Below are positions 1-43,400 of a stretch of 43,400 bases of DNA, piece after piece. The notes beneath the pieces were generated by a model, which saw only the letters and a list, made by a program, of their open reading frames with translations, searched no databases and was not told the origin of the DNA. The position numbers and the translations under genes are program-made. How positions within the stretch are numbered: position 1 is the stretch's first letter; each line of letters opens with the position of its first letter. The stretch comes from Candidatus Thioglobus sp. (GTDB lineage Bacteria; Pseudomonadota; Gammaproteobacteria; PS1; Pseudothioglobaceae): positions 1-43,400 of the forward strand of contig DUCF01000010.1 of the NCBI GenBank assembly GCA_012959965.1. The letters run 5' to 3'.

Positions 1-11
1 AACAACCAGTT

Positions 12-130
12 TGCTTAGCGACAATAGCAAGTGTGACCCACCTGATCCCATATCGAACTCAGAAGTGAAACCACTTAGCGCCGATGGTAGTGTGGGGTCT
101 CCCCATGTGAGAGTAGGACATTGCTAGGCT
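12..130 (+). rRNA. rrf: 5S ribosomal RNA
   Basis: The sequence aligns by eye with E. coli 5S rRNA, including the internal CGAACTCAGAAGTGAAA and GCGCCGATGGTAGTGTGGGG segments. The ends GCTTAGC and GCTAGGC pair as the terminal helix. The 23S gene would lie upstream, outside the window, so this is the distal end of an rRNA operon. Exact ends are uncertain by a few bases. Confidence 0.96.
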
Positions 131-138
131 TTTATTCT

Positions 139-178
139 AAAATACCCCAGTCATCGTAGATGCTGGGGTATTTTTTTA
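139..178 (+). terminator. Intrinsic terminator of the rRNA operon
   Basis: The inverted repeat AAAATACCCCAG / CTGGGGTATTTT has a 12-nt loop and is followed by a T run. It sits immediately after the 5S gene. A very similar ATACCCC/GGGGTAT terminator follows mtkB near 5216. Confidence 0.9.
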
Positions 179-317
179 TCTACAGTTTGTAGTTGATGCA
201 GATATGGCAAAAACTAACCACTCCACCATGCCAGGGTGCGACTCTCGCTACGCGTGAGCAAGTAATTGACAGGCTTTTGTTTGAAAAAGCGCTAACACCT
301 TACGAAGTCTTGGGGTT

Positions 318-347
318 TTTATTGCCTGCTTGAAGGAATGCAATAAA
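318..347. repeat. Inverted repeat in the 5S-to-first-gene spacer
   Basis: TTTATTGC and GCAATAAA form a perfect 8-bp inverted repeat with a 14-nt loop. The spacer 179-393 otherwise shows no convincing gene; a 17-codon ORF from 204 has no ribosome site and is not called. The function of the dyad is unknown. Confidence 0.35.
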
Positions 348-393
348 TGTCAATATCCAAGTTTTCTTAAATTTTCTAAATTAACGTTTCTTC

Positions 394-423
394 TTGTCGT
401 AAGCCCTGATAGTTTTATATAAT
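394..423 (+). promoter_or_regulatory. Predicted sigma70 promoter of the first gene
   Basis: TTGTCG at 394-399 and TATAAT at 418-423 are separated by 18 bp, and the ATG follows 27 bp downstream of the -10 box. No Shine-Dalgarno sequence is obvious in front of the ATG at 451, so the leader is short and plain. Confidence 0.55.
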
Positions 424-450
424 ACATACTTAAAACACACCATCCTCAAC

Positions 451-1863
451 ATGTCAGATTACACCCCTCTTGCCCTCGCGGCTAAAGCATTATCAATTAA
501 TTTAAACGAACAACAATACGGTAGTATTGTCGAAATTGGGGCGGGCCAAGAAGTTGCTCGTAATTTCTTTAGAGTTGGGGCTGCTGCGGGAACCATAGCC
601 AAAACCAGTTCGGCTTATGATATGGCGGTTAGTGATGCAATTTATGGCAAATCAGGCCGTTACGTTAGTCGAGAGCGGGTGGAGAAGATTCTTAATTATG
701 AGTTTCAATTGTGCGTTGCGCGTTTAGAGGAAACCCGACCAGATGACAGTACTTTTTTTGCTTACGCAGCAAGTGTAGAAGCTAAGGCGTACAAACGAGA
801 AAATGAATGCCATGGCTGGATTGGCATTCAATTTCAAGGGGAAGCCAAACAGAATCCCCCCAATCAGGTTGTTTGTCATGTGCGTATGCTTAACAAAACG
901 AACGAACAACAGTCAGAGGCGCTTGGTATATTGGGTGTAAATTTAATTTACGCATCTTTTCATTATCGACACGACGTGAACGCTTTTATTAAATCACTCA
1001 AGGATAATCTTGGTGATGATCGTATAGAAATTGATTTAATTCATTTTTCTGGCGAGCACTTTAAGAATGTTGATAACCGTTTGGCAAGTCTATTGCTGGT
1101 TGAAAATTGGCTAACTCGAGTAGTAATGTTTGACACTCAAGGCAACCCTGCGGTGCCTCGTGATGTGCTCTATAAAAAACCGACGGTAGTCACTCGTGGC
1201 TCTTTTAAGCCGCCCACTAAAGCGCATTTAGATATGACAGAATGTGGCGTTCGTTTATTGGCTGAAGCTACACAATCAGACGAAGAGAAAGTGGTTCGTC
1301 TGGCGGAAATTTCCATGTCTCAACTAGTGTCTGAACAAAAAGGGGATAACAAGGATTTTCTTGCACGAGTCACATTGGCTAACTCACTGGGCATGCACGT
1401 TTTGTTGTCAGATTATGTACGATATTTCAGCCTCAGCTCATGGCTTCGCCGACACACCAATCAGTCGATTGCAATTTTAATTAAATCGATCGATCTTCCA
1501 TATATTTTTAATCATGATTTGTATAAAGGGTTAGAAGGCGGCACACTGGAGGGGTTGGGCAAACTATTTCACAGTGGCACTAAAGTGCTGGTCTATCCTG
1601 CTTTCGAAGAGGGTCGCTTGATGAATCTATCCAATGCACCAAAACCAGACAACTTAAAACATATTGTTGCACAATTGATTGAGGATAATAAATTGATACC
1701 CATTGAGCGTTTTTCAAATGATGTGGTTGGGATTTCTGCTCGCGAAACGATGAAAATGATTCTCGCAGGCGAGAGTGGCTGGGAAGAGAATTTACTGCCA
1801 GAAACGATTGAAATAATGAAACAAAATAATCTTCACGGGATTAATTCAATTGCCGATGACTAA
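451..1863 (+). CDS. Conserved protein of unclear function, nucleotidyltransferase-like motif
   Basis: This 470-residue soluble protein has no signal peptide or membrane segment. From memory it resembles a widely distributed family often labelled nicotinate-nucleotide adenylyltransferase (sometimes, wrongly, TonB-dependent receptor), whose C-terminal half carries blocks like the YKGLEGGTLEGLGKLF and KVLVYP seen here. Around residue 250 it has RGSFKPPTKAH, which resembles the GxFxPxHxGH signature of nucleotidylyl transferases but has Lys-Ala-His in place of xGH and lies mid-protein rather than at the N-terminus. The catalytic function is therefore unproven. It has its own promoter and a 279-bp gap before mcl, so it is probably transcribed separately. 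The ATG at 451 is the first one after the promoter and lacks a clear ribosome site. Confidence 0.7.
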   Translation: MSDYTPLALAAKALSINLNEQQYGSIVEIGAGQEVARNFFRVGAAAGTIAKTSSAYDMAVSDAIYGKSGRYVSRERVEKILNYEFQLCVARLEETRPDDSTFFAYAASVEAKAYKRENECHGWIGIQFQGEAKQNPPNQVVCHVRMLNKTNEQQSEALGILGVNLIYASFHYRHDVNAFIKSLKDNLGDDRIEIDLIHFSGEHFKNVDNRLASLLLVENWLTRVVMFDTQGNPAVPRDVLYKKPTVVTRGSFKPPTKAHLDMTECGVRLLAEATQSDEEKVVRLAEISMSQLVSEQKGDNKDFLARVTLANSLGMHVLLSDYVRYFSLSSWLRRHTNQSIAILIKSIDLPYIFNHDLYKGLEGGTLEGLGKLFHSGTKVLVYPAFEEGRLMNLSNAPKPDNLKHIVAQLIEDNKLIPIERFSNDVVGISARETMKMILAGESGWEENLLPETIEIMKQNNLHGINSIADD

Positions 1864-2022
1864 CCGGTGCTGTCGTTAGATTTTAGCCCCCTTTGTGTAT
1901 TATAGAAAGTATTAGAAAAAATGACTCAACGGGCCCTCTCTTGCCTCGTGTCCATTTTGCTGAATATACTTGACCTAAATTGACGGTGATAATTACTCAA
2001 CTAGCACCCTATTAAGGCTTTG

Positions 2023-2052
2023 TATAATGCAACTCCTTGACAACAATTGTCA
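2023..2052 (+). promoter_or_regulatory. Predicted mcl-mtkAB promoter with operator-like dyad
   Basis: TATAAT lies at 2023-2028 without a recognisable -35 hexamer 16-18 bp upstream, which often means activator dependence. Just downstream, over the expected transcription start, is a perfect 6-3-6 dyad TGACAA-CAA-TTGTCA at 2038-2052. The distance to the mcl start gives a leader of roughly 108 nt. The regulator is not identifiable from sequence; the operator role is inferred from position and symmetry. The rest of the 1864-2112 spacer shows nothing else clear. Confidence 0.5.
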
Positions 2053-2142
2053 GTTACAACCATCATCTGTAGTTTGCTTGCCGTTAATAGATAGCGGTAT
2101 AGACAGCAGTTAATGCTAATTTATTATACAAAAGGAAATAAT

Positions 2143-3087
2143 ATGAGTCACATTGTTCACGAAAACGTTATGCAAAGATTACAGCGAAGCGAATTAGCTG
2201 TACCAGGGTCTAGTCCTAAAATGTTTGAAAAGGCCTTAAAAAGCGAAGCTGACTATGTATTTTTAGATTTGGAAGATGCTGTTGCACCAGATGACAAAGT
2301 ACAGGCTCGTAAAAACGTCATTGAGGCACTGAACGACCTAGATTGGCGTGGTAACGGCAAGACGGTTTCTGTACGTATTAACAGTATTGATACGCATTAT
2401 ATGTATCGTGATGTTGTTGAAGTTGTTGAGCAAGCGGGTCCGAACTTGGATACTATCCTTCTTCCTAAAGCGGGCACTTTTTCTGATGTTTACATGCTTT
2501 CTGCGATGTTAAATCAAATTGAAACATCAACTAAGATGAAGAACCGTATCGGCATCGAAGTCCTTATTGAGACAACTCTTGGTATGGCCAATGTATTGGA
2601 TATCGCCAAGAAAGGCCGCTATGAACGCCTTGAAGCGATGCATTTCGGTGTGGCTGATTATGCCGCTAGCTGTCGTGCACGTACTACCGTTATTGGTGGT
2701 TTGAACCCAGATTACCCTGGCGATCAGTGGCACGCAGGTCTTTCGCAGATGTTAGTTGCTTGTCGTGCCTATGGCATTCGTGCAATTGACGGTCCTTTCG
2801 GTGACTTTAACGACCCTGATTCTTACACTGACGCAGCTCGTCGTGGTGCAGCTCTTGGCTTTGAAGGCAAATGGGCGATTCACCCATCTCAAATTGCATT
2901 GGCTAACGATGTATACACACCGCCGCCAGCTGAAGTTCAGCACGCAAAAGACATTCTTATCGCACTTGAAGTAGCGGCTAAAGAAGGTCGTGGTGCGGCG
3001 CAATTAAATGGTCGTATGATCGATGCTGCTTCTGCAAAAATGGCAGAAAACATCGTCAATACGGACAATGCAATTCAAGCTAAATAA
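2143..3087 (+). CDS. mcl: Malyl-CoA lyase
   Basis: The protein belongs to the HpcH/HpaI-CitE aldolase family (TIM barrel). It cleaves (S)-malyl-CoA to acetyl-CoA and glyoxylate, as in the serine cycle and the 3-hydroxypropionate bicycle. At 314 residues it matches malyl-CoA lyases (about 320) rather than the shorter CitE. Visible family landmarks are RSELAVPGSSPKMFEKA near the N-terminus, the metal-site segment FLDLEDAV, the IGIEVLIET block and GKWAIHPSQI. A longer reading frame opens at 2113, but the ATG at 2143 is preceded by AAAGGA at 6 nt spacing and begins with the usual start of the family. mtkA follows 12 bp later, so this is the first gene of a three-gene operon. That adjacency to malate-CoA ligase genes strongly supports the assignment over citrate lyase beta. 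Confidence 0.93.
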   Translation: MSHIVHENVMQRLQRSELAVPGSSPKMFEKALKSEADYVFLDLEDAVAPDDKVQARKNVIEALNDLDWRGNGKTVSVRINSIDTHYMYRDVVEVVEQAGPNLDTILLPKAGTFSDVYMLSAMLNQIETSTKMKNRIGIEVLIETTLGMANVLDIAKKGRYERLEAMHFGVADYAASCRARTTVIGGLNPDYPGDQWHAGLSQMLVACRAYGIRAIDGPFGDFNDPDSYTDAARRGAALGFEGKWAIHPSQIALANDVYTPPPAEVQHAKDILIALEVAAKEGRGAAQLNGRMIDAASAKMAENIVNTDNAIQAK

Positions 3088-3099
3088 CAAAGGTTAACT

Positions 3100-4275
3100 A
3101 TGAATATTCATGAGTATCAAGCCAAGAAAGTTTTGGCAAAATATGGCGTTCCAGTGCCGAAAGGCGGTGTTGCGCATTCAGCTACTGAAGCAATTTATCA
3201 AGCCAATGAATTGGGCGGTGACAAGTGGATTGTCAAAGCACAGCTTCATTCTGGCGCACGCGGCAAAGCAGGTGGTGTAAAGCTATGTACAAGCCATCAA
3301 GAGATCGCAGATCTTTGCGACAAACTTCTTGGTAACAACTTGGTAACTCACCAAACAGGCCCCGAAGGAAAGATGGTTTCTAGCATGTATGTCGAAGAAG
3401 CAAGCGATATCGCAAGAGAGCTTTACTTTAGTATCGTTTTAGATAGAGCTACTCAACGAGTGACCCTAATTGCTTCTACGGAAGGCGGTATGGATATTGA
3501 AGCGGTTGCAGAGGAAGCTCCTGAGAAAATCTTTACAATTACTATTGACCCAGCGGTTGGCATGCAGCCATTCCAGGCACGTCAATTGGCCTTCTCGTTA
3601 AATTTGCCGAATGTGGCCATTGCTGCGGCAACCAAAGCTGTTATGGCATGCTACCGTTGTCTTCGTGACACAGATGCAAACCAATTAGAAATCAATCCGT
3701 TGATTCTCACTGCTGACAACAAAATCTTAGCGCTTGACGCCAAGATGGGCTTTGATGACAACGCGCTTTACCGTCAACCAGAAATTTCTGAGTGTCGTGA
3801 CAAGACACAAGAGGACCCGCGTGAAATCAACGCTGCTGAGCACGATCTAAGTTATATTGGCTTAGACGGCAACATCGGTTGTATGATCAACGGTGCCGGC
3901 CTTGCAATGGCTACGATGGACATGATCCAGCACTCAGGTGGCCAGCCAGCCAACTTTCTAGATATTGGTGGTGGCGCTTCTCCAGAGCGTGTTGCTACTG
4001 CAATTGAGCTGGTGTTATCTGACACTTCTGTTGAAGCATTGTTGGTTAACATTTTCGCCGGTATTAACCGTTGCGATTGGGTTGCTCAGGGCATTGTTGA
4101 CTTGTTGAACAAGCGTGATATTGATGTACCTTTCGTGGTGCGTTTGTCAGGCACTAATGTTGAAGAAGGTCAGAGAATCTTAAGAGAGAGCGGCAAGAAA
4201 GTTATTACAGCCGACACCTTAGCAGACGCAGCTACTAAAGTTGTTGAAGCTTGGAAAGAAGCAACAGGAAAATAA
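3100..4275 (+). CDS. mtkA: Malate-CoA ligase (malate thiokinase) beta subunit
   Basis: This 391-residue ATP-grasp protein is homologous to the succinyl-CoA synthetase beta subunit and starts with the characteristic [20 protein letters not shown]. With MtkB it makes malyl-CoA from malate, CoA and ATP. Seen in the sequence are the ATP-grasp block around residues 45-60 ([16 protein letters not shown]), EINPL near residue 200, and GGGASPERV with [11 protein letters not shown] toward the C-terminus. Homology alone cannot separate it from succinate-CoA ligase; the assignment rests on its position directly behind malyl-CoA lyase and on sequence flavour (for example FAGINRCD where SucC usually has FGGIxxCD). 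AAGG lies 6 nt before the start. Same operon as mcl and mtkB. Confidence 0.88.
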
Positions 4276-4284
4276 GGATCAATT

Positions 4285-5172
4285 ATGAGTATTTTTATTA
4301 ATGAAAAAACACCCGTTATAGTTCAAGGCATCACTGGTCGTATTGGCTCGTTCCATGCTGAAGATATGATTAAGTATGGCACGAATGTGGTTGGTGGCGT
4401 TACCCCTGGCAAAGGTGGTACAACGCACCTAGGCAAGCCTGTTTTTAATACGGTTCAAGAGGCTGTTGCAGCGACAGGCGCTGAAGCAACTATCACTTTT
4501 GTGCCACCTGCTTATGCAGCAGATGGCATTATGGAAGCGGCTGAGGCTGGCATTAAGTTTTGTGTCAATATTACAGACGGTATTCCGACTCAGGACATGA
4601 TTCGAGTTAAGCGCTACATCAATAGTGCCAAGCCTGCAGATCGTATGATTTTGACAGGCCCTAACTGTGCTGGCACAATCAGCCCGGGTAAGGCGATGTT
4701 GGGTATTATGCCTGGTCATATTTATAAGCAAGGTAACGTTGGCCTAATCGGTCGCTCAGGTACTTTGGGTTATGAGGCGGCGTCTCAAATGAAAGAGCTG
4801 GGTATTGGTATCAGCACCAGTGTTGGTATTGGTGGCGATCCAATCAACGGCAGTTCGTTTACTGAAATCTTGAAGTATTTTGAGCAGGACGATGAAACAC
4901 ATGCGATTATGATCATTGGTGAAATTGGCGGTCCTCAGGAAGCTGAAGCGGCTGAATATTTCAAAAATCATATGACTAAGCCAGTAGCGGCATATATTGC
5001 GGGCTTAACTGCTCCTCCAGGACGTACCATGGGTCACGCGGGTGCAATTGTTAACTCTGCTGGCGAGAGTGCTGCAGAAAAAGTAGAAATCCTTCAAGAG
5101 GCAGGCATTATGGTTTCGCCAACGCCATCTGAAATGGGTACTACTATGCAAGCCTTGCTTAAAGGTATGTAA
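4285..5172 (+). CDS. mtkB: Malate-CoA ligase (malate thiokinase) alpha subunit
   Basis: This 295-residue protein is homologous to the succinyl-CoA synthetase alpha subunit. It has the CoA-binding Rossmann start ([16 protein letters not shown]), the [11 protein letters not shown] segment, and the phosphorylated histidine in TMGHAGAIV at about residue 251. Together with MtkA it activates malate as malyl-CoA, the substrate of the mcl product. It begins 9 bp after mtkA, has AAGGA as ribosome site, and ends the operon; a strong terminator follows at 5216. The alternative reading as SucD is less likely given the neighbouring lyase. Confidence 0.88.
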
Positions 5173-5215
5173 AAATTCAATGCTAGAGTTTAGACTCTAA
5201 GTTGCGTTTTTATTC

Positions 5216-5253
5216 AAAATACCCCGACCTTTTAAAGGTGGGGTATTTTTTTG
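5216..5253 (+). terminator. Intrinsic terminator of the mcl-mtkAB operon
   Basis: AAAATACCCCgACCTTTT and AAAGGTggGGTATTTT form a long stem followed by seven T residues, 44 bp after the mtkB stop. The flanks resemble the rRNA operon terminator at 139-178. Confidence 0.92.
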
Positions 5254-5339
5254 TCTGTTCAAAAATAGTCAAAATCCCAAAGCGGGCTAACCACTTTGAT
5301 ATTTTTTGAGCATCAATCGATGTGCAGTTCTTAGGTGTT

Positions 5340-5417
5340 TTCTACGGATAATTTGATAGAGGTTTAGTCTTTTCGGGGGTATAGTTGTTATTCTACGGAT
5401 GAATAAAGCCTTTATTC
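5340..5417. repeat. Direct repeat and 17-bp palindrome ahead of a small ORF
   Basis: TTCTACGGAT occurs at 5340-5349 and again at 5391-5400, 51 bp apart. Directly after the second copy is GAATAAAG-C-CTTTATTC (5401-5417), a perfect 8-bp palindrome around one central base, ending 20 bp before an ATG. The arrangement looks regulatory, but no regulator can be named. The rest of 5254-5436 shows no gene. Confidence 0.4.
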
Positions 5418-5436
5418 TCAGTCTAAGCGAGCCGTC

Positions 5437-5583
5437 ATGAAGCTGAAAACAATACTCTTATCTTTGCCCGTTACAGCCACACAAAGGGCGCTAAAGCACA
5501 AGATTTTTTCTGCTGATATCGATCCTCGAAAACAAGAAGGCGTCTTTGATTTGCGACGTTTTAAAAAGCGCACGATAAATTAG
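5437..5583 (+). CDS. Possible small basic protein, 48 residues
   Basis: The ORF starts ATG AAG CTG AAA ACA and ends KKRTIN-stop. The N-terminus is mildly hydrophobic (LKTILLSLPVTA) and the C-terminus strongly basic (RRFKKR). No Shine-Dalgarno sequence is evident and I do not recognise the protein. The palindrome just upstream is the only context that favours a real gene. It could equally be a decayed gene end. Confidence 0.25.
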   Translation: MKLKTILLSLPVTATQRALKHKIFSADIDPRKQEGVFDLRRFKKRTIN

Positions 5584-5628
5584 TAATATTGAGTTTTTGG
5601 TGCACTAGTTTGTCTAATCTGCGTTGCC

Positions 5629-5652
5629 GCCAGTAGTGTTACCGATACTGGC
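5629..5652. repeat. Inverted repeat between small genes
   Basis: GCCAGTA and TACTGGC are perfectly complementary with a 10-nt loop. It lies 41 bp past the stop of the minus-strand gene at 5694 and 45 bp past the plus-strand small ORF, so it may terminate either, but it lacks a T run on both strands. Confidence 0.35.
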
Positions 5653-5693
5653 ATATCCTTAACAGCACCTAATTGCTATAGCACTTTCTAACT

Positions 5694-5906
5694 CTATGTT
5701 GGCTTGGTGCTTAACCATTTATTTCCTGCAGGGATGATGCTGTACCATAATTCTATTTTGGCACCATCTTCATAGTCAAAAGTAATAATCTTGTTATGGT
5801 CTGTATGGACACCTTTGATGTCATCGTCTAACTTGCCACTGTGAAATAAAACAAGCAATTGGTCGTATATATTTTTTGCCCTTTTATCTGTGTAAGTTGC
5901 ATCCAT
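5694..5906 (-). CDS. Hypothetical 70-residue protein
   Basis: The small soluble acidic protein begins MDATYTDKRAKNIYDQLL and has an aromatic C-terminal part. I do not recognise a family. A real gene is supported by a strong ribosome site, AGGAG six nt before the ATG, and by a candidate promoter with flanking inverted repeats just upstream (5933-5968). It is isolated, with no co-directional neighbour. Confidence 0.6.
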   Translation of the reverse strand: MDATYTDKRAKNIYDQLLVLFHSGKLDDDIKGVHTDHNKIITFDYEDGAKIELWYSIIPAGNKWLSTKPT

Positions 5907-5932
5907 TTCAATCTCCTGTTTTTATACAGTTA

Positions 5933-5968
5933 CCACTCATTATACTACTCGTTAATCGTGATGAGTGG
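5933..5968 (-). promoter_or_regulatory. Candidate promoter flanked by inverted repeat
   Basis: On the minus strand TATAAT occupies 5944-5939. It partly overlaps the left arm of an 8-bp perfect inverted repeat, CCACTCAT (5933-5940) and ATGAGTGG (5961-5968), with 20 bp between arms. No good -35 hexamer is seen. The arms bracket the region where RNA polymerase would bind, so they could be operator half-sites for the 70-residue protein's gene. Confidence 0.4.
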
Positions 5969-6093
5969 CACCTGCAGTGGCACAACTACTCGCCTAGAAA
6001 AATTCTCAACGCAATGGCAGTTTCGTGTTTTAAATAGTAACTGTTATTCTTGTATGTGATAATAGCTCAGCTGTATTTCAATAGGGGTGCCTC

Positions 6094-6408
6094 ATCTTTC
6101 ACATAGCACTGCATTTCATCATCCCCGCCATTATTGTCGGCTTATTTTTCAGGCGAGATTGGAAGTTTGTCTATTTTGTGATGATGGTGACGATGCTTGT
6201 TGATGTCGACCATCTTTTGGCTGTACCGATTTACGACGCGACGCGTTGTGGTATTGGCTTTCACCCCTTGCACGGTTTTTTTTCTATAGCTCTATATACG
6301 GCCTTTTGTTTTATTCCAAAATTACGCATTGTCGGTATCGGCTTAGTTATTCACATGGTGTTGGACTCTCTAGATTGCCAAATGACGAATGGCATTTGGT
6401 TTCTTTAG
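6094..6408 (+). CDS. DUF6122-like integral membrane protein, apparent ATC start
   Basis: The protein matches, from memory, the DUF6122 family: a short N-terminal LHFIIP helix, FFRRDWK, then MLVDVDHLLAVPIYD, CGIGFHPLHG and a final helix ending in the HMVLDSLDC block. Function is unknown. Family-like sequence continues 28 codons upstream of the first canonical start (GTG at 6178), back to ATC-TTT-CAC-ATA-GCA-CTG-CAT at 6094. There AGGGG lies six nt upstream, and a stop codon precedes at 6082. No ATG, GTG or TTG exists in frame in that stretch. Either translation starts at ATC, or an ATG was lost by mutation or sequencing error. Starting at 6178 would remove the first membrane helix. Confidence 0.65.
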   Translation: MFHIALHFIIPAIIVGLFFRRDWKFVYFVMMVTMLVDVDHLLAVPIYDATRCGIGFHPLHGFFSIALYTAFCFIPKLRIVGIGLVIHMVLDSLDCQMTNGIWFL

Positions 6409-6421
6409 TTATACTGAGTGC

Positions 6422-6721
6422 ATGTATTATTTGAAATTGTTTTTTTTACCGTTTGGCGCCTTAGGAAGGGCGCCACTTTCTCTCGGCAATTTGGCGCTGA
6501 TTTTAGTTTGTGTGGTGCTGTCTAATTCACACTCCTTATTGGGCCTGGAAAACACCCCCACAACCGGTCTTCCACTGGTATTTTATGTGCCCATTGTGAG
6601 TTGGGCATTTTTGTTGAAAAAGCGAATTTGGGATATTGGTATATCCGGGTTTCAAATTCCTTTTTTGCTTTTTCTTCCTGGAAAAAAGAAAGACATACCA
6701 CGAGATAAAAAAGAGTGGTAG
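6422..6721 (+). CDS. DUF805-like small membrane protein
   Basis: This 99-residue protein has about three hydrophobic segments. It opens with MYYLKLFFLPFGALGRAPL, resembling the start of DUF805 proteins (a helix, then FxGRxxR), and the KKRIWDIGISGF motif corresponds to the K/N-R-xxDxGxSGW signature of that family. It is shorter and more diverged than typical DUF805 members. An upstream in-frame ATG at 6389 would overlap the preceding gene; 6422 fits the family better. It is probably co-transcribed with the DUF6122-like gene (13-bp gap). Function unknown. Confidence 0.6.
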   Translation: MYYLKLFFLPFGALGRAPLSLGNLALILVCVVLSNSHSLLGLENTPTTGLPLVFYVPIVSWAFLLKKRIWDIGISGFQIPFLLFLPGKKKDIPRDKKEW

Positions 6722-6761
6722 TTGAGTGCCCGCTGATCACTGCCAGCTTAATAATAAGATT

Positions 6762-7466
6762 ATGAAGTCATTAGTAAATTACCAAATAAACGATTCAGTC
6801 GCCACCATTACAATGAATGATGGCAAGGTTAATGCTATGTCGCCCGACATGCAGGCCGAGCTTAGCGCCGCTCTGGATCAAGCCGTTAAAGATAAGGCGG
6901 TTGTTGTGCTTACAGGGCGTGAAGGAATCTTCTCAGGCGGGTTTGATCTTCCAACATTGAAAGCAGGCGGAGAAACAGCCCTACAAATGCTCATTGGTGG
7001 CTTTGAGCTATCAGAGCGAATATTGAAATTTCCAACTCCAGTAATTATTGCTAATCCCGGCCACTGCATTGCGATGGGTGTATTCATTATGCTGAGTGCC
7101 GATTACCGTATTGGTATCGATGGCCCGTTTAAAATGGGCGCCAATGAAGTGGCTATTGGCTTAGTTGTGCCAGAGTCTGCAATTGAAATTTGCCGCAATC
7201 AACTCACGTCAGCGTGCTTTAATCGCAGTATGTTGACTTCGGAATTTTTCCAACCAAAAGACGCCCTTCAAGCTGGATTTTTAGATAAGCTTGTCGCGCA
7301 AGAGGAATTATTGGCAGTGGCGCAAAGCTTGGCAAGTGAGTACGTTAAGCTTGATAACAGAGCGTATCAAGCCACCAAAGCAAAAGTCAGGGGTGATCTT
7401 TATAAGAGGGTTCGAGCTGGCATTGAAAACGATGAGATCTTTTTAAGGAAATTTTTTAACATATAA
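6762..7466 (+). CDS. Enoyl-CoA hydratase/isomerase (crotonase) family protein
   Basis: This 234-residue crotonase-fold protein has both oxyanion-hole regions: NDGKVNAM with GREGIFSGGFDL (about residues 20-65), and GHCIAMGVFIMLSADYRIG (about residues 100-120). It acts on an acyl-CoA thioester, but the substrate cannot be told. It lacks the long C-terminal extension of multifunctional FadB and is slightly short for FadB-like hydratases. An upstream GTG at 6726 is possible, but the ATG at 6762 begins the normal domain. The thioesterase gene follows 36 bp later, suggesting an acyl-CoA-related pair. Confidence 0.88.
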   Translation: MKSLVNYQINDSVATITMNDGKVNAMSPDMQAELSAALDQAVKDKAVVVLTGREGIFSGGFDLPTLKAGGETALQMLIGGFELSERILKFPTPVIIANPGHCIAMGVFIMLSADYRIGIDGPFKMGANEVAIGLVVPESAIEICRNQLTSACFNRSMLTSEFFQPKDALQAGFLDKLVAQEELLAVAQSLASEYVKLDNRAYQATKAKVRGDLYKRVRAGIENDEIFLRKFFNI

Positions 7467-7502
7467 GAGGCTCAGTCAAAGGGCTTTAAAGCAGGACAAA
7501 AG

Positions 7503-7949
7503 ATGAATGAATTACTAGATGACTTTGCCATTGTGGTGGATATTAAAGTTGAATGGGGCGATATGGACGCTCTACAGCACGTCAACAATATCGAATATTT
7601 TAAATATTTTCAAATAGCGCGAATTGCCTACTTTGAAAATATTGATGCTAATGGCCTGCTTGGTGATAAGCGAATTTCATCCATACTAGCAGCAACTCAG
7701 GCTAAATATATTTACCCGCTTAACTATCCGGATACTGTCTCTGTTGGTGTCAGGGTTGACAAAATGTCGGATCAGTACTTCACCATGAAATACGCTGTGG
7801 TTAGTCATAAGCATAAGAGATTGGCCACTATTGGTGATGCCAAAGTGGTGATGTTTGACTATGTCAATAACAAAAAAACCTCAATTCCAGACGCCATTCG
7901 CAAGACAATCTCTGATCTGGAAAAAGTAGAAGTTGAGATAATTGATTAG
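7503..7949 (+). CDS. Acyl-CoA thioesterase, 4HBT/FadM-like hotdog protein
   Basis: This 148-residue single hotdog domain carries the WGDMDALQHVNNIEYFKYFQIAR motif (residues 18-40), in which Asp22 corresponds to the catalytic Asp of the 4-hydroxybenzoyl-CoA thioesterase/FadM group. It hydrolyses acyl-CoA to acid plus CoA; the specific acyl group is unknown. Position after a crotonase and before a lipid kinase suggests a lipid or acyl-CoA housekeeping role, but that is inference. Confidence 0.87.
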   Translation: MNELLDDFAIVVDIKVEWGDMDALQHVNNIEYFKYFQIARIAYFENIDANGLLGDKRISSILAATQAKYIYPLNYPDTVSVGVRVDKMSDQYFTMKYAVVSHKHKRLATIGDAKVVMFDYVNNKKTSIPDAIRKTISDLEKVEVEIID

Positions 7950-7969
7950 GGCCTAAGAATCTAAATATT

Positions 7970-8905
7970 ATGAGTCGATATCTAGTTATCTACAACCCTA
8001 TTGCGGGTCGCGGCCGTGTTCAAAAGCACTGGCCAGAGGTTGAGCAAGGGCTGATTGAGGCGGGTGTGGAGTTTGATGTGGCTAAAACCTCTGCACCGCT
8101 TGATGCTGTTTCACTTGCGGAGAAGGCGTCAGAGAAATATTCAGCTGTTATTGCAGTCGGTGGCGACGGTACGGTTCATGAGGTTGTTAATGGACTGCTG
8201 CGAGCGTCAAGTGAAGGCGAGACAATCCCACTCGGGGTGATACCGCTGGGTAATGGCGATGATTTTGCCAAAGTAATTCCACCAGAAACGCAAATTGGAG
8301 GCAAGGTGTTTGACTGGCGTGTTGCCGTTGATAAAATTGCGAAAGGACAAGCCAAACTGTTTGACGTTGGGCGCCTAACAGGCGAACAATCGGGCGAAGA
8401 TCCTCAATATTTTATGAACGGCATGGATATTGGTTTCGGCGCACAAGCGGCACTTAACTTTACCACGGTACCAAGTTTTCTCACAGGTATGGCGGCATAC
8501 CTTGCGGCAATTATGAAAACGCTGATTGATTACCGCATCCCAAAAGTTAAAATTCAGATTGATGATCAACCGCCTTTTGAACAATCGACAACGATGACAG
8601 TCGTTACCAATGGTCGCTGCTTTGGCAGTGGGTTTTGGGTTTGCCCCGATGCCCAGGTTGATGACGGCTTGTTGAATGTTATGGTGGCGGATGGCATTGG
8701 TCGTGTACAAATTCTCGGCTTGATACCCAAAATAATGAAAGGCACACATGTCAACGAGCCAATCCTTAAAAACTTCCTTGCCAAGCGCGTGGTGATTAGC
8801 GCCGATGAGCCCTTTGCAGTTGAAGCGGATGGTGAAGTGCCTTACCCTCAAACAACGCGTCTTGAAGTGCAAGTATTAGAAAGAAAATTACGGGTGATTA
8901 TTTAG
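7970..8905 (+). CDS. YegS/diacylglycerol-kinase family lipid kinase
   Basis: This 311-residue protein of the DAGK catalytic fold shows NPIAGRGR at residues 9-16, the glycine-rich AVGGDGTVHEVVNGLL near residue 65, and PLGVIPLGNGDDFAK near residue 90. All are ATP/lipid-kinase signatures. Expected reaction: ATP-dependent phosphorylation of a membrane lipid such as diacylglycerol, phosphatidylglycerol or a sphingoid base. The usual GTxND is here GNGDD. It starts 20 bp after the thioesterase gene and probably shares its transcript. Confidence 0.9.
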   Translation: MSRYLVIYNPIAGRGRVQKHWPEVEQGLIEAGVEFDVAKTSAPLDAVSLAEKASEKYSAVIAVGGDGTVHEVVNGLLRASSEGETIPLGVIPLGNGDDFAKVIPPETQIGGKVFDWRVAVDKIAKGQAKLFDVGRLTGEQSGEDPQYFMNGMDIGFGAQAALNFTTVPSFLTGMAAYLAAIMKTLIDYRIPKVKIQIDDQPPFEQSTTMTVVTNGRCFGSGFWVCPDAQVDDGLLNVMVADGIGRVQILGLIPKIMKGTHVNEPILKNFLAKRVVISADEPFAVEADGEVPYPQTTRLEVQVLERKLRVII

Positions 8906-8943
8906 CGGTAAACTGAGATTATCCAAACTAAGGGCCAAAAGCA

Positions 8944-9393
8944 GTGAAAGTAGAACGCGCCACAATTGAAGACATTCCCGGACTTTGCACTTTGCTCGAT
9001 TATCTTTTTGAGCAAGAGTCAGAATTTGAGCCCGATAAAGAGATCCAGTCACGCGGCTTATCGGCCGTCATCAATGGCGAAGATGTGGGCGATATTTTGC
9101 TTGTTCGTCAAACTAGTGAGATTGTTGCGATGGTTAATTTATTGTACACCGTGTCAACAGCGCTGGGTGCGCGAGTGGCAATCCTAGAGGACATGGTGGT
9201 ATTGCCTAAATACCGAAATCAAGGCGTTGGTTCAAAATTGCTTGATTACGCAATTCAATTTGCGAAAGAACAGGGCTGTCAACGAACCACATTACTAACC
9301 GATGATGACAACGAAGGTGCGCATCGCTTTTATCAGCAACACGGTTTTTCTCGCTCATCTATGTTGACGTTTCGACAGTCACTCGACGACTAG
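8944..9393 (+). CDS. GNAT-family N-acetyltransferase
   Basis: This 149-residue protein contains the GNAT acetyl-CoA loop in VVLPKYRNQGVGSKLLDYAIQFA (about residues 83-105), preceded by the ILEDMVV strand and followed by GAHRFYQQHGF near residue 125. Substrate unknown. The start is GTG at 8944, chosen because the reading frame begins directly with the domain's VERATIEDIPGL strand. Confidence 0.88.
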   Translation: MKVERATIEDIPGLCTLLDYLFEQESEFEPDKEIQSRGLSAVINGEDVGDILLVRQTSEIVAMVNLLYTVSTALGARVAILEDMVVLPKYRNQGVGSKLLDYAIQFAKEQGCQRTTLLTDDDNEGAHRFYQQHGFSRSSMLTFRQSLDD

Positions 9394-9430
9394 CGTAAAA
9401 TGTCCGCTATTGTTTTATTGAGTAATTATT

Positions 9431-10816
9431 GTGAGTGACACTAGTTTTGAGTCTGCTGGGTTAAGCCCTGAATTAACGACTAATTTAAGTACTTTGGGCT
9501 ACCATACGATGACGCCTATCCAGGCGATGAGTTTGCCGGCTATTCTGTCGGGCAAGGACGTCATTGGCCAAGGTAAAACCGGCTCCGGTAAGACAGCCGC
9601 TTTCGGCTTGGGCTTGTTGCAAAAGCTTGATGTTAAACTTTTCAAAACGCAATCTTTGGTGCTGTGTCCAACGCGTGAGCTTGCTGATCAGGTGGCGAGT
9701 GAGTTGCGTCGACTTGCTAGGGCAACACATAATGTCAAAATACTAACATTGTGTGGCGGTGTGCCTATCGGCCCACAAATTGGTTCGTTGGAGCGTGGCG
9801 CACATATTGTGGTGGGTACGCCTGGGCGTATTGATGACCACCTACGTAAGAAAACGTTGAGACTTGGCTCGGTAACTACTTTGGTGCTGGACGAGGCGGA
9901 TCGCATGCTGGACATGGGTTTTCAAGATACGATTGATGATATTATCGACTGTATTTCGACCAATCGCCAAACACTGCTCTTTAGTGCAACCTTTCCTAGA
10001 GAGATTGAATCGATTGCAGAGCGCGTTATGCTGGATCCAATCACCGTTAAAGCGCCCTCTACTCATGACGAGGAAACCATTAAACAAGCCTTTCACCAAG
10101 TGAGCGACGCATCTTCGAGAATGATTGCTTTGCGATTATTATTGGCAAAGCATAGTGTGAATTCAGCTTTGGTTTTTTGTAACACCAAACGCGACACTCA
10201 AGATGTGGCGGACGAGCTCAATGACTGGGGTTTTTATGCGCTTGCCATTCATGGTGATCTTGATCAACGAGAGCGCGATCAAGCGCTGATTCAGTTTTCC
10301 AATAAAAGCATTCCAGTGTTGGTGGCAACCGATGTGGCGGCGAGAGGCTTGGATATTGACGCACTCGATTTAGTGATTAATTATCATATCGCTCACGACC
10401 CAGAAACGCATGTACACCGTATCGGCCGCACCGGTAGAGCGGGTAGTAGTGGTATTGCTTGTACTCTGTATAGCAATAGAGAAATGCATAAAGTGAATGC
10501 GTTGGAGTTGGGCGTTGATTCTGAGAAATATAGCGACCCTTTACCATCCGAAAGTTTGCTGGATAAACCAGTGAAAAAACCATTAATGGCCACAATCAAA
10601 ATTGATGGCGGAAAAAAACAAAAATTACGTCCTGGTGACATTGTGGGCGCCTTGACGGGCGAGAATGGCATTCCAGGTGATTCGGTTGGCAAGATTAACG
10701 TTTCGGCCAATTGGTCTTATGTGGCTGTTCAGTTAAATTTGGTCAAACCGGCATTGAAAAAACTCTCTAATGGTAGGCTGAAAGGTCGCTCGTTCCGCGT
10801 CAGGCTGGTTTCATAA
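9431..10816 (+). CDS. dbpA: ATP-dependent RNA helicase DbpA
   Basis: This 461-residue DEAD-box helicase carries the Q motif (MTPIQAMSLP), Walker A GKTGSGKT, PTRELADQV, VLDEADRMLDMG, LLFSATFP, VLVATDVAARGLDI and HRIGRTGRAG in order. The last 75 residues (from about 386) form the DbpA-type RNA-binding domain, with LRPGDIVGALTGENGIPGDSVGKI and NWSYVAV. In E. coli DbpA this domain binds hairpin 92 of 23S rRNA and directs the enzyme to large-subunit assembly. The start is GTG at 9431, matching the normal N-terminus; no clear ribosome site is visible. Confidence 0.95.
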   Translation: MSDTSFESAGLSPELTTNLSTLGYHTMTPIQAMSLPAILSGKDVIGQGKTGSGKTAAFGLGLLQKLDVKLFKTQSLVLCPTRELADQVASELRRLARATHNVKILTLCGGVPIGPQIGSLERGAHIVVGTPGRIDDHLRKKTLRLGSVTTLVLDEADRMLDMGFQDTIDDIIDCISTNRQTLLFSATFPREIESIAERVMLDPITVKAPSTHDEETIKQAFHQVSDASSRMIALRLLLAKHSVNSALVFCNTKRDTQDVADELNDWGFYALAIHGDLDQRERDQALIQFSNKSIPVLVATDVAARGLDIDALDLVINYHIAHDPETHVHRIGRTGRAGSSGIACTLYSNREMHKVNALELGVDSEKYSDPLPSESLLDKPVKKPLMATIKIDGGKKQKLRPGDIVGALTGENGIPGDSVGKINVSANWSYVAVQLNLVKPALKKLSNGRLKGRSFRVRLVS

Positions 10817-10865
10817 TTCGTCAAGCTTGTGCTATCATGTGATATTCACTCACATATAGCTCAAT

Positions 10866-11486
10866 ATGAAGGAAATTTTGTTATTGGTGCATATCGTTGG
10901 CGGATCAGTCGCTTTGATCTGTGCGTTGATGGCGGTATCGAGTAAAAAGGGCTCCAACTTTCATCGAAAAGTTGGGCGTATTTACGCACTAGGCATGACA
11001 GTAATTGGCGTCACTGCAATACCCATGGCCATCATCAGTGAAAAAATATTTTTATTTTTAATAGCGCTCTTTAGTAGTTACCTAGTTTTTGCCGGATGGC
11101 GTTTTGCCGTTAATCGCTCTGGCAGACCAAGTAAATTGGACTGGTTTGCGGTATTTATTATGCTCTCAACAGCGCTTACCATGTGCATTGGTGCCTACTT
11201 TTTATACACTGAGGCCAATGACCAATGGGTGACTTTGTTGGCATTTGGATCTCTTGCTGCATTTCTGGGCTTGGCTGATTTAAAGAGTCATATTTCAAGA
11301 CGCACTATTGGAAAAAAGCGAATTGTACGGCATTTGACCAATATGCTGGGAGGCACAATTGCAACGATCACAGCTGCTCTTGTAACAAATCTCTCAACAG
11401 AGCCTGTTTTGTTGGCTTGGATTGCACCAACAATGATAATCACCCCTTTGATTGCTTATTGGAATCGTAAGGCTTTAAAGGGGTAG
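10866..11486 (+). CDS. DUF2306-like multi-pass membrane protein
   Basis: This 206-residue hydrophobic protein has about six predicted helices. It begins MKEILLLVHIVGGSVAL and has the SNFHRKVGRIYALGM loop and a conserved-looking ISRRTIGKKRIVRHLTNMLGG segment, which resemble DUF2306-type proteins. No catalytic motif is recognised; function unknown. It stands alone, 50 bp after dbpA and 131 bp before the exporter gene. Confidence 0.65.
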   Translation: MKEILLLVHIVGGSVALICALMAVSSKKGSNFHRKVGRIYALGMTVIGVTAIPMAIISEKIFLFLIALFSSYLVFAGWRFAVNRSGRPSKLDWFAVFIMLSTALTMCIGAYFLYTEANDQWVTLLAFGSLAAFLGLADLKSHISRRTIGKKRIVRHLTNMLGGTIATITAALVTNLSTEPVLLAWIAPTMIITPLIAYWNRKALKG

Positions 11487-11617
11487 TTTTAGTGGTAAAT
11501 TGTCATTTATTGCACTGCATAATTTTTCCAATTAAAGACCACATTAAACCATATTAAAGTTTTGAATAGCTGTTAGAATAAGCACTCAAATTTCAATATT
11601 TATAATCGCCATTTAGC

Positions 11618-14314
11618 ATGAAAAACTTACTGTTAGCACTCAGTCATTATTTTGCAAAAGTACCTGGTCGGCTCAGGTCGCATCGTAAATTAGTGCTTGT
11701 TTTAGCACTGCTTTCCACTGTTTTTATGGTTGTTGGCGCCAATCGCTTTACGTTGGATTTTTCCATTGAGTCATGGTTCGAGAAAGGCGACCCAGCATTG
11801 GATGCACTGGATGAGTTTCGTCAACAATTCGGTAGTGACGACGGTCTCTTTATCGTTTACGAGGCTAAAGATGGCGATGTTTTCTCTCATCAGTCTCTGA
11901 CGCTCATCTCCGAACTGACAAATGCGCTTGCCAATGCTGCTGACAGTGACCCACAAATTACTATCGATAAGTATGGACTGGCGCCGGAGCAAGTTGAGAT
12001 TCTCGGTCATATTAAGCGTGTCCAGTCTCTCACCAATATCCGTATTCAACAAAGTAAGGGTGATACACTCAGTGCACCGTTATTGGTGCCACGTGATATA
12101 CCAACAGAGCAATACGCCCTAAATCAAATCAAAGCGCTGGCTGATGCGCAAAGCATGTTGCCGTTGTTTATGTTCTCCAAGGATCATCGCTTTGGCGCGC
12201 TATCAATACAAACAGACTTTGGCACGATCCCCATTATCGAAACTACCGAACAAGGCGAATCTTTACTTGTAGAAGATTCGTTTGATGATGTTTTTGAAAA
12301 CTTTGACACTTTGGTTGATCCAGAGGCGGTTGTTAAGAAAGTCAGGTTTGCTGAGCTGGATCCAAATCTTTATTTGACCTTTATGCCAGCTGTATCCGGT
12401 ATCTATAAGCAAGATTATTTTCTTGAGCAATTTGCTTTTTATCCGATTGGTAACGCCGCGATGACAGAGTTGGCGTGGGATACGATGATTCACGCGGGTC
12501 TGTTGTTGTTTGGTATGGTCGTGGTCATTAACTTGCTGTTGTGGTCTCTGTTCCGATCCCTTTCGGCGGTTGTCTTGCCGCAGTTAGCGATCGGAATGAG
12601 CGTGTTATTTGTGATTGGCGGTTTTGGCTGGCTAAATATTACCTCTTCAACGCTGATTGCTTTAACAGGAATGTTGGTTGTTGCTGCTGGTATTGCTGAC
12701 TGCGTTCACGTGATGAGCAGTTATATGTTTTTTCGTCGAGAGGGGGAAAACCATGAGGCGGCAATGAGTCATGCTTACGGTAAAACCGGCGTGCCGATTT
12801 TACTGACCACGATTACCACAATGGCTGGAATGTCGTCACTCGCAGCAACTGGGATGGCGCAGTTTGCCAACTTTGGCTTATCTTCAGCTGCTGGCGTGCT
12901 CATGGCTTTTCTATATACCATTTACTTACTTCCTGTGTTTTTGGATTATTGGCATCCAATGCCAATTGAAAAGCCACAAAAACAGCAAGCGAATGGCTTC
13001 ATCGGTCAATTAATACGAATCAAAAATAGTGTAATGGCTTTTCTCTGTTTACTCATCAAGCCACTGCACTTTCTCTTGAGAAAATTGGGGCTGGTGTGGC
13101 TGCTGAGTGCCGTATGGCTGCAACCTCTGTTGGATAGAATACCAAGGTTTGTTGAGCGCTTTCGTCACACTATCGTACTGGTGTTTGTCGGTATTTTTGC
13201 CGCTTGTCTTTACGGCGCATCGCAAGTTAAGATTGATTCTAATTTAGTAGAAATATTCTCAGAAGATGTGCCGATTCGAGCGGCCTATGATATTGTGGAT
13301 GAGCACATGATGGGTTCTGGCAGTATGTTAATCATGATCAAAATGGGTGAGTCAGATGCGATGATGGAGCCTGAGGTGTTAAGAGTTATGAGTGATCTTC
13401 AAGAGAAACTGCAGAAAAACTATGGCGACTACATTATTCGCACGAATTCATTGGCAGACTTGGTGCAAGAGACACACGTTATTATGCAAGGTGATGAGCG
13501 GTATCGAACTATCCCTGACGATAAAATAACGGTTTCGCAACTGCTTTATTTATTCAATAGTGCCAATCCAAAAGAGCGCCGAGCCTTGGTTAGTGATGAT
13601 TACTCTAAGAGCCATATTAGCGTGCAACTGAGGAATGCCGGCTCATCGGAATACGCCCTATTCTTTGATGATATACAGCGTGATATCGACAATGCCTTTG
13701 CCGAACTTAAGCAGCGCTTTCCACTGATGCAAGTACAAATGACTGGATCCTTTGCGCTGATTATGAAGATGGCAGATGATTTAAGTCATAGCCAGTTTAG
13801 GAGTTTGGCAATTGCTGCGATTGTTATTAGCGCCTTGTTGATGCTAACTTTGGGTTCGCTGCAAGCGGGCGTTATGTCAATTATTCCTAATCTTATTCCA
13901 GCAACGCTGGCTTTTGGTTTGATGGGGCTTTTAGGCATTCCACTGGATACCGATACGTTAATCATTGCGCCATTAATTATTGGCATTGCGGTGGACGATA
14001 CTATTCATTTCATTAGTCATTATCGCATGGCTTTGGTGGCCACTAATAGTATGAAAATTGCGCTGGTAGACGCCATTAAAGAGGTGGGTCAAGCGGTGAC
14101 ATTTACAACTTTAATTTTGGGTTGTGGTTTCTTTATGTTAAGCTTTAGCGACCATTTAGGTCTGGTGAAGATCGGCACCTTTGGCTCACTCGCTATTTTT
14201 GTCGCTTTGCTATGCGACCTGCTGTTTTTCCCTGCCCTGATTATGATTTTCAAACCAAAGTTTGGTGAGAGAGGCGTTGATGATAATTTGAATTTTTCTG
14301 GAGAAGTGAAATGA
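11618..14314 (+). CDS. RND superfamily (MMPL-type) exporter
   Basis: This 898-residue inner-membrane protein has the duplicated RND layout: a helix near residue 25-45, a large periplasmic loop, a block of helices about 280-440 (ITSSTLIALTGMLVVAAGIADCVHVM), then a second half with a periplasmic loop and helices about 725-885. The second half carries the proton-relay-type sequence DTDTLIIAPLIIGIAVDDTIHFISHYR. Such proteins move lipids or other hydrophobic molecules out of the inner membrane using the proton gradient. The downstream LolA-like gene overlaps by 4 bp, so the two are translationally coupled and likely act as a lipid or lipoprotein transport pair. Cargo unknown. Confidence 0.9.
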   Translation: MKNLLLALSHYFAKVPGRLRSHRKLVLVLALLSTVFMVVGANRFTLDFSIESWFEKGDPALDALDEFRQQFGSDDGLFIVYEAKDGDVFSHQSLTLISELTNALANAADSDPQITIDKYGLAPEQVEILGHIKRVQSLTNIRIQQSKGDTLSAPLLVPRDIPTEQYALNQIKALADAQSMLPLFMFSKDHRFGALSIQTDFGTIPIIETTEQGESLLVEDSFDDVFENFDTLVDPEAVVKKVRFAELDPNLYLTFMPAVSGIYKQDYFLEQFAFYPIGNAAMTELAWDTMIHAGLLLFGMVVVINLLLWSLFRSLSAVVLPQLAIGMSVLFVIGGFGWLNITSSTLIALTGMLVVAAGIADCVHVMSSYMFFRREGENHEAAMSHAYGKTGVPILLTTITTMAGMSSLAATGMAQFANFGLSSAAGVLMAFLYTIYLLPVFLDYWHPMPIEKPQKQQANGFIGQLIRIKNSVMAFLCLLIKPLHFLLRKLGLVWLLSAVWLQPLLDRIPRFVERFRHTIVLVFVGIFAACLYGASQVKIDSNLVEIFSEDVPIRAAYDIVDEHMMGSGSMLIMIKMGESDAMMEPEVLRVMSDLQEKLQKNYGDYIIRTNSLADLVQETHVIMQGDERYRTIPDDKITVSQLLYLFNSANPKERRALVSDDYSKSHISVQLRNAGSSEYALFFDDIQRDIDNAFAELKQRFPLMQVQMTGSFALIMKMADDLSHSQFRSLAIAAIVISALLMLTLGSLQAGVMSIIPNLIPATLAFGLMGLLGIPLDTDTLIIAPLIIGIAVDDTIHFISHYRMALVATNSMKIALVDAIKEVGQAVTFTTLILGCGFFMLSFSDHLGLVKIGTFGSLAIFVALLCDLLFFPALIMIFKPKFGERGVDDNLNFSGEVK

Positions 14315-15210
14315 CTGTTCGAACCCTAATTGCGACTTTTATTAGTGTTGTATTGATGATTGGCAGCCCCATTGTTGCGGCTGATACTGGCCTGAGTGCA
14401 TTAGAATTAATTCAGAAAGTTGATGATAATCGCAGAAAAACAGCCGACTCTGCATTTACCAGCATGATTATTACTACTTGTAAATATGGCACTTCTGGCG
14501 GCAAATTAAAGTGTGTTGAAAATCCCCGTGTAAAGATAATTGAAAGTGCACAGATTAATACCGGTAAAGATAATTTGGATACACGCTCACTTATTATGGT
14601 GGTGGCGCCCGAGTATGAAAAAGGCATTGGTATGCTGAGCTATGCTTTTAACGATAGCGACAAAGAAAACGAAACTTGGCTGTATTTACCAGCACTTGGT
14701 AAGGTCAAGAAAATTGCCGTCAGCCAAGGTGAGGGCGATAGTACTGAGTCAGCTAACCTGTTTGGTACAGAGATCTCGCTTGACGATCAAGATACTGGAA
14801 AACTGGATGACTATACTTACGAAATCATAGAAACTGGCGAGTATAAAGGCAGGCCTGTTGCGGTGATTGAGTCGACCCCTACAGCTGACAGACTGAACAA
14901 AAGCAGTAACGGAAAAACACAAACGTGGATTGATACAGAGCGCCTTATTGCTTTAAAAGTTCAGATATTTGACCAACAAGGAACAATGATTAAAAGGATT
15001 CAGGCTGGCTCTATAGAATATATAAACAATACTTGGGTTGCCAAAAATCTCGGCTTTATGAACTTGGTCAGCCAGCGCCTAACAAATATGAAGATTGATA
15101 AAATTAGCTTCGGTGTGGACATTGACGCTGAATTCTTGACGCCGAAGGCGCTCAGTGATGAGGCTTTTAGGGAAGAGCACATGGCGAAACTTCGCGCTCA
15201 ATCTCAATAG
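14311..15210 (+). CDS. Outer-membrane lipoprotein-sorting (LolA-like) protein
   Basis: This 299-residue protein has a clear signal peptide (hydrophobic residues 5-22, cleavage near VAADT). The mature part resembles the LolA-like family that accompanies MMPL/RND exporters: the segments SLIMVVAPEYEKGIGMLSY, ENETWLYLPALGKVKKI and GTEISLDDQ are typical. The protein would act as a periplasmic carrier receiving cargo from the exporter. It starts inside the last codons of the exporter gene (ATGA overlap). Confidence 0.87.
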   Translation: MTVRTLIATFISVVLMIGSPIVAADTGLSALELIQKVDDNRRKTADSAFTSMIITTCKYGTSGGKLKCVENPRVKIIESAQINTGKDNLDTRSLIMVVAPEYEKGIGMLSYAFNDSDKENETWLYLPALGKVKKIAVSQGEGDSTESANLFGTEISLDDQDTGKLDDYTYEIIETGEYKGRPVAVIESTPTADRLNKSSNGKTQTWIDTERLIALKVQIFDQQGTMIKRIQAGSIEYINNTWVAKNLGFMNLVSQRLTNMKIDKISFGVDIDAEFLTPKALSDEAFREEHMAKLRAQSQ

Positions 15211-15240
15211 ATTGAATGTCTTATATTTATAATTTGCAGG

Positions 15241-15317
15241 TTATGTGCATAATTAATCTAAATATTATAATTTTATTAAATTAATATTTCAATAAATCGC
15301 TATTTATGTGCATAATT
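15241..15317. promoter_or_regulatory. Two identical 14-bp sites upstream of the dioxygenase operon
   Basis: TTATGTGCATAATT occurs at 15241-15254 and again, without mismatch, at 15304-15317. The copies are 63 bp apart, i.e. six turns of 10.5 bp, so they lie on the same helix face. Each contains a dyad TTATG-TG-CATAA. They sit in very AT-rich DNA, the downstream copy ending 62 bp before the dioxygenase start. Binding by the Lrp/AsnC regulator encoded in the same cluster is a natural hypothesis, because such proteins bind spaced repeated sites; it is not demonstrated. Confidence 0.6.
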
Positions 15318-15379
15318 CGCACAATAATACCCAAGCGCAGTCTTTAAACTAAGAGGACTTAAAAACAGCACAGGGAGCT

Positions 15380-16009
15380 ATGCAGAACACTAAAGATTTT
15401 TTGTTAGAATTGGGGCGGCTTAAGTTGGATCACGTGGCTCAATTGTCAGCGTCTTTCGGCAATCTTCCTAAGAGTGATTATCTTGATGGAGATTATCGTT
15501 TGCGCCGTTATTCGCATTTTAATTTTTCTGAAAATGTGCTGAAAAAGATGCCAGCAAAAGCTTTTGAGCAAAGCACTGACTTCAATGACTTTCAAGGTAA
15601 TGTTGAGCGCAAGTATGAAGAAATAGAGCAAAATATTATTGCTTCAGAGGCGTTTGTTGAAATGTTTTCGCGCTTTAAAGATATTACGAATTTGGATGAT
15701 GGGGCTAATATAGAAGTGCATCAAATACGAATCATAGCCAAAGGCGAGAAAAGCTCACAAGTGACGCCAGAGGGTGTGCATCAAGACGGCTATCAAAGAA
15801 TCGGTATTTTTGTTATTGATGGCAATAACATCATCGGTGGCGAATTGAACATACACACTCAAAAACATGCAGCGCCTTTTATTAAGCACAAGTTTGACCA
15901 AGGCGAATTCGTGGTTTTAAACGACGAGCACTTTTGGCACAGTGCAGAAGATATTCGCTCTGCAGGCCCTGGTGGCGCAAATATGGACGTGTTTGTATTA
16001 ACGGCATAA
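15380..16009 (+). CDS. 2-oxoglutarate/Fe(II) dioxygenase family protein (amino-acid hydroxylase type)
   Basis: This 209-residue protein fits the 2OG-Fe dioxygenase family that includes L-isoleucine 4-hydroxylase (PF10014 type). The iron ligands appear as His134-x-Asp136 in PEGVHQDGYQR and a distal His at 184 or 187 in NDEHFWHSAEDI; an Arg (193) shortly after may hold 2-oxoglutarate. The expected reaction is hydroxylation of a free amino acid, with 2-oxoglutarate turned into succinate and CO2. The substrate is unknown. Next, 4 bp downstream, is a class V PLP enzyme, and an Lrp/AsnC regulator follows, which fits amino-acid metabolism. Confidence 0.83.
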   Translation: MQNTKDFLLELGRLKLDHVAQLSASFGNLPKSDYLDGDYRLRRYSHFNFSENVLKKMPAKAFEQSTDFNDFQGNVERKYEEIEQNIIASEAFVEMFSRFKDITNLDDGANIEVHQIRIIAKGEKSSQVTPEGVHQDGYQRIGIFVIDGNNIIGGELNIHTQKHAAPFIKHKFDQGEFVVLNDEHFWHSAEDIRSAGPGGANMDVFVLTA

Positions 16010-16013
16010 ATAT

Positions 16014-17267
16014 ATGATTAATGTTGATGTGTGTCGAGCGCAATTCCCCGCTCTGAATCAAACAATCGATGGCATAAACCCCGTCTTTTTTGACGGCCCG
16101 GGCGGTTCGCACCCTTCGCAAGCCGTGCTCGACGCTATTGTTGGCTACCTATCTACTTCAAGTGCGAATTTGGGTGGTGCTTATTTTAGCTCTCGCCAAA
16201 CCGAGCAAACGATGCGCGAAGCAAGAGAGGCGGCAAAGGATTTGTATCACGCCAAAGATGCCAACGAGATTGTCTTCGGCGCCAATGCAACCAGTCTAAG
16301 TTTTATGATGAGTCGTGCACTCAGCAAGACTTGGGAGAAAGGCGATGAGATTATTGTTACTGCTTTGGATCATTATTCCAATGTTTCTCCGTGGGTGATT
16401 GAAGCTGAAAAAGCGGGCGTTATTGTTCATCAAGTGCGAGTCAATGAGGCTGACTGCACATTGGACTTTGAGCATTTAAGCAGTTTGGTTAATAAAAAAA
16501 CACGCTTATTCGCATGCAGCTACGCCTCAAATGTTACCGGCTCAATCGTTGATATCAAAGCCGCAGTGAAGGTGCTTAAATCGAAAAGTAATGCACTTAG
16601 TTATATTGATGCAGTACATATAGCACCCCATCAACTAATCGACGTGCAAGCGCTGGATTGTGATTTTCTGGTGAGTTCTGCATATAAATACTTTGGCCCG
16701 CATTTGGGTGTGTTGTTTGCTAAGATTCAACACTGGGAGGCCCTTCAGCCGGATAAGGTGGCGCCAGCAAAAGACATCAACCCCAATCGTTGGGAGACCG
16801 GTACGCAAAACTATGAAGCGATGGCTGGCTTAATGGTGGCTATTGACTACATTGGCTCACTGGCGGATGTTGAAGGAAAAAGTAGACGAAAAAAACTTGA
16901 AATAGCCTATCAATGCGTTGCCCAGTATGAACATGAGCTGAGTCGGGTGTTTCTTGATAAAATTAAGGCGTACCCACAAATCACTCTGTACGGCATTGCC
17001 GATGACGCTCGATTAAATGAACGAACCCCTACTTTTTCCTTTAGTGTTGAAGGTGTCAGGCCAAGAGCGGTCTCCGAGTTTTTTGGCGAGCAACATGTTT
17101 GCCTTTGGGATGGGCATTTCTATGCGCAAGGCTTAATTGAGCAATTGGGTTTGAGTGAGTCGGGGGGTGTTGTTCGAGTCGGTTTTATGCATTACAACAC
17201 AATCGATGAGATTAAGAAATTTTTTGTTTTGCTGGACGCGTTTCTAGAGAAAAAACGCCTAGTTTAA
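16014..17267 (+). CDS. Class V PLP-dependent enzyme, cysteine-desulfurase-like without the catalytic Cys
   Basis: This 417-residue fold-type I protein resembles the SufS-like subfamily sometimes called 'cysteine desulfurase-like'. It opens with VCRAQFPALNQ and VFFDGPGGSHPSQAVLDAI. Asp199 and His202 lie in YIDAVHIAPH, and the PLP lysine is Lys225 in SSAYKYFGPH. Where SufS/CsdA have GHHCAQ, this protein has WDGHFYAQG, so the sulfur-accepting cysteine is replaced by tyrosine. It is therefore unlikely to be a true desulfurase; aminotransferase, lyase or epimerase activity are alternatives. The 4-bp gap to the dioxygenase gene suggests both act on the same amino-acid substrate. Confidence 0.85.
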   Translation: MINVDVCRAQFPALNQTIDGINPVFFDGPGGSHPSQAVLDAIVGYLSTSSANLGGAYFSSRQTEQTMREAREAAKDLYHAKDANEIVFGANATSLSFMMSRALSKTWEKGDEIIVTALDHYSNVSPWVIEAEKAGVIVHQVRVNEADCTLDFEHLSSLVNKKTRLFACSYASNVTGSIVDIKAAVKVLKSKSNALSYIDAVHIAPHQLIDVQALDCDFLVSSAYKYFGPHLGVLFAKIQHWEALQPDKVAPAKDINPNRWETGTQNYEAMAGLMVAIDYIGSLADVEGKSRRKKLEIAYQCVAQYEHELSRVFLDKIKAYPQITLYGIADDARLNERTPTFSFSVEGVRPRAVSEFFGEQHVCLWDGHFYAQGLIEQLGLSESGGVVRVGFMHYNTIDEIKKFFVLLDAFLEKKRLV

Positions 17268-17313
17268 TCACTGCAGCCCAGTATCTGTATTTAGCCTTTT
17301 TGCATTAACATGC

Positions 17314-17344
17314 TATACTATTTGATAATTTTAGAATAATTATC
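17314..17344 (+). promoter_or_regulatory. Predicted promoter and operator of the Lrp/AsnC gene
   Basis: TATACT at 17314-17319 is a plausible -10 box with a poor -35. Over and just after the expected start is a perfect 7-7-7 dyad, GATAATT (17324-17330) and AATTATC (17338-17344), ending 8 bp before the ATG. Position and symmetry suggest autorepression, which is common for this regulator family. Confidence 0.5.
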
Positions 17345-17352
17345 CAAATAAT

Positions 17353-17823
17353 ATGCAAAATCTTGATTTAATCGATCAAAAAATTCTCTCACTTTTACAA
17401 AGTGATGGCAACCTTAGTGCAGCTGAAGTTGCTGAAAAAGTGAATTTATCGCAATCCCCTTGCTGGCGCAGAATTGCACGTTTACAAGAAGAGGGTTATA
17501 TCAAAAAGAAAGTAATTTTGCTGGATCGTCAAAAACTCGGCTTGCATTCCGTTGTTTTTGTCAATATAAAACTTAGCGTGCATGACAGAAAAGTGCTTAG
17601 CGAATTTGAAGAGGCTGTTGTTGGCTTTCCTGAGGTTGTGGAATGTTGGACAATTACAGGAGGAGTGGACTATTCACTGCGCATTGTCACCAAGGATATT
17701 CAAAGCTATGAGCAATTTTTACGCAAGCGCTTACTAAAACTCCCTCATATTCTAGAGGCTCAGAGTCATGTGGGTATTACAGAAGTGAAGCATACAACCG
17801 AGTTGCCGATCAATTCTTCATGA
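17353..17823 (+). CDS. Lrp/AsnC family transcriptional regulator
   Basis: This 156-residue protein has the N-terminal winged helix-turn-helix (LDLIDQKILSLLQSDGNLSAAEVAEKVNLSQSPCWRRIARLQEEG, residues 4-48) and the C-terminal RAM effector domain with VVECWTITGGVDYSLRIV (about residues 94-113). Such regulators sense amino acids and often control adjacent amino-acid genes. It lies 85 bp after the PLP enzyme gene, in the same direction, with its own promoter-like region and dyad. The effector is unknown; the neighbouring hydroxylase and PLP enzyme suggest an amino acid they process. Confidence 0.93.
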   Translation: MQNLDLIDQKILSLLQSDGNLSAAEVAEKVNLSQSPCWRRIARLQEEGYIKKKVILLDRQKLGLHSVVFVNIKLSVHDRKVLSEFEEAVVGFPEVVECWTITGGVDYSLRIVTKDIQSYEQFLRKRLLKLPHILEAQSHVGITEVKHTTELPINSS

Positions 17824-17875
17824 ATGATTATCGATAGTAAAGTGCTGTTTGAAACGCATATTTGGCGCCTTCTAA

Positions 17876-17929
17876 TACCCATTTCTGGGTACGTATCGGC
17901 ACCTTTAATTGCAACGGACATAGTATAAT
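17876..17929 (+). promoter_or_regulatory. Hairpin and predicted serS promoter
   Basis: TACCCA-TTTC-TGGGTA at 17876-17891 is a small perfect hairpin without a T run, 53 bp after the Lrp/AsnC stop; it may be a weak terminator. TATAAT at 17924-17929 is the likely serS -10 box, without a good -35, giving a leader of about 68 nt. Confidence 0.4.
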
Positions 17930-17994
17930 CTCTGCTTTACGTTTTTCAGCGGTATCGAGTATTGTTAAATGTTGATATTGCAAGGATTTAATAG

Positions 17995-19293
<1,299 letters not shown>

Positions 19294-19321
19294 TTGACTT
19301 AACTTTTTTGGAGAAAAACCA

Positions 19322-19585
19322 ATGGACTCACAAATATTTATCTTAATAGCTATGTTTGGCTTGATGTATTTTTTACTCATCAGACCACAGCAAAAGCGCG
19401 CCAAAGACCATAAAAAGGTTTTGAGTGAGTTAAAAAAAGGCGATGAAGTGGTGACTAACGGCGGCGTTGTTGGAAAGATTGCCTCTGTTGACGAATCTTT
19501 TGTGAGCCTTGAGGTTGCCTCTGGCGTAGTCCTGAAGGTGCAAAAGCAAGGCATTAATAATAAAATGCCTAAAGGCACTGTTTAA
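19322..19585 (+). CDS. yajC: Sec translocon accessory subunit YajC
   Basis: This 87-residue single-span protein has the N-terminal helix IFILIAMFGLMYFLLIRPQQKR and the soluble VVTNGGVVGKIASVDE segment typical of YajC. It associates with SecDF at the translocon. GGAG lies upstream of the ATG, and secD begins 25 bp after the stop; the yajC-secD-secF order is the standard one. Confidence 0.95.
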   Translation: MDSQIFILIAMFGLMYFLLIRPQQKRAKDHKKVLSELKKGDEVVTNGGVVGKIASVDESFVSLEVASGVVLKVQKQGINNKMPKGTV

Positions 19586-19610
19586 ATTTTAAGACTGCAG
19601 ATAAAATAAA

Positions 19611-21464
19611 ATGAATCATTACTCTGGCTGGAAAAATGCACTCATTGCCTTTTTCCTTTTATTATCAGCACTGTATGCACTGCCGAATATTTATGGCTCT
19701 GATTTGGCGATCCAAATTTCCAGCGCTGGCGATGCCAGTATTGGCGAGCAAGATTTAGCCACGGTTGAAAATACACTCTCAACCAATACAGTTGACTATA
19801 AGTCGATTGGGCTGTCGGACAATCGTATTTTGATTCGTTTTGAAAGTTCTCAGTCTCAGGAGCAGCTTTCCACTCAGGCTTTACTGAAAGCAACGTTGAG
19901 TCGCAATTATGTTGTTGCACTTAATCTGGCGCCTTCGGTGCCACAGTGGCTGTCAGACCTGGGTGGTCGTGCCATGTCTTTGGGTCTTGATTTAAGGGGT
20001 GGTGTACACTTCCTTCTTGAAGTTGACATGGAGGCCGTTGTGGCTATGTCGATTGACCGCTACTATAATGAACTCAGATCGCTGCTTCGTGAGGACCGCC
20101 TGTATAAGGGTATTCGTAATGAGGGCACTAGTTTATTAGTTACCTTTAAATCCGAAGAATCAAAACAGCAAGGAAAGTCGCTGATAAGAGGTGAGTTGCT
20201 TGACATGCAAATTGTCGAGGGTAGTGAGTCTGAGCTGCAACTTAGTTTAGAAATAACGCCCGCGGCTATCAAGGCTTCAAAATCAACCGCTTTAAAGCAA
20301 AACATAACAACGCTGCGCAACCGTGTTAATGAGTTAGGTGTAGCCGAGCCTATTATTCAACAACAAGGTTCAGAGCGCATTGTTGTGCAACTGCCTGGCG
20401 TGCAAGACACGGCCAGAGCAAAAGAGATCTTAGGCGCTGTTGCAACGATTGAATTCAGGTTGGTTGATGAAAAGAACGACCTTCAATTGGCTCTGAATAC
20501 AAGCAAAGTCCCTGTTGGTTCGAAGTTGTATTACTTCAAGAGTGGCAGACCGTTGCTACTTAAGAGCTCTGTAATTGCAACCGGTGAAAATATTACTGGC
20601 GCCTCTTCTGGCATTGATCAGAATAATGCCCCAATGGTAAATATTCAACTTGATGGCCCAGGCGGGCGCTCGATGCTGGAAACAACCAAAGAATTCATTA
20701 ATCATAGAATGGCAGTTGTCTATATTGAGAATAAGGTTGAGACTGTGCTTGAAGATGGCGAAATGGTTAAGTTGCGTACCAAGACGCAGGACATTATTAA
20801 TGCCGCAACAATTCAAGGTACTTTTTCCAATCGCTTCCAAGTGACGGGGATGGAGAGTGCGCGAGCAGCCAGAAACCTTGCATTGTTGTTGAGAGCCGGC
20901 TCTCTTTCTGCACCAATTGAAATTATTGAAGAGCGCACCATTGGCCCAAGCTTGGGTGCTGATAATATTGCCAAAGGCTTTTTATCTGTATTGGTTGGTT
21001 TCGCTTTGGTATTGGTTTTCATGGCCTGGCGTTATCGCGTTTTTGGTCTAGTTGCCAATGTGGCGCTGACGTTGAATCTGGTGACAATTGTTGCCGTATT
21101 GTCATTAATTCAAGCAACACTGACATTGCCTGGTATTGCCGGAATCGTACTGACAGTCGGTATGGCGGTTGATGCCAATGTGCTTATTTTTGAGCGCATC
21201 AAGGAAGAGTTAAAGTCGACCAACAATATTCAAAAAGCCATTTCGGCCGGTTATGAGAAGGCATTGCTGACCATTGCTGATGCAAACATCACCACACTGA
21301 TAGCCTCCATTGTTTTATTTAGCTTTGGCACTGGCGCAATTAAAGGATTTGCAGTGACTTTGTCAATTGGTATCATCACTTCGATGTTCACCGCGATTGT
21401 GGTCTCACGTGCATTGATTAATCTTATTTACGGTGGTAAAAAAGTTGAGGAGTTGGCGATATGA
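19611..21464 (+). CDS. secD: Protein translocase subunit SecD
   Basis: This 617-residue protein has an N-terminal helix (residues 10-27), a large periplasmic domain with LGLDLRGGVHFLLEVDM near residue 125 and LRNRVNELGVAEPIIQQQG near residue 240, and a C-terminal bundle of helices from about residue 450 (GMAVDANVLIFERIKEEL). With SecF it uses the proton gradient to pull proteins to the periplasmic side. Its last bases overlap the secF start (ATGA), showing translational coupling. Confidence 0.97.
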   Translation: MNHYSGWKNALIAFFLLLSALYALPNIYGSDLAIQISSAGDASIGEQDLATVENTLSTNTVDYKSIGLSDNRILIRFESSQSQEQLSTQALLKATLSRNYVVALNLAPSVPQWLSDLGGRAMSLGLDLRGGVHFLLEVDMEAVVAMSIDRYYNELRSLLREDRLYKGIRNEGTSLLVTFKSEESKQQGKSLIRGELLDMQIVEGSESELQLSLEITPAAIKASKSTALKQNITTLRNRVNELGVAEPIIQQQGSERIVVQLPGVQDTARAKEILGAVATIEFRLVDEKNDLQLALNTSKVPVGSKLYYFKSGRPLLLKSSVIATGENITGASSGIDQNNAPMVNIQLDGPGGRSMLETTKEFINHRMAVVYIENKVETVLEDGEMVKLRTKTQDIINAATIQGTFSNRFQVTGMESARAARNLALLLRAGSLSAPIEIIEERTIGPSLGADNIAKGFLSVLVGFALVLVFMAWRYRVFGLVANVALTLNLVTIVAVLSLIQATLTLPGIAGIVLTVGMAVDANVLIFERIKEELKSTNNIQKAISAGYEKALLTIADANITTLIASIVLFSFGTGAIKGFAVTLSIGIITSMFTAIVVSRALINLIYGGKKVEELAI

Positions 21465-22387
21465 ATTTGAAGTCCCTAAATATTCCAAATATTGACTTTG
21501 TCAATAGACGTCATTTGGCAATGATGTTTTCTGCAGTTTTACTTATAGCGTCCATTGTTTCGTTGTCAGTTCAAGGTCTGAAGCTAGGTATCGACTTTAC
21601 TGGCGGCACGTTAATTGAGCTTGGTTATCAGCAAACCGCCGATCTTGAAGAGATCCGTGGGAAACTCAACGAGGAAAATTATAAAGGCACGAACGTGCAA
21701 TACTTTGGTTCAGATACCGAAGTATTGATTCAGCTGGAGCCACAGCAGGTGTCATCTGCAAAACTAAGCTCCTCGATTATTCACATGCTTGGCGAAAATA
21801 TTGATGTTCGTCGAGTCGAATTTGTTGGGCCCAAGGTGGGCGAAGAGCTAACCAATGACGGCGGCCTTGCCATGCTTTACGCCTTGATTGGTATCCTGAT
21901 TTATGTTGCCTTCAGGTTCGAATACCGTTTTGCTCTGGGCTCAATTGCAGCGCTGGTTCATGACGTTATTATTGTGTTAGGCGTTTTTTCTGCTTTGCAA
22001 ATTGAATTTGATTTAACGGTTTTAGCGGCGATCCTAGCGGTGATTGGTTACTCGCTTAACGATACGATTGTTGTCTTTGATCGAATTCGAGAGAACTTCC
22101 TTTCGACGCGCAAAGTCGAGCCTAAGCCTATTATTAATGATGCCCTTAACCAGACACTGTCACGCACTATAATGACGTCACTAACAACATTGCTTGTTTT
22201 GTTGGCATTGTTTTATCTGGGTGGTGAAGTGATTCACAGCTTTGCTGGCGCATTACTGATTGGCGTTGTGATTGGTACCTACTCGTCTATTTATGTCGCG
22301 AGTTCAATGATTCTAGCTCTAGGTATTTCTAAGGCGGACATGTTGCCTTCAGAGAAAGAAAGCAAGGAAATTGATGCTAGACCTTAG
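21461..22387 (+). CDS. secF: Protein translocase subunit SecF
   Basis: This 308-residue six-helix membrane protein has GLKLGIDFTGGTLIELGY near residue 47 (the D1 motif), VRRVEFVGPKVGEEL, and GYSLNDTIVVFDRIREN in helix 4 carrying the proton-relay region. It partners SecD. Its stop codon lies in a hairpin (22376-22395) that reaches the stop codon of the convergent fabB, only 7 bp away. Confidence 0.97.
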   Translation: MNLKSLNIPNIDFVNRRHLAMMFSAVLLIASIVSLSVQGLKLGIDFTGGTLIELGYQQTADLEEIRGKLNEENYKGTNVQYFGSDTEVLIQLEPQQVSSAKLSSSIIHMLGENIDVRRVEFVGPKVGEELTNDGGLAMLYALIGILIYVAFRFEYRFALGSIAALVHDVIIVLGVFSALQIEFDLTVLAAILAVIGYSLNDTIVVFDRIRENFLSTRKVEPKPIINDALNQTLSRTIMTSLTTLLVLLALFYLGGEVIHSFAGALLIGVVIGTYSSIYVASSMILALGISKADMLPSEKESKEIDARP

Positions 22388-22395
22388 AGTCTAGC
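22376..22395. terminator. Hairpin at the secF-fabB convergent ends
   Basis: GCTAGAC-CTTAGA-GTCTAGC is a perfect 7-bp stem with a 6-nt loop that contains part of the secF stop and touches the fabB stop. It has no T run on either strand, so intrinsic termination would be weak; the stem could still block converging polymerases or protect the mRNA 3' ends. Confidence 0.45.
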
Positions 22396-23612
22396 TAATC
22401 AACAAATTTTTCGAATACTAAACAAGCATTGGTGCCACCGAAGCCAAAGCTATTTGACATTACTCGATTAAGGGAAACCTCTTTGGTTTCTCTAACAATC
22501 GGTACGCCTTCGGCTTCTTCGTCCAGTGTTTCGATATTGACCGATTCAACAACAAAGCCGTTCTCGAGCATCAGCAGTGAGTAAATAGATTCGTTGACGC
22601 CTGCAGCGCCTAGAGCGTGCCCAGAAAGAGATTTTGTCGAGCCCACCATAGGTATGTCGTTACCAAAGACTTCCTTAATGGCTTGCAGCTCTCTCATATC
22701 GCCAACGGGTGTTGAAGTGCCGTGTGCATTAATGTAGTCAATCGGCCCATTGACGGTACTGGTTGCTAATTGCATACAGCGCTTTGCGCCTTCGCCTGAT
22801 GGTGCGACCATGTCGTAGCCATCGGATGTTGCACCGTACCCTGTAAGCTCGGCAATAATATGTGCGCCTCGAGCCTGTGCATGCTCAAGAGACTCAAGCA
22901 CCAATGCACCACCACCTCCGGAAATAACAAAGCCATCACGGTTCGCATCATAGGCTCTTGAAGCCTTTTCAGGAGTGTCGTTATACTTAGATGATAAGGC
23001 ACCCATGGCGTCAAATAACATCGTTAACGACCAATCAAGCTCCTCACCGCCGCCGGCAAACACAACATCTTGCTTGCCCATCTGAATTTGCTCCATGGCG
23101 TTGCCAATGCAGTGTGCACTGGTAGAGCAGGCAGAAGTAATTGAATAATTAATGCCTTTAATTTTGAATAACGTAGAAAGACAAGCCGAAGTGGTTGAGC
23201 CCATTGTTGGTGGTACTCGATAAGGCCCCACGCGTTTAATGCCTTTTTCTCTTAAAATATCTGCCGCCTCAACAACGTTTTGGTTGGAGGCGCCACCAGA
23301 GCCGGTAATTAATCCTGTGCGTTCATTGGATACTTGTTCTTTGGTTAAGCCAGATTGCTTAATGGCCTCATCTAATGCTAGGGCGTTATAAATAGAAGCG
23401 TCGGCCATAAATCGCAACATTTTGCGGTCGATAACTGCTTTGGCGTCTACTTCAGGCAGTTCGCCATGCACATGAGATCTAAGACCCATTTCAGCGTATT
23501 TTTCACTAAATTTAATACCTGATTTGGCCGCTTTAAGAGACTCCAGTACTTCAGTCTTGTTCTTGCCAAGACTGCAAACGATTCCCATGCCAGTGATAAC
23601 GACGCGCTTCAT
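22395..23612 (-). CDS. fabB: 3-oxoacyl-ACP synthase I (FabB)
   Basis: This 405-residue condensing enzyme has Cys162 in [12 protein letters not shown], and histidines in [12 protein letters not shown] and [12 protein letters not shown], the Cys-His-His triad of KAS I/II. FabB elongates the cis-unsaturated intermediate produced by FabA, the committed route to unsaturated fatty acids. Its ATG overlaps the fabA stop by one base (TGATG), so the two are coupled, the arrangement seen in many gammaproteobacteria; this context favours FabB over FabF. Confidence 0.95.
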
Positions 23613-24124
23613 CAGAAAGCGGAGGTGTCAGTGAATAAGCCAACCTTAAGATTGGTGGCTTCGTAGATTACTTTTCCATCAACTTCCATCGCTGCATCGG
23701 CAATGCCCATGTAGAGTTTGCGTGCAATGACTCTTGAAAGGTCGATTTTGTAAGTTACTTTTTTATTGGTTGGCAGAACTTGGCCGGTAAATTTGATATG
23801 ACCGGCACCGAGTGCACGCCCCCTACCCGGACCGCCAAGCCAGCCCAAGAAAAAACCTACCAGCTGCCACATGGCGTCAACACCAAGGCAACCTGGCATT
23901 ACTGGATCTTCATTAAAGTGGCAGCCAAAGAACCATAAATCAGGGTTGATATCTAATTCTGCCGTAATAATGCCCTTGCCATACTCGCCACCCACATCAG
24001 AGATTTCGGTAATGCGATCAAACATTAGCATTGGTGGTTTTGGCAACTGAGCGTTTCCGGGTCCAAAAAGTTCGCCGTTACCGCAAGTGATTAAATCTTC
24101 GTAAGAATAGCTGTTTTGTTTCAT
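23612..24124 (-). CDS. fabA: 3-hydroxydecanoyl-ACP dehydratase/isomerase (FabA)
   Basis: This 170-residue hotdog protein has catalytic His69 in [23 protein letters not shown] and Asp84 in the same block. It dehydrates 3-hydroxyacyl-ACP and isomerises trans-2- to cis-3-decenoyl-ACP. Length equals E. coli FabA (172) closely. FabA and FabB together mark the anaerobic unsaturated fatty acid pathway. It has its own predicted promoter and a strong dyad in the leader (24133-24180). Confidence 0.96.
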
Positions 24125-24132
24125 AAGTGTTG

Positions 24133-24180
24133 AAATTCCCTTTGTAGCGGGAATTTTATCATAATTGACTGATGTGTTAA
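24133..24180 (-). promoter_or_regulatory. Predicted fabA promoter with 8-bp dyad
   Basis: On the minus strand TTAACA (24180-24175) and TAAAAT (24158-24153) are 16 bp apart. A perfect dyad AAATTCCC-N8-GGGAATTT (24133-24156) runs from inside the -10 box to 9 bp before the fabA ATG. It could be an operator for fatty-acid control or a leader hairpin. It does not match the E. coli FadR or FabR sites as I recall them. Confidence 0.5.
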
Positions 24181-24187
24181 ATCCAAG

Positions 24188-25345
24188 TTAAGGCTTCAAA
24201 TCAGAGGTAATATCGCCGATATCCTCAAGTCCTGCAGAGATGCGAATCAACCCATCATTGATACCACTTTGCGCTCTTTCCTCATCACTTAGGCGGCCAT
24301 GAGTCGTGGTTGCTGGATGCGTAATTGTACTTTTTGTGTCGCCAAGATTGGCGGTGATGGAAAGCATTTTGGTGTTGTTGATGAGGCGAAATGCGCCTTC
24401 TTTGCCGCCTTTGACTTCAAAGGAAACAATGCCGCCAAAGCCGGATTGTTGTGACTTAGCCACCTCATGGTTTGGGTGTGACTCCAGTCCTAAATAATGG
24501 ACTTTTTCAACAAATTCTTGCTCCACTAACCAGTTGGCAAGTTTGCTGGCGTTTTCACAATGCATCCTCATTCTAAGTGATAGTGTTTCCAAGCCTTTAA
24601 TCAAAATCCAAGCGTTAAAGGCGCTAAGCGTAGGACCCGTCGTTCTGATAAAGCTGCCAATACCTTCGAGCAGTTCGTCACTGCCAGCAATTGCGCCGGC
24701 TAAACAGCGGCCTTGTCCGTCAATGTATTTTGTCGCAGAGTGAATCACTAGATCTGCACCCAGTGCAAGTGGTTGCTGCAGGGCGGGTGTCATAATGACG
24801 TTATCAACCGCCAAGACAATATTATTTTTCTTGCTAATTGCCGCCAATGCGCGAATATCGACCACCTCTCCCAAAGGGTTGGATGGCGTTTCCAGTAAAA
24901 AAACCTTGGTGTTTGATTGTACGGATTTTTCCCATGCGTCAACATCAATCAAATCGACAAAAGTCACACCAATGTTGAATTTGGAGATGATATCGCTTAA
25001 CAACACAATGGTTGTGCCGAACATAGAGCGAGAAGCAACCATATGGTCGCCCGATTTTAGCAGCGCCATCAATGTTGCAAATATGGCTGACATGCCGCTG
25101 GACGTTGCTAAACAAGCTTCAGCGCCTTCGAGTGCCGCTAAGCGGTTTTGAAACGCATCGACCGTAGGGTTGGTGAATCTTGTGTAAATATTGCCCGGCT
25201 CTTCCTTGGCAAAGCGCTTGGCTGCTTGTTCTGCACTATCAAAGGTAAAACTGGATGTTAGAAAAATGGCCGGTGAGTGTTCTTGTTCCGATGTTTTTCT
25301 ATGGCCTTCTCTTATGGCAATGGTTTCGAATTTTCTTTGTGTCAT
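24188..25345 (-). CDS. metZ: O-succinylhomoserine sulfhydrylase
   Basis: This 385-residue member of the Cys/Met metabolism PLP family binds PLP through Lys206 in IHSATKYIDGQGR; TRFTNPTVDAFQNRLAALEG and ETPSNPLGEVVDI are family blocks. MetZ makes homocysteine from O-succinylhomoserine and sulfide, in one step and without cystathionine. Position directly after cvpA-purF matches the purF-metZ arrangement of Pseudomonas and relatives and supports MetZ over MetB or MegL. Confidence 0.92.
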   Translation of the reverse strand: MTQRKFETIAIREGHRKTSEQEHSPAIFLTSSFTFDSAEQAAKRFAKEEPGNIYTRFTNPTVDAFQNRLAALEGAEACLATSSGMSAIFATLMALLKSGDHMVASRSMFGTTIVLLSDIISKFNIGVTFVDLIDVDAWEKSVQSNTKVFLLETPSNPLGEVVDIRALAAISKKNNIVLAVDNVIMTPALQQPLALGADLVIHSATKYIDGQGRCLAGAIAGSDELLEGIGSFIRTTGPTLSAFNAWILIKGLETLSLRMRMHCENASKLANWLVEQEFVEKVHYLGLESHPNHEVAKSQQSGFGGIVSFEVKGGKEGAFRLINNTKMLSITANLGDTKSTITHPATTTHGRLSDEERAQSGINDGLIRISAGLEDIGDITSDLKP

Positions 25346-25367
25346 GATTGTCTTGTCATAATTTATT

Positions 25368-26885
25368 TCATTCTACATCATTGCAAATCATTTCAGAGCT
25401 TTCGTTGGTCTCGTGTTGTTGCTTGGCCTCATCGCAGCGTAGTGCTTCAATGTTATCCAAATACGCACTATCAATATCTTTAGTAACGTACTTGCCGTCG
25501 AAGCATGAACAATCGAATGTTTTGATATCGGGATTGCCATGTTGAACCGACCAAATTAAGTCGTCTAAATCTTGATAGATAAGTCTGTCGGCGCCAATTG
25601 CTGTGCAAACTTCTTCGGTACTCCTGTTATGAGCAATAAATTCATTTTTACTCGACATATCGATGCCGTAAACATTAGGGTGGCGTACGGCAGGTGCAGC
25701 AGAGGCAAAAAAGACTTTGGCGGCACCTGCGTTTCTTGCCATTTGTACAATTTCTTTACTGGTGGTGCCACGAACGATCGAGTCATCAATCAACAGCACG
25801 TTTTTGCCCTCGAATTCCAATCCAATGGCGCTTAATTTCTGGCGGACCGATTTTTTTCGCTCTTTTTGCCCAGGCATGATAAAGGTTCTTGCAATGTAAC
25901 GATTCTTAATAAAACCCTCACGGTATTTCACATTCAGCTCATAGGCGAGTTGCAGCGCTGCGGTGCGAGAGGTGTCCGGAATAGGAATGACCACATCAAT
26001 GGCCTCATCTTTCCAGTCTTTTTTGATTTTGTCGGCAAGACGATCGCCCATTCTTAAGCGTGATTTGTAAACCGAAATTTTGTCAATGATTGAATCGGGT
26101 CTTGCAAAATACACAAATTCAAATATACAAGGCGTTAGTTCTGGGTTTTTGGCGCATTGTTGTGCGTGAATCTCACCCTTTCTGTCGATAACAATAGCCT
26201 CTCCTGGCTCGATATCTCGAATAATGGTGTAACCTAATGCTGTCAAGGCGACACTTTCGGAAGCAAGCATGTATTTGGTATTTTTATCGGTCGTTCTTTC
26301 GCCCAAAATTAGAGGCCTAATGCCGTTAGGGTCTCTAAAGCCGAAAATACCGTAACCTGGAATCATACCAATCGCCGCATAAGCACCTTTGACTCTTTGA
26401 TGAAGCTTGCCAATAGCTGCAAAAATATCTTCTTCATCAATTCTACTTTTTTGTTGTTTGGCAATCTCACTAGCCAGTACATTTAGCAAAATTTCAGAGT
26501 CGGAGTTGGTGTTGGTGTGTCTTCGATCTTGTTCAAACAATTCTCTGGCCAGGGCATCTGTATTGGTCAGGTTGCCATTATGAGCAAAGGCAATACCGTA
26601 AGGGGAGTTGACATAGAATGGCTGCGCTTCAGCGCCTGAAGAGCTGCCAGCAGTTGGGTAGCGAACATGACCAATACCCATGTCGCCCTTGAGCATGGCC
26701 ATATGGCGCGTCCTAAAGACATTACGAGCTAGGCCGTTGCCTTTGCGCATAAAAAATCGACCTTTATCTGCCGTGGTAATGCCTGCTGCATCTTGACCTC
26801 GGTGTTGAATGATTGTTAATGCGTCATAGATATAGACGCCAACTTCTTTATTGGTGGTGGAGAGTATTCCAACAATACCGCACAT
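25368..26885 (-). CDS. purF: Amidophosphoribosyltransferase
   Basis: This 505-residue enzyme begins MCGIVGI, so Cys2 becomes the N-terminal nucleophile of the class II glutamine amidotransferase domain. RHGQD-like [20 protein letters not shown] and HNGNLTN follow. The phosphoribosyltransferase half has [18 protein letters not shown] near residue 365, the PRPP loop. It makes 5-phosphoribosylamine, the first step of purine synthesis. It starts 3 bp after cvpA and is followed 22 bp later by metZ. Confidence 0.97.
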
Positions 26886-26888
26886 AAT

Positions 26889-27782
26889 TTATTCCTCTGT
26901 TTCTATGGGTTGCTCAGCAATGATTTCATCGCCAGGTTCTAGTTCGACAAAGAGCAAATGCTCTGATAAATTTGGTTTTATATCCACACTCCAGTCTTGA
27001 AATGTTCTAAGGACGCCTTGCGTTTCAATCCAGAAATATTGCTGACTTACCCAGCTGACGCTTTGCAGTACCAAGACAATAACAAGAACACACAAGCCGC
27101 CTTTAAATAGGCCAACGAATGCGCCAAGGAATTTATTTTTGATGCCAACAATATTGCGTGCATTGAGAAGGTTGTCAATGCCGCTTAGGGTGTTTAATAC
27201 TCTTTCAAAAAATGGCGCCAATAAACAAGGCTGTTCTGTGCCAATAGTGATATTAAGTAAGCGCACAAGTGCTCTGGCAGTGATAAAGATAACGGCATAA
27301 ATCACAGCAAAAGAGACCCAAGTACGAATGCCGCTGTTTTCAATAACAACGCCCATCATTTCTAGATCGGCTAAAACGCCAATATAATTCCAGGCAACAA
27401 CGGCAATGACACCCAGGAAAATAGCGATTGAGACACAGCTGTTAAGTGCGCAAGGGTTGCTGACATAGGAAGCGGCTTCAGTGAGTTTGTATAAGGCTTT
27501 TTTGGTTAGCCAGAATCCTAAAACAATGGCGCCAAAGGCGAGACCATAAACAGATTTACCCTCAGAGGAGTCTGGACTTGATAGCAACGTGTTGGCGAGT
27601 CCTTCGTAGAAGAACCAAGCAAGAAGGATGGCGAGAATGAGGAAAATAAGGCTGATTATCTCTTTCGCAAGGCCTTGAATAAAGCCCCTGACAATAAAGC
27701 AGATGAGAATCAAAAGGGTGAGCCAATCTGACCAAACTAATAGACTGATTGCATTCCATAAATTGTCAAAAAAATCGCCCAT
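26889..27782 (-). CDS. cvpA: CvpA family membrane protein
   Basis: This 297-residue protein has at least four hydrophobic helices, including the start (LTLLILICFIVRGFIQGLAKEIISLIFLI) with the FxxGFxxG-type turn of CvpA. In E. coli CvpA is needed for colicin V production and sits before purF, as here. At about 300 residues it is longer than the 160-190 typical of CvpA; the extra length includes additional helices and an acidic C-terminal tail. The ATG at 27782 has AGGGAG before it; an upstream TTG at 27806 is in frame but less likely. Confidence 0.85.
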   Translation of the reverse strand: MGDFFDNLWNAISLLVWSDWLTLLILICFIVRGFIQGLAKEIISLIFLILAILLAWFFYEGLANTLLSSPDSSEGKSVYGLAFGAIVLGFWLTKKALYKLTEAASYVSNPCALNSCVSIAIFLGVIAVVAWNYIGVLADLEMMGVVIENSGIRTWVSFAVIYAVIFITARALVRLLNITIGTEQPCLLAPFFERVLNTLSGIDNLLNARNIVGIKNKFLGAFVGLFKGGLCVLVIVLVLQSVSWVSQQYFWIETQGVLRTFQDWSVDIKPNLSEHLLFVELEPGDEIIAEQPIETEE

Positions 27783-27858
27783 GGACTCCCTGCCTGATAG
27801 CGCCAATTTTACAATAGTTTCTTGGGGTGGGGCGCGATCTCACTAAAGGAAAAAACGC

Positions 27859-29055
27859 TTAATTTTCTCTTAGAATGAGTGTTGCATCAGTGATTGTGTG
27901 GAATGAGCCAAAAATAACAATTCGCTCTGCATCGACCAAAGCCAGTGCACTGTCGATTGCACTGTTCATATTTTGACAAACCGTTGTCGTCAGTGAGGCG
28001 TCAAATTTCCCATGTAAAAGCTCAATTTGAATGGCGCGCTCAACATTAAGCGGCACCAAAAACCAATGCGTGAATGAGTCTTTTGCCAGACTGATCATAT
28101 CGTCGATATTTTTGTCAGCAAGTGCCGAGAAAATAGCCACTGTTTTGTCGTCAGAAGTTTGCAGGGTGTTGACAAGTTTTTCCACCGCTGCGGAGTTATG
28201 AGCAACGTCAAGAATCACTTGTTTGTCACCAACCATCATTTTTTGAAATCTTGCAACCACGGTGGCTTGCTCAAACCCGGATTCAATCAAATTAGACGAG
28301 ACTGGAAATTGAGATTGTAGTGTTTCAATAACTCTTAGAGCAACGGCTGCATTGTATTTTTGATGCTCACCCTCTAAGCCGATCTTTCCAGTATAGGGTT
28401 CGTTGATAAACTCAAGTAAGGCATTGATTTTTCTAGCATAATTAACAAGTGTGTTTGGCGGGCTCTCGTCACCACAAATGCATAACTTATCAGTTCGCAT
28501 GATTCCTGCTTTCTCGTGACCAATAAGTTCGCGCGTGTCGCCTAAATAATCTGTGTGATCAATGGCAATATTGGTGATAACACAAATGTCGTTATCGACA
28601 ACGTTGACCGAATCCAGTCGTCCACCAAGCCCGACTTCGAGAATGGCAATATCAATATCTGCGTCGGCAAAAATTTGCAAAGCCGCCAAGGTTGAAAACT
28701 CAAAATACGATAAAGAGACGCCACCTCTACAGGCTTCAATTTTCTCGAAAGCGTCAATAATCATACCGTCAGAGGCCAACTTGTCGTCAATAGCAAAGCG
28801 CTCGTTGTAGTTGATTAAATGCGGCGAAGTAAAGCACCCAACTTTGTGTTTTGACTGACTGTAGACGTTATCAATGAAGGCAATGGTTGAGCCTTTGCCG
28901 TTGGTGCCGCCAACGGTAATAACGTGAAACGGAACGCCATTCGGGAAAAGCTTGTTATAAACAACCTCAATGCGCTCCAGGCCAAGATCAATCACACTCT
29001 CGTGCAGGTTTTCTTGCCAGATCAGCCAATCGTCTAGCGTTTTTAGTCTTCCCAA
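27859..29055 (-). CDS. folC: Dihydrofolate synthase/folylpolyglutamate synthase
   Basis: This 398-residue Mur-ligase-type protein has the ATP loop VGGTNGKGSTIAFID near residue 50, LEVGLGGRLDSVNVV near residue 140 and ITNIAIDHTDYLG. It adds glutamate to dihydropteroate and to folates. The start codon is TTG at 29055, 13 bp inside the end of fxsA; it is chosen because the LDDWLIWQENLHESVIDLGLERI N-terminus is complete only from there and no ATG is available. Confidence 0.93.
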   Translation of the reverse strand: MGRLKTLDDWLIWQENLHESVIDLGLERIEVVYNKLFPNGVPFHVITVGGTNGKGSTIAFIDNVYSQSKHKVGCFTSPHLINYNERFAIDDKLASDGMIIDAFEKIEACRGGVSLSYFEFSTLAALQIFADADIDIAILEVGLGGRLDSVNVVDNDICVITNIAIDHTDYLGDTRELIGHEKAGIMRTDKLCICGDESPPNTLVNYARKINALLEFINEPYTGKIGLEGEHQKYNAAVALRVIETLQSQFPVSSNLIESGFEQATVVARFQKMMVGDKQVILDVAHNSAAVEKLVNTLQTSDDKTVAIFSALADKNIDDMISLAKDSFTHWFLVPLNVERAIQIELLHGKFDASLTTTVCQNMNSAIDSALALVDAERIVIFGSFHTITDATLILREN

Positions 29056-29504
29056 AATTCACCCTCGATAGCATCGTCCTTTTTCTCACGTTTTTTTTCA
29101 GCGGGAGGGGTTTGGTTTATTTTGTAAGTGAAGACTGCATTTTTCTGGCTGAAGACTTTTGAGGCGTTTTTCTCGAGAATGTTGTTAATAAAATATCTTC
29201 TAGATAGCGGAATCAGACCCAATAGGCCAACGGTATCGGTGATAAATCCCGGTGTTAATAGCATAACGCCCGAGACTAGAATGACCACGCCTTCCATCAT
29301 TTCAAAAGCTGGTGTTTTGCCTTCCGCCATACTTCTTTGCGCTTTGGCCATGGTCGACCAGCCCTGGTGCTTTAATAGTGAAGAGCCAATGAGGGCGGTG
29401 ATAATGACAAGTAATACTGTGGAGAAGCCACCTATGGCATCACCCACACTGACCAGTACGTAAATCTCCAGTAACGTCACAACTACAAATAAAGGAAATA
29501 ACAT
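29043..29504 (-). CDS. fxsA: FxsA family membrane protein
   Basis: This 153-residue protein has helices at residues 1-20 and 25-45 and a third hydrophobic stretch around 70-95 (VVILVSGVMLLTPGFITDTVGLLGLIP), which is the FxsA signature. E. coli FxsA affects phage F-exclusion; the general role is unknown. The C-terminus is charged (EKKREKKDD). It starts directly at the trmB stop and overlaps folC at its end. Confidence 0.9.
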   Translation of the reverse strand: MLFPLFVVVTLLEIYVLVSVGDAIGGFSTVLLVIITALIGSSLLKHQGWSTMAKAQRSMAEGKTPAFEMMEGVVILVSGVMLLTPGFITDTVGLLGLIPLSRRYFINNILEKNASKVFSQKNAVFTYKINQTPPAEKKREKKDDAIEGEFWED

Positions 29505-30203
29505 TTAAACTCCTTTTGTATTAGTAAAAAGTATGTCCCATACGCCATGGCCGAGTCGCTGTCCGCGGTTCTCAAATTTTGTTAATGGCCTGTGCGCGGG
29601 TCTTGGAGAATATATATGGTCGCCAAGGGTGTTTTTAAAGTGGGGGTGCACCTCCATGGTTTCCATGATATGCTCGGCGTAGTTTTCCCAATCGGTGGCG
29701 ATATGGATAATGCCGTGTGTTTTTAACTTATTAGCAAGCATGTCAAGCAGACTTGTTTGCAGAATACGCCTTTTATGGTGCTTCTTTTTATGCCACGGGT
29801 CTGGGAAAAACAATTGAAAGGCTGAGAGACTGTCGTCTTTAATATGATGTTTTAAAACCTCAACTGCGTCGTTTTTAATAATTTTCAAATTATTCAGTTG
29901 GTGTTTATTTGCCTCATTGATAAGTCGGCCAACACCCGCCTCGTATACCTCAATACCTAAAAAATTAGTTTGCGGTTGGTTGATGGCCATTTCTAGCAAG
30001 CTGTCGCCGTTACCAAAGCCCACTTCAATTACTACGTCTTGGCTTTGAGTAAATAGCTCGTCAAAATCAAGCATCACGCCATTAATAATCTCAACGCCAT
30101 AGTTTGGCCAAAGCTCATTAAGACCAATCCTTTGCGCTTTTGAAAGCCTGCCAGAGCGCCTGACAAAGCTTTGAATGGTGCGCATGTGCTTATTGTCGTT
30201 CAT
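29505..30203 (-). CDS. trmB: tRNA (guanine46-N7)-methyltransferase
   Basis: This 232-residue SAM-dependent enzyme methylates G46 in the tRNA variable loop. VIEVGFGNGDSLLEMA is the SAM-binding motif, and the PDPWHKKKHHKRRI segment with the following ATDWENYAEHIMETM is typical of TrmB. The ATG at 30203 overlaps the xthA stop (ATGA); a longer frame from 30266 would run into xthA and is not needed. Confidence 0.95.
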   Translation of the reverse strand: MNDNKHMRTIQSFVRRSGRLSKAQRIGLNELWPNYGVEIINGVMLDFDELFTQSQDVVIEVGFGNGDSLLEMAINQPQTNFLGIEVYEAGVGRLINEANKHQLNNLKIIKNDAVEVLKHHIKDDSLSAFQLFFPDPWHKKKHHKRRILQTSLLDMLANKLKTHGIIHIATDWENYAEHIMETMEVHPHFKNTLGDHIYSPRPAHRPLTKFENRGQRLGHGVWDILFTNTKGV

Positions 30204-30964
30204 AGTGAATAATCCATGATGAGGGGTGAGTGATCTGAAAAACGCTCGTCTTTGTAAACCTCGCATTGGGTAGCAGTGCCTGCCAAATTGCCGCTAACCA
30301 CTTGATAATCCAATCGCCAGCCAGTGTTATTAAGCCAGGCTTGTCCTCTGTTTGACCACCAAGTGTATTGAAATTCTTCTTGATTGATTTCTCTAAAGGA
30401 ATCAACATAACCAACATCGTCATAAAGAGTATCTAACCATGCGCGTTCTTCGGGCAAGAAGCCTGAATTTTTTTGATTGCCACGCCAATTCTTCAAATCA
30501 ATTTTTTTATGGGCGATATTCCAGTCCCCACAGAAAATGTATTTTCTGTCGTCGTTTTGCAGTTTTTTTAAATAAGGCAAAAATCGATCGGTAATAAATT
30601 CCATTTTAAAGGCTTGTCTTTCTTCTTTGCTAGACCCGGAAGGCAGGTAAAGCGATGCTACTGTGAGATCGCCAAAATCAGCCTGGATCAACCGTCCTTC
30701 AAAATTGATGTCATCCCACTCACTAAAATGAACGCGGTCTGGCTTGGTTTTGCAGTATAAGCCAGTGCCGCTGTAGCCCTTGCGCTCAGCAGGGTGGTAA
30801 TAAACGTGCATGTCTTTTGGGTAAAAGCGGTCATCGAGTTGATCCTCTTGCGCTTTGATTTCCTGTAAGCAGACAACATCGGCGTCTTGTTTTTCAAGCC
30901 ATGCAAAAAAACCTTTTCGCTCAGCGGCTCGAATTCCATTGACATTAATTGTTATAATTCTCAT
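30200..30964 (-). CDS. xthA: Exodeoxyribonuclease III
   Basis: This 254-residue protein of the exonuclease-endonuclease-phosphatase fold repairs abasic sites and degrades 3' ends. It starts MRIITINVNGIRAAERKGFFAWL (catalytic Asn), has LQEIKAQEDQL (metal-binding Glu), and GDWNIAHKKIDLKNW and SDHSPLIMDY (catalytic Asp-His) as expected. An ATG nine bases upstream (30973) is also in frame; 30964 matches the family start. It leads the minus-strand cluster that continues to metZ and stands back to back with pyrE, 31 bp apart. Confidence 0.95.
   Translation of the reverse strand: MRIITINVNGIRAAERKGFFAWLEKQDADVVCLQEIKAQEDQLDDRFYPKDMHVYYHPAERKGYSGTGLYCKTKPDRVHFSEWDDINFEGRLIQADFGDLTVASLYLPSGSSKEERQAFKMEFITDRFLPYLKKLQNDDRKYIFCGDWNIAHKKIDLKNWRGNQKNSGFLPEERAWLDTLYDDVGYVDSFREINQEEFQYTWWSNRGQAWLNNTGWRLDYQVVSGNLAGTATQCEVYKDERFSDHSPLIMDYSL
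30950..30958 (+). promoter_or_regulatory. Predicted extended -10 promoter of pyrE
   Basis: TG-T-TATAAT at 30950-30958 is an extended -10 element 37 bp before the pyrE ATG, with no usable -35. It lies inside the first codons of the divergent xthA gene, since only 31 bp separate the two start codons. Confidence 0.5.
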
Positions 30965-30995
30965 CGGGAACATTTTAATAGTTTAGGAATATTCA

Positions 30996-31634
30996 ATGCA
31001 ACAGTATCAAAAGGATTTTGTCGATTTTATGTTGGAAACCGGCGCACTCAAATTCGGCGAATTCACACTGAAATCTGGGCGGATTAGTCCGTATTTTTTT
31101 AACGCAGGCTTATTTAATCAAGGCAAACATTTATCGCAATTGGGTAGATTTTACGCCCAAGCGATTGAGGCGAGTGGCATTGAATTTGACGTGCTTTTTG
31201 GCCCTGCTTACAAAGGAATTCCACTAGCGACGGCGACAGCGATGGCGTTGAATGACAGTTTTAATAGAAATGTGCCTTACAGTTTTAACCGTAAAGAAGC
31301 TAAAACTCATGGCGAGGGCGGTAATATTGTTGGCCATCCATTAGAGGGTGATATTCTGATTATTGACGATGTGATTACCGCTGGCACAGCCATTCGCGAA
31401 GCGCAAGAAATTATTGCCGCCAACGGGGCGACGACTAAAGGCGTAATTGTAGCGCTGGACCGTCAAGAAAAAGGCAAAGGCGAGTTATCGGCCATTCAAG
31501 AAGTGGAGCAAAATTTTGGTATTTCTGTCGCCAGTATTATAAATTTATCGCATTTAATCACTTACTTAAAAGGGCAGAATGATGCGACTCTCATTGATAA
31601 AATTGAAGCCTATCGTGAGCAGTACGGCATCTAG
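30996..31634 (+). CDS. pyrE: Orotate phosphoribosyltransferase
   Basis: This 212-residue enzyme joins orotate to PRPP to form OMP in pyrimidine synthesis. It shows [17 protein letters not shown] at the N-terminus, [13 protein letters not shown] near residue 67, [13 protein letters not shown] with the flexible catalytic loop lysines, and the PRPP motif [14 protein letters not shown] near residue 120. AGGA precedes the ATG. The pirin gene follows after 15 bp. Confidence 0.97.
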
Positions 31635-31649
31635 GGATTGTAACTTCCA

Positions 31650-32378
31650 GTGTGTGAAATACTTAATGCAATAAAAATGGCCGAAGGAGAAGGGGTTGAG
31701 GTAAGCCGTCTCTTTCCAATTTCCGGTGTACGCATGAATCACGATCCCTTTGTGCTGTTCGATCATTTTGCAATAGAGGCGGGGCAAGGTTTTCCGACTC
31801 ACCCGCATAGGGGCTTTGAGGCTATCACCTACTTGTTTTCTGGCGCTATGCGCCACAAGGATAATTTGGGCAATGATTCGGTTATTGTCGAGGGCGGAGC
31901 GCAAATTTTTTGTGCAGGGCGCGGCATTAGTCATTCCGAAATGCCAGAATCTGAAGGCACGACTAATGGCATTCAGTTGTGGATTAACTTGGCCAAAAAA
32001 TCTAAAAAAATGGACCCGAGTTATCAGTCCGTCGATGCAGACGAACTGCCCATTTCTGATATTAACGGCGTCTTAATAACGACGATTGCTGGCGGTAAGT
32101 CACCCGTCAAGTTGCAAAATAATGCCACTTATCAATCCATTCGGATGGGCCAAAATACAAATCATGAGCTGAGTGTTGCGGACATGCGGGGTTTAGTTTA
32201 TGTTGTCAGTGGCGAGTTGCGTTGTGGCGACGAAACTGTTGAGGCGGCGCAAGCACTGTTATTTGATGATGACAATGAAACACTCTCATTGCATGCGCTT
32301 GGGGATTGTCATTTAATGGCCCTCTACGGTGTCCCGCACAACGAACCCATTACTCAGTACGGCCCGTTTGTTGATTAA
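31650..32378 (+). CDS. Pirin family protein
   Basis: This 242-residue double-cupin protein has the pirin signature DPFVLFDHF, then the iron-ligand motif THPHRGFEAITYLFSGAMRHKDNLG and GRGISHSEMPE. Metal ligands are His50-x-His52, His94 and Glu96 approximately. Bacterial pirins can act as quercetinases or regulators; which applies here is not known. The start is GTG at 31650. Its stop overlaps the convergent nfeD stop by 4 bp. Confidence 0.92.
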   Translation: MCEILNAIKMAEGEGVEVSRLFPISGVRMNHDPFVLFDHFAIEAGQGFPTHPHRGFEAITYLFSGAMRHKDNLGNDSVIVEGGAQIFCAGRGISHSEMPESEGTTNGIQLWINLAKKSKKMDPSYQSVDADELPISDINGVLITTIAGGKSPVKLQNNATYQSIRMGQNTNHELSVADMRGLVYVVSGELRCGDETVEAAQALLFDDDNETLSLHALGDCHLMALYGVPHNEPITQYGPFVD

Positions 32379-32821
32379 TTGTTGTCTGTATCGGGCTCAA
32401 CAATTAGCGTTGTCGAATCCGTATCAATCACCCTAACTTGTTGACCAATCTGCATATCGCAACCCTTTGCCAGCCAAAGTGAGTCGCCCACTTTAACTTT
32501 AGCGCCATTCTCATCATTTGAAACAACTGTGTAGCTGTTGCCAACATGTCTTGCTGCGCGGGCGTTGAGCTCATTATCAATGGTTTTGACGGGAAAGTAT
32601 TTCTTTGCCAAAAGAATACTGACAATAGATAAAACTGAAAACAACAACAGCTCCAGTTGCCATGAGAGGTCCGGCATTATTTTACTAACAATACCCGTCA
32701 TCATTGCTGAGACACCCATCCACAGGAAGAACGTTGACCAGGCGAATAATTCAATAATAATCAGAGCGAGGCCAAAAACCAGCCAATGCCAGTAATCCAT
32801 ATTTACAAAAAATGCTTCCAT
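32375..32821 (-). CDS. NfeD family membrane protein
   Basis: This 148-residue protein has two hydrophobic regions (residues 10-45 and 55-75) and a C-terminal OB-fold domain (from about residue 85, with SLWLAKGCDMQIGQQVRVI). NfeD-type proteins pair with SPFH/stomatin proteins, here the gene just upstream (25 bp). This is the short type without the protease domain, like E. coli YbbK. Confidence 0.9.
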   Translation of the reverse strand: MEAFFVNMDYWHWLVFGLALIIIELFAWSTFFLWMGVSAMMTGIVSKIMPDLSWQLELLLFSVLSIVSILLAKKYFPVKTIDNELNARAARHVGNSYTVVSNDENGAKVKVGDSLWLAKGCDMQIGQQVRVIDTDSTTLIVEPDTDNN

Positions 32822-32846
32822 TGATTTTTATCCGTTAAGAGCTTGT

Positions 32847-33767
32847 TTAATCTTTGTCAAGTATACCTTTAGCCAGCTCACCAATACCACCCAAGCTGCC
32901 AATCAGTGCCGAAGCTTCCAATGGCATCAATACCAGTTTTTGATTGTCAGCTGAAGCAATTGCTTGTAAGGCTTCAGTGTATTTGGTGGCTACAAAGTAG
33001 TTAAGGGCTTGTATGTCGCCATCACGCACAGCATCGGAAACCATTCGGGTTGCCTCAGCCTCAGCCTTAGCCAATCTTTCTCTGGCTTCTGCGTCCCTAT
33101 ATGCTGCCTCCTTGCGGCCTTCGGCATCAAGAATAGCTGCTTGTTTATCGCCCTCAGCACGCAAGATTTCCGATTGTCGGTGACCCTCAGCCTCAAGAAT
33201 GTCGGCACGCTTTTGTCTCTCGGCCTTCATTTGTCGACTCATCGCCTCAACTAAGTCCAGTGGCGGCTCGAGATCCTTAATTTCAATACGGGTTACTTTG
33301 ACGCCCCAAGGGTTGGTTGCTTGGTCAACCACAGTGAGTAGTCTGGTGTTAATCTCTTCACGATTAGACAGCATTTCGTCTAAAGACATCGCGCCTAAAA
33401 CGGTTCTAATATTGGTTAGGCAGAGGTTATGCATCGCATTAAGTAGATGATTGACTTCGTAGAAAGACTTAGCTGCGTCCACTATTTGAAAGAAAACCAC
33501 GCCGTCAGATTGCACCACAGCATTGTCTTTTGAGATAACACTTTGTTTGTCGATGTCAAGCACTTGCTCTCGCATATTGATCTTGGCGCTGATGCGATCT
33601 ACAAATGGAATAATAAAATTAAGTCCAGGCGCTAAAGTTTGGGTGTATTTTCCGAAGCGCTCAACGGTGTATTCATGGCCTTGGGGGATGGTCTTGACCC
33701 CCATGAAAACCACGAAAATTGCTAGGAGTGCAAAAAATGGTGCAAATAATATTGACAAGTCAAACAT
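32847..33767 (-). CDS. qmcA: SPFH/Band 7 membrane protein (QmcA-like)
   Basis: This 306-residue protein has an N-terminal membrane anchor (FAPFFALLAIFVVFMGV), then the SPFH domain beginning IPQGHEYTVERFGKY and an Ala/Glu-rich coiled coil with LEAEGHRQSEILRAEGDKQ. Length and content match E. coli QmcA (305). It probably organises membrane microdomains or modulates FtsH-type proteolysis with the NfeD partner. The ATG at 33767 is preceded by AGGAG at 8 nt; a longer frame from 33827 lacks a ribosome site. Confidence 0.92.
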   Translation of the reverse strand: MFDLSILFAPFFALLAIFVVFMGVKTIPQGHEYTVERFGKYTQTLAPGLNFIIPFVDRISAKINMREQVLDIDKQSVISKDNAVVQSDGVVFFQIVDAAKSFYEVNHLLNAMHNLCLTNIRTVLGAMSLDEMLSNREEINTRLLTVVDQATNPWGVKVTRIEIKDLEPPLDLVEAMSRQMKAERQKRADILEAEGHRQSEILRAEGDKQAAILDAEGRKEAAYRDAEARERLAKAEAEATRMVSDAVRDGDIQALNYFVATKYTEALQAIASADNQKLVLMPLEASALIGSLGGIGELAKGILDKD

Positions 33768-34510
33768 GGTTTTATCTCCTGAATAAGTATTAAGGTTCAT
33801 AATAGAACTTGGTGTGCTATTTGTCAAGACAGATCACAACTTACACTAAGTATTAGCTTTGTTATATTATTGGGTGTTTGTTCAAGTCAAGACGTGGCAA
33901 CACTTAATCATAGGGGTGTGAGCTGGTCTAATGCTATGATTGTTATATGTTTTATTAGTTTTTGAAAAAAATCCAAAAAAATGACGATTGTTTCTAAATT
34001 GGAAACAAAATAGGATGGACTAAGTCTATTTTTGCCCCTAACAAAGGTTTATATTGAAACACAATAATATATCAATATGAGCTGTATAATTAAGGCTGAA
34101 TTAATGAAGTAACGAGCTAATTTCCGTAGTAAGTAAAGTAGGGTTTTAGGATTTAAATAATATGTTGGGGTGTGTGAAGTGAGCAGTGAATTCAAAATGT
34201 TGATAATGCTTGTTGTTATTTGTAGTGTTGTTTATCACTACATTTAAGATCCCCTTTCAACCCACCTGGTAAGTCCCATATTCTATGCGCCCCCTAGGCG
34301 CAGAAAGACCACCCTCAGCCAATAAATTTCTATATTAGGATCACTTTAGACTATATAAGGCGTATAGTGGATTCAAAGGATCAATGGTTAGTGAGTTAAA
34401 GATCACGTATTGACTTACACCTAGTGACTAATAAAAAGAACAACGGCAAATGACAACAAACCAACAAAGGTAAGAAAATAGATTGCGAAGCCGATCTGTT
34501 TTGGCATCCG
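33768..34510. other. 743-bp stretch without a firm gene
   Basis: The stretch between qmcA and the XRE gene has only one possible small ORF (34179-34247). It contains inverted repeats TGTTTC-N7-GAAACA at 33989-34007, TGCGCC-N5-GGCGCA at 34286-34302 and ACTATA-N7-TATAGT at 34350-34368, plus a TATAAT at 34085-34090. The GC-rich piece 34252-34320 stands out from AT-rich surroundings and might be part of a structured RNA. No known RNA family is recognised. Confidence 0.5.
34179..34247 (+). CDS. Possible 22-residue membrane peptide
   Basis: A GTG-initiated ORF of 22 codons encodes a short polar start followed by the hydrophobic stretch MLIMLVVICSVVYHYI, long enough to span or dip into a membrane. 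GGGG lies about 8 nt before the start. The ORF is too short to judge by codon use; it may be chance. Confidence 0.25.
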   Translation: MSSEFKMLIMLVVICSVVYHYI

Positions 34511-34756
34511 ATGAAATATGCAGGTATAAGAGAATCAATACACTCTGAGACTCATTCGAGAATCAGGGGCGCACTGAAAGACAAACGCATTGAGTTGGGC
34601 TTGTCTCAAAGAGCCTTAGCCCAAAAACTGGCTGTTACCCACTCCCTAATTAGTAAAGTTGAGTCTGGCGATCGACGCCTGGATGTTGTAGAGCTTAAGC
34701 GATACACAACGGCACTCAAAATGGACTTTGGAGTGATTGTAAAATTGGTTGCTTAA
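34511..34756 (+). CDS. Small XRE-family helix-turn-helix protein
   Basis: This 81-residue protein is nearly all one HTH domain: LKDKRIELGLSQRALAQKLAVTHSLISKVESGDRRLDVVELKRYTTAL (about residues 22-70). No effector domain is present, and no toxin or phage gene lies next to it, so it is not evidently an antitoxin or phage repressor. It is isolated behind 740 bp of mostly noncoding DNA, part of which may hold its own operator (for example the dyad at 34350-34368). Confidence 0.8.
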   Translation: MKYAGIRESIHSETHSRIRGALKDKRIELGLSQRALAQKLAVTHSLISKVESGDRRLDVVELKRYTTALKMDFGVIVKLVA

Positions 34757-34790
34757 TTATAAGAAAAATAGAGAAAATAACAAGTGAATA

Positions 34791-34806
34791 GGCCAGTGTA
34801 CTGGCC
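34791..34806. terminator. Bidirectional hairpin between the XRE gene and tRNA-Ser
   Basis: GGCCAGT-GT-ACTGGCC is a perfect palindrome, 34 bp after the XRE stop and 9 bp beyond the tRNA 3' end on the other strand. T-rich but not uninterrupted tails follow on both sides. It probably ends both converging transcripts. Confidence 0.55.
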
Positions 34807-34815
34807 TTGAATAAA

Positions 34816-34905
34816 TGGTGGAGGGATAGGGATTTGAACCCTAGAAGGGTATTAGCCCTTGCCGGTTTTCAAGACCGGTGCATTCAGCCGCTCTGCCATC
34901 CCTCC
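34816..34905 (-). tRNA. tRNA-Ser (anticodon TGA)
   Basis: On the minus strand the acceptor strands GGAGGGA and TCCCTCC pair, followed by A and an encoded CCA. The anticodon stem CCGGT/ACCGG encloses CTTGAAA, giving anticodon TGA. A long variable arm (AAGGGCTAATACCCTT) is the class II feature of serine tRNAs, and the T loop reads GGTTCAAATC. It reads UCA codons. Confidence 0.97.
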
Positions 34906-34916
34906 AGCAGGGGGCT

Positions 34917-34944
34917 ATGATACAGTTTTTATACTGATAGTAAA
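34917..34944 (-). promoter_or_regulatory. Predicted tRNA-Ser promoter
   Basis: On the minus strand TTTACT (34944-34939) and TATCAT (34922-34917) are 16 bp apart, placing the transcription start a few bases before the mature tRNA 5' end. The GGGGG/CCCCC tract at 34910-34914 adjoins it. Confidence 0.5.
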
Positions 34945-34955
34945 TAGAAATTTAA

Positions 34956-34984
34956 TTAAAAATCGGTTAATTTTTGCGTATAAT
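34956..34984 (+). promoter_or_regulatory. Predicted rpmB-rpmG promoter
   Basis: TTAAAA at 34956-34961 and TATAAT at 34979-34984 are 17 bp apart, 34 bp before the rpmB start. It stands back to back with the tRNA-Ser promoter. Confidence 0.6.
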
Positions 34985-35017
34985 TTACCCTTTTTGGAAT
35001 TCATGTAGGTAGTCGTC

Positions 35018-35254
35018 ATGGCAAAAGTCTGTCAAGTTACTGGTAAGCGCCCTATGAGTGGCAATAACGTGTCACACGCGAACAATAGAACGCGTCGTCG
35101 TTTTTACCCAAATTTGCATACACACCGTTTTTGGGTTGAAGCTGAGAACCGTTTTGTTAAATTGAAGTTGTCTGCAAAAGGTTTACGCATCGTTGACAAA
35201 AAAGGCATTGATGTCGTTTTGTCGGAAATTCGCACTCGTGGCGAAAAGGTTTAA
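35018..35254 (+). CDS. rpmB: 50S ribosomal protein L28
   Basis: This 78-residue basic protein starts [29 protein letters not shown], which is characteristic of L28, and has the normal E. coli length. The rpmG gene follows after 9 bp, the usual two-gene operon. Confidence 0.97.
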
Positions 35255-35263
35255 GGGGATATT

Positions 35264-35419
35264 ATGAGAGAGAAAATTAAATTGGTGTCTTCGGCTGAAA
35301 CAGGCCACTACTATACTACTACTAAGAACAAGCGCCTTCATCCTGAAAAAGTTGAAGTTAAAAAGTTTGATCCTGTTGTAAGAAAACACGTTATGTACAA
35401 AGAAGCGAAGATTAAGTAA
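35264..35419 (+). CDS. rpmG: 50S ribosomal protein L33
   Basis: This 51-residue protein reads [20 protein letters not shown], then [17 protein letters not shown] and a C-terminal [12 protein letters not shown], matching L33 of E. coli type. It lacks the zinc-binding Cys pairs of the zinc form of L33, so it is the Cys-free version. GGGGA precedes the ATG. A terminator follows at 35440. Confidence 0.97.
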
Positions 35420-35439
35420 ATCTTAATTAGCTTTTAAAA

Positions 35440-35463
35440 GCCGCGTTTATCGCGGTTTTTTTA
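35440..35463 (+). terminator. Intrinsic terminator of rpmB-rpmG
   Basis: CCGCG-TTTAT-CGCGG followed by a run of T residues, 21 bp after the rpmG stop. Its sequence is the reverse complement of the core of the neighbouring acnB terminator. Confidence 0.88.
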
Positions 35464-35470
35464 TACCCAC

Positions 35471-35500
35471 AAAAAAGCCCGCGATAAACGCGGGCTTTTT
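35471..35500 (-). terminator. Intrinsic terminator of acnB
   Basis: GCCCGCG-ATAAA-CGCGGGC with A tract on the left and T tract on the right works on both strands. On the minus strand it ends the acnB transcript, 14 bp after the stop codon. Confidence 0.88.
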
Positions 35501-35513
35501 ATTATCTCTTAGC

Positions 35514-38072
35514 CTAATTGGCCAGGATGTTTTCCAATGGAACTTGAGCAACAGTGTCTTGATAGTCCGACAATTGGTCAAAGTTTAGGTATTGGTAAAT
35601 ATCACCCTCGAGCGGCTCGATATCCTTCATTAAAGCAAGATACTCATCAACACTTGGCAGGTAGCCTAGTTTCGCCGAAATGGCCGCTACTTCTGCTGAA
35701 GAGAGGTAAACATTGGCACCGTCGCCTAAGCGGTTAGGGAAGTTACGCGTAGAAGTCGAAACAACCGTAGAGTTGTTTTTCACTCGTGCTTGGTTACCCA
35801 TGCAAAGTGAACAGCCTGGAATTTCAGTATGCTCTGTTAATCGCTCGAAAGTTTCGTATACACCTTCTGCACGAAGTTGTTTTTCATCCATTCTTGTTGG
35901 TGGGGCAATCCACAGCTCTGTGGTAAGTTCGTCTTTGTCTTTTAACAATTGCGCTGCCGCTCTAAAGTGGCCGATGTTGGTCATGCATGAACCGATAAAG
36001 ACCTCATCAATCGGCGTATTGGCAACCTCAGAAAGCAATTTAACGTCATCCGGATCATTAGGACAGGCCACAATTGGTTCTTTGATTTCGTTAAGATCAA
36101 TCTCAAGCACCTCAAAGTACTCGCAATCTTTGTCCGCTGAAAGCAACTCAGGATTATCAAGCCATTTCTGCATCGCTTGAATACGTTTGGTGATTGTTTT
36201 CTTGTCGTTATAGCCTGCATCAATCATCGAGGTTAGTAGTGTGATGTTTGAGCGTAAATACTCTTCAATTGGCGCTTTGTTAAGTTGTATCGCACACCCG
36301 TTTGCTGAGCGTTCAGCGGAAGCATCTGCAAGTTCGAATGCCTGCTCAACCTTAAGATCGCCCAAGCCTTCAATTTCCAATACACGACCAGAGAATACAT
36401 TTTTCTTGCCAGATTTTTCAACTGTTAATAAGCCTCTTTGAATGGCTACATAAGGGATGGCGTTAACCAAGTCACGCAGAGTGATACCCGGTTGCATTTC
36501 GCCGGTAAATCTAACCAATACCGATTCTGGCATATCGAGTGGTAGAATACCGATAGAGGCGCCAAAAGCAACCAAACCAGAACCTGCTGGAAAGCTAATA
36601 CCAATTGGGAATCGAGTATGAGAGTCACCACCTGTGCCTACTTCGTCAGGCAACAACATGCGGTTTAGCCAAGAGTGAATAATGCCATCGCCCGGTCTAA
36701 GCGCCACGCCACCTCTTGACTGCATAAAGTCAGGCAAAGTGTGCTGTAGTTCTAAATCGATTGGCTTTGGATAGGCGGCAGTATGACAGAAACTTTGCAT
36801 GACTAGATCTGCAGAGAATCCCAAACAAGCCAGCTCTTTTAATTCGTCTCGCGTCATTGCACCCGTGGTGTCTTGCGAGCCCACTGTTGACATGCGTGGC
36901 TCACAGTAAGTGCCAGGGCGAATGCCTTTGACGCCACATGCTTTACCAACAATTTTTTGTGCCAAGCTGAAACCAGCATTGCTATTACTTGGATCTTGTG
37001 GGCGAAGGAACACGTCGCTCACGCTCAAGCCAAGATCATTACGCGTCTTGTCTGTTAAGCCGCGACCAATAATAAGGGGGATACGTCCGCCAGCACGAAC
37101 TTCATCTGGCATCGTCGTTGGCGCCAACTCAAAAGTAGAGATGGTTTCACCGGCGGCGTTGATAATAACACCTTCGTATGGTTTGATAGTAATCTCATCA
37201 CCCATTGCAAGCTTGGAAACATCGCATTCGATCGGTAGCACGCCAGAATCTTCAGCTGTGTTGAAGAAAATCGGGGCAATTTTGCCGCCTAGAACCACAC
37301 CACCACCATTTTTATTTGGGATGTAATCGATCGGATTGCCCATGTGCCAAAGTACAGAGTTAATCGCAGATTTACGTGATGAGCCTGTACCGACCACGTC
37401 GCCAACAAAGGCAAGTGGTAGGCCTTTTTCTTTAAGTGTTGCAATGGTTTCGAATGGCTTGTCCATTTTTTTAACAAGCATTGAATTCGCATGCAATGGA
37501 ATATCTGGACGCGACCAAGCTTCGGTTGCAGGTGAAAGATCGTCGGTATTGGTTTCGCCATCAACGCGAAAAACAACCACTTTGATTTCTTGCGGCATGG
37601 CGTCTTTAGAAGTGAACCACTCCGCATTTGCCCAAGAGTCAACGACTTTTTTGGCAAATGCGTTATTTGCTGCTTTTTCAACAACACCTTGGTAGGCTTC
37701 GTAAATAAGAATAGTGTGTGACAATGCTTTGCAGGCAGCTTCGGCTGTTGCGTCAATATCCAATAGGTCAATCAGTGTATCTATGTTGTAACCTCCAAGC
37801 ATTGTGCCGAGCAGAAATGTGGCATGTTCTTGAGTGATTGCTGTGCAGGCTTGCTCGCCTTTGGCGACGTGGGTCAAAAAACCCGCTTTAACATAGGCCG
37901 CCTCATCAACGCCAGGTGGTACGCGATGTGTTAGTAAATCTAAATAGAAGTCATCATCAGAGCCTTTAATTAGATGATCAACTACAGACTTGGTTTGTGC
38001 GGCATTTAGTGCAAGTGGTGGAGCGTTATCTGCTTTTCTTTCTTCGCAGTGCTTTAGGTAATCTTTCTTCAT
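35514..38072 (-). CDS. acnB: Bifunctional aconitate hydratase 2 / 2-methylisocitrate dehydratase
   Basis: This 852-residue AcnB-type aconitase interconverts citrate and isocitrate in the TCA cycle. The N-terminal HEAT-like domain begins MKKDYLKHCEERKADNAPPLALNAAQT, followed by the swivel domain (GDVVGTGSSRKSAINSV near residue 250) and the catalytic domains. Cysteines for the 4Fe-4S cluster lie in FIGSCMTNIGHFRAA and PGCSLCMGNQARV toward the C-terminus. The ATG at 38072 is chosen over the upstream 38135 because it matches the family start and leaves room for the predicted promoter. Confidence 0.96.
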   Translation of the reverse strand: MKKDYLKHCEERKADNAPPLALNAAQTKSVVDHLIKGSDDDFYLDLLTHRVPPGVDEAAYVKAGFLTHVAKGEQACTAITQEHATFLLGTMLGGYNIDTLIDLLDIDATAEAACKALSHTILIYEAYQGVVEKAANNAFAKKVVDSWANAEWFTSKDAMPQEIKVVVFRVDGETNTDDLSPATEAWSRPDIPLHANSMLVKKMDKPFETIATLKEKGLPLAFVGDVVGTGSSRKSAINSVLWHMGNPIDYIPNKNGGGVVLGGKIAPIFFNTAEDSGVLPIECDVSKLAMGDEITIKPYEGVIINAAGETISTFELAPTTMPDEVRAGGRIPLIIGRGLTDKTRNDLGLSVSDVFLRPQDPSNSNAGFSLAQKIVGKACGVKGIRPGTYCEPRMSTVGSQDTTGAMTRDELKELACLGFSADLVMQSFCHTAAYPKPIDLELQHTLPDFMQSRGGVALRPGDGIIHSWLNRMLLPDEVGTGGDSHTRFPIGISFPAGSGLVAFGASIGILPLDMPESVLVRFTGEMQPGITLRDLVNAIPYVAIQRGLLTVEKSGKKNVFSGRVLEIEGLGDLKVEQAFELADASAERSANGCAIQLNKAPIEEYLRSNITLLTSMIDAGYNDKKTITKRIQAMQKWLDNPELLSADKDCEYFEVLEIDLNEIKEPIVACPNDPDDVKLLSEVANTPIDEVFIGSCMTNIGHFRAAAQLLKDKDELTTELWIAPPTRMDEKQLRAEGVYETFERLTEHTEIPGCSLCMGNQARVKNNSTVVSTSTRNFPNRLGDGANVYLSSAEVAAISAKLGYLPSVDEYLALMKDIEPLEGDIYQYLNFDQLSDYQDTVAQVPLENILAN

Positions 38073-38104
38073 TGGGGTATTCTCGGTAAGTGATGATTCA
38101 ATAA

Positions 38105-39532
<1,428 letters not shown>

Positions 39533-39539
39533 AGAGCTC

Positions 39540-39580
39540 TCTGTATAAACTATACAGAAAACCTCTAAAGCTGATATAAT
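39540..39580 (+). promoter_or_regulatory. Predicted rpsP promoter with dyad at the -35 region
   Basis: TG-A-TATAAT at 39572-39580 is an extended -10 promoter. A perfect 8-bp dyad TCTGTATA-AAC-TATACAGA (39540-39558) begins 8 bp after the purB stop and covers the -35 position. It may be an operator or a purB 3' hairpin; it has no T run. Confidence 0.55.
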
Positions 39581-39624
39581 CTCCCGCCTTTACAACCCAA
39601 CAATCACAAAGGAGCAAAAAACCC

Positions 39625-40119
39625 ATGGTTAAAATTAGAATGGCCCGAGGTGGAGCGAAGAGAAAACCTTTTTATTCGATTGTAGCAACAGACTCTAGAA
39701 AACGTAGAGACAGTGGTTACATTGAGCGCATTGGATTCTTCAATCCAGTAGCACGCGGACAAGAAGTAAGACTTCAACTCGACGAAGATAGACTTGCATA
39801 CTGGACATCTCAAGGTGCACAGATTTCAGATCGTGTTAAGCAACTTGTTAAAGAGTGCAAAGATCCTTCAATTCGTGAAAAGCGCGTAGCAGCAGCAGAC
39901 GCTAAATTAGCAGCAGACGCAGCGAAAGTTGCAGCAGCTGAAAAAGCAGCAGCAGACGCAGCAGCGAAAGAAGCAGCAGAGGCGAAAGCAGCAGAAGAAG
40001 CTGAAGCAAAAGCAGCAGCTGAGGCAGAAGCCGCAGCAGCAGCGGAAGCAGCGGCGGAAGAAGCGCCAGCTGAAGAGGCAAGCGAAGAAACTCCAGCAGA
40101 AGATAAAGCCGCTGAGTAA
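39625..40119 (+). CDS. rpsP: 30S ribosomal protein S16 with long Ala/Glu-rich tail
   Basis: Residues 1-80 are a normal S16 ([48 protein letters not shown]). Residues 81-164 are an extra tail of almost only Ala, Glu, Lys and Asp, such as [20 protein letters not shown], becoming strongly acidic at the end. This doubles the usual 80-90 residue length. The tail should be helical or disordered and could make contacts outside the core. AAGGAG at 39609-39614 is a strong ribosome site. rimM follows, as normal. Confidence 0.95.
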
Positions 40120-40159
40120 TTCTCTGTCTCAGACGTCAGAACAAAACGATGAAAAGCTG

Positions 40160-40642
40160 TTGGTCGGAAAGATCAACGGCTTTTTTGGCGTTAGGGGTTG
40201 GGTAAAAATCTTTTCCCATACCGAACCACGCAGTAATATTCTCAACTACCAACCTTGGTGGTATCTCGACAAAGACCAGTGGAAAACGATTGAAATCACC
40301 AATGGCCGCGAACAGTCAAAAACCATTGTTGCTCACGTCAAAGCGATTGATAGTCGTGAACAGGCTCAGCATCTTTTAGGGCTAGAGCTTTATATCACAA
40401 AATCTCAATTACCCGAACTCGACAATGAAGAACTCTACTGGCATGAGATGACTGGTATGCGCGTTGTTAATGTGGATGGTGTTGAATTGGGCGTTGTTGA
40501 TAACATGGTGGCAACCGGTGCTAACGACGTTATTGTTGTCAAAGGCGAAAAAGAACACTGGGTACCTTATATTGAGCCTTTTTTGGTCTCGCTAAATCGC
40601 GAAGAGCGCTTGATTACGGTTGATTGGGATGAGGAATTTTAG
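40160..40642 (+). CDS. rimM: Ribosome maturation factor RimM
   Basis: The protein has the RimM N-terminal domain VGKINGFFGVRGWVKIFSHTE and the PRC-barrel part (LYWHEMTGMRVVNVDGVELG, then GANDVIVVKGEKEHWVPYI). RimM helps 30S assembly by binding S19. The start is unclear. No ATG or GTG exists in frame between the rpsP tail and the domain; candidates are TTG at 40160 (160 residues, used here) and CTG at 40112, which overlaps the rpsP stop region and gives 176 residues, closer to the usual length. An ATG at 39929 would add a Gln/Lys-rich shadow of the S16 tail and is rejected. Confidence 0.88.
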   Translation: MVGKINGFFGVRGWVKIFSHTEPRSNILNYQPWWYLDKDQWKTIEITNGREQSKTIVAHVKAIDSREQAQHLLGLELYITKSQLPELDNEELYWHEMTGMRVVNVDGVELGVVDNMVATGANDVIVVKGEKEHWVPYIEPFLVSLNREERLITVDWDEEF

Positions 40643-40966
40643 CTCTTCGCTAGCGATCGTCCTAGAGATACTCCTAATCTCCCGTTTGTAATATATCCAA
40701 AATCGCATAAATATTTCCAAAATTGGAAGATTTAAGCCTGTTTTTTTTGATTATTGTGAAATATCGCTGATGATTTGTTCTTCTGGGCTTTGTTGCCTCT
40801 CTGTTCGCCTAGAAAGGTAACCGAAAGAGGCGACCTAACAAGTCAACCCTAAATAATTACTATTGCTTGTTTCGCTATATTTTGGGAGCTTGCTGCACTC
40901 AGACATGCAAAATTTCATCGCTTCACTTCATAAAGTATTATTTGAGTTGTCTTGTAAAGGGGTGAG
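40643..40966. other. Spacer without a gene where trmD would be expected
   Basis: No credible ORF is present. A palindrome TTCCAA-AA-TTGGAA (40715-40728) is followed 12 bp later by eight T residues (40741-40748) and may be a weak end of the rpsP-rimM transcript. GCCTCT (40795-40800) and AGAGGC (40826-40831) form another inverted repeat. Neither trmD nor rplS, the usual next genes, is found in the remaining window. Confidence 0.5.
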
Positions 40967-40999
40967 TCAAAAACCTCAGTGGATTGACCATTGAGGTTT
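40967..40999 (-). terminator. Intrinsic terminator of the Met/His-rich protein gene
   Basis: On the minus strand AAACCTCAATGG and CCACTGAGGTTT form a 12-position stem (one A/C mismatch on this strand, G-U on the other) around a 5-nt loop, followed by T residues. It lies about 50 bp after the stop at 41050. Confidence 0.7.
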
Positions 41000-41049
41000 G
41001 CGATGTTCAAGTGTGTTGCCTGCAGTAATTTTCAGCAAGATTGTGGCGA

Positions 41050-41763
41050 TTATTCATCGTGTGTCATTGTGTGTTGGTCATGATCAGCACTCTCTTTGTC
41101 TGCATGCTCATGTGATGAGGTGCTAGAGCTATGACCTTCGTGTGGGTTGTCTCCGCTCGCCATTGCCCAGTGGTGAGGCTGGTGATGATTGCCATAAGCC
41201 ATTATTCCTATATATCCCAAACCCTGAATTTTGGCTATGTCTTCAGGTGTGCTGGCAGTAACAACAATTCTATACACGTTGCCTTCACTGTTGGTTTTAA
41301 CTGCCATTTTCCAACCAGTCTCTGATTCCATCTGTGCCGGGTGGACCGATAAGACTCTATTGAGAGATCTATTTGCTCGCGTGGTGGTTGGTGCAATGAT
41401 GGCCTCAAATCCATTTTCAATTTTCCTTTGTGAAACATCAACATTGAGTGACATATCTTGCATTTCTGTTAGATGCTGGCGAAGAGCCTCTATATTGACT
41501 TTGCTCCAGTCAGTTGCATCATTGGCTTCGAGTGCTGCAATAACCTCTTGGATAACGGCAAAAGGGTCGGTGCCAGCCTCTGTCAATACTGTTCCATTGT
41601 CTATAATTGTTGAGCCTTGACTCATCATTGTAGAATGATCCATGCTGGAGTGGTCCATGTTTGAATGATTCATCTTCGGCTCATGTATTTGTGAAAAAAC
41701 ACCTATTACTGATATGCAGCCCACGATGATGAGTGGATAAGTGATTTTTTTGTTATATTTCAT
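41050..41763 (-). CDS. Exported Met/His-rich protein, probable copper or other metal binding
   Basis: This 237-residue protein begins with a positively charged, hydrophobic N-terminus (KKITYPLIIVGCISVIGVF), a signal peptide or anchor; VGC at 16 looks like a lipobox but lies too early in the hydrophobic run. Residues 31-48 repeat M-x-H-S units (MNHSNMDHSSMDHSTM), the type of motif found in periplasmic copper proteins. The last 50 residues are rich in His, Asp and Glu (GNHHQPHHWAM and HEHADKESADHDQH). The middle part (65-190) is a compact non-repetitive domain I do not recognise. A Crp/Fnr regulator is divergent and a terminator follows. Confidence 0.72.
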   Translation of the reverse strand: MKYNKKITYPLIIVGCISVIGVFSQIHEPKMNHSNMDHSSMDHSTMMSQGSTIIDNGTVLTEAGTDPFAVIQEVIAALEANDATDWSKVNIEALRQHLTEMQDMSLNVDVSQRKIENGFEAIIAPTTTRANRSLNRVLSVHPAQMESETGWKMAVKTNSEGNVYRIVVTASTPEDIAKIQGLGYIGIMAYGNHHQPHHWAMASGDNPHEGHSSSTSSHEHADKESADHDQHTMTHDE

Positions 41764-41819
41764 TGCTGCTCCATTGATATGTATTTGAAAAGTTTGCTTA
41801 CACTATTAAAAGTGAGTAA

Positions 41820-41861
41820 ATTATATATCTAACTGGCAAATATCTGTATGATTCAAATCAT
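41820..41861 (-). promoter_or_regulatory. FNR/Crp-like site at -41.5 of the Met/His-rich gene promoter
   Basis: ATGAT-TCAA-ATCAT at 41848-41861 is a perfect half-site pair; the flanking T and A extend it to TATGAT/ATCATA. The FNR consensus is TTGAT-N4-ATCAA. On the minus strand TATAAT lies at 41825-41820, so transcription should start near 41813 and the palindrome centre (41854.5) is at -41.5, the classical class II activator position. For the divergent regulator gene the same site lies 20 bp before the ATG, where it would overlap its promoter and could repress. Confidence 0.65.
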
Positions 41862-41881
41862 ATTAATTATACAAATTTATC

Positions 41882-42457
41882 ATGCTTATTGATGATTTAC
41901 ATGACACGCTAGGTTCAAAGAGTATTCGTTTAAAAAAAGGCGAATACGTCTTCACTCAAGGACAGAGTGTTGAAAACATCTTCTGTGTTATTCAAGGAAG
42001 AGTGAGATTGATGCGTCAAACCATAGAGGGCGCCCCAATTGTGATTCATGTAGCCTTTGCTGGTGAAAGTATTGCAGAGGCCTCTTTGTTTTCAGAAAAG
42101 TACCATTGCTCTGCATTAGTTGATATAGGGGCCGAAATTGCTGTATTTTCAAAAAAAACATTGCTTAATCGGCTACAAACTAGTCCTAAATTAACACTAA
42201 GTTTATTGCAACAGATGACTATCAGTGTTCGTGATTTAAGAATGCTAAATGAAATTAAAAGTATTTACAGTGCGCAAGAGAGAGTACTTACTTTTTTGAG
42301 GGCTGAGTTTAAACAAGAGCAAGAGCTGGATTTGTCTTTGAAGGACATTGCTCAAAAGATTGGCCTAAGCCACGAGGCTTTCTACCGAACCATAAAAACA
42401 TTAGAGACAGAAGGGAGAATATGTCGCAGTGGGCGTCACCTTGAACTTGTTGACTGA
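41882..42457 (+). CDS. Crp/Fnr family transcriptional regulator
   Basis: This 191-residue protein is a cyclic-nucleotide-binding-like beta-barrel (LKKGEYVFTQGQSVENIFCVIQGRVRLM, residues 17-44), a dimer helix about 105-135, and a C-terminal winged HTH (SLKDIAQKIGLSHEAFYRTIKTLETEGRI). It has only Cys35, Cys76 and Cys181 and lacks the FNR N-terminal Cys cluster, so it does not carry an FNR-type 4Fe-4S centre. The recognition helix has Glu165-x-x-Tyr168-Arg169 where FNR has Glu-x-x-Ser-Arg. It is shorter than typical members (about 220-250). ATG at 41882 follows the palindrome. Confidence 0.93.
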   Translation: MLIDDLHDTLGSKSIRLKKGEYVFTQGQSVENIFCVIQGRVRLMRQTIEGAPIVIHVAFAGESIAEASLFSEKYHCSALVDIGAEIAVFSKKTLLNRLQTSPKLTLSLLQQMTISVRDLRMLNEIKSIYSAQERVLTFLRAEFKQEQELDLSLKDIAQKIGLSHEAFYRTIKTLETEGRICRSGRHLELVD

Positions 42458-42505
42458 TACATAGTAATCAACAGCTCTGAAATTTTAAATATGTCGAATT
42501 GGACC

Positions 42506-42526
42506 TATAATGATTGTTGATAACAA
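42506..42526 (+). promoter_or_regulatory. Predicted promoter and dyad of the SUMF1-like gene
   Basis: TATAAT at 42506-42511 is a likely -10 box with a weak -35 (TTTTAA at 42483). A perfect dyad TTGTT-GAT-AACAA (42514-42526) covers the expected start. No FNR-like box is found at the class II position. Confidence 0.4.
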
Positions 42527-42567
42527 GGTTAGGGCTTCAAGTGGTCTCACTTTGAGGAATGGAATTG

Positions 42568-43383
42568 ATGAGAAATAAAAAAATAGTTACATTTATTTTT
42601 CTCATAATGTCTTTTGTTGTGCCAGCTAAGGTCGCGGATGATGAGATGGTATTGATACCCGCTGGCACATTTCAAATGGGCAATCCGGATGGCGAGAGCG
42701 GTGATGATAATTATCCAGTGCGCAGCGTCACAATCGACAGTTTTTACATGGGTAAATTTGAGGTGACTGTGGGGCAGTTTAAAGCGTTTGTAAAGGATAC
42801 TGGGTATGAATCCTCAATGAGTTTTTGGGAAGGATATTTCGTTTCTCCGGAAGATAGTCACCCTGTTGTTGGTGTGGATTGGTTTGCCGCAAATGCTTAT
42901 GCACAGTGGGCTGGTGTGCGGTTACCAACAGAGGCTGAATGGGAGTATGCAGCGCGCGGGGGATTGGCAGACATGTCTTACCCTTGGGGCAATGAACTTG
43001 ATCATGATAAGGCCAATTATCATAGGGCTTGGAAAAGCAACATTACTTACGATTATCCAAATTATATAACAACAGGTCGCACGGACGAATGGCGCTATTC
43101 AAGCGCCCCTGTTGGCAGTTTTGAGCCTAATGGGTTTGGTTTGTACGATATGGCAGGCAATGTTACAGAGTGGTGTCAGGATTGGTATCAGAGGGGTTAC
43201 TATTTAAGCTCGCCTACGGACAACCCACAAGGGCCACAAATTGGCGACGAAAAAGTTACCCGAGGCGGTCATTGGTTTAGCTGGAATCTGGGCTTACGTG
43301 TGCATAATCGGGGTAGCAATCCCCCAGACGTTAAAGGGTGGCAAGATGTGCAGGGTTTTCGTTTAGCAGTAGACCTAAAATAG
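42568..43383 (+). CDS. SUMF1/formylglycine-generating-like exported protein, NirV-like
   Basis: This 271-residue protein has a signal peptide (KKIVTFIFLIMSFVVPAKVA) and then a complete SUMF1 fold: MVLIPAGTFQMGNPDGE, YMGKFEVTVGQFKAFV, PVVGVDWFAANAYAQWAGVRLPTEAEWEYAARGG, GLYDMAGNVTEWCQDWY and the C-terminal VTRGGHWFSWNLGLRV and GFRLAVDL. The two catalytic cysteines of true formylglycine-generating enzymes are absent from the GGHWFSWNLGLRV segment; the only Cys is in EWCQDW. It is thus more like NirV, the SUMF1 protein beside copper nitrite reductase. ATG at 42568 has GAGGA about 9 nt before; 42559 would leave none. Confidence 0.88.
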   Translation: MRNKKIVTFIFLIMSFVVPAKVADDEMVLIPAGTFQMGNPDGESGDDNYPVRSVTIDSFYMGKFEVTVGQFKAFVKDTGYESSMSFWEGYFVSPEDSHPVVGVDWFAANAYAQWAGVRLPTEAEWEYAARGGLADMSYPWGNELDHDKANYHRAWKSNITYDYPNYITTGRTDEWRYSSAPVGSFEPNGFGLYDMAGNVTEWCQDWYQRGYYLSSPTDNPQGPQIGDEKVTRGGHWFSWNLGLRVHNRGSNPPDVKGWQDVQGFRLAVDLK

Positions 43384-43400
43384 TTTCAGACTAAGAGTCA

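Follow-up and report, generated by a model that had tools for sequence, protein, structure and literature searches.

A tyrosine-bearing CRP/FNR-type regulator and its ATGAT-N4-ATCAT site: a predicted local class II activator in Candidatus Thioglobus

Does the palindrome that lies between two divergent genes in this stretch of Candidatus Thioglobus sp. DNA (43.4 kb, hereafter the window) serve as the operator of the regulator encoded next to it, and did operator and protein depart from the FNR pattern together? A motif scan found a single exact ATGATN4ATCAT in the window, ATGATTCAAATCAT (positions 41848-41861, unstranded; centre 41854.5), which we predict to be the binding site of the adjacent regulator, and which we propose to extend to TATGAT-N4-ATCATA (TATGATTCAAATCATA, 41847-41862). 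It occupies a 118-bp intergenic region (75% AT), with the gene for a Met/His-rich protein on one side and the gene for a 191-aa regulator on the other. The exact site turned up in 44 of 20,000 shuffles of this region (p about 0.002); judged by these shuffles alone, the site is suggestive, which makes comparative evidence decisive.

The regulator gene (41882-42457, plus strand) encodes a member of the CRP/FNR superfamily. Its product has a cyclic-nucleotide-binding-type sensor domain (PF00027, E 2.9e-14, above the cut-off) followed by a Crp-type helix-turn-helix (PF13545, E 7.1e-6; 26.3 bits, slightly below the 27-bit cut-off, which the relative L101 exceeds), and a palindrome with TGA/TCA half-sites lies near the predicted promoter. 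The AlphaFold model (pLDDT 89.6) matches the folds of CRP, DNR, Clr and NtcA, with DNR (3dkw) as the best PDB match by E-value in Foldseek. Within the superfamily, the protein is FNR-like and not FNR. The first residues of its recognition helix (residues 164-176 by the secondary structure of the model; 42371-42409, plus strand) are H164-E165-A-F-Y168-R169, of which E165, Y168 and R169 are invariant in a 30-sequence alignment and occupy the positions of FNR Glu209, Ser212 and Arg213. The sequence-only reading, which had the regulator keep Glu and Arg and replace the FNR Ser by Tyr, was correct on this point. Absent from that reading were H164, at what we take to be the position of FNR Val208 and CRP Arg180, and the conserved H75-C76 of the sensor domain (codons at 42104-42109, plus strand). 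Among Tyr-type regulators, as opposed to Ser-type ones, H75 is found in 57 of 63 and C76 in 63 of 63 (0/49 in the Ser-type), and R120 in the long dimer helix (codon 42239-42241, plus strand) is Arg in 59 of 63 and in none of the Ser-type. The only cysteines are C34, C76 and C182, and the N-terminal cluster of four Cys for the oxygen-sensing [4Fe-4S] cluster of FNR proper is absent. The helix and half-sites, E-x-x-Y-R with ATGAT, differ from the E-x-x-S-R and TTGAT of FNR and DNR, and HEAFYR is not the RETVGR-type helix that goes with the TGTGA sites of CRP. Scores against the NCBIfam models stay below the cut-offs for both FNR (17.3 bits, cut-off 228) and CRP (39.8 bits, cut-off 266).

On the other side of the palindrome, an ORF with homologues (41050-41763, minus strand) encodes the putative target, a 237-aa secreted Met/His-rich protein (MNHSNMDHSSMDHS..., ...HHQPHHW...). 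A Pfam search of this protein returned no family above the cut-off; its homologues pair with Tyr-type regulators on alphaproteobacterial plasmids. Upstream of the gene, the -10 element TATAAT (41820-41825, minus strand), taken to span -12 to -7, predicts a transcription start at 41813 (minus strand), and the centre of the palindrome then falls at -41.5, exactly where ATGAT-N4-ATCAT had been placed from the sequence alone. The promoter was not listed by a simple consensus promoter scan; that scan depends on a -35 hexamer, and promoters under class II activation can do without one. The same geometry recurs at 55 Tyr-type sites, where the best TATAAT-like hexamer begins 30 bases past the centre on the target side; position -11 is A in 51/55, and T stands at -7 in 37/55 and at -12 in 32/55. 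Matches at this offset average 3.29 of 6, the best of all offsets (1.67 over all of them), and the side away from the target has no comparable -10 peak (2.02 at best). This constant distance between site and -10 across the group bears out the claimed spacing and, with starts predicted from sequence, the offset is the class II position and is conserved throughout the Tyr-type group. Judged by sequence and predicted start, the window promoter itself fits class II: its site lies near -41.5, it has a -10 element, and promoters of this class can dispense with a -35. On the other flank, 3' of the regulator, the window encodes a predicted secreted 274-aa FGE-sulfatase-domain protein (42559-43383; PF03781, E 9.6e-68) with a distant likeness to PvdO and GldK.

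Relatives in the host's family allow site and regulator to be followed across genomes. Eleven full-length relatives of the regulator, the window protein included, share 44-58% identity. Scanning genome contigs with the window protein as a single query found nothing; an alignment-based contig scan (A1) recovered seven named relatives, which belong to Candidatus Pseudothioglobus, Thioglobus and Bathymodiolus symbionts. Genomes G005 and G080 keep the divergent arrangement of the window and have the site beside the orthologous regulator (ATGATTCAAATCAT and ATGACTCAAATCAT); the G080 locus includes the divergent His-rich gene, and the G005 contig ends within the upstream region of the target gene. 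Two other genera, g8 and g9, have the regulator behind a different gene; their site, e.g. ATGATTTAAATCAT, comes after the regulator, upstream of an operon for cytochrome c'-like, DUF4395 and metallo-beta-lactamase (MBL)-fold proteins. In G051 an unrelated gene separates regulator and operon, and the site (ATGACTGAAATCAT) is still 5' of the operon. This operon is conserved downstream of the regulator in sulfur-oxidising Thioglobaceae and mussel symbionts (L005-L012), where its control by the Tyr-type regulator is predicted. At one g8 locus (L013; G055:C1, about 409063-409588) the regulator has been broken by in-frame stops, a recent loss, and the operon's site ATGATTTAAATCAT persists.

The Met/His-rich protein is encoded in nine family genomes. 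Where regulator and target occur together, the site is present in three of three (G000, G080 and G005, the last with its target cut by the contig end). The Tyr-type regulator was not found at the search thresholds used in G031, G002, G003, G075, G078 and G081, an absence that is less certain for several of these genomes, which are incomplete; none of the six has a site within one mismatch 5' of the target homologue (6/6 readable). G073, whose sequence upstream of its target homologue is masked, is left out of the count. The proposed pairing of protein and site is thus upheld within the family, where the two are present or absent together. In G031 (L174, contig C32) the His-rich gene retains a leader shared with G005, and the stretch with the site is gone along with the regulator.

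We surveyed 369 genomes of Gammaproteobacteria, 398 of Proteobacteria, and plasmids, and took from them, with flanks, 64 regulators of the Tyr type and 51 of the Ser type. We counted complete NTGA-N6-TCAN palindromes next to these regulators, leaving the first base free. Beside Tyr-type regulators that base was A in 51, C in 2, T in 1 and G in 1 (n=55), and beside Ser-type regulators T in 39 and A in 1 (n=40); shuffled flanks gave about 0.6-1.5 per first base in the Tyr set and 0.35-1.65 in the Ser set. Three Tyr-type loci (L073, L133, L134) had no recognisable site. Because the Tyr-type protein recurs with ATGA..TCAT at more than 50 regulator loci in many proteobacteria, mostly near metal- or copper-linked genes, the Tyr-type proteins look like a real, little-studied group of regulators. 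The suggestion that protein and site had changed together stands in one respect, the match of residue and base across the two groups, and has to be narrowed in another. On the regulator tree, Tyr versus Ser needs one change (weak branch support, 42), and a search of the tree for independent Tyr origins found none, so that the joint change comes down to one ancient event and the matches are not independent events. Inside the Tyr-type group, H164 accompanies T..A just outside the site in 34 of 37 loci, and P164 accompanies C..G in 10 of 10, possibly a second residue-base match within one branch. Four alphaproteobacterial Tyr-type regulators (L138, L139, L142, L143) carry PPALYR, with Pro in place of the helix Glu165, and retain ATGATAG..ATCAT sites; the recognition-helix Glu of CRP/FNR proteins is held to read the core.

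Within the host genome there are 7 matches to RTGAYTNNARTCAY, and all except the window site lie inside an ORF; going by these matches, the regulator looks local in its action. A wide regulon was rejected, with the other exact-type palindromes of the window and its own genome lying inside coding regions. The same genome contains TTGATN4ATCAA 19 times, versus 1 for a reversed-pattern control, and a further CRP/FNR protein with PESFSR that adjoins a TTGATATACATCAA site.

The reading that we favour, at a probability of about 0.72, makes the 191-aa protein a regulator of the Tyr168 group that activates locally and in the class II manner, with an A:T outer pair in its site and a likely input from copper, a related metal or a thiol. 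Sequence comparison establishes the site, its spacing from a predicted start, the group-wide match of residue and base, and the joint presence and absence; from these we infer binding, activation, signal, metal binding and autorepression. A dimer would sit on TATGAT-N4-ATCATA between the divergent genes and, at -41.5 of the Met/His-rich gene, would recruit RNA polymerase in the class II manner, replacing the -35 element. E165 and R169 would retain the TGAT core of FNR-type sites, and the outer A:T pair of the Tyr168 group, instead of the T:A of the Ser-type, would insulate the system from the FNR-type regulator and the TTGAT-N4-ATCAA sites of the same genome. H75/C76, together with R120, would sense the input, and the product made in response would be a Met/His-rich protein that binds metal in the periplasm. 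The regulator may also repress its own gene by this binding, the start codon of that gene being near the site. On Roseobacter-group plasmids (L100, L103, L105) the site is immediately 5' of the regulator's start codon (about 7 bp from there to its centre), a placement suggestive of autorepression.

Alternatives to this reading concern the site, its user and the way in which it is read. The AT content of the intergenic region and the motif's appearance among the shuffles speak for an inverted repeat that arose by chance, but we reject this and give it next to no credence: the palindrome is conserved in orthologues and in the whole Tyr-type group, its spacing from the promoter is fixed, and it is absent together with the regulator. 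Use of the site by the FNR-/DNR-type Ser regulator encoded elsewhere in the genome, with the neighbouring Tyr regulator acting elsewhere, would be in line with the TGAT core common to both site types, with the presence of the PESFSR protein next to its own site, and with some ATGAT..ATCAA sites listed for Rhodobacter sphaeroides FnrL (PMC2908626). We nonetheless hold this to be very improbable, given that 39 of 40 palindromes near Ser-type regulators are TTGA..TCAA, that the window site is altered at both outer bases, and that the site is missing without the Tyr regulator even in G002, which retains a Ser-type one. A weightier objection, though in our judgement less likely than not to be right, is that the site is indeed under this regulator's control, but with its outer A:T pair recognised indirectly or through other residues, H164 for one, the match with Tyr168 being a by-product of shared ancestry. 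The single Tyr/Ser change on the tree is compatible with this, as is the report that the outer base pairs of CprK sites are read largely indirectly (PMC2610375); further residues also differ between the groups, the near-complete differences being H75, C76, R120, position 153 and Y168. Yet residue 164 is variable among Tyr-type regulators (H, P, R, K, Q, A) and residue 165 is Pro in four loci, while the outer base remains A, and Y168 (63/63 versus Ser in 49/49, by definition of the two groups) is the only position of the recognition helix that is fixed and different. For E. coli FNR, the main contacts to the FNR box are reported to come from Glu209, Ser212 and Arg213 (PMC4505428). We consider Y168 a candidate, drawn from sequence comparison, for the residue that reads the outer A.

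As for the signal, the metal-linked context and the conserved H75-C76 make copper, a related metal or a thiol the most economical guess. Islands that hold the regulator on alphaproteobacterial plasmids contain DUF411, P-type ATPases, DUF305, four-helix copper proteins, a copper oxidase, CopC/CopD or metal-sensing repressors (metal or copper genes are lacking in 2 of the 11 islands examined), and other branches have predicted targets that include proteins of the Metal_resist type, a CopZ-like HMA protein and cytochrome c'-like proteins rich in His/Met, as well as the DUF4395 operon. A metal function is less plain in the Thioglobaceae, where several target operons encode DUF4395, cytochrome c'-like and MBL-fold proteins and are not clearly linked to copper. 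These DUF4395 and cytochrome c'-like targets, some sulfur-linked neighbours (YeeE, MBL fold, rhodanese), the Cys conserved in the Tyr-type group and DNR as nearest solved relative by E-value would suit a non-metal signal such as nitric oxide, sulfide/persulfide or general thiol redox. This deserves serious consideration but appears the weaker account, several alphaproteobacterial copies lying amid copper or heavy-metal genes and many targets being His/Met-rich or metal-resistance proteins.

Much of the system is already known, namely the superfamily, the TGAT core and activation from -41.5. With E. coli FNR and its TTGAT-N4-ATCAA box, the regulator and its site share the superfamily, the TGAT core, class II spacing at -41.5, the helix Glu and Arg and the 4-base spacer. 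They differ in having Tyr for Ser212, A where the FNR box has its outer T, a sensor domain with H75-C76, no N-terminal four-Cys cluster motif, and a single, local predicted target. Pseudomonas aeruginosa DNR (3dkw), a haem-dependent NO sensor and the best solved-structure match by sequence as well as by Foldseek E-value, aligns in the AEA(S/M) region of the sensor domain, whereas its helix is ETFSR and its V-A aligns to the H-C of the Tyr-type. CprK (TTAAT-N4-ATTAA) is likewise a CRP/FNR protein whose recognition helix is altered and whose site is not TTGAT (PMC2610375); it has Val at the Glu209 position and a change in the G:C pair, whereas here it is the Ser212 position and the outer pair that have changed. 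The copper one-component regulators CueR, CsoR and CopY belong to unrelated protein families, and the job suspected to be shared with them is the local control of copper-linked genes. A 2010 study described uncharacterised alphaproteobacterial CRP/FNR groups A, B, C and G with predicted sites related, but not identical, to the FNR motif (PMC2908626), and the Tyr-type group may be one of these. No NCBIfam model covers the Tyr-type group above its cut-off, and neither 'Crp' nor 'Fnr' occurs in a review of marine copper regulators (PMC10141476). Literature text on the motif, on CRP/FNR copper regulators and on DUF411/DUF4395 links left the group undescribed, a weak negative given that 'Crp/Fnr' with its slash is unsearchable.

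Our analysis offers a small natural experiment on the gain of new DNA specificity by CRP/FNR regulators, in which two groups co-resident in one genome have an equal TGAT core, one fixed difference in the recognition helix and one changed base pair. More tentatively, and at somewhat less than even odds, a widespread CRP/FNR branch would be a metal sensor, probably for copper, with a His-Cys pair in the old ligand pocket and a Tyr-for-Ser, A-for-T operator code by which it is kept apart from the FNR-type regulators of its own cell. Should copper prove to be the signal, this branch would join the known bacterial copper regulators, and a function could be predicted for genes annotated only to the Crp/Fnr superfamily and for the unnamed genes of His-rich periplasmic proteins that many plasmids carry.
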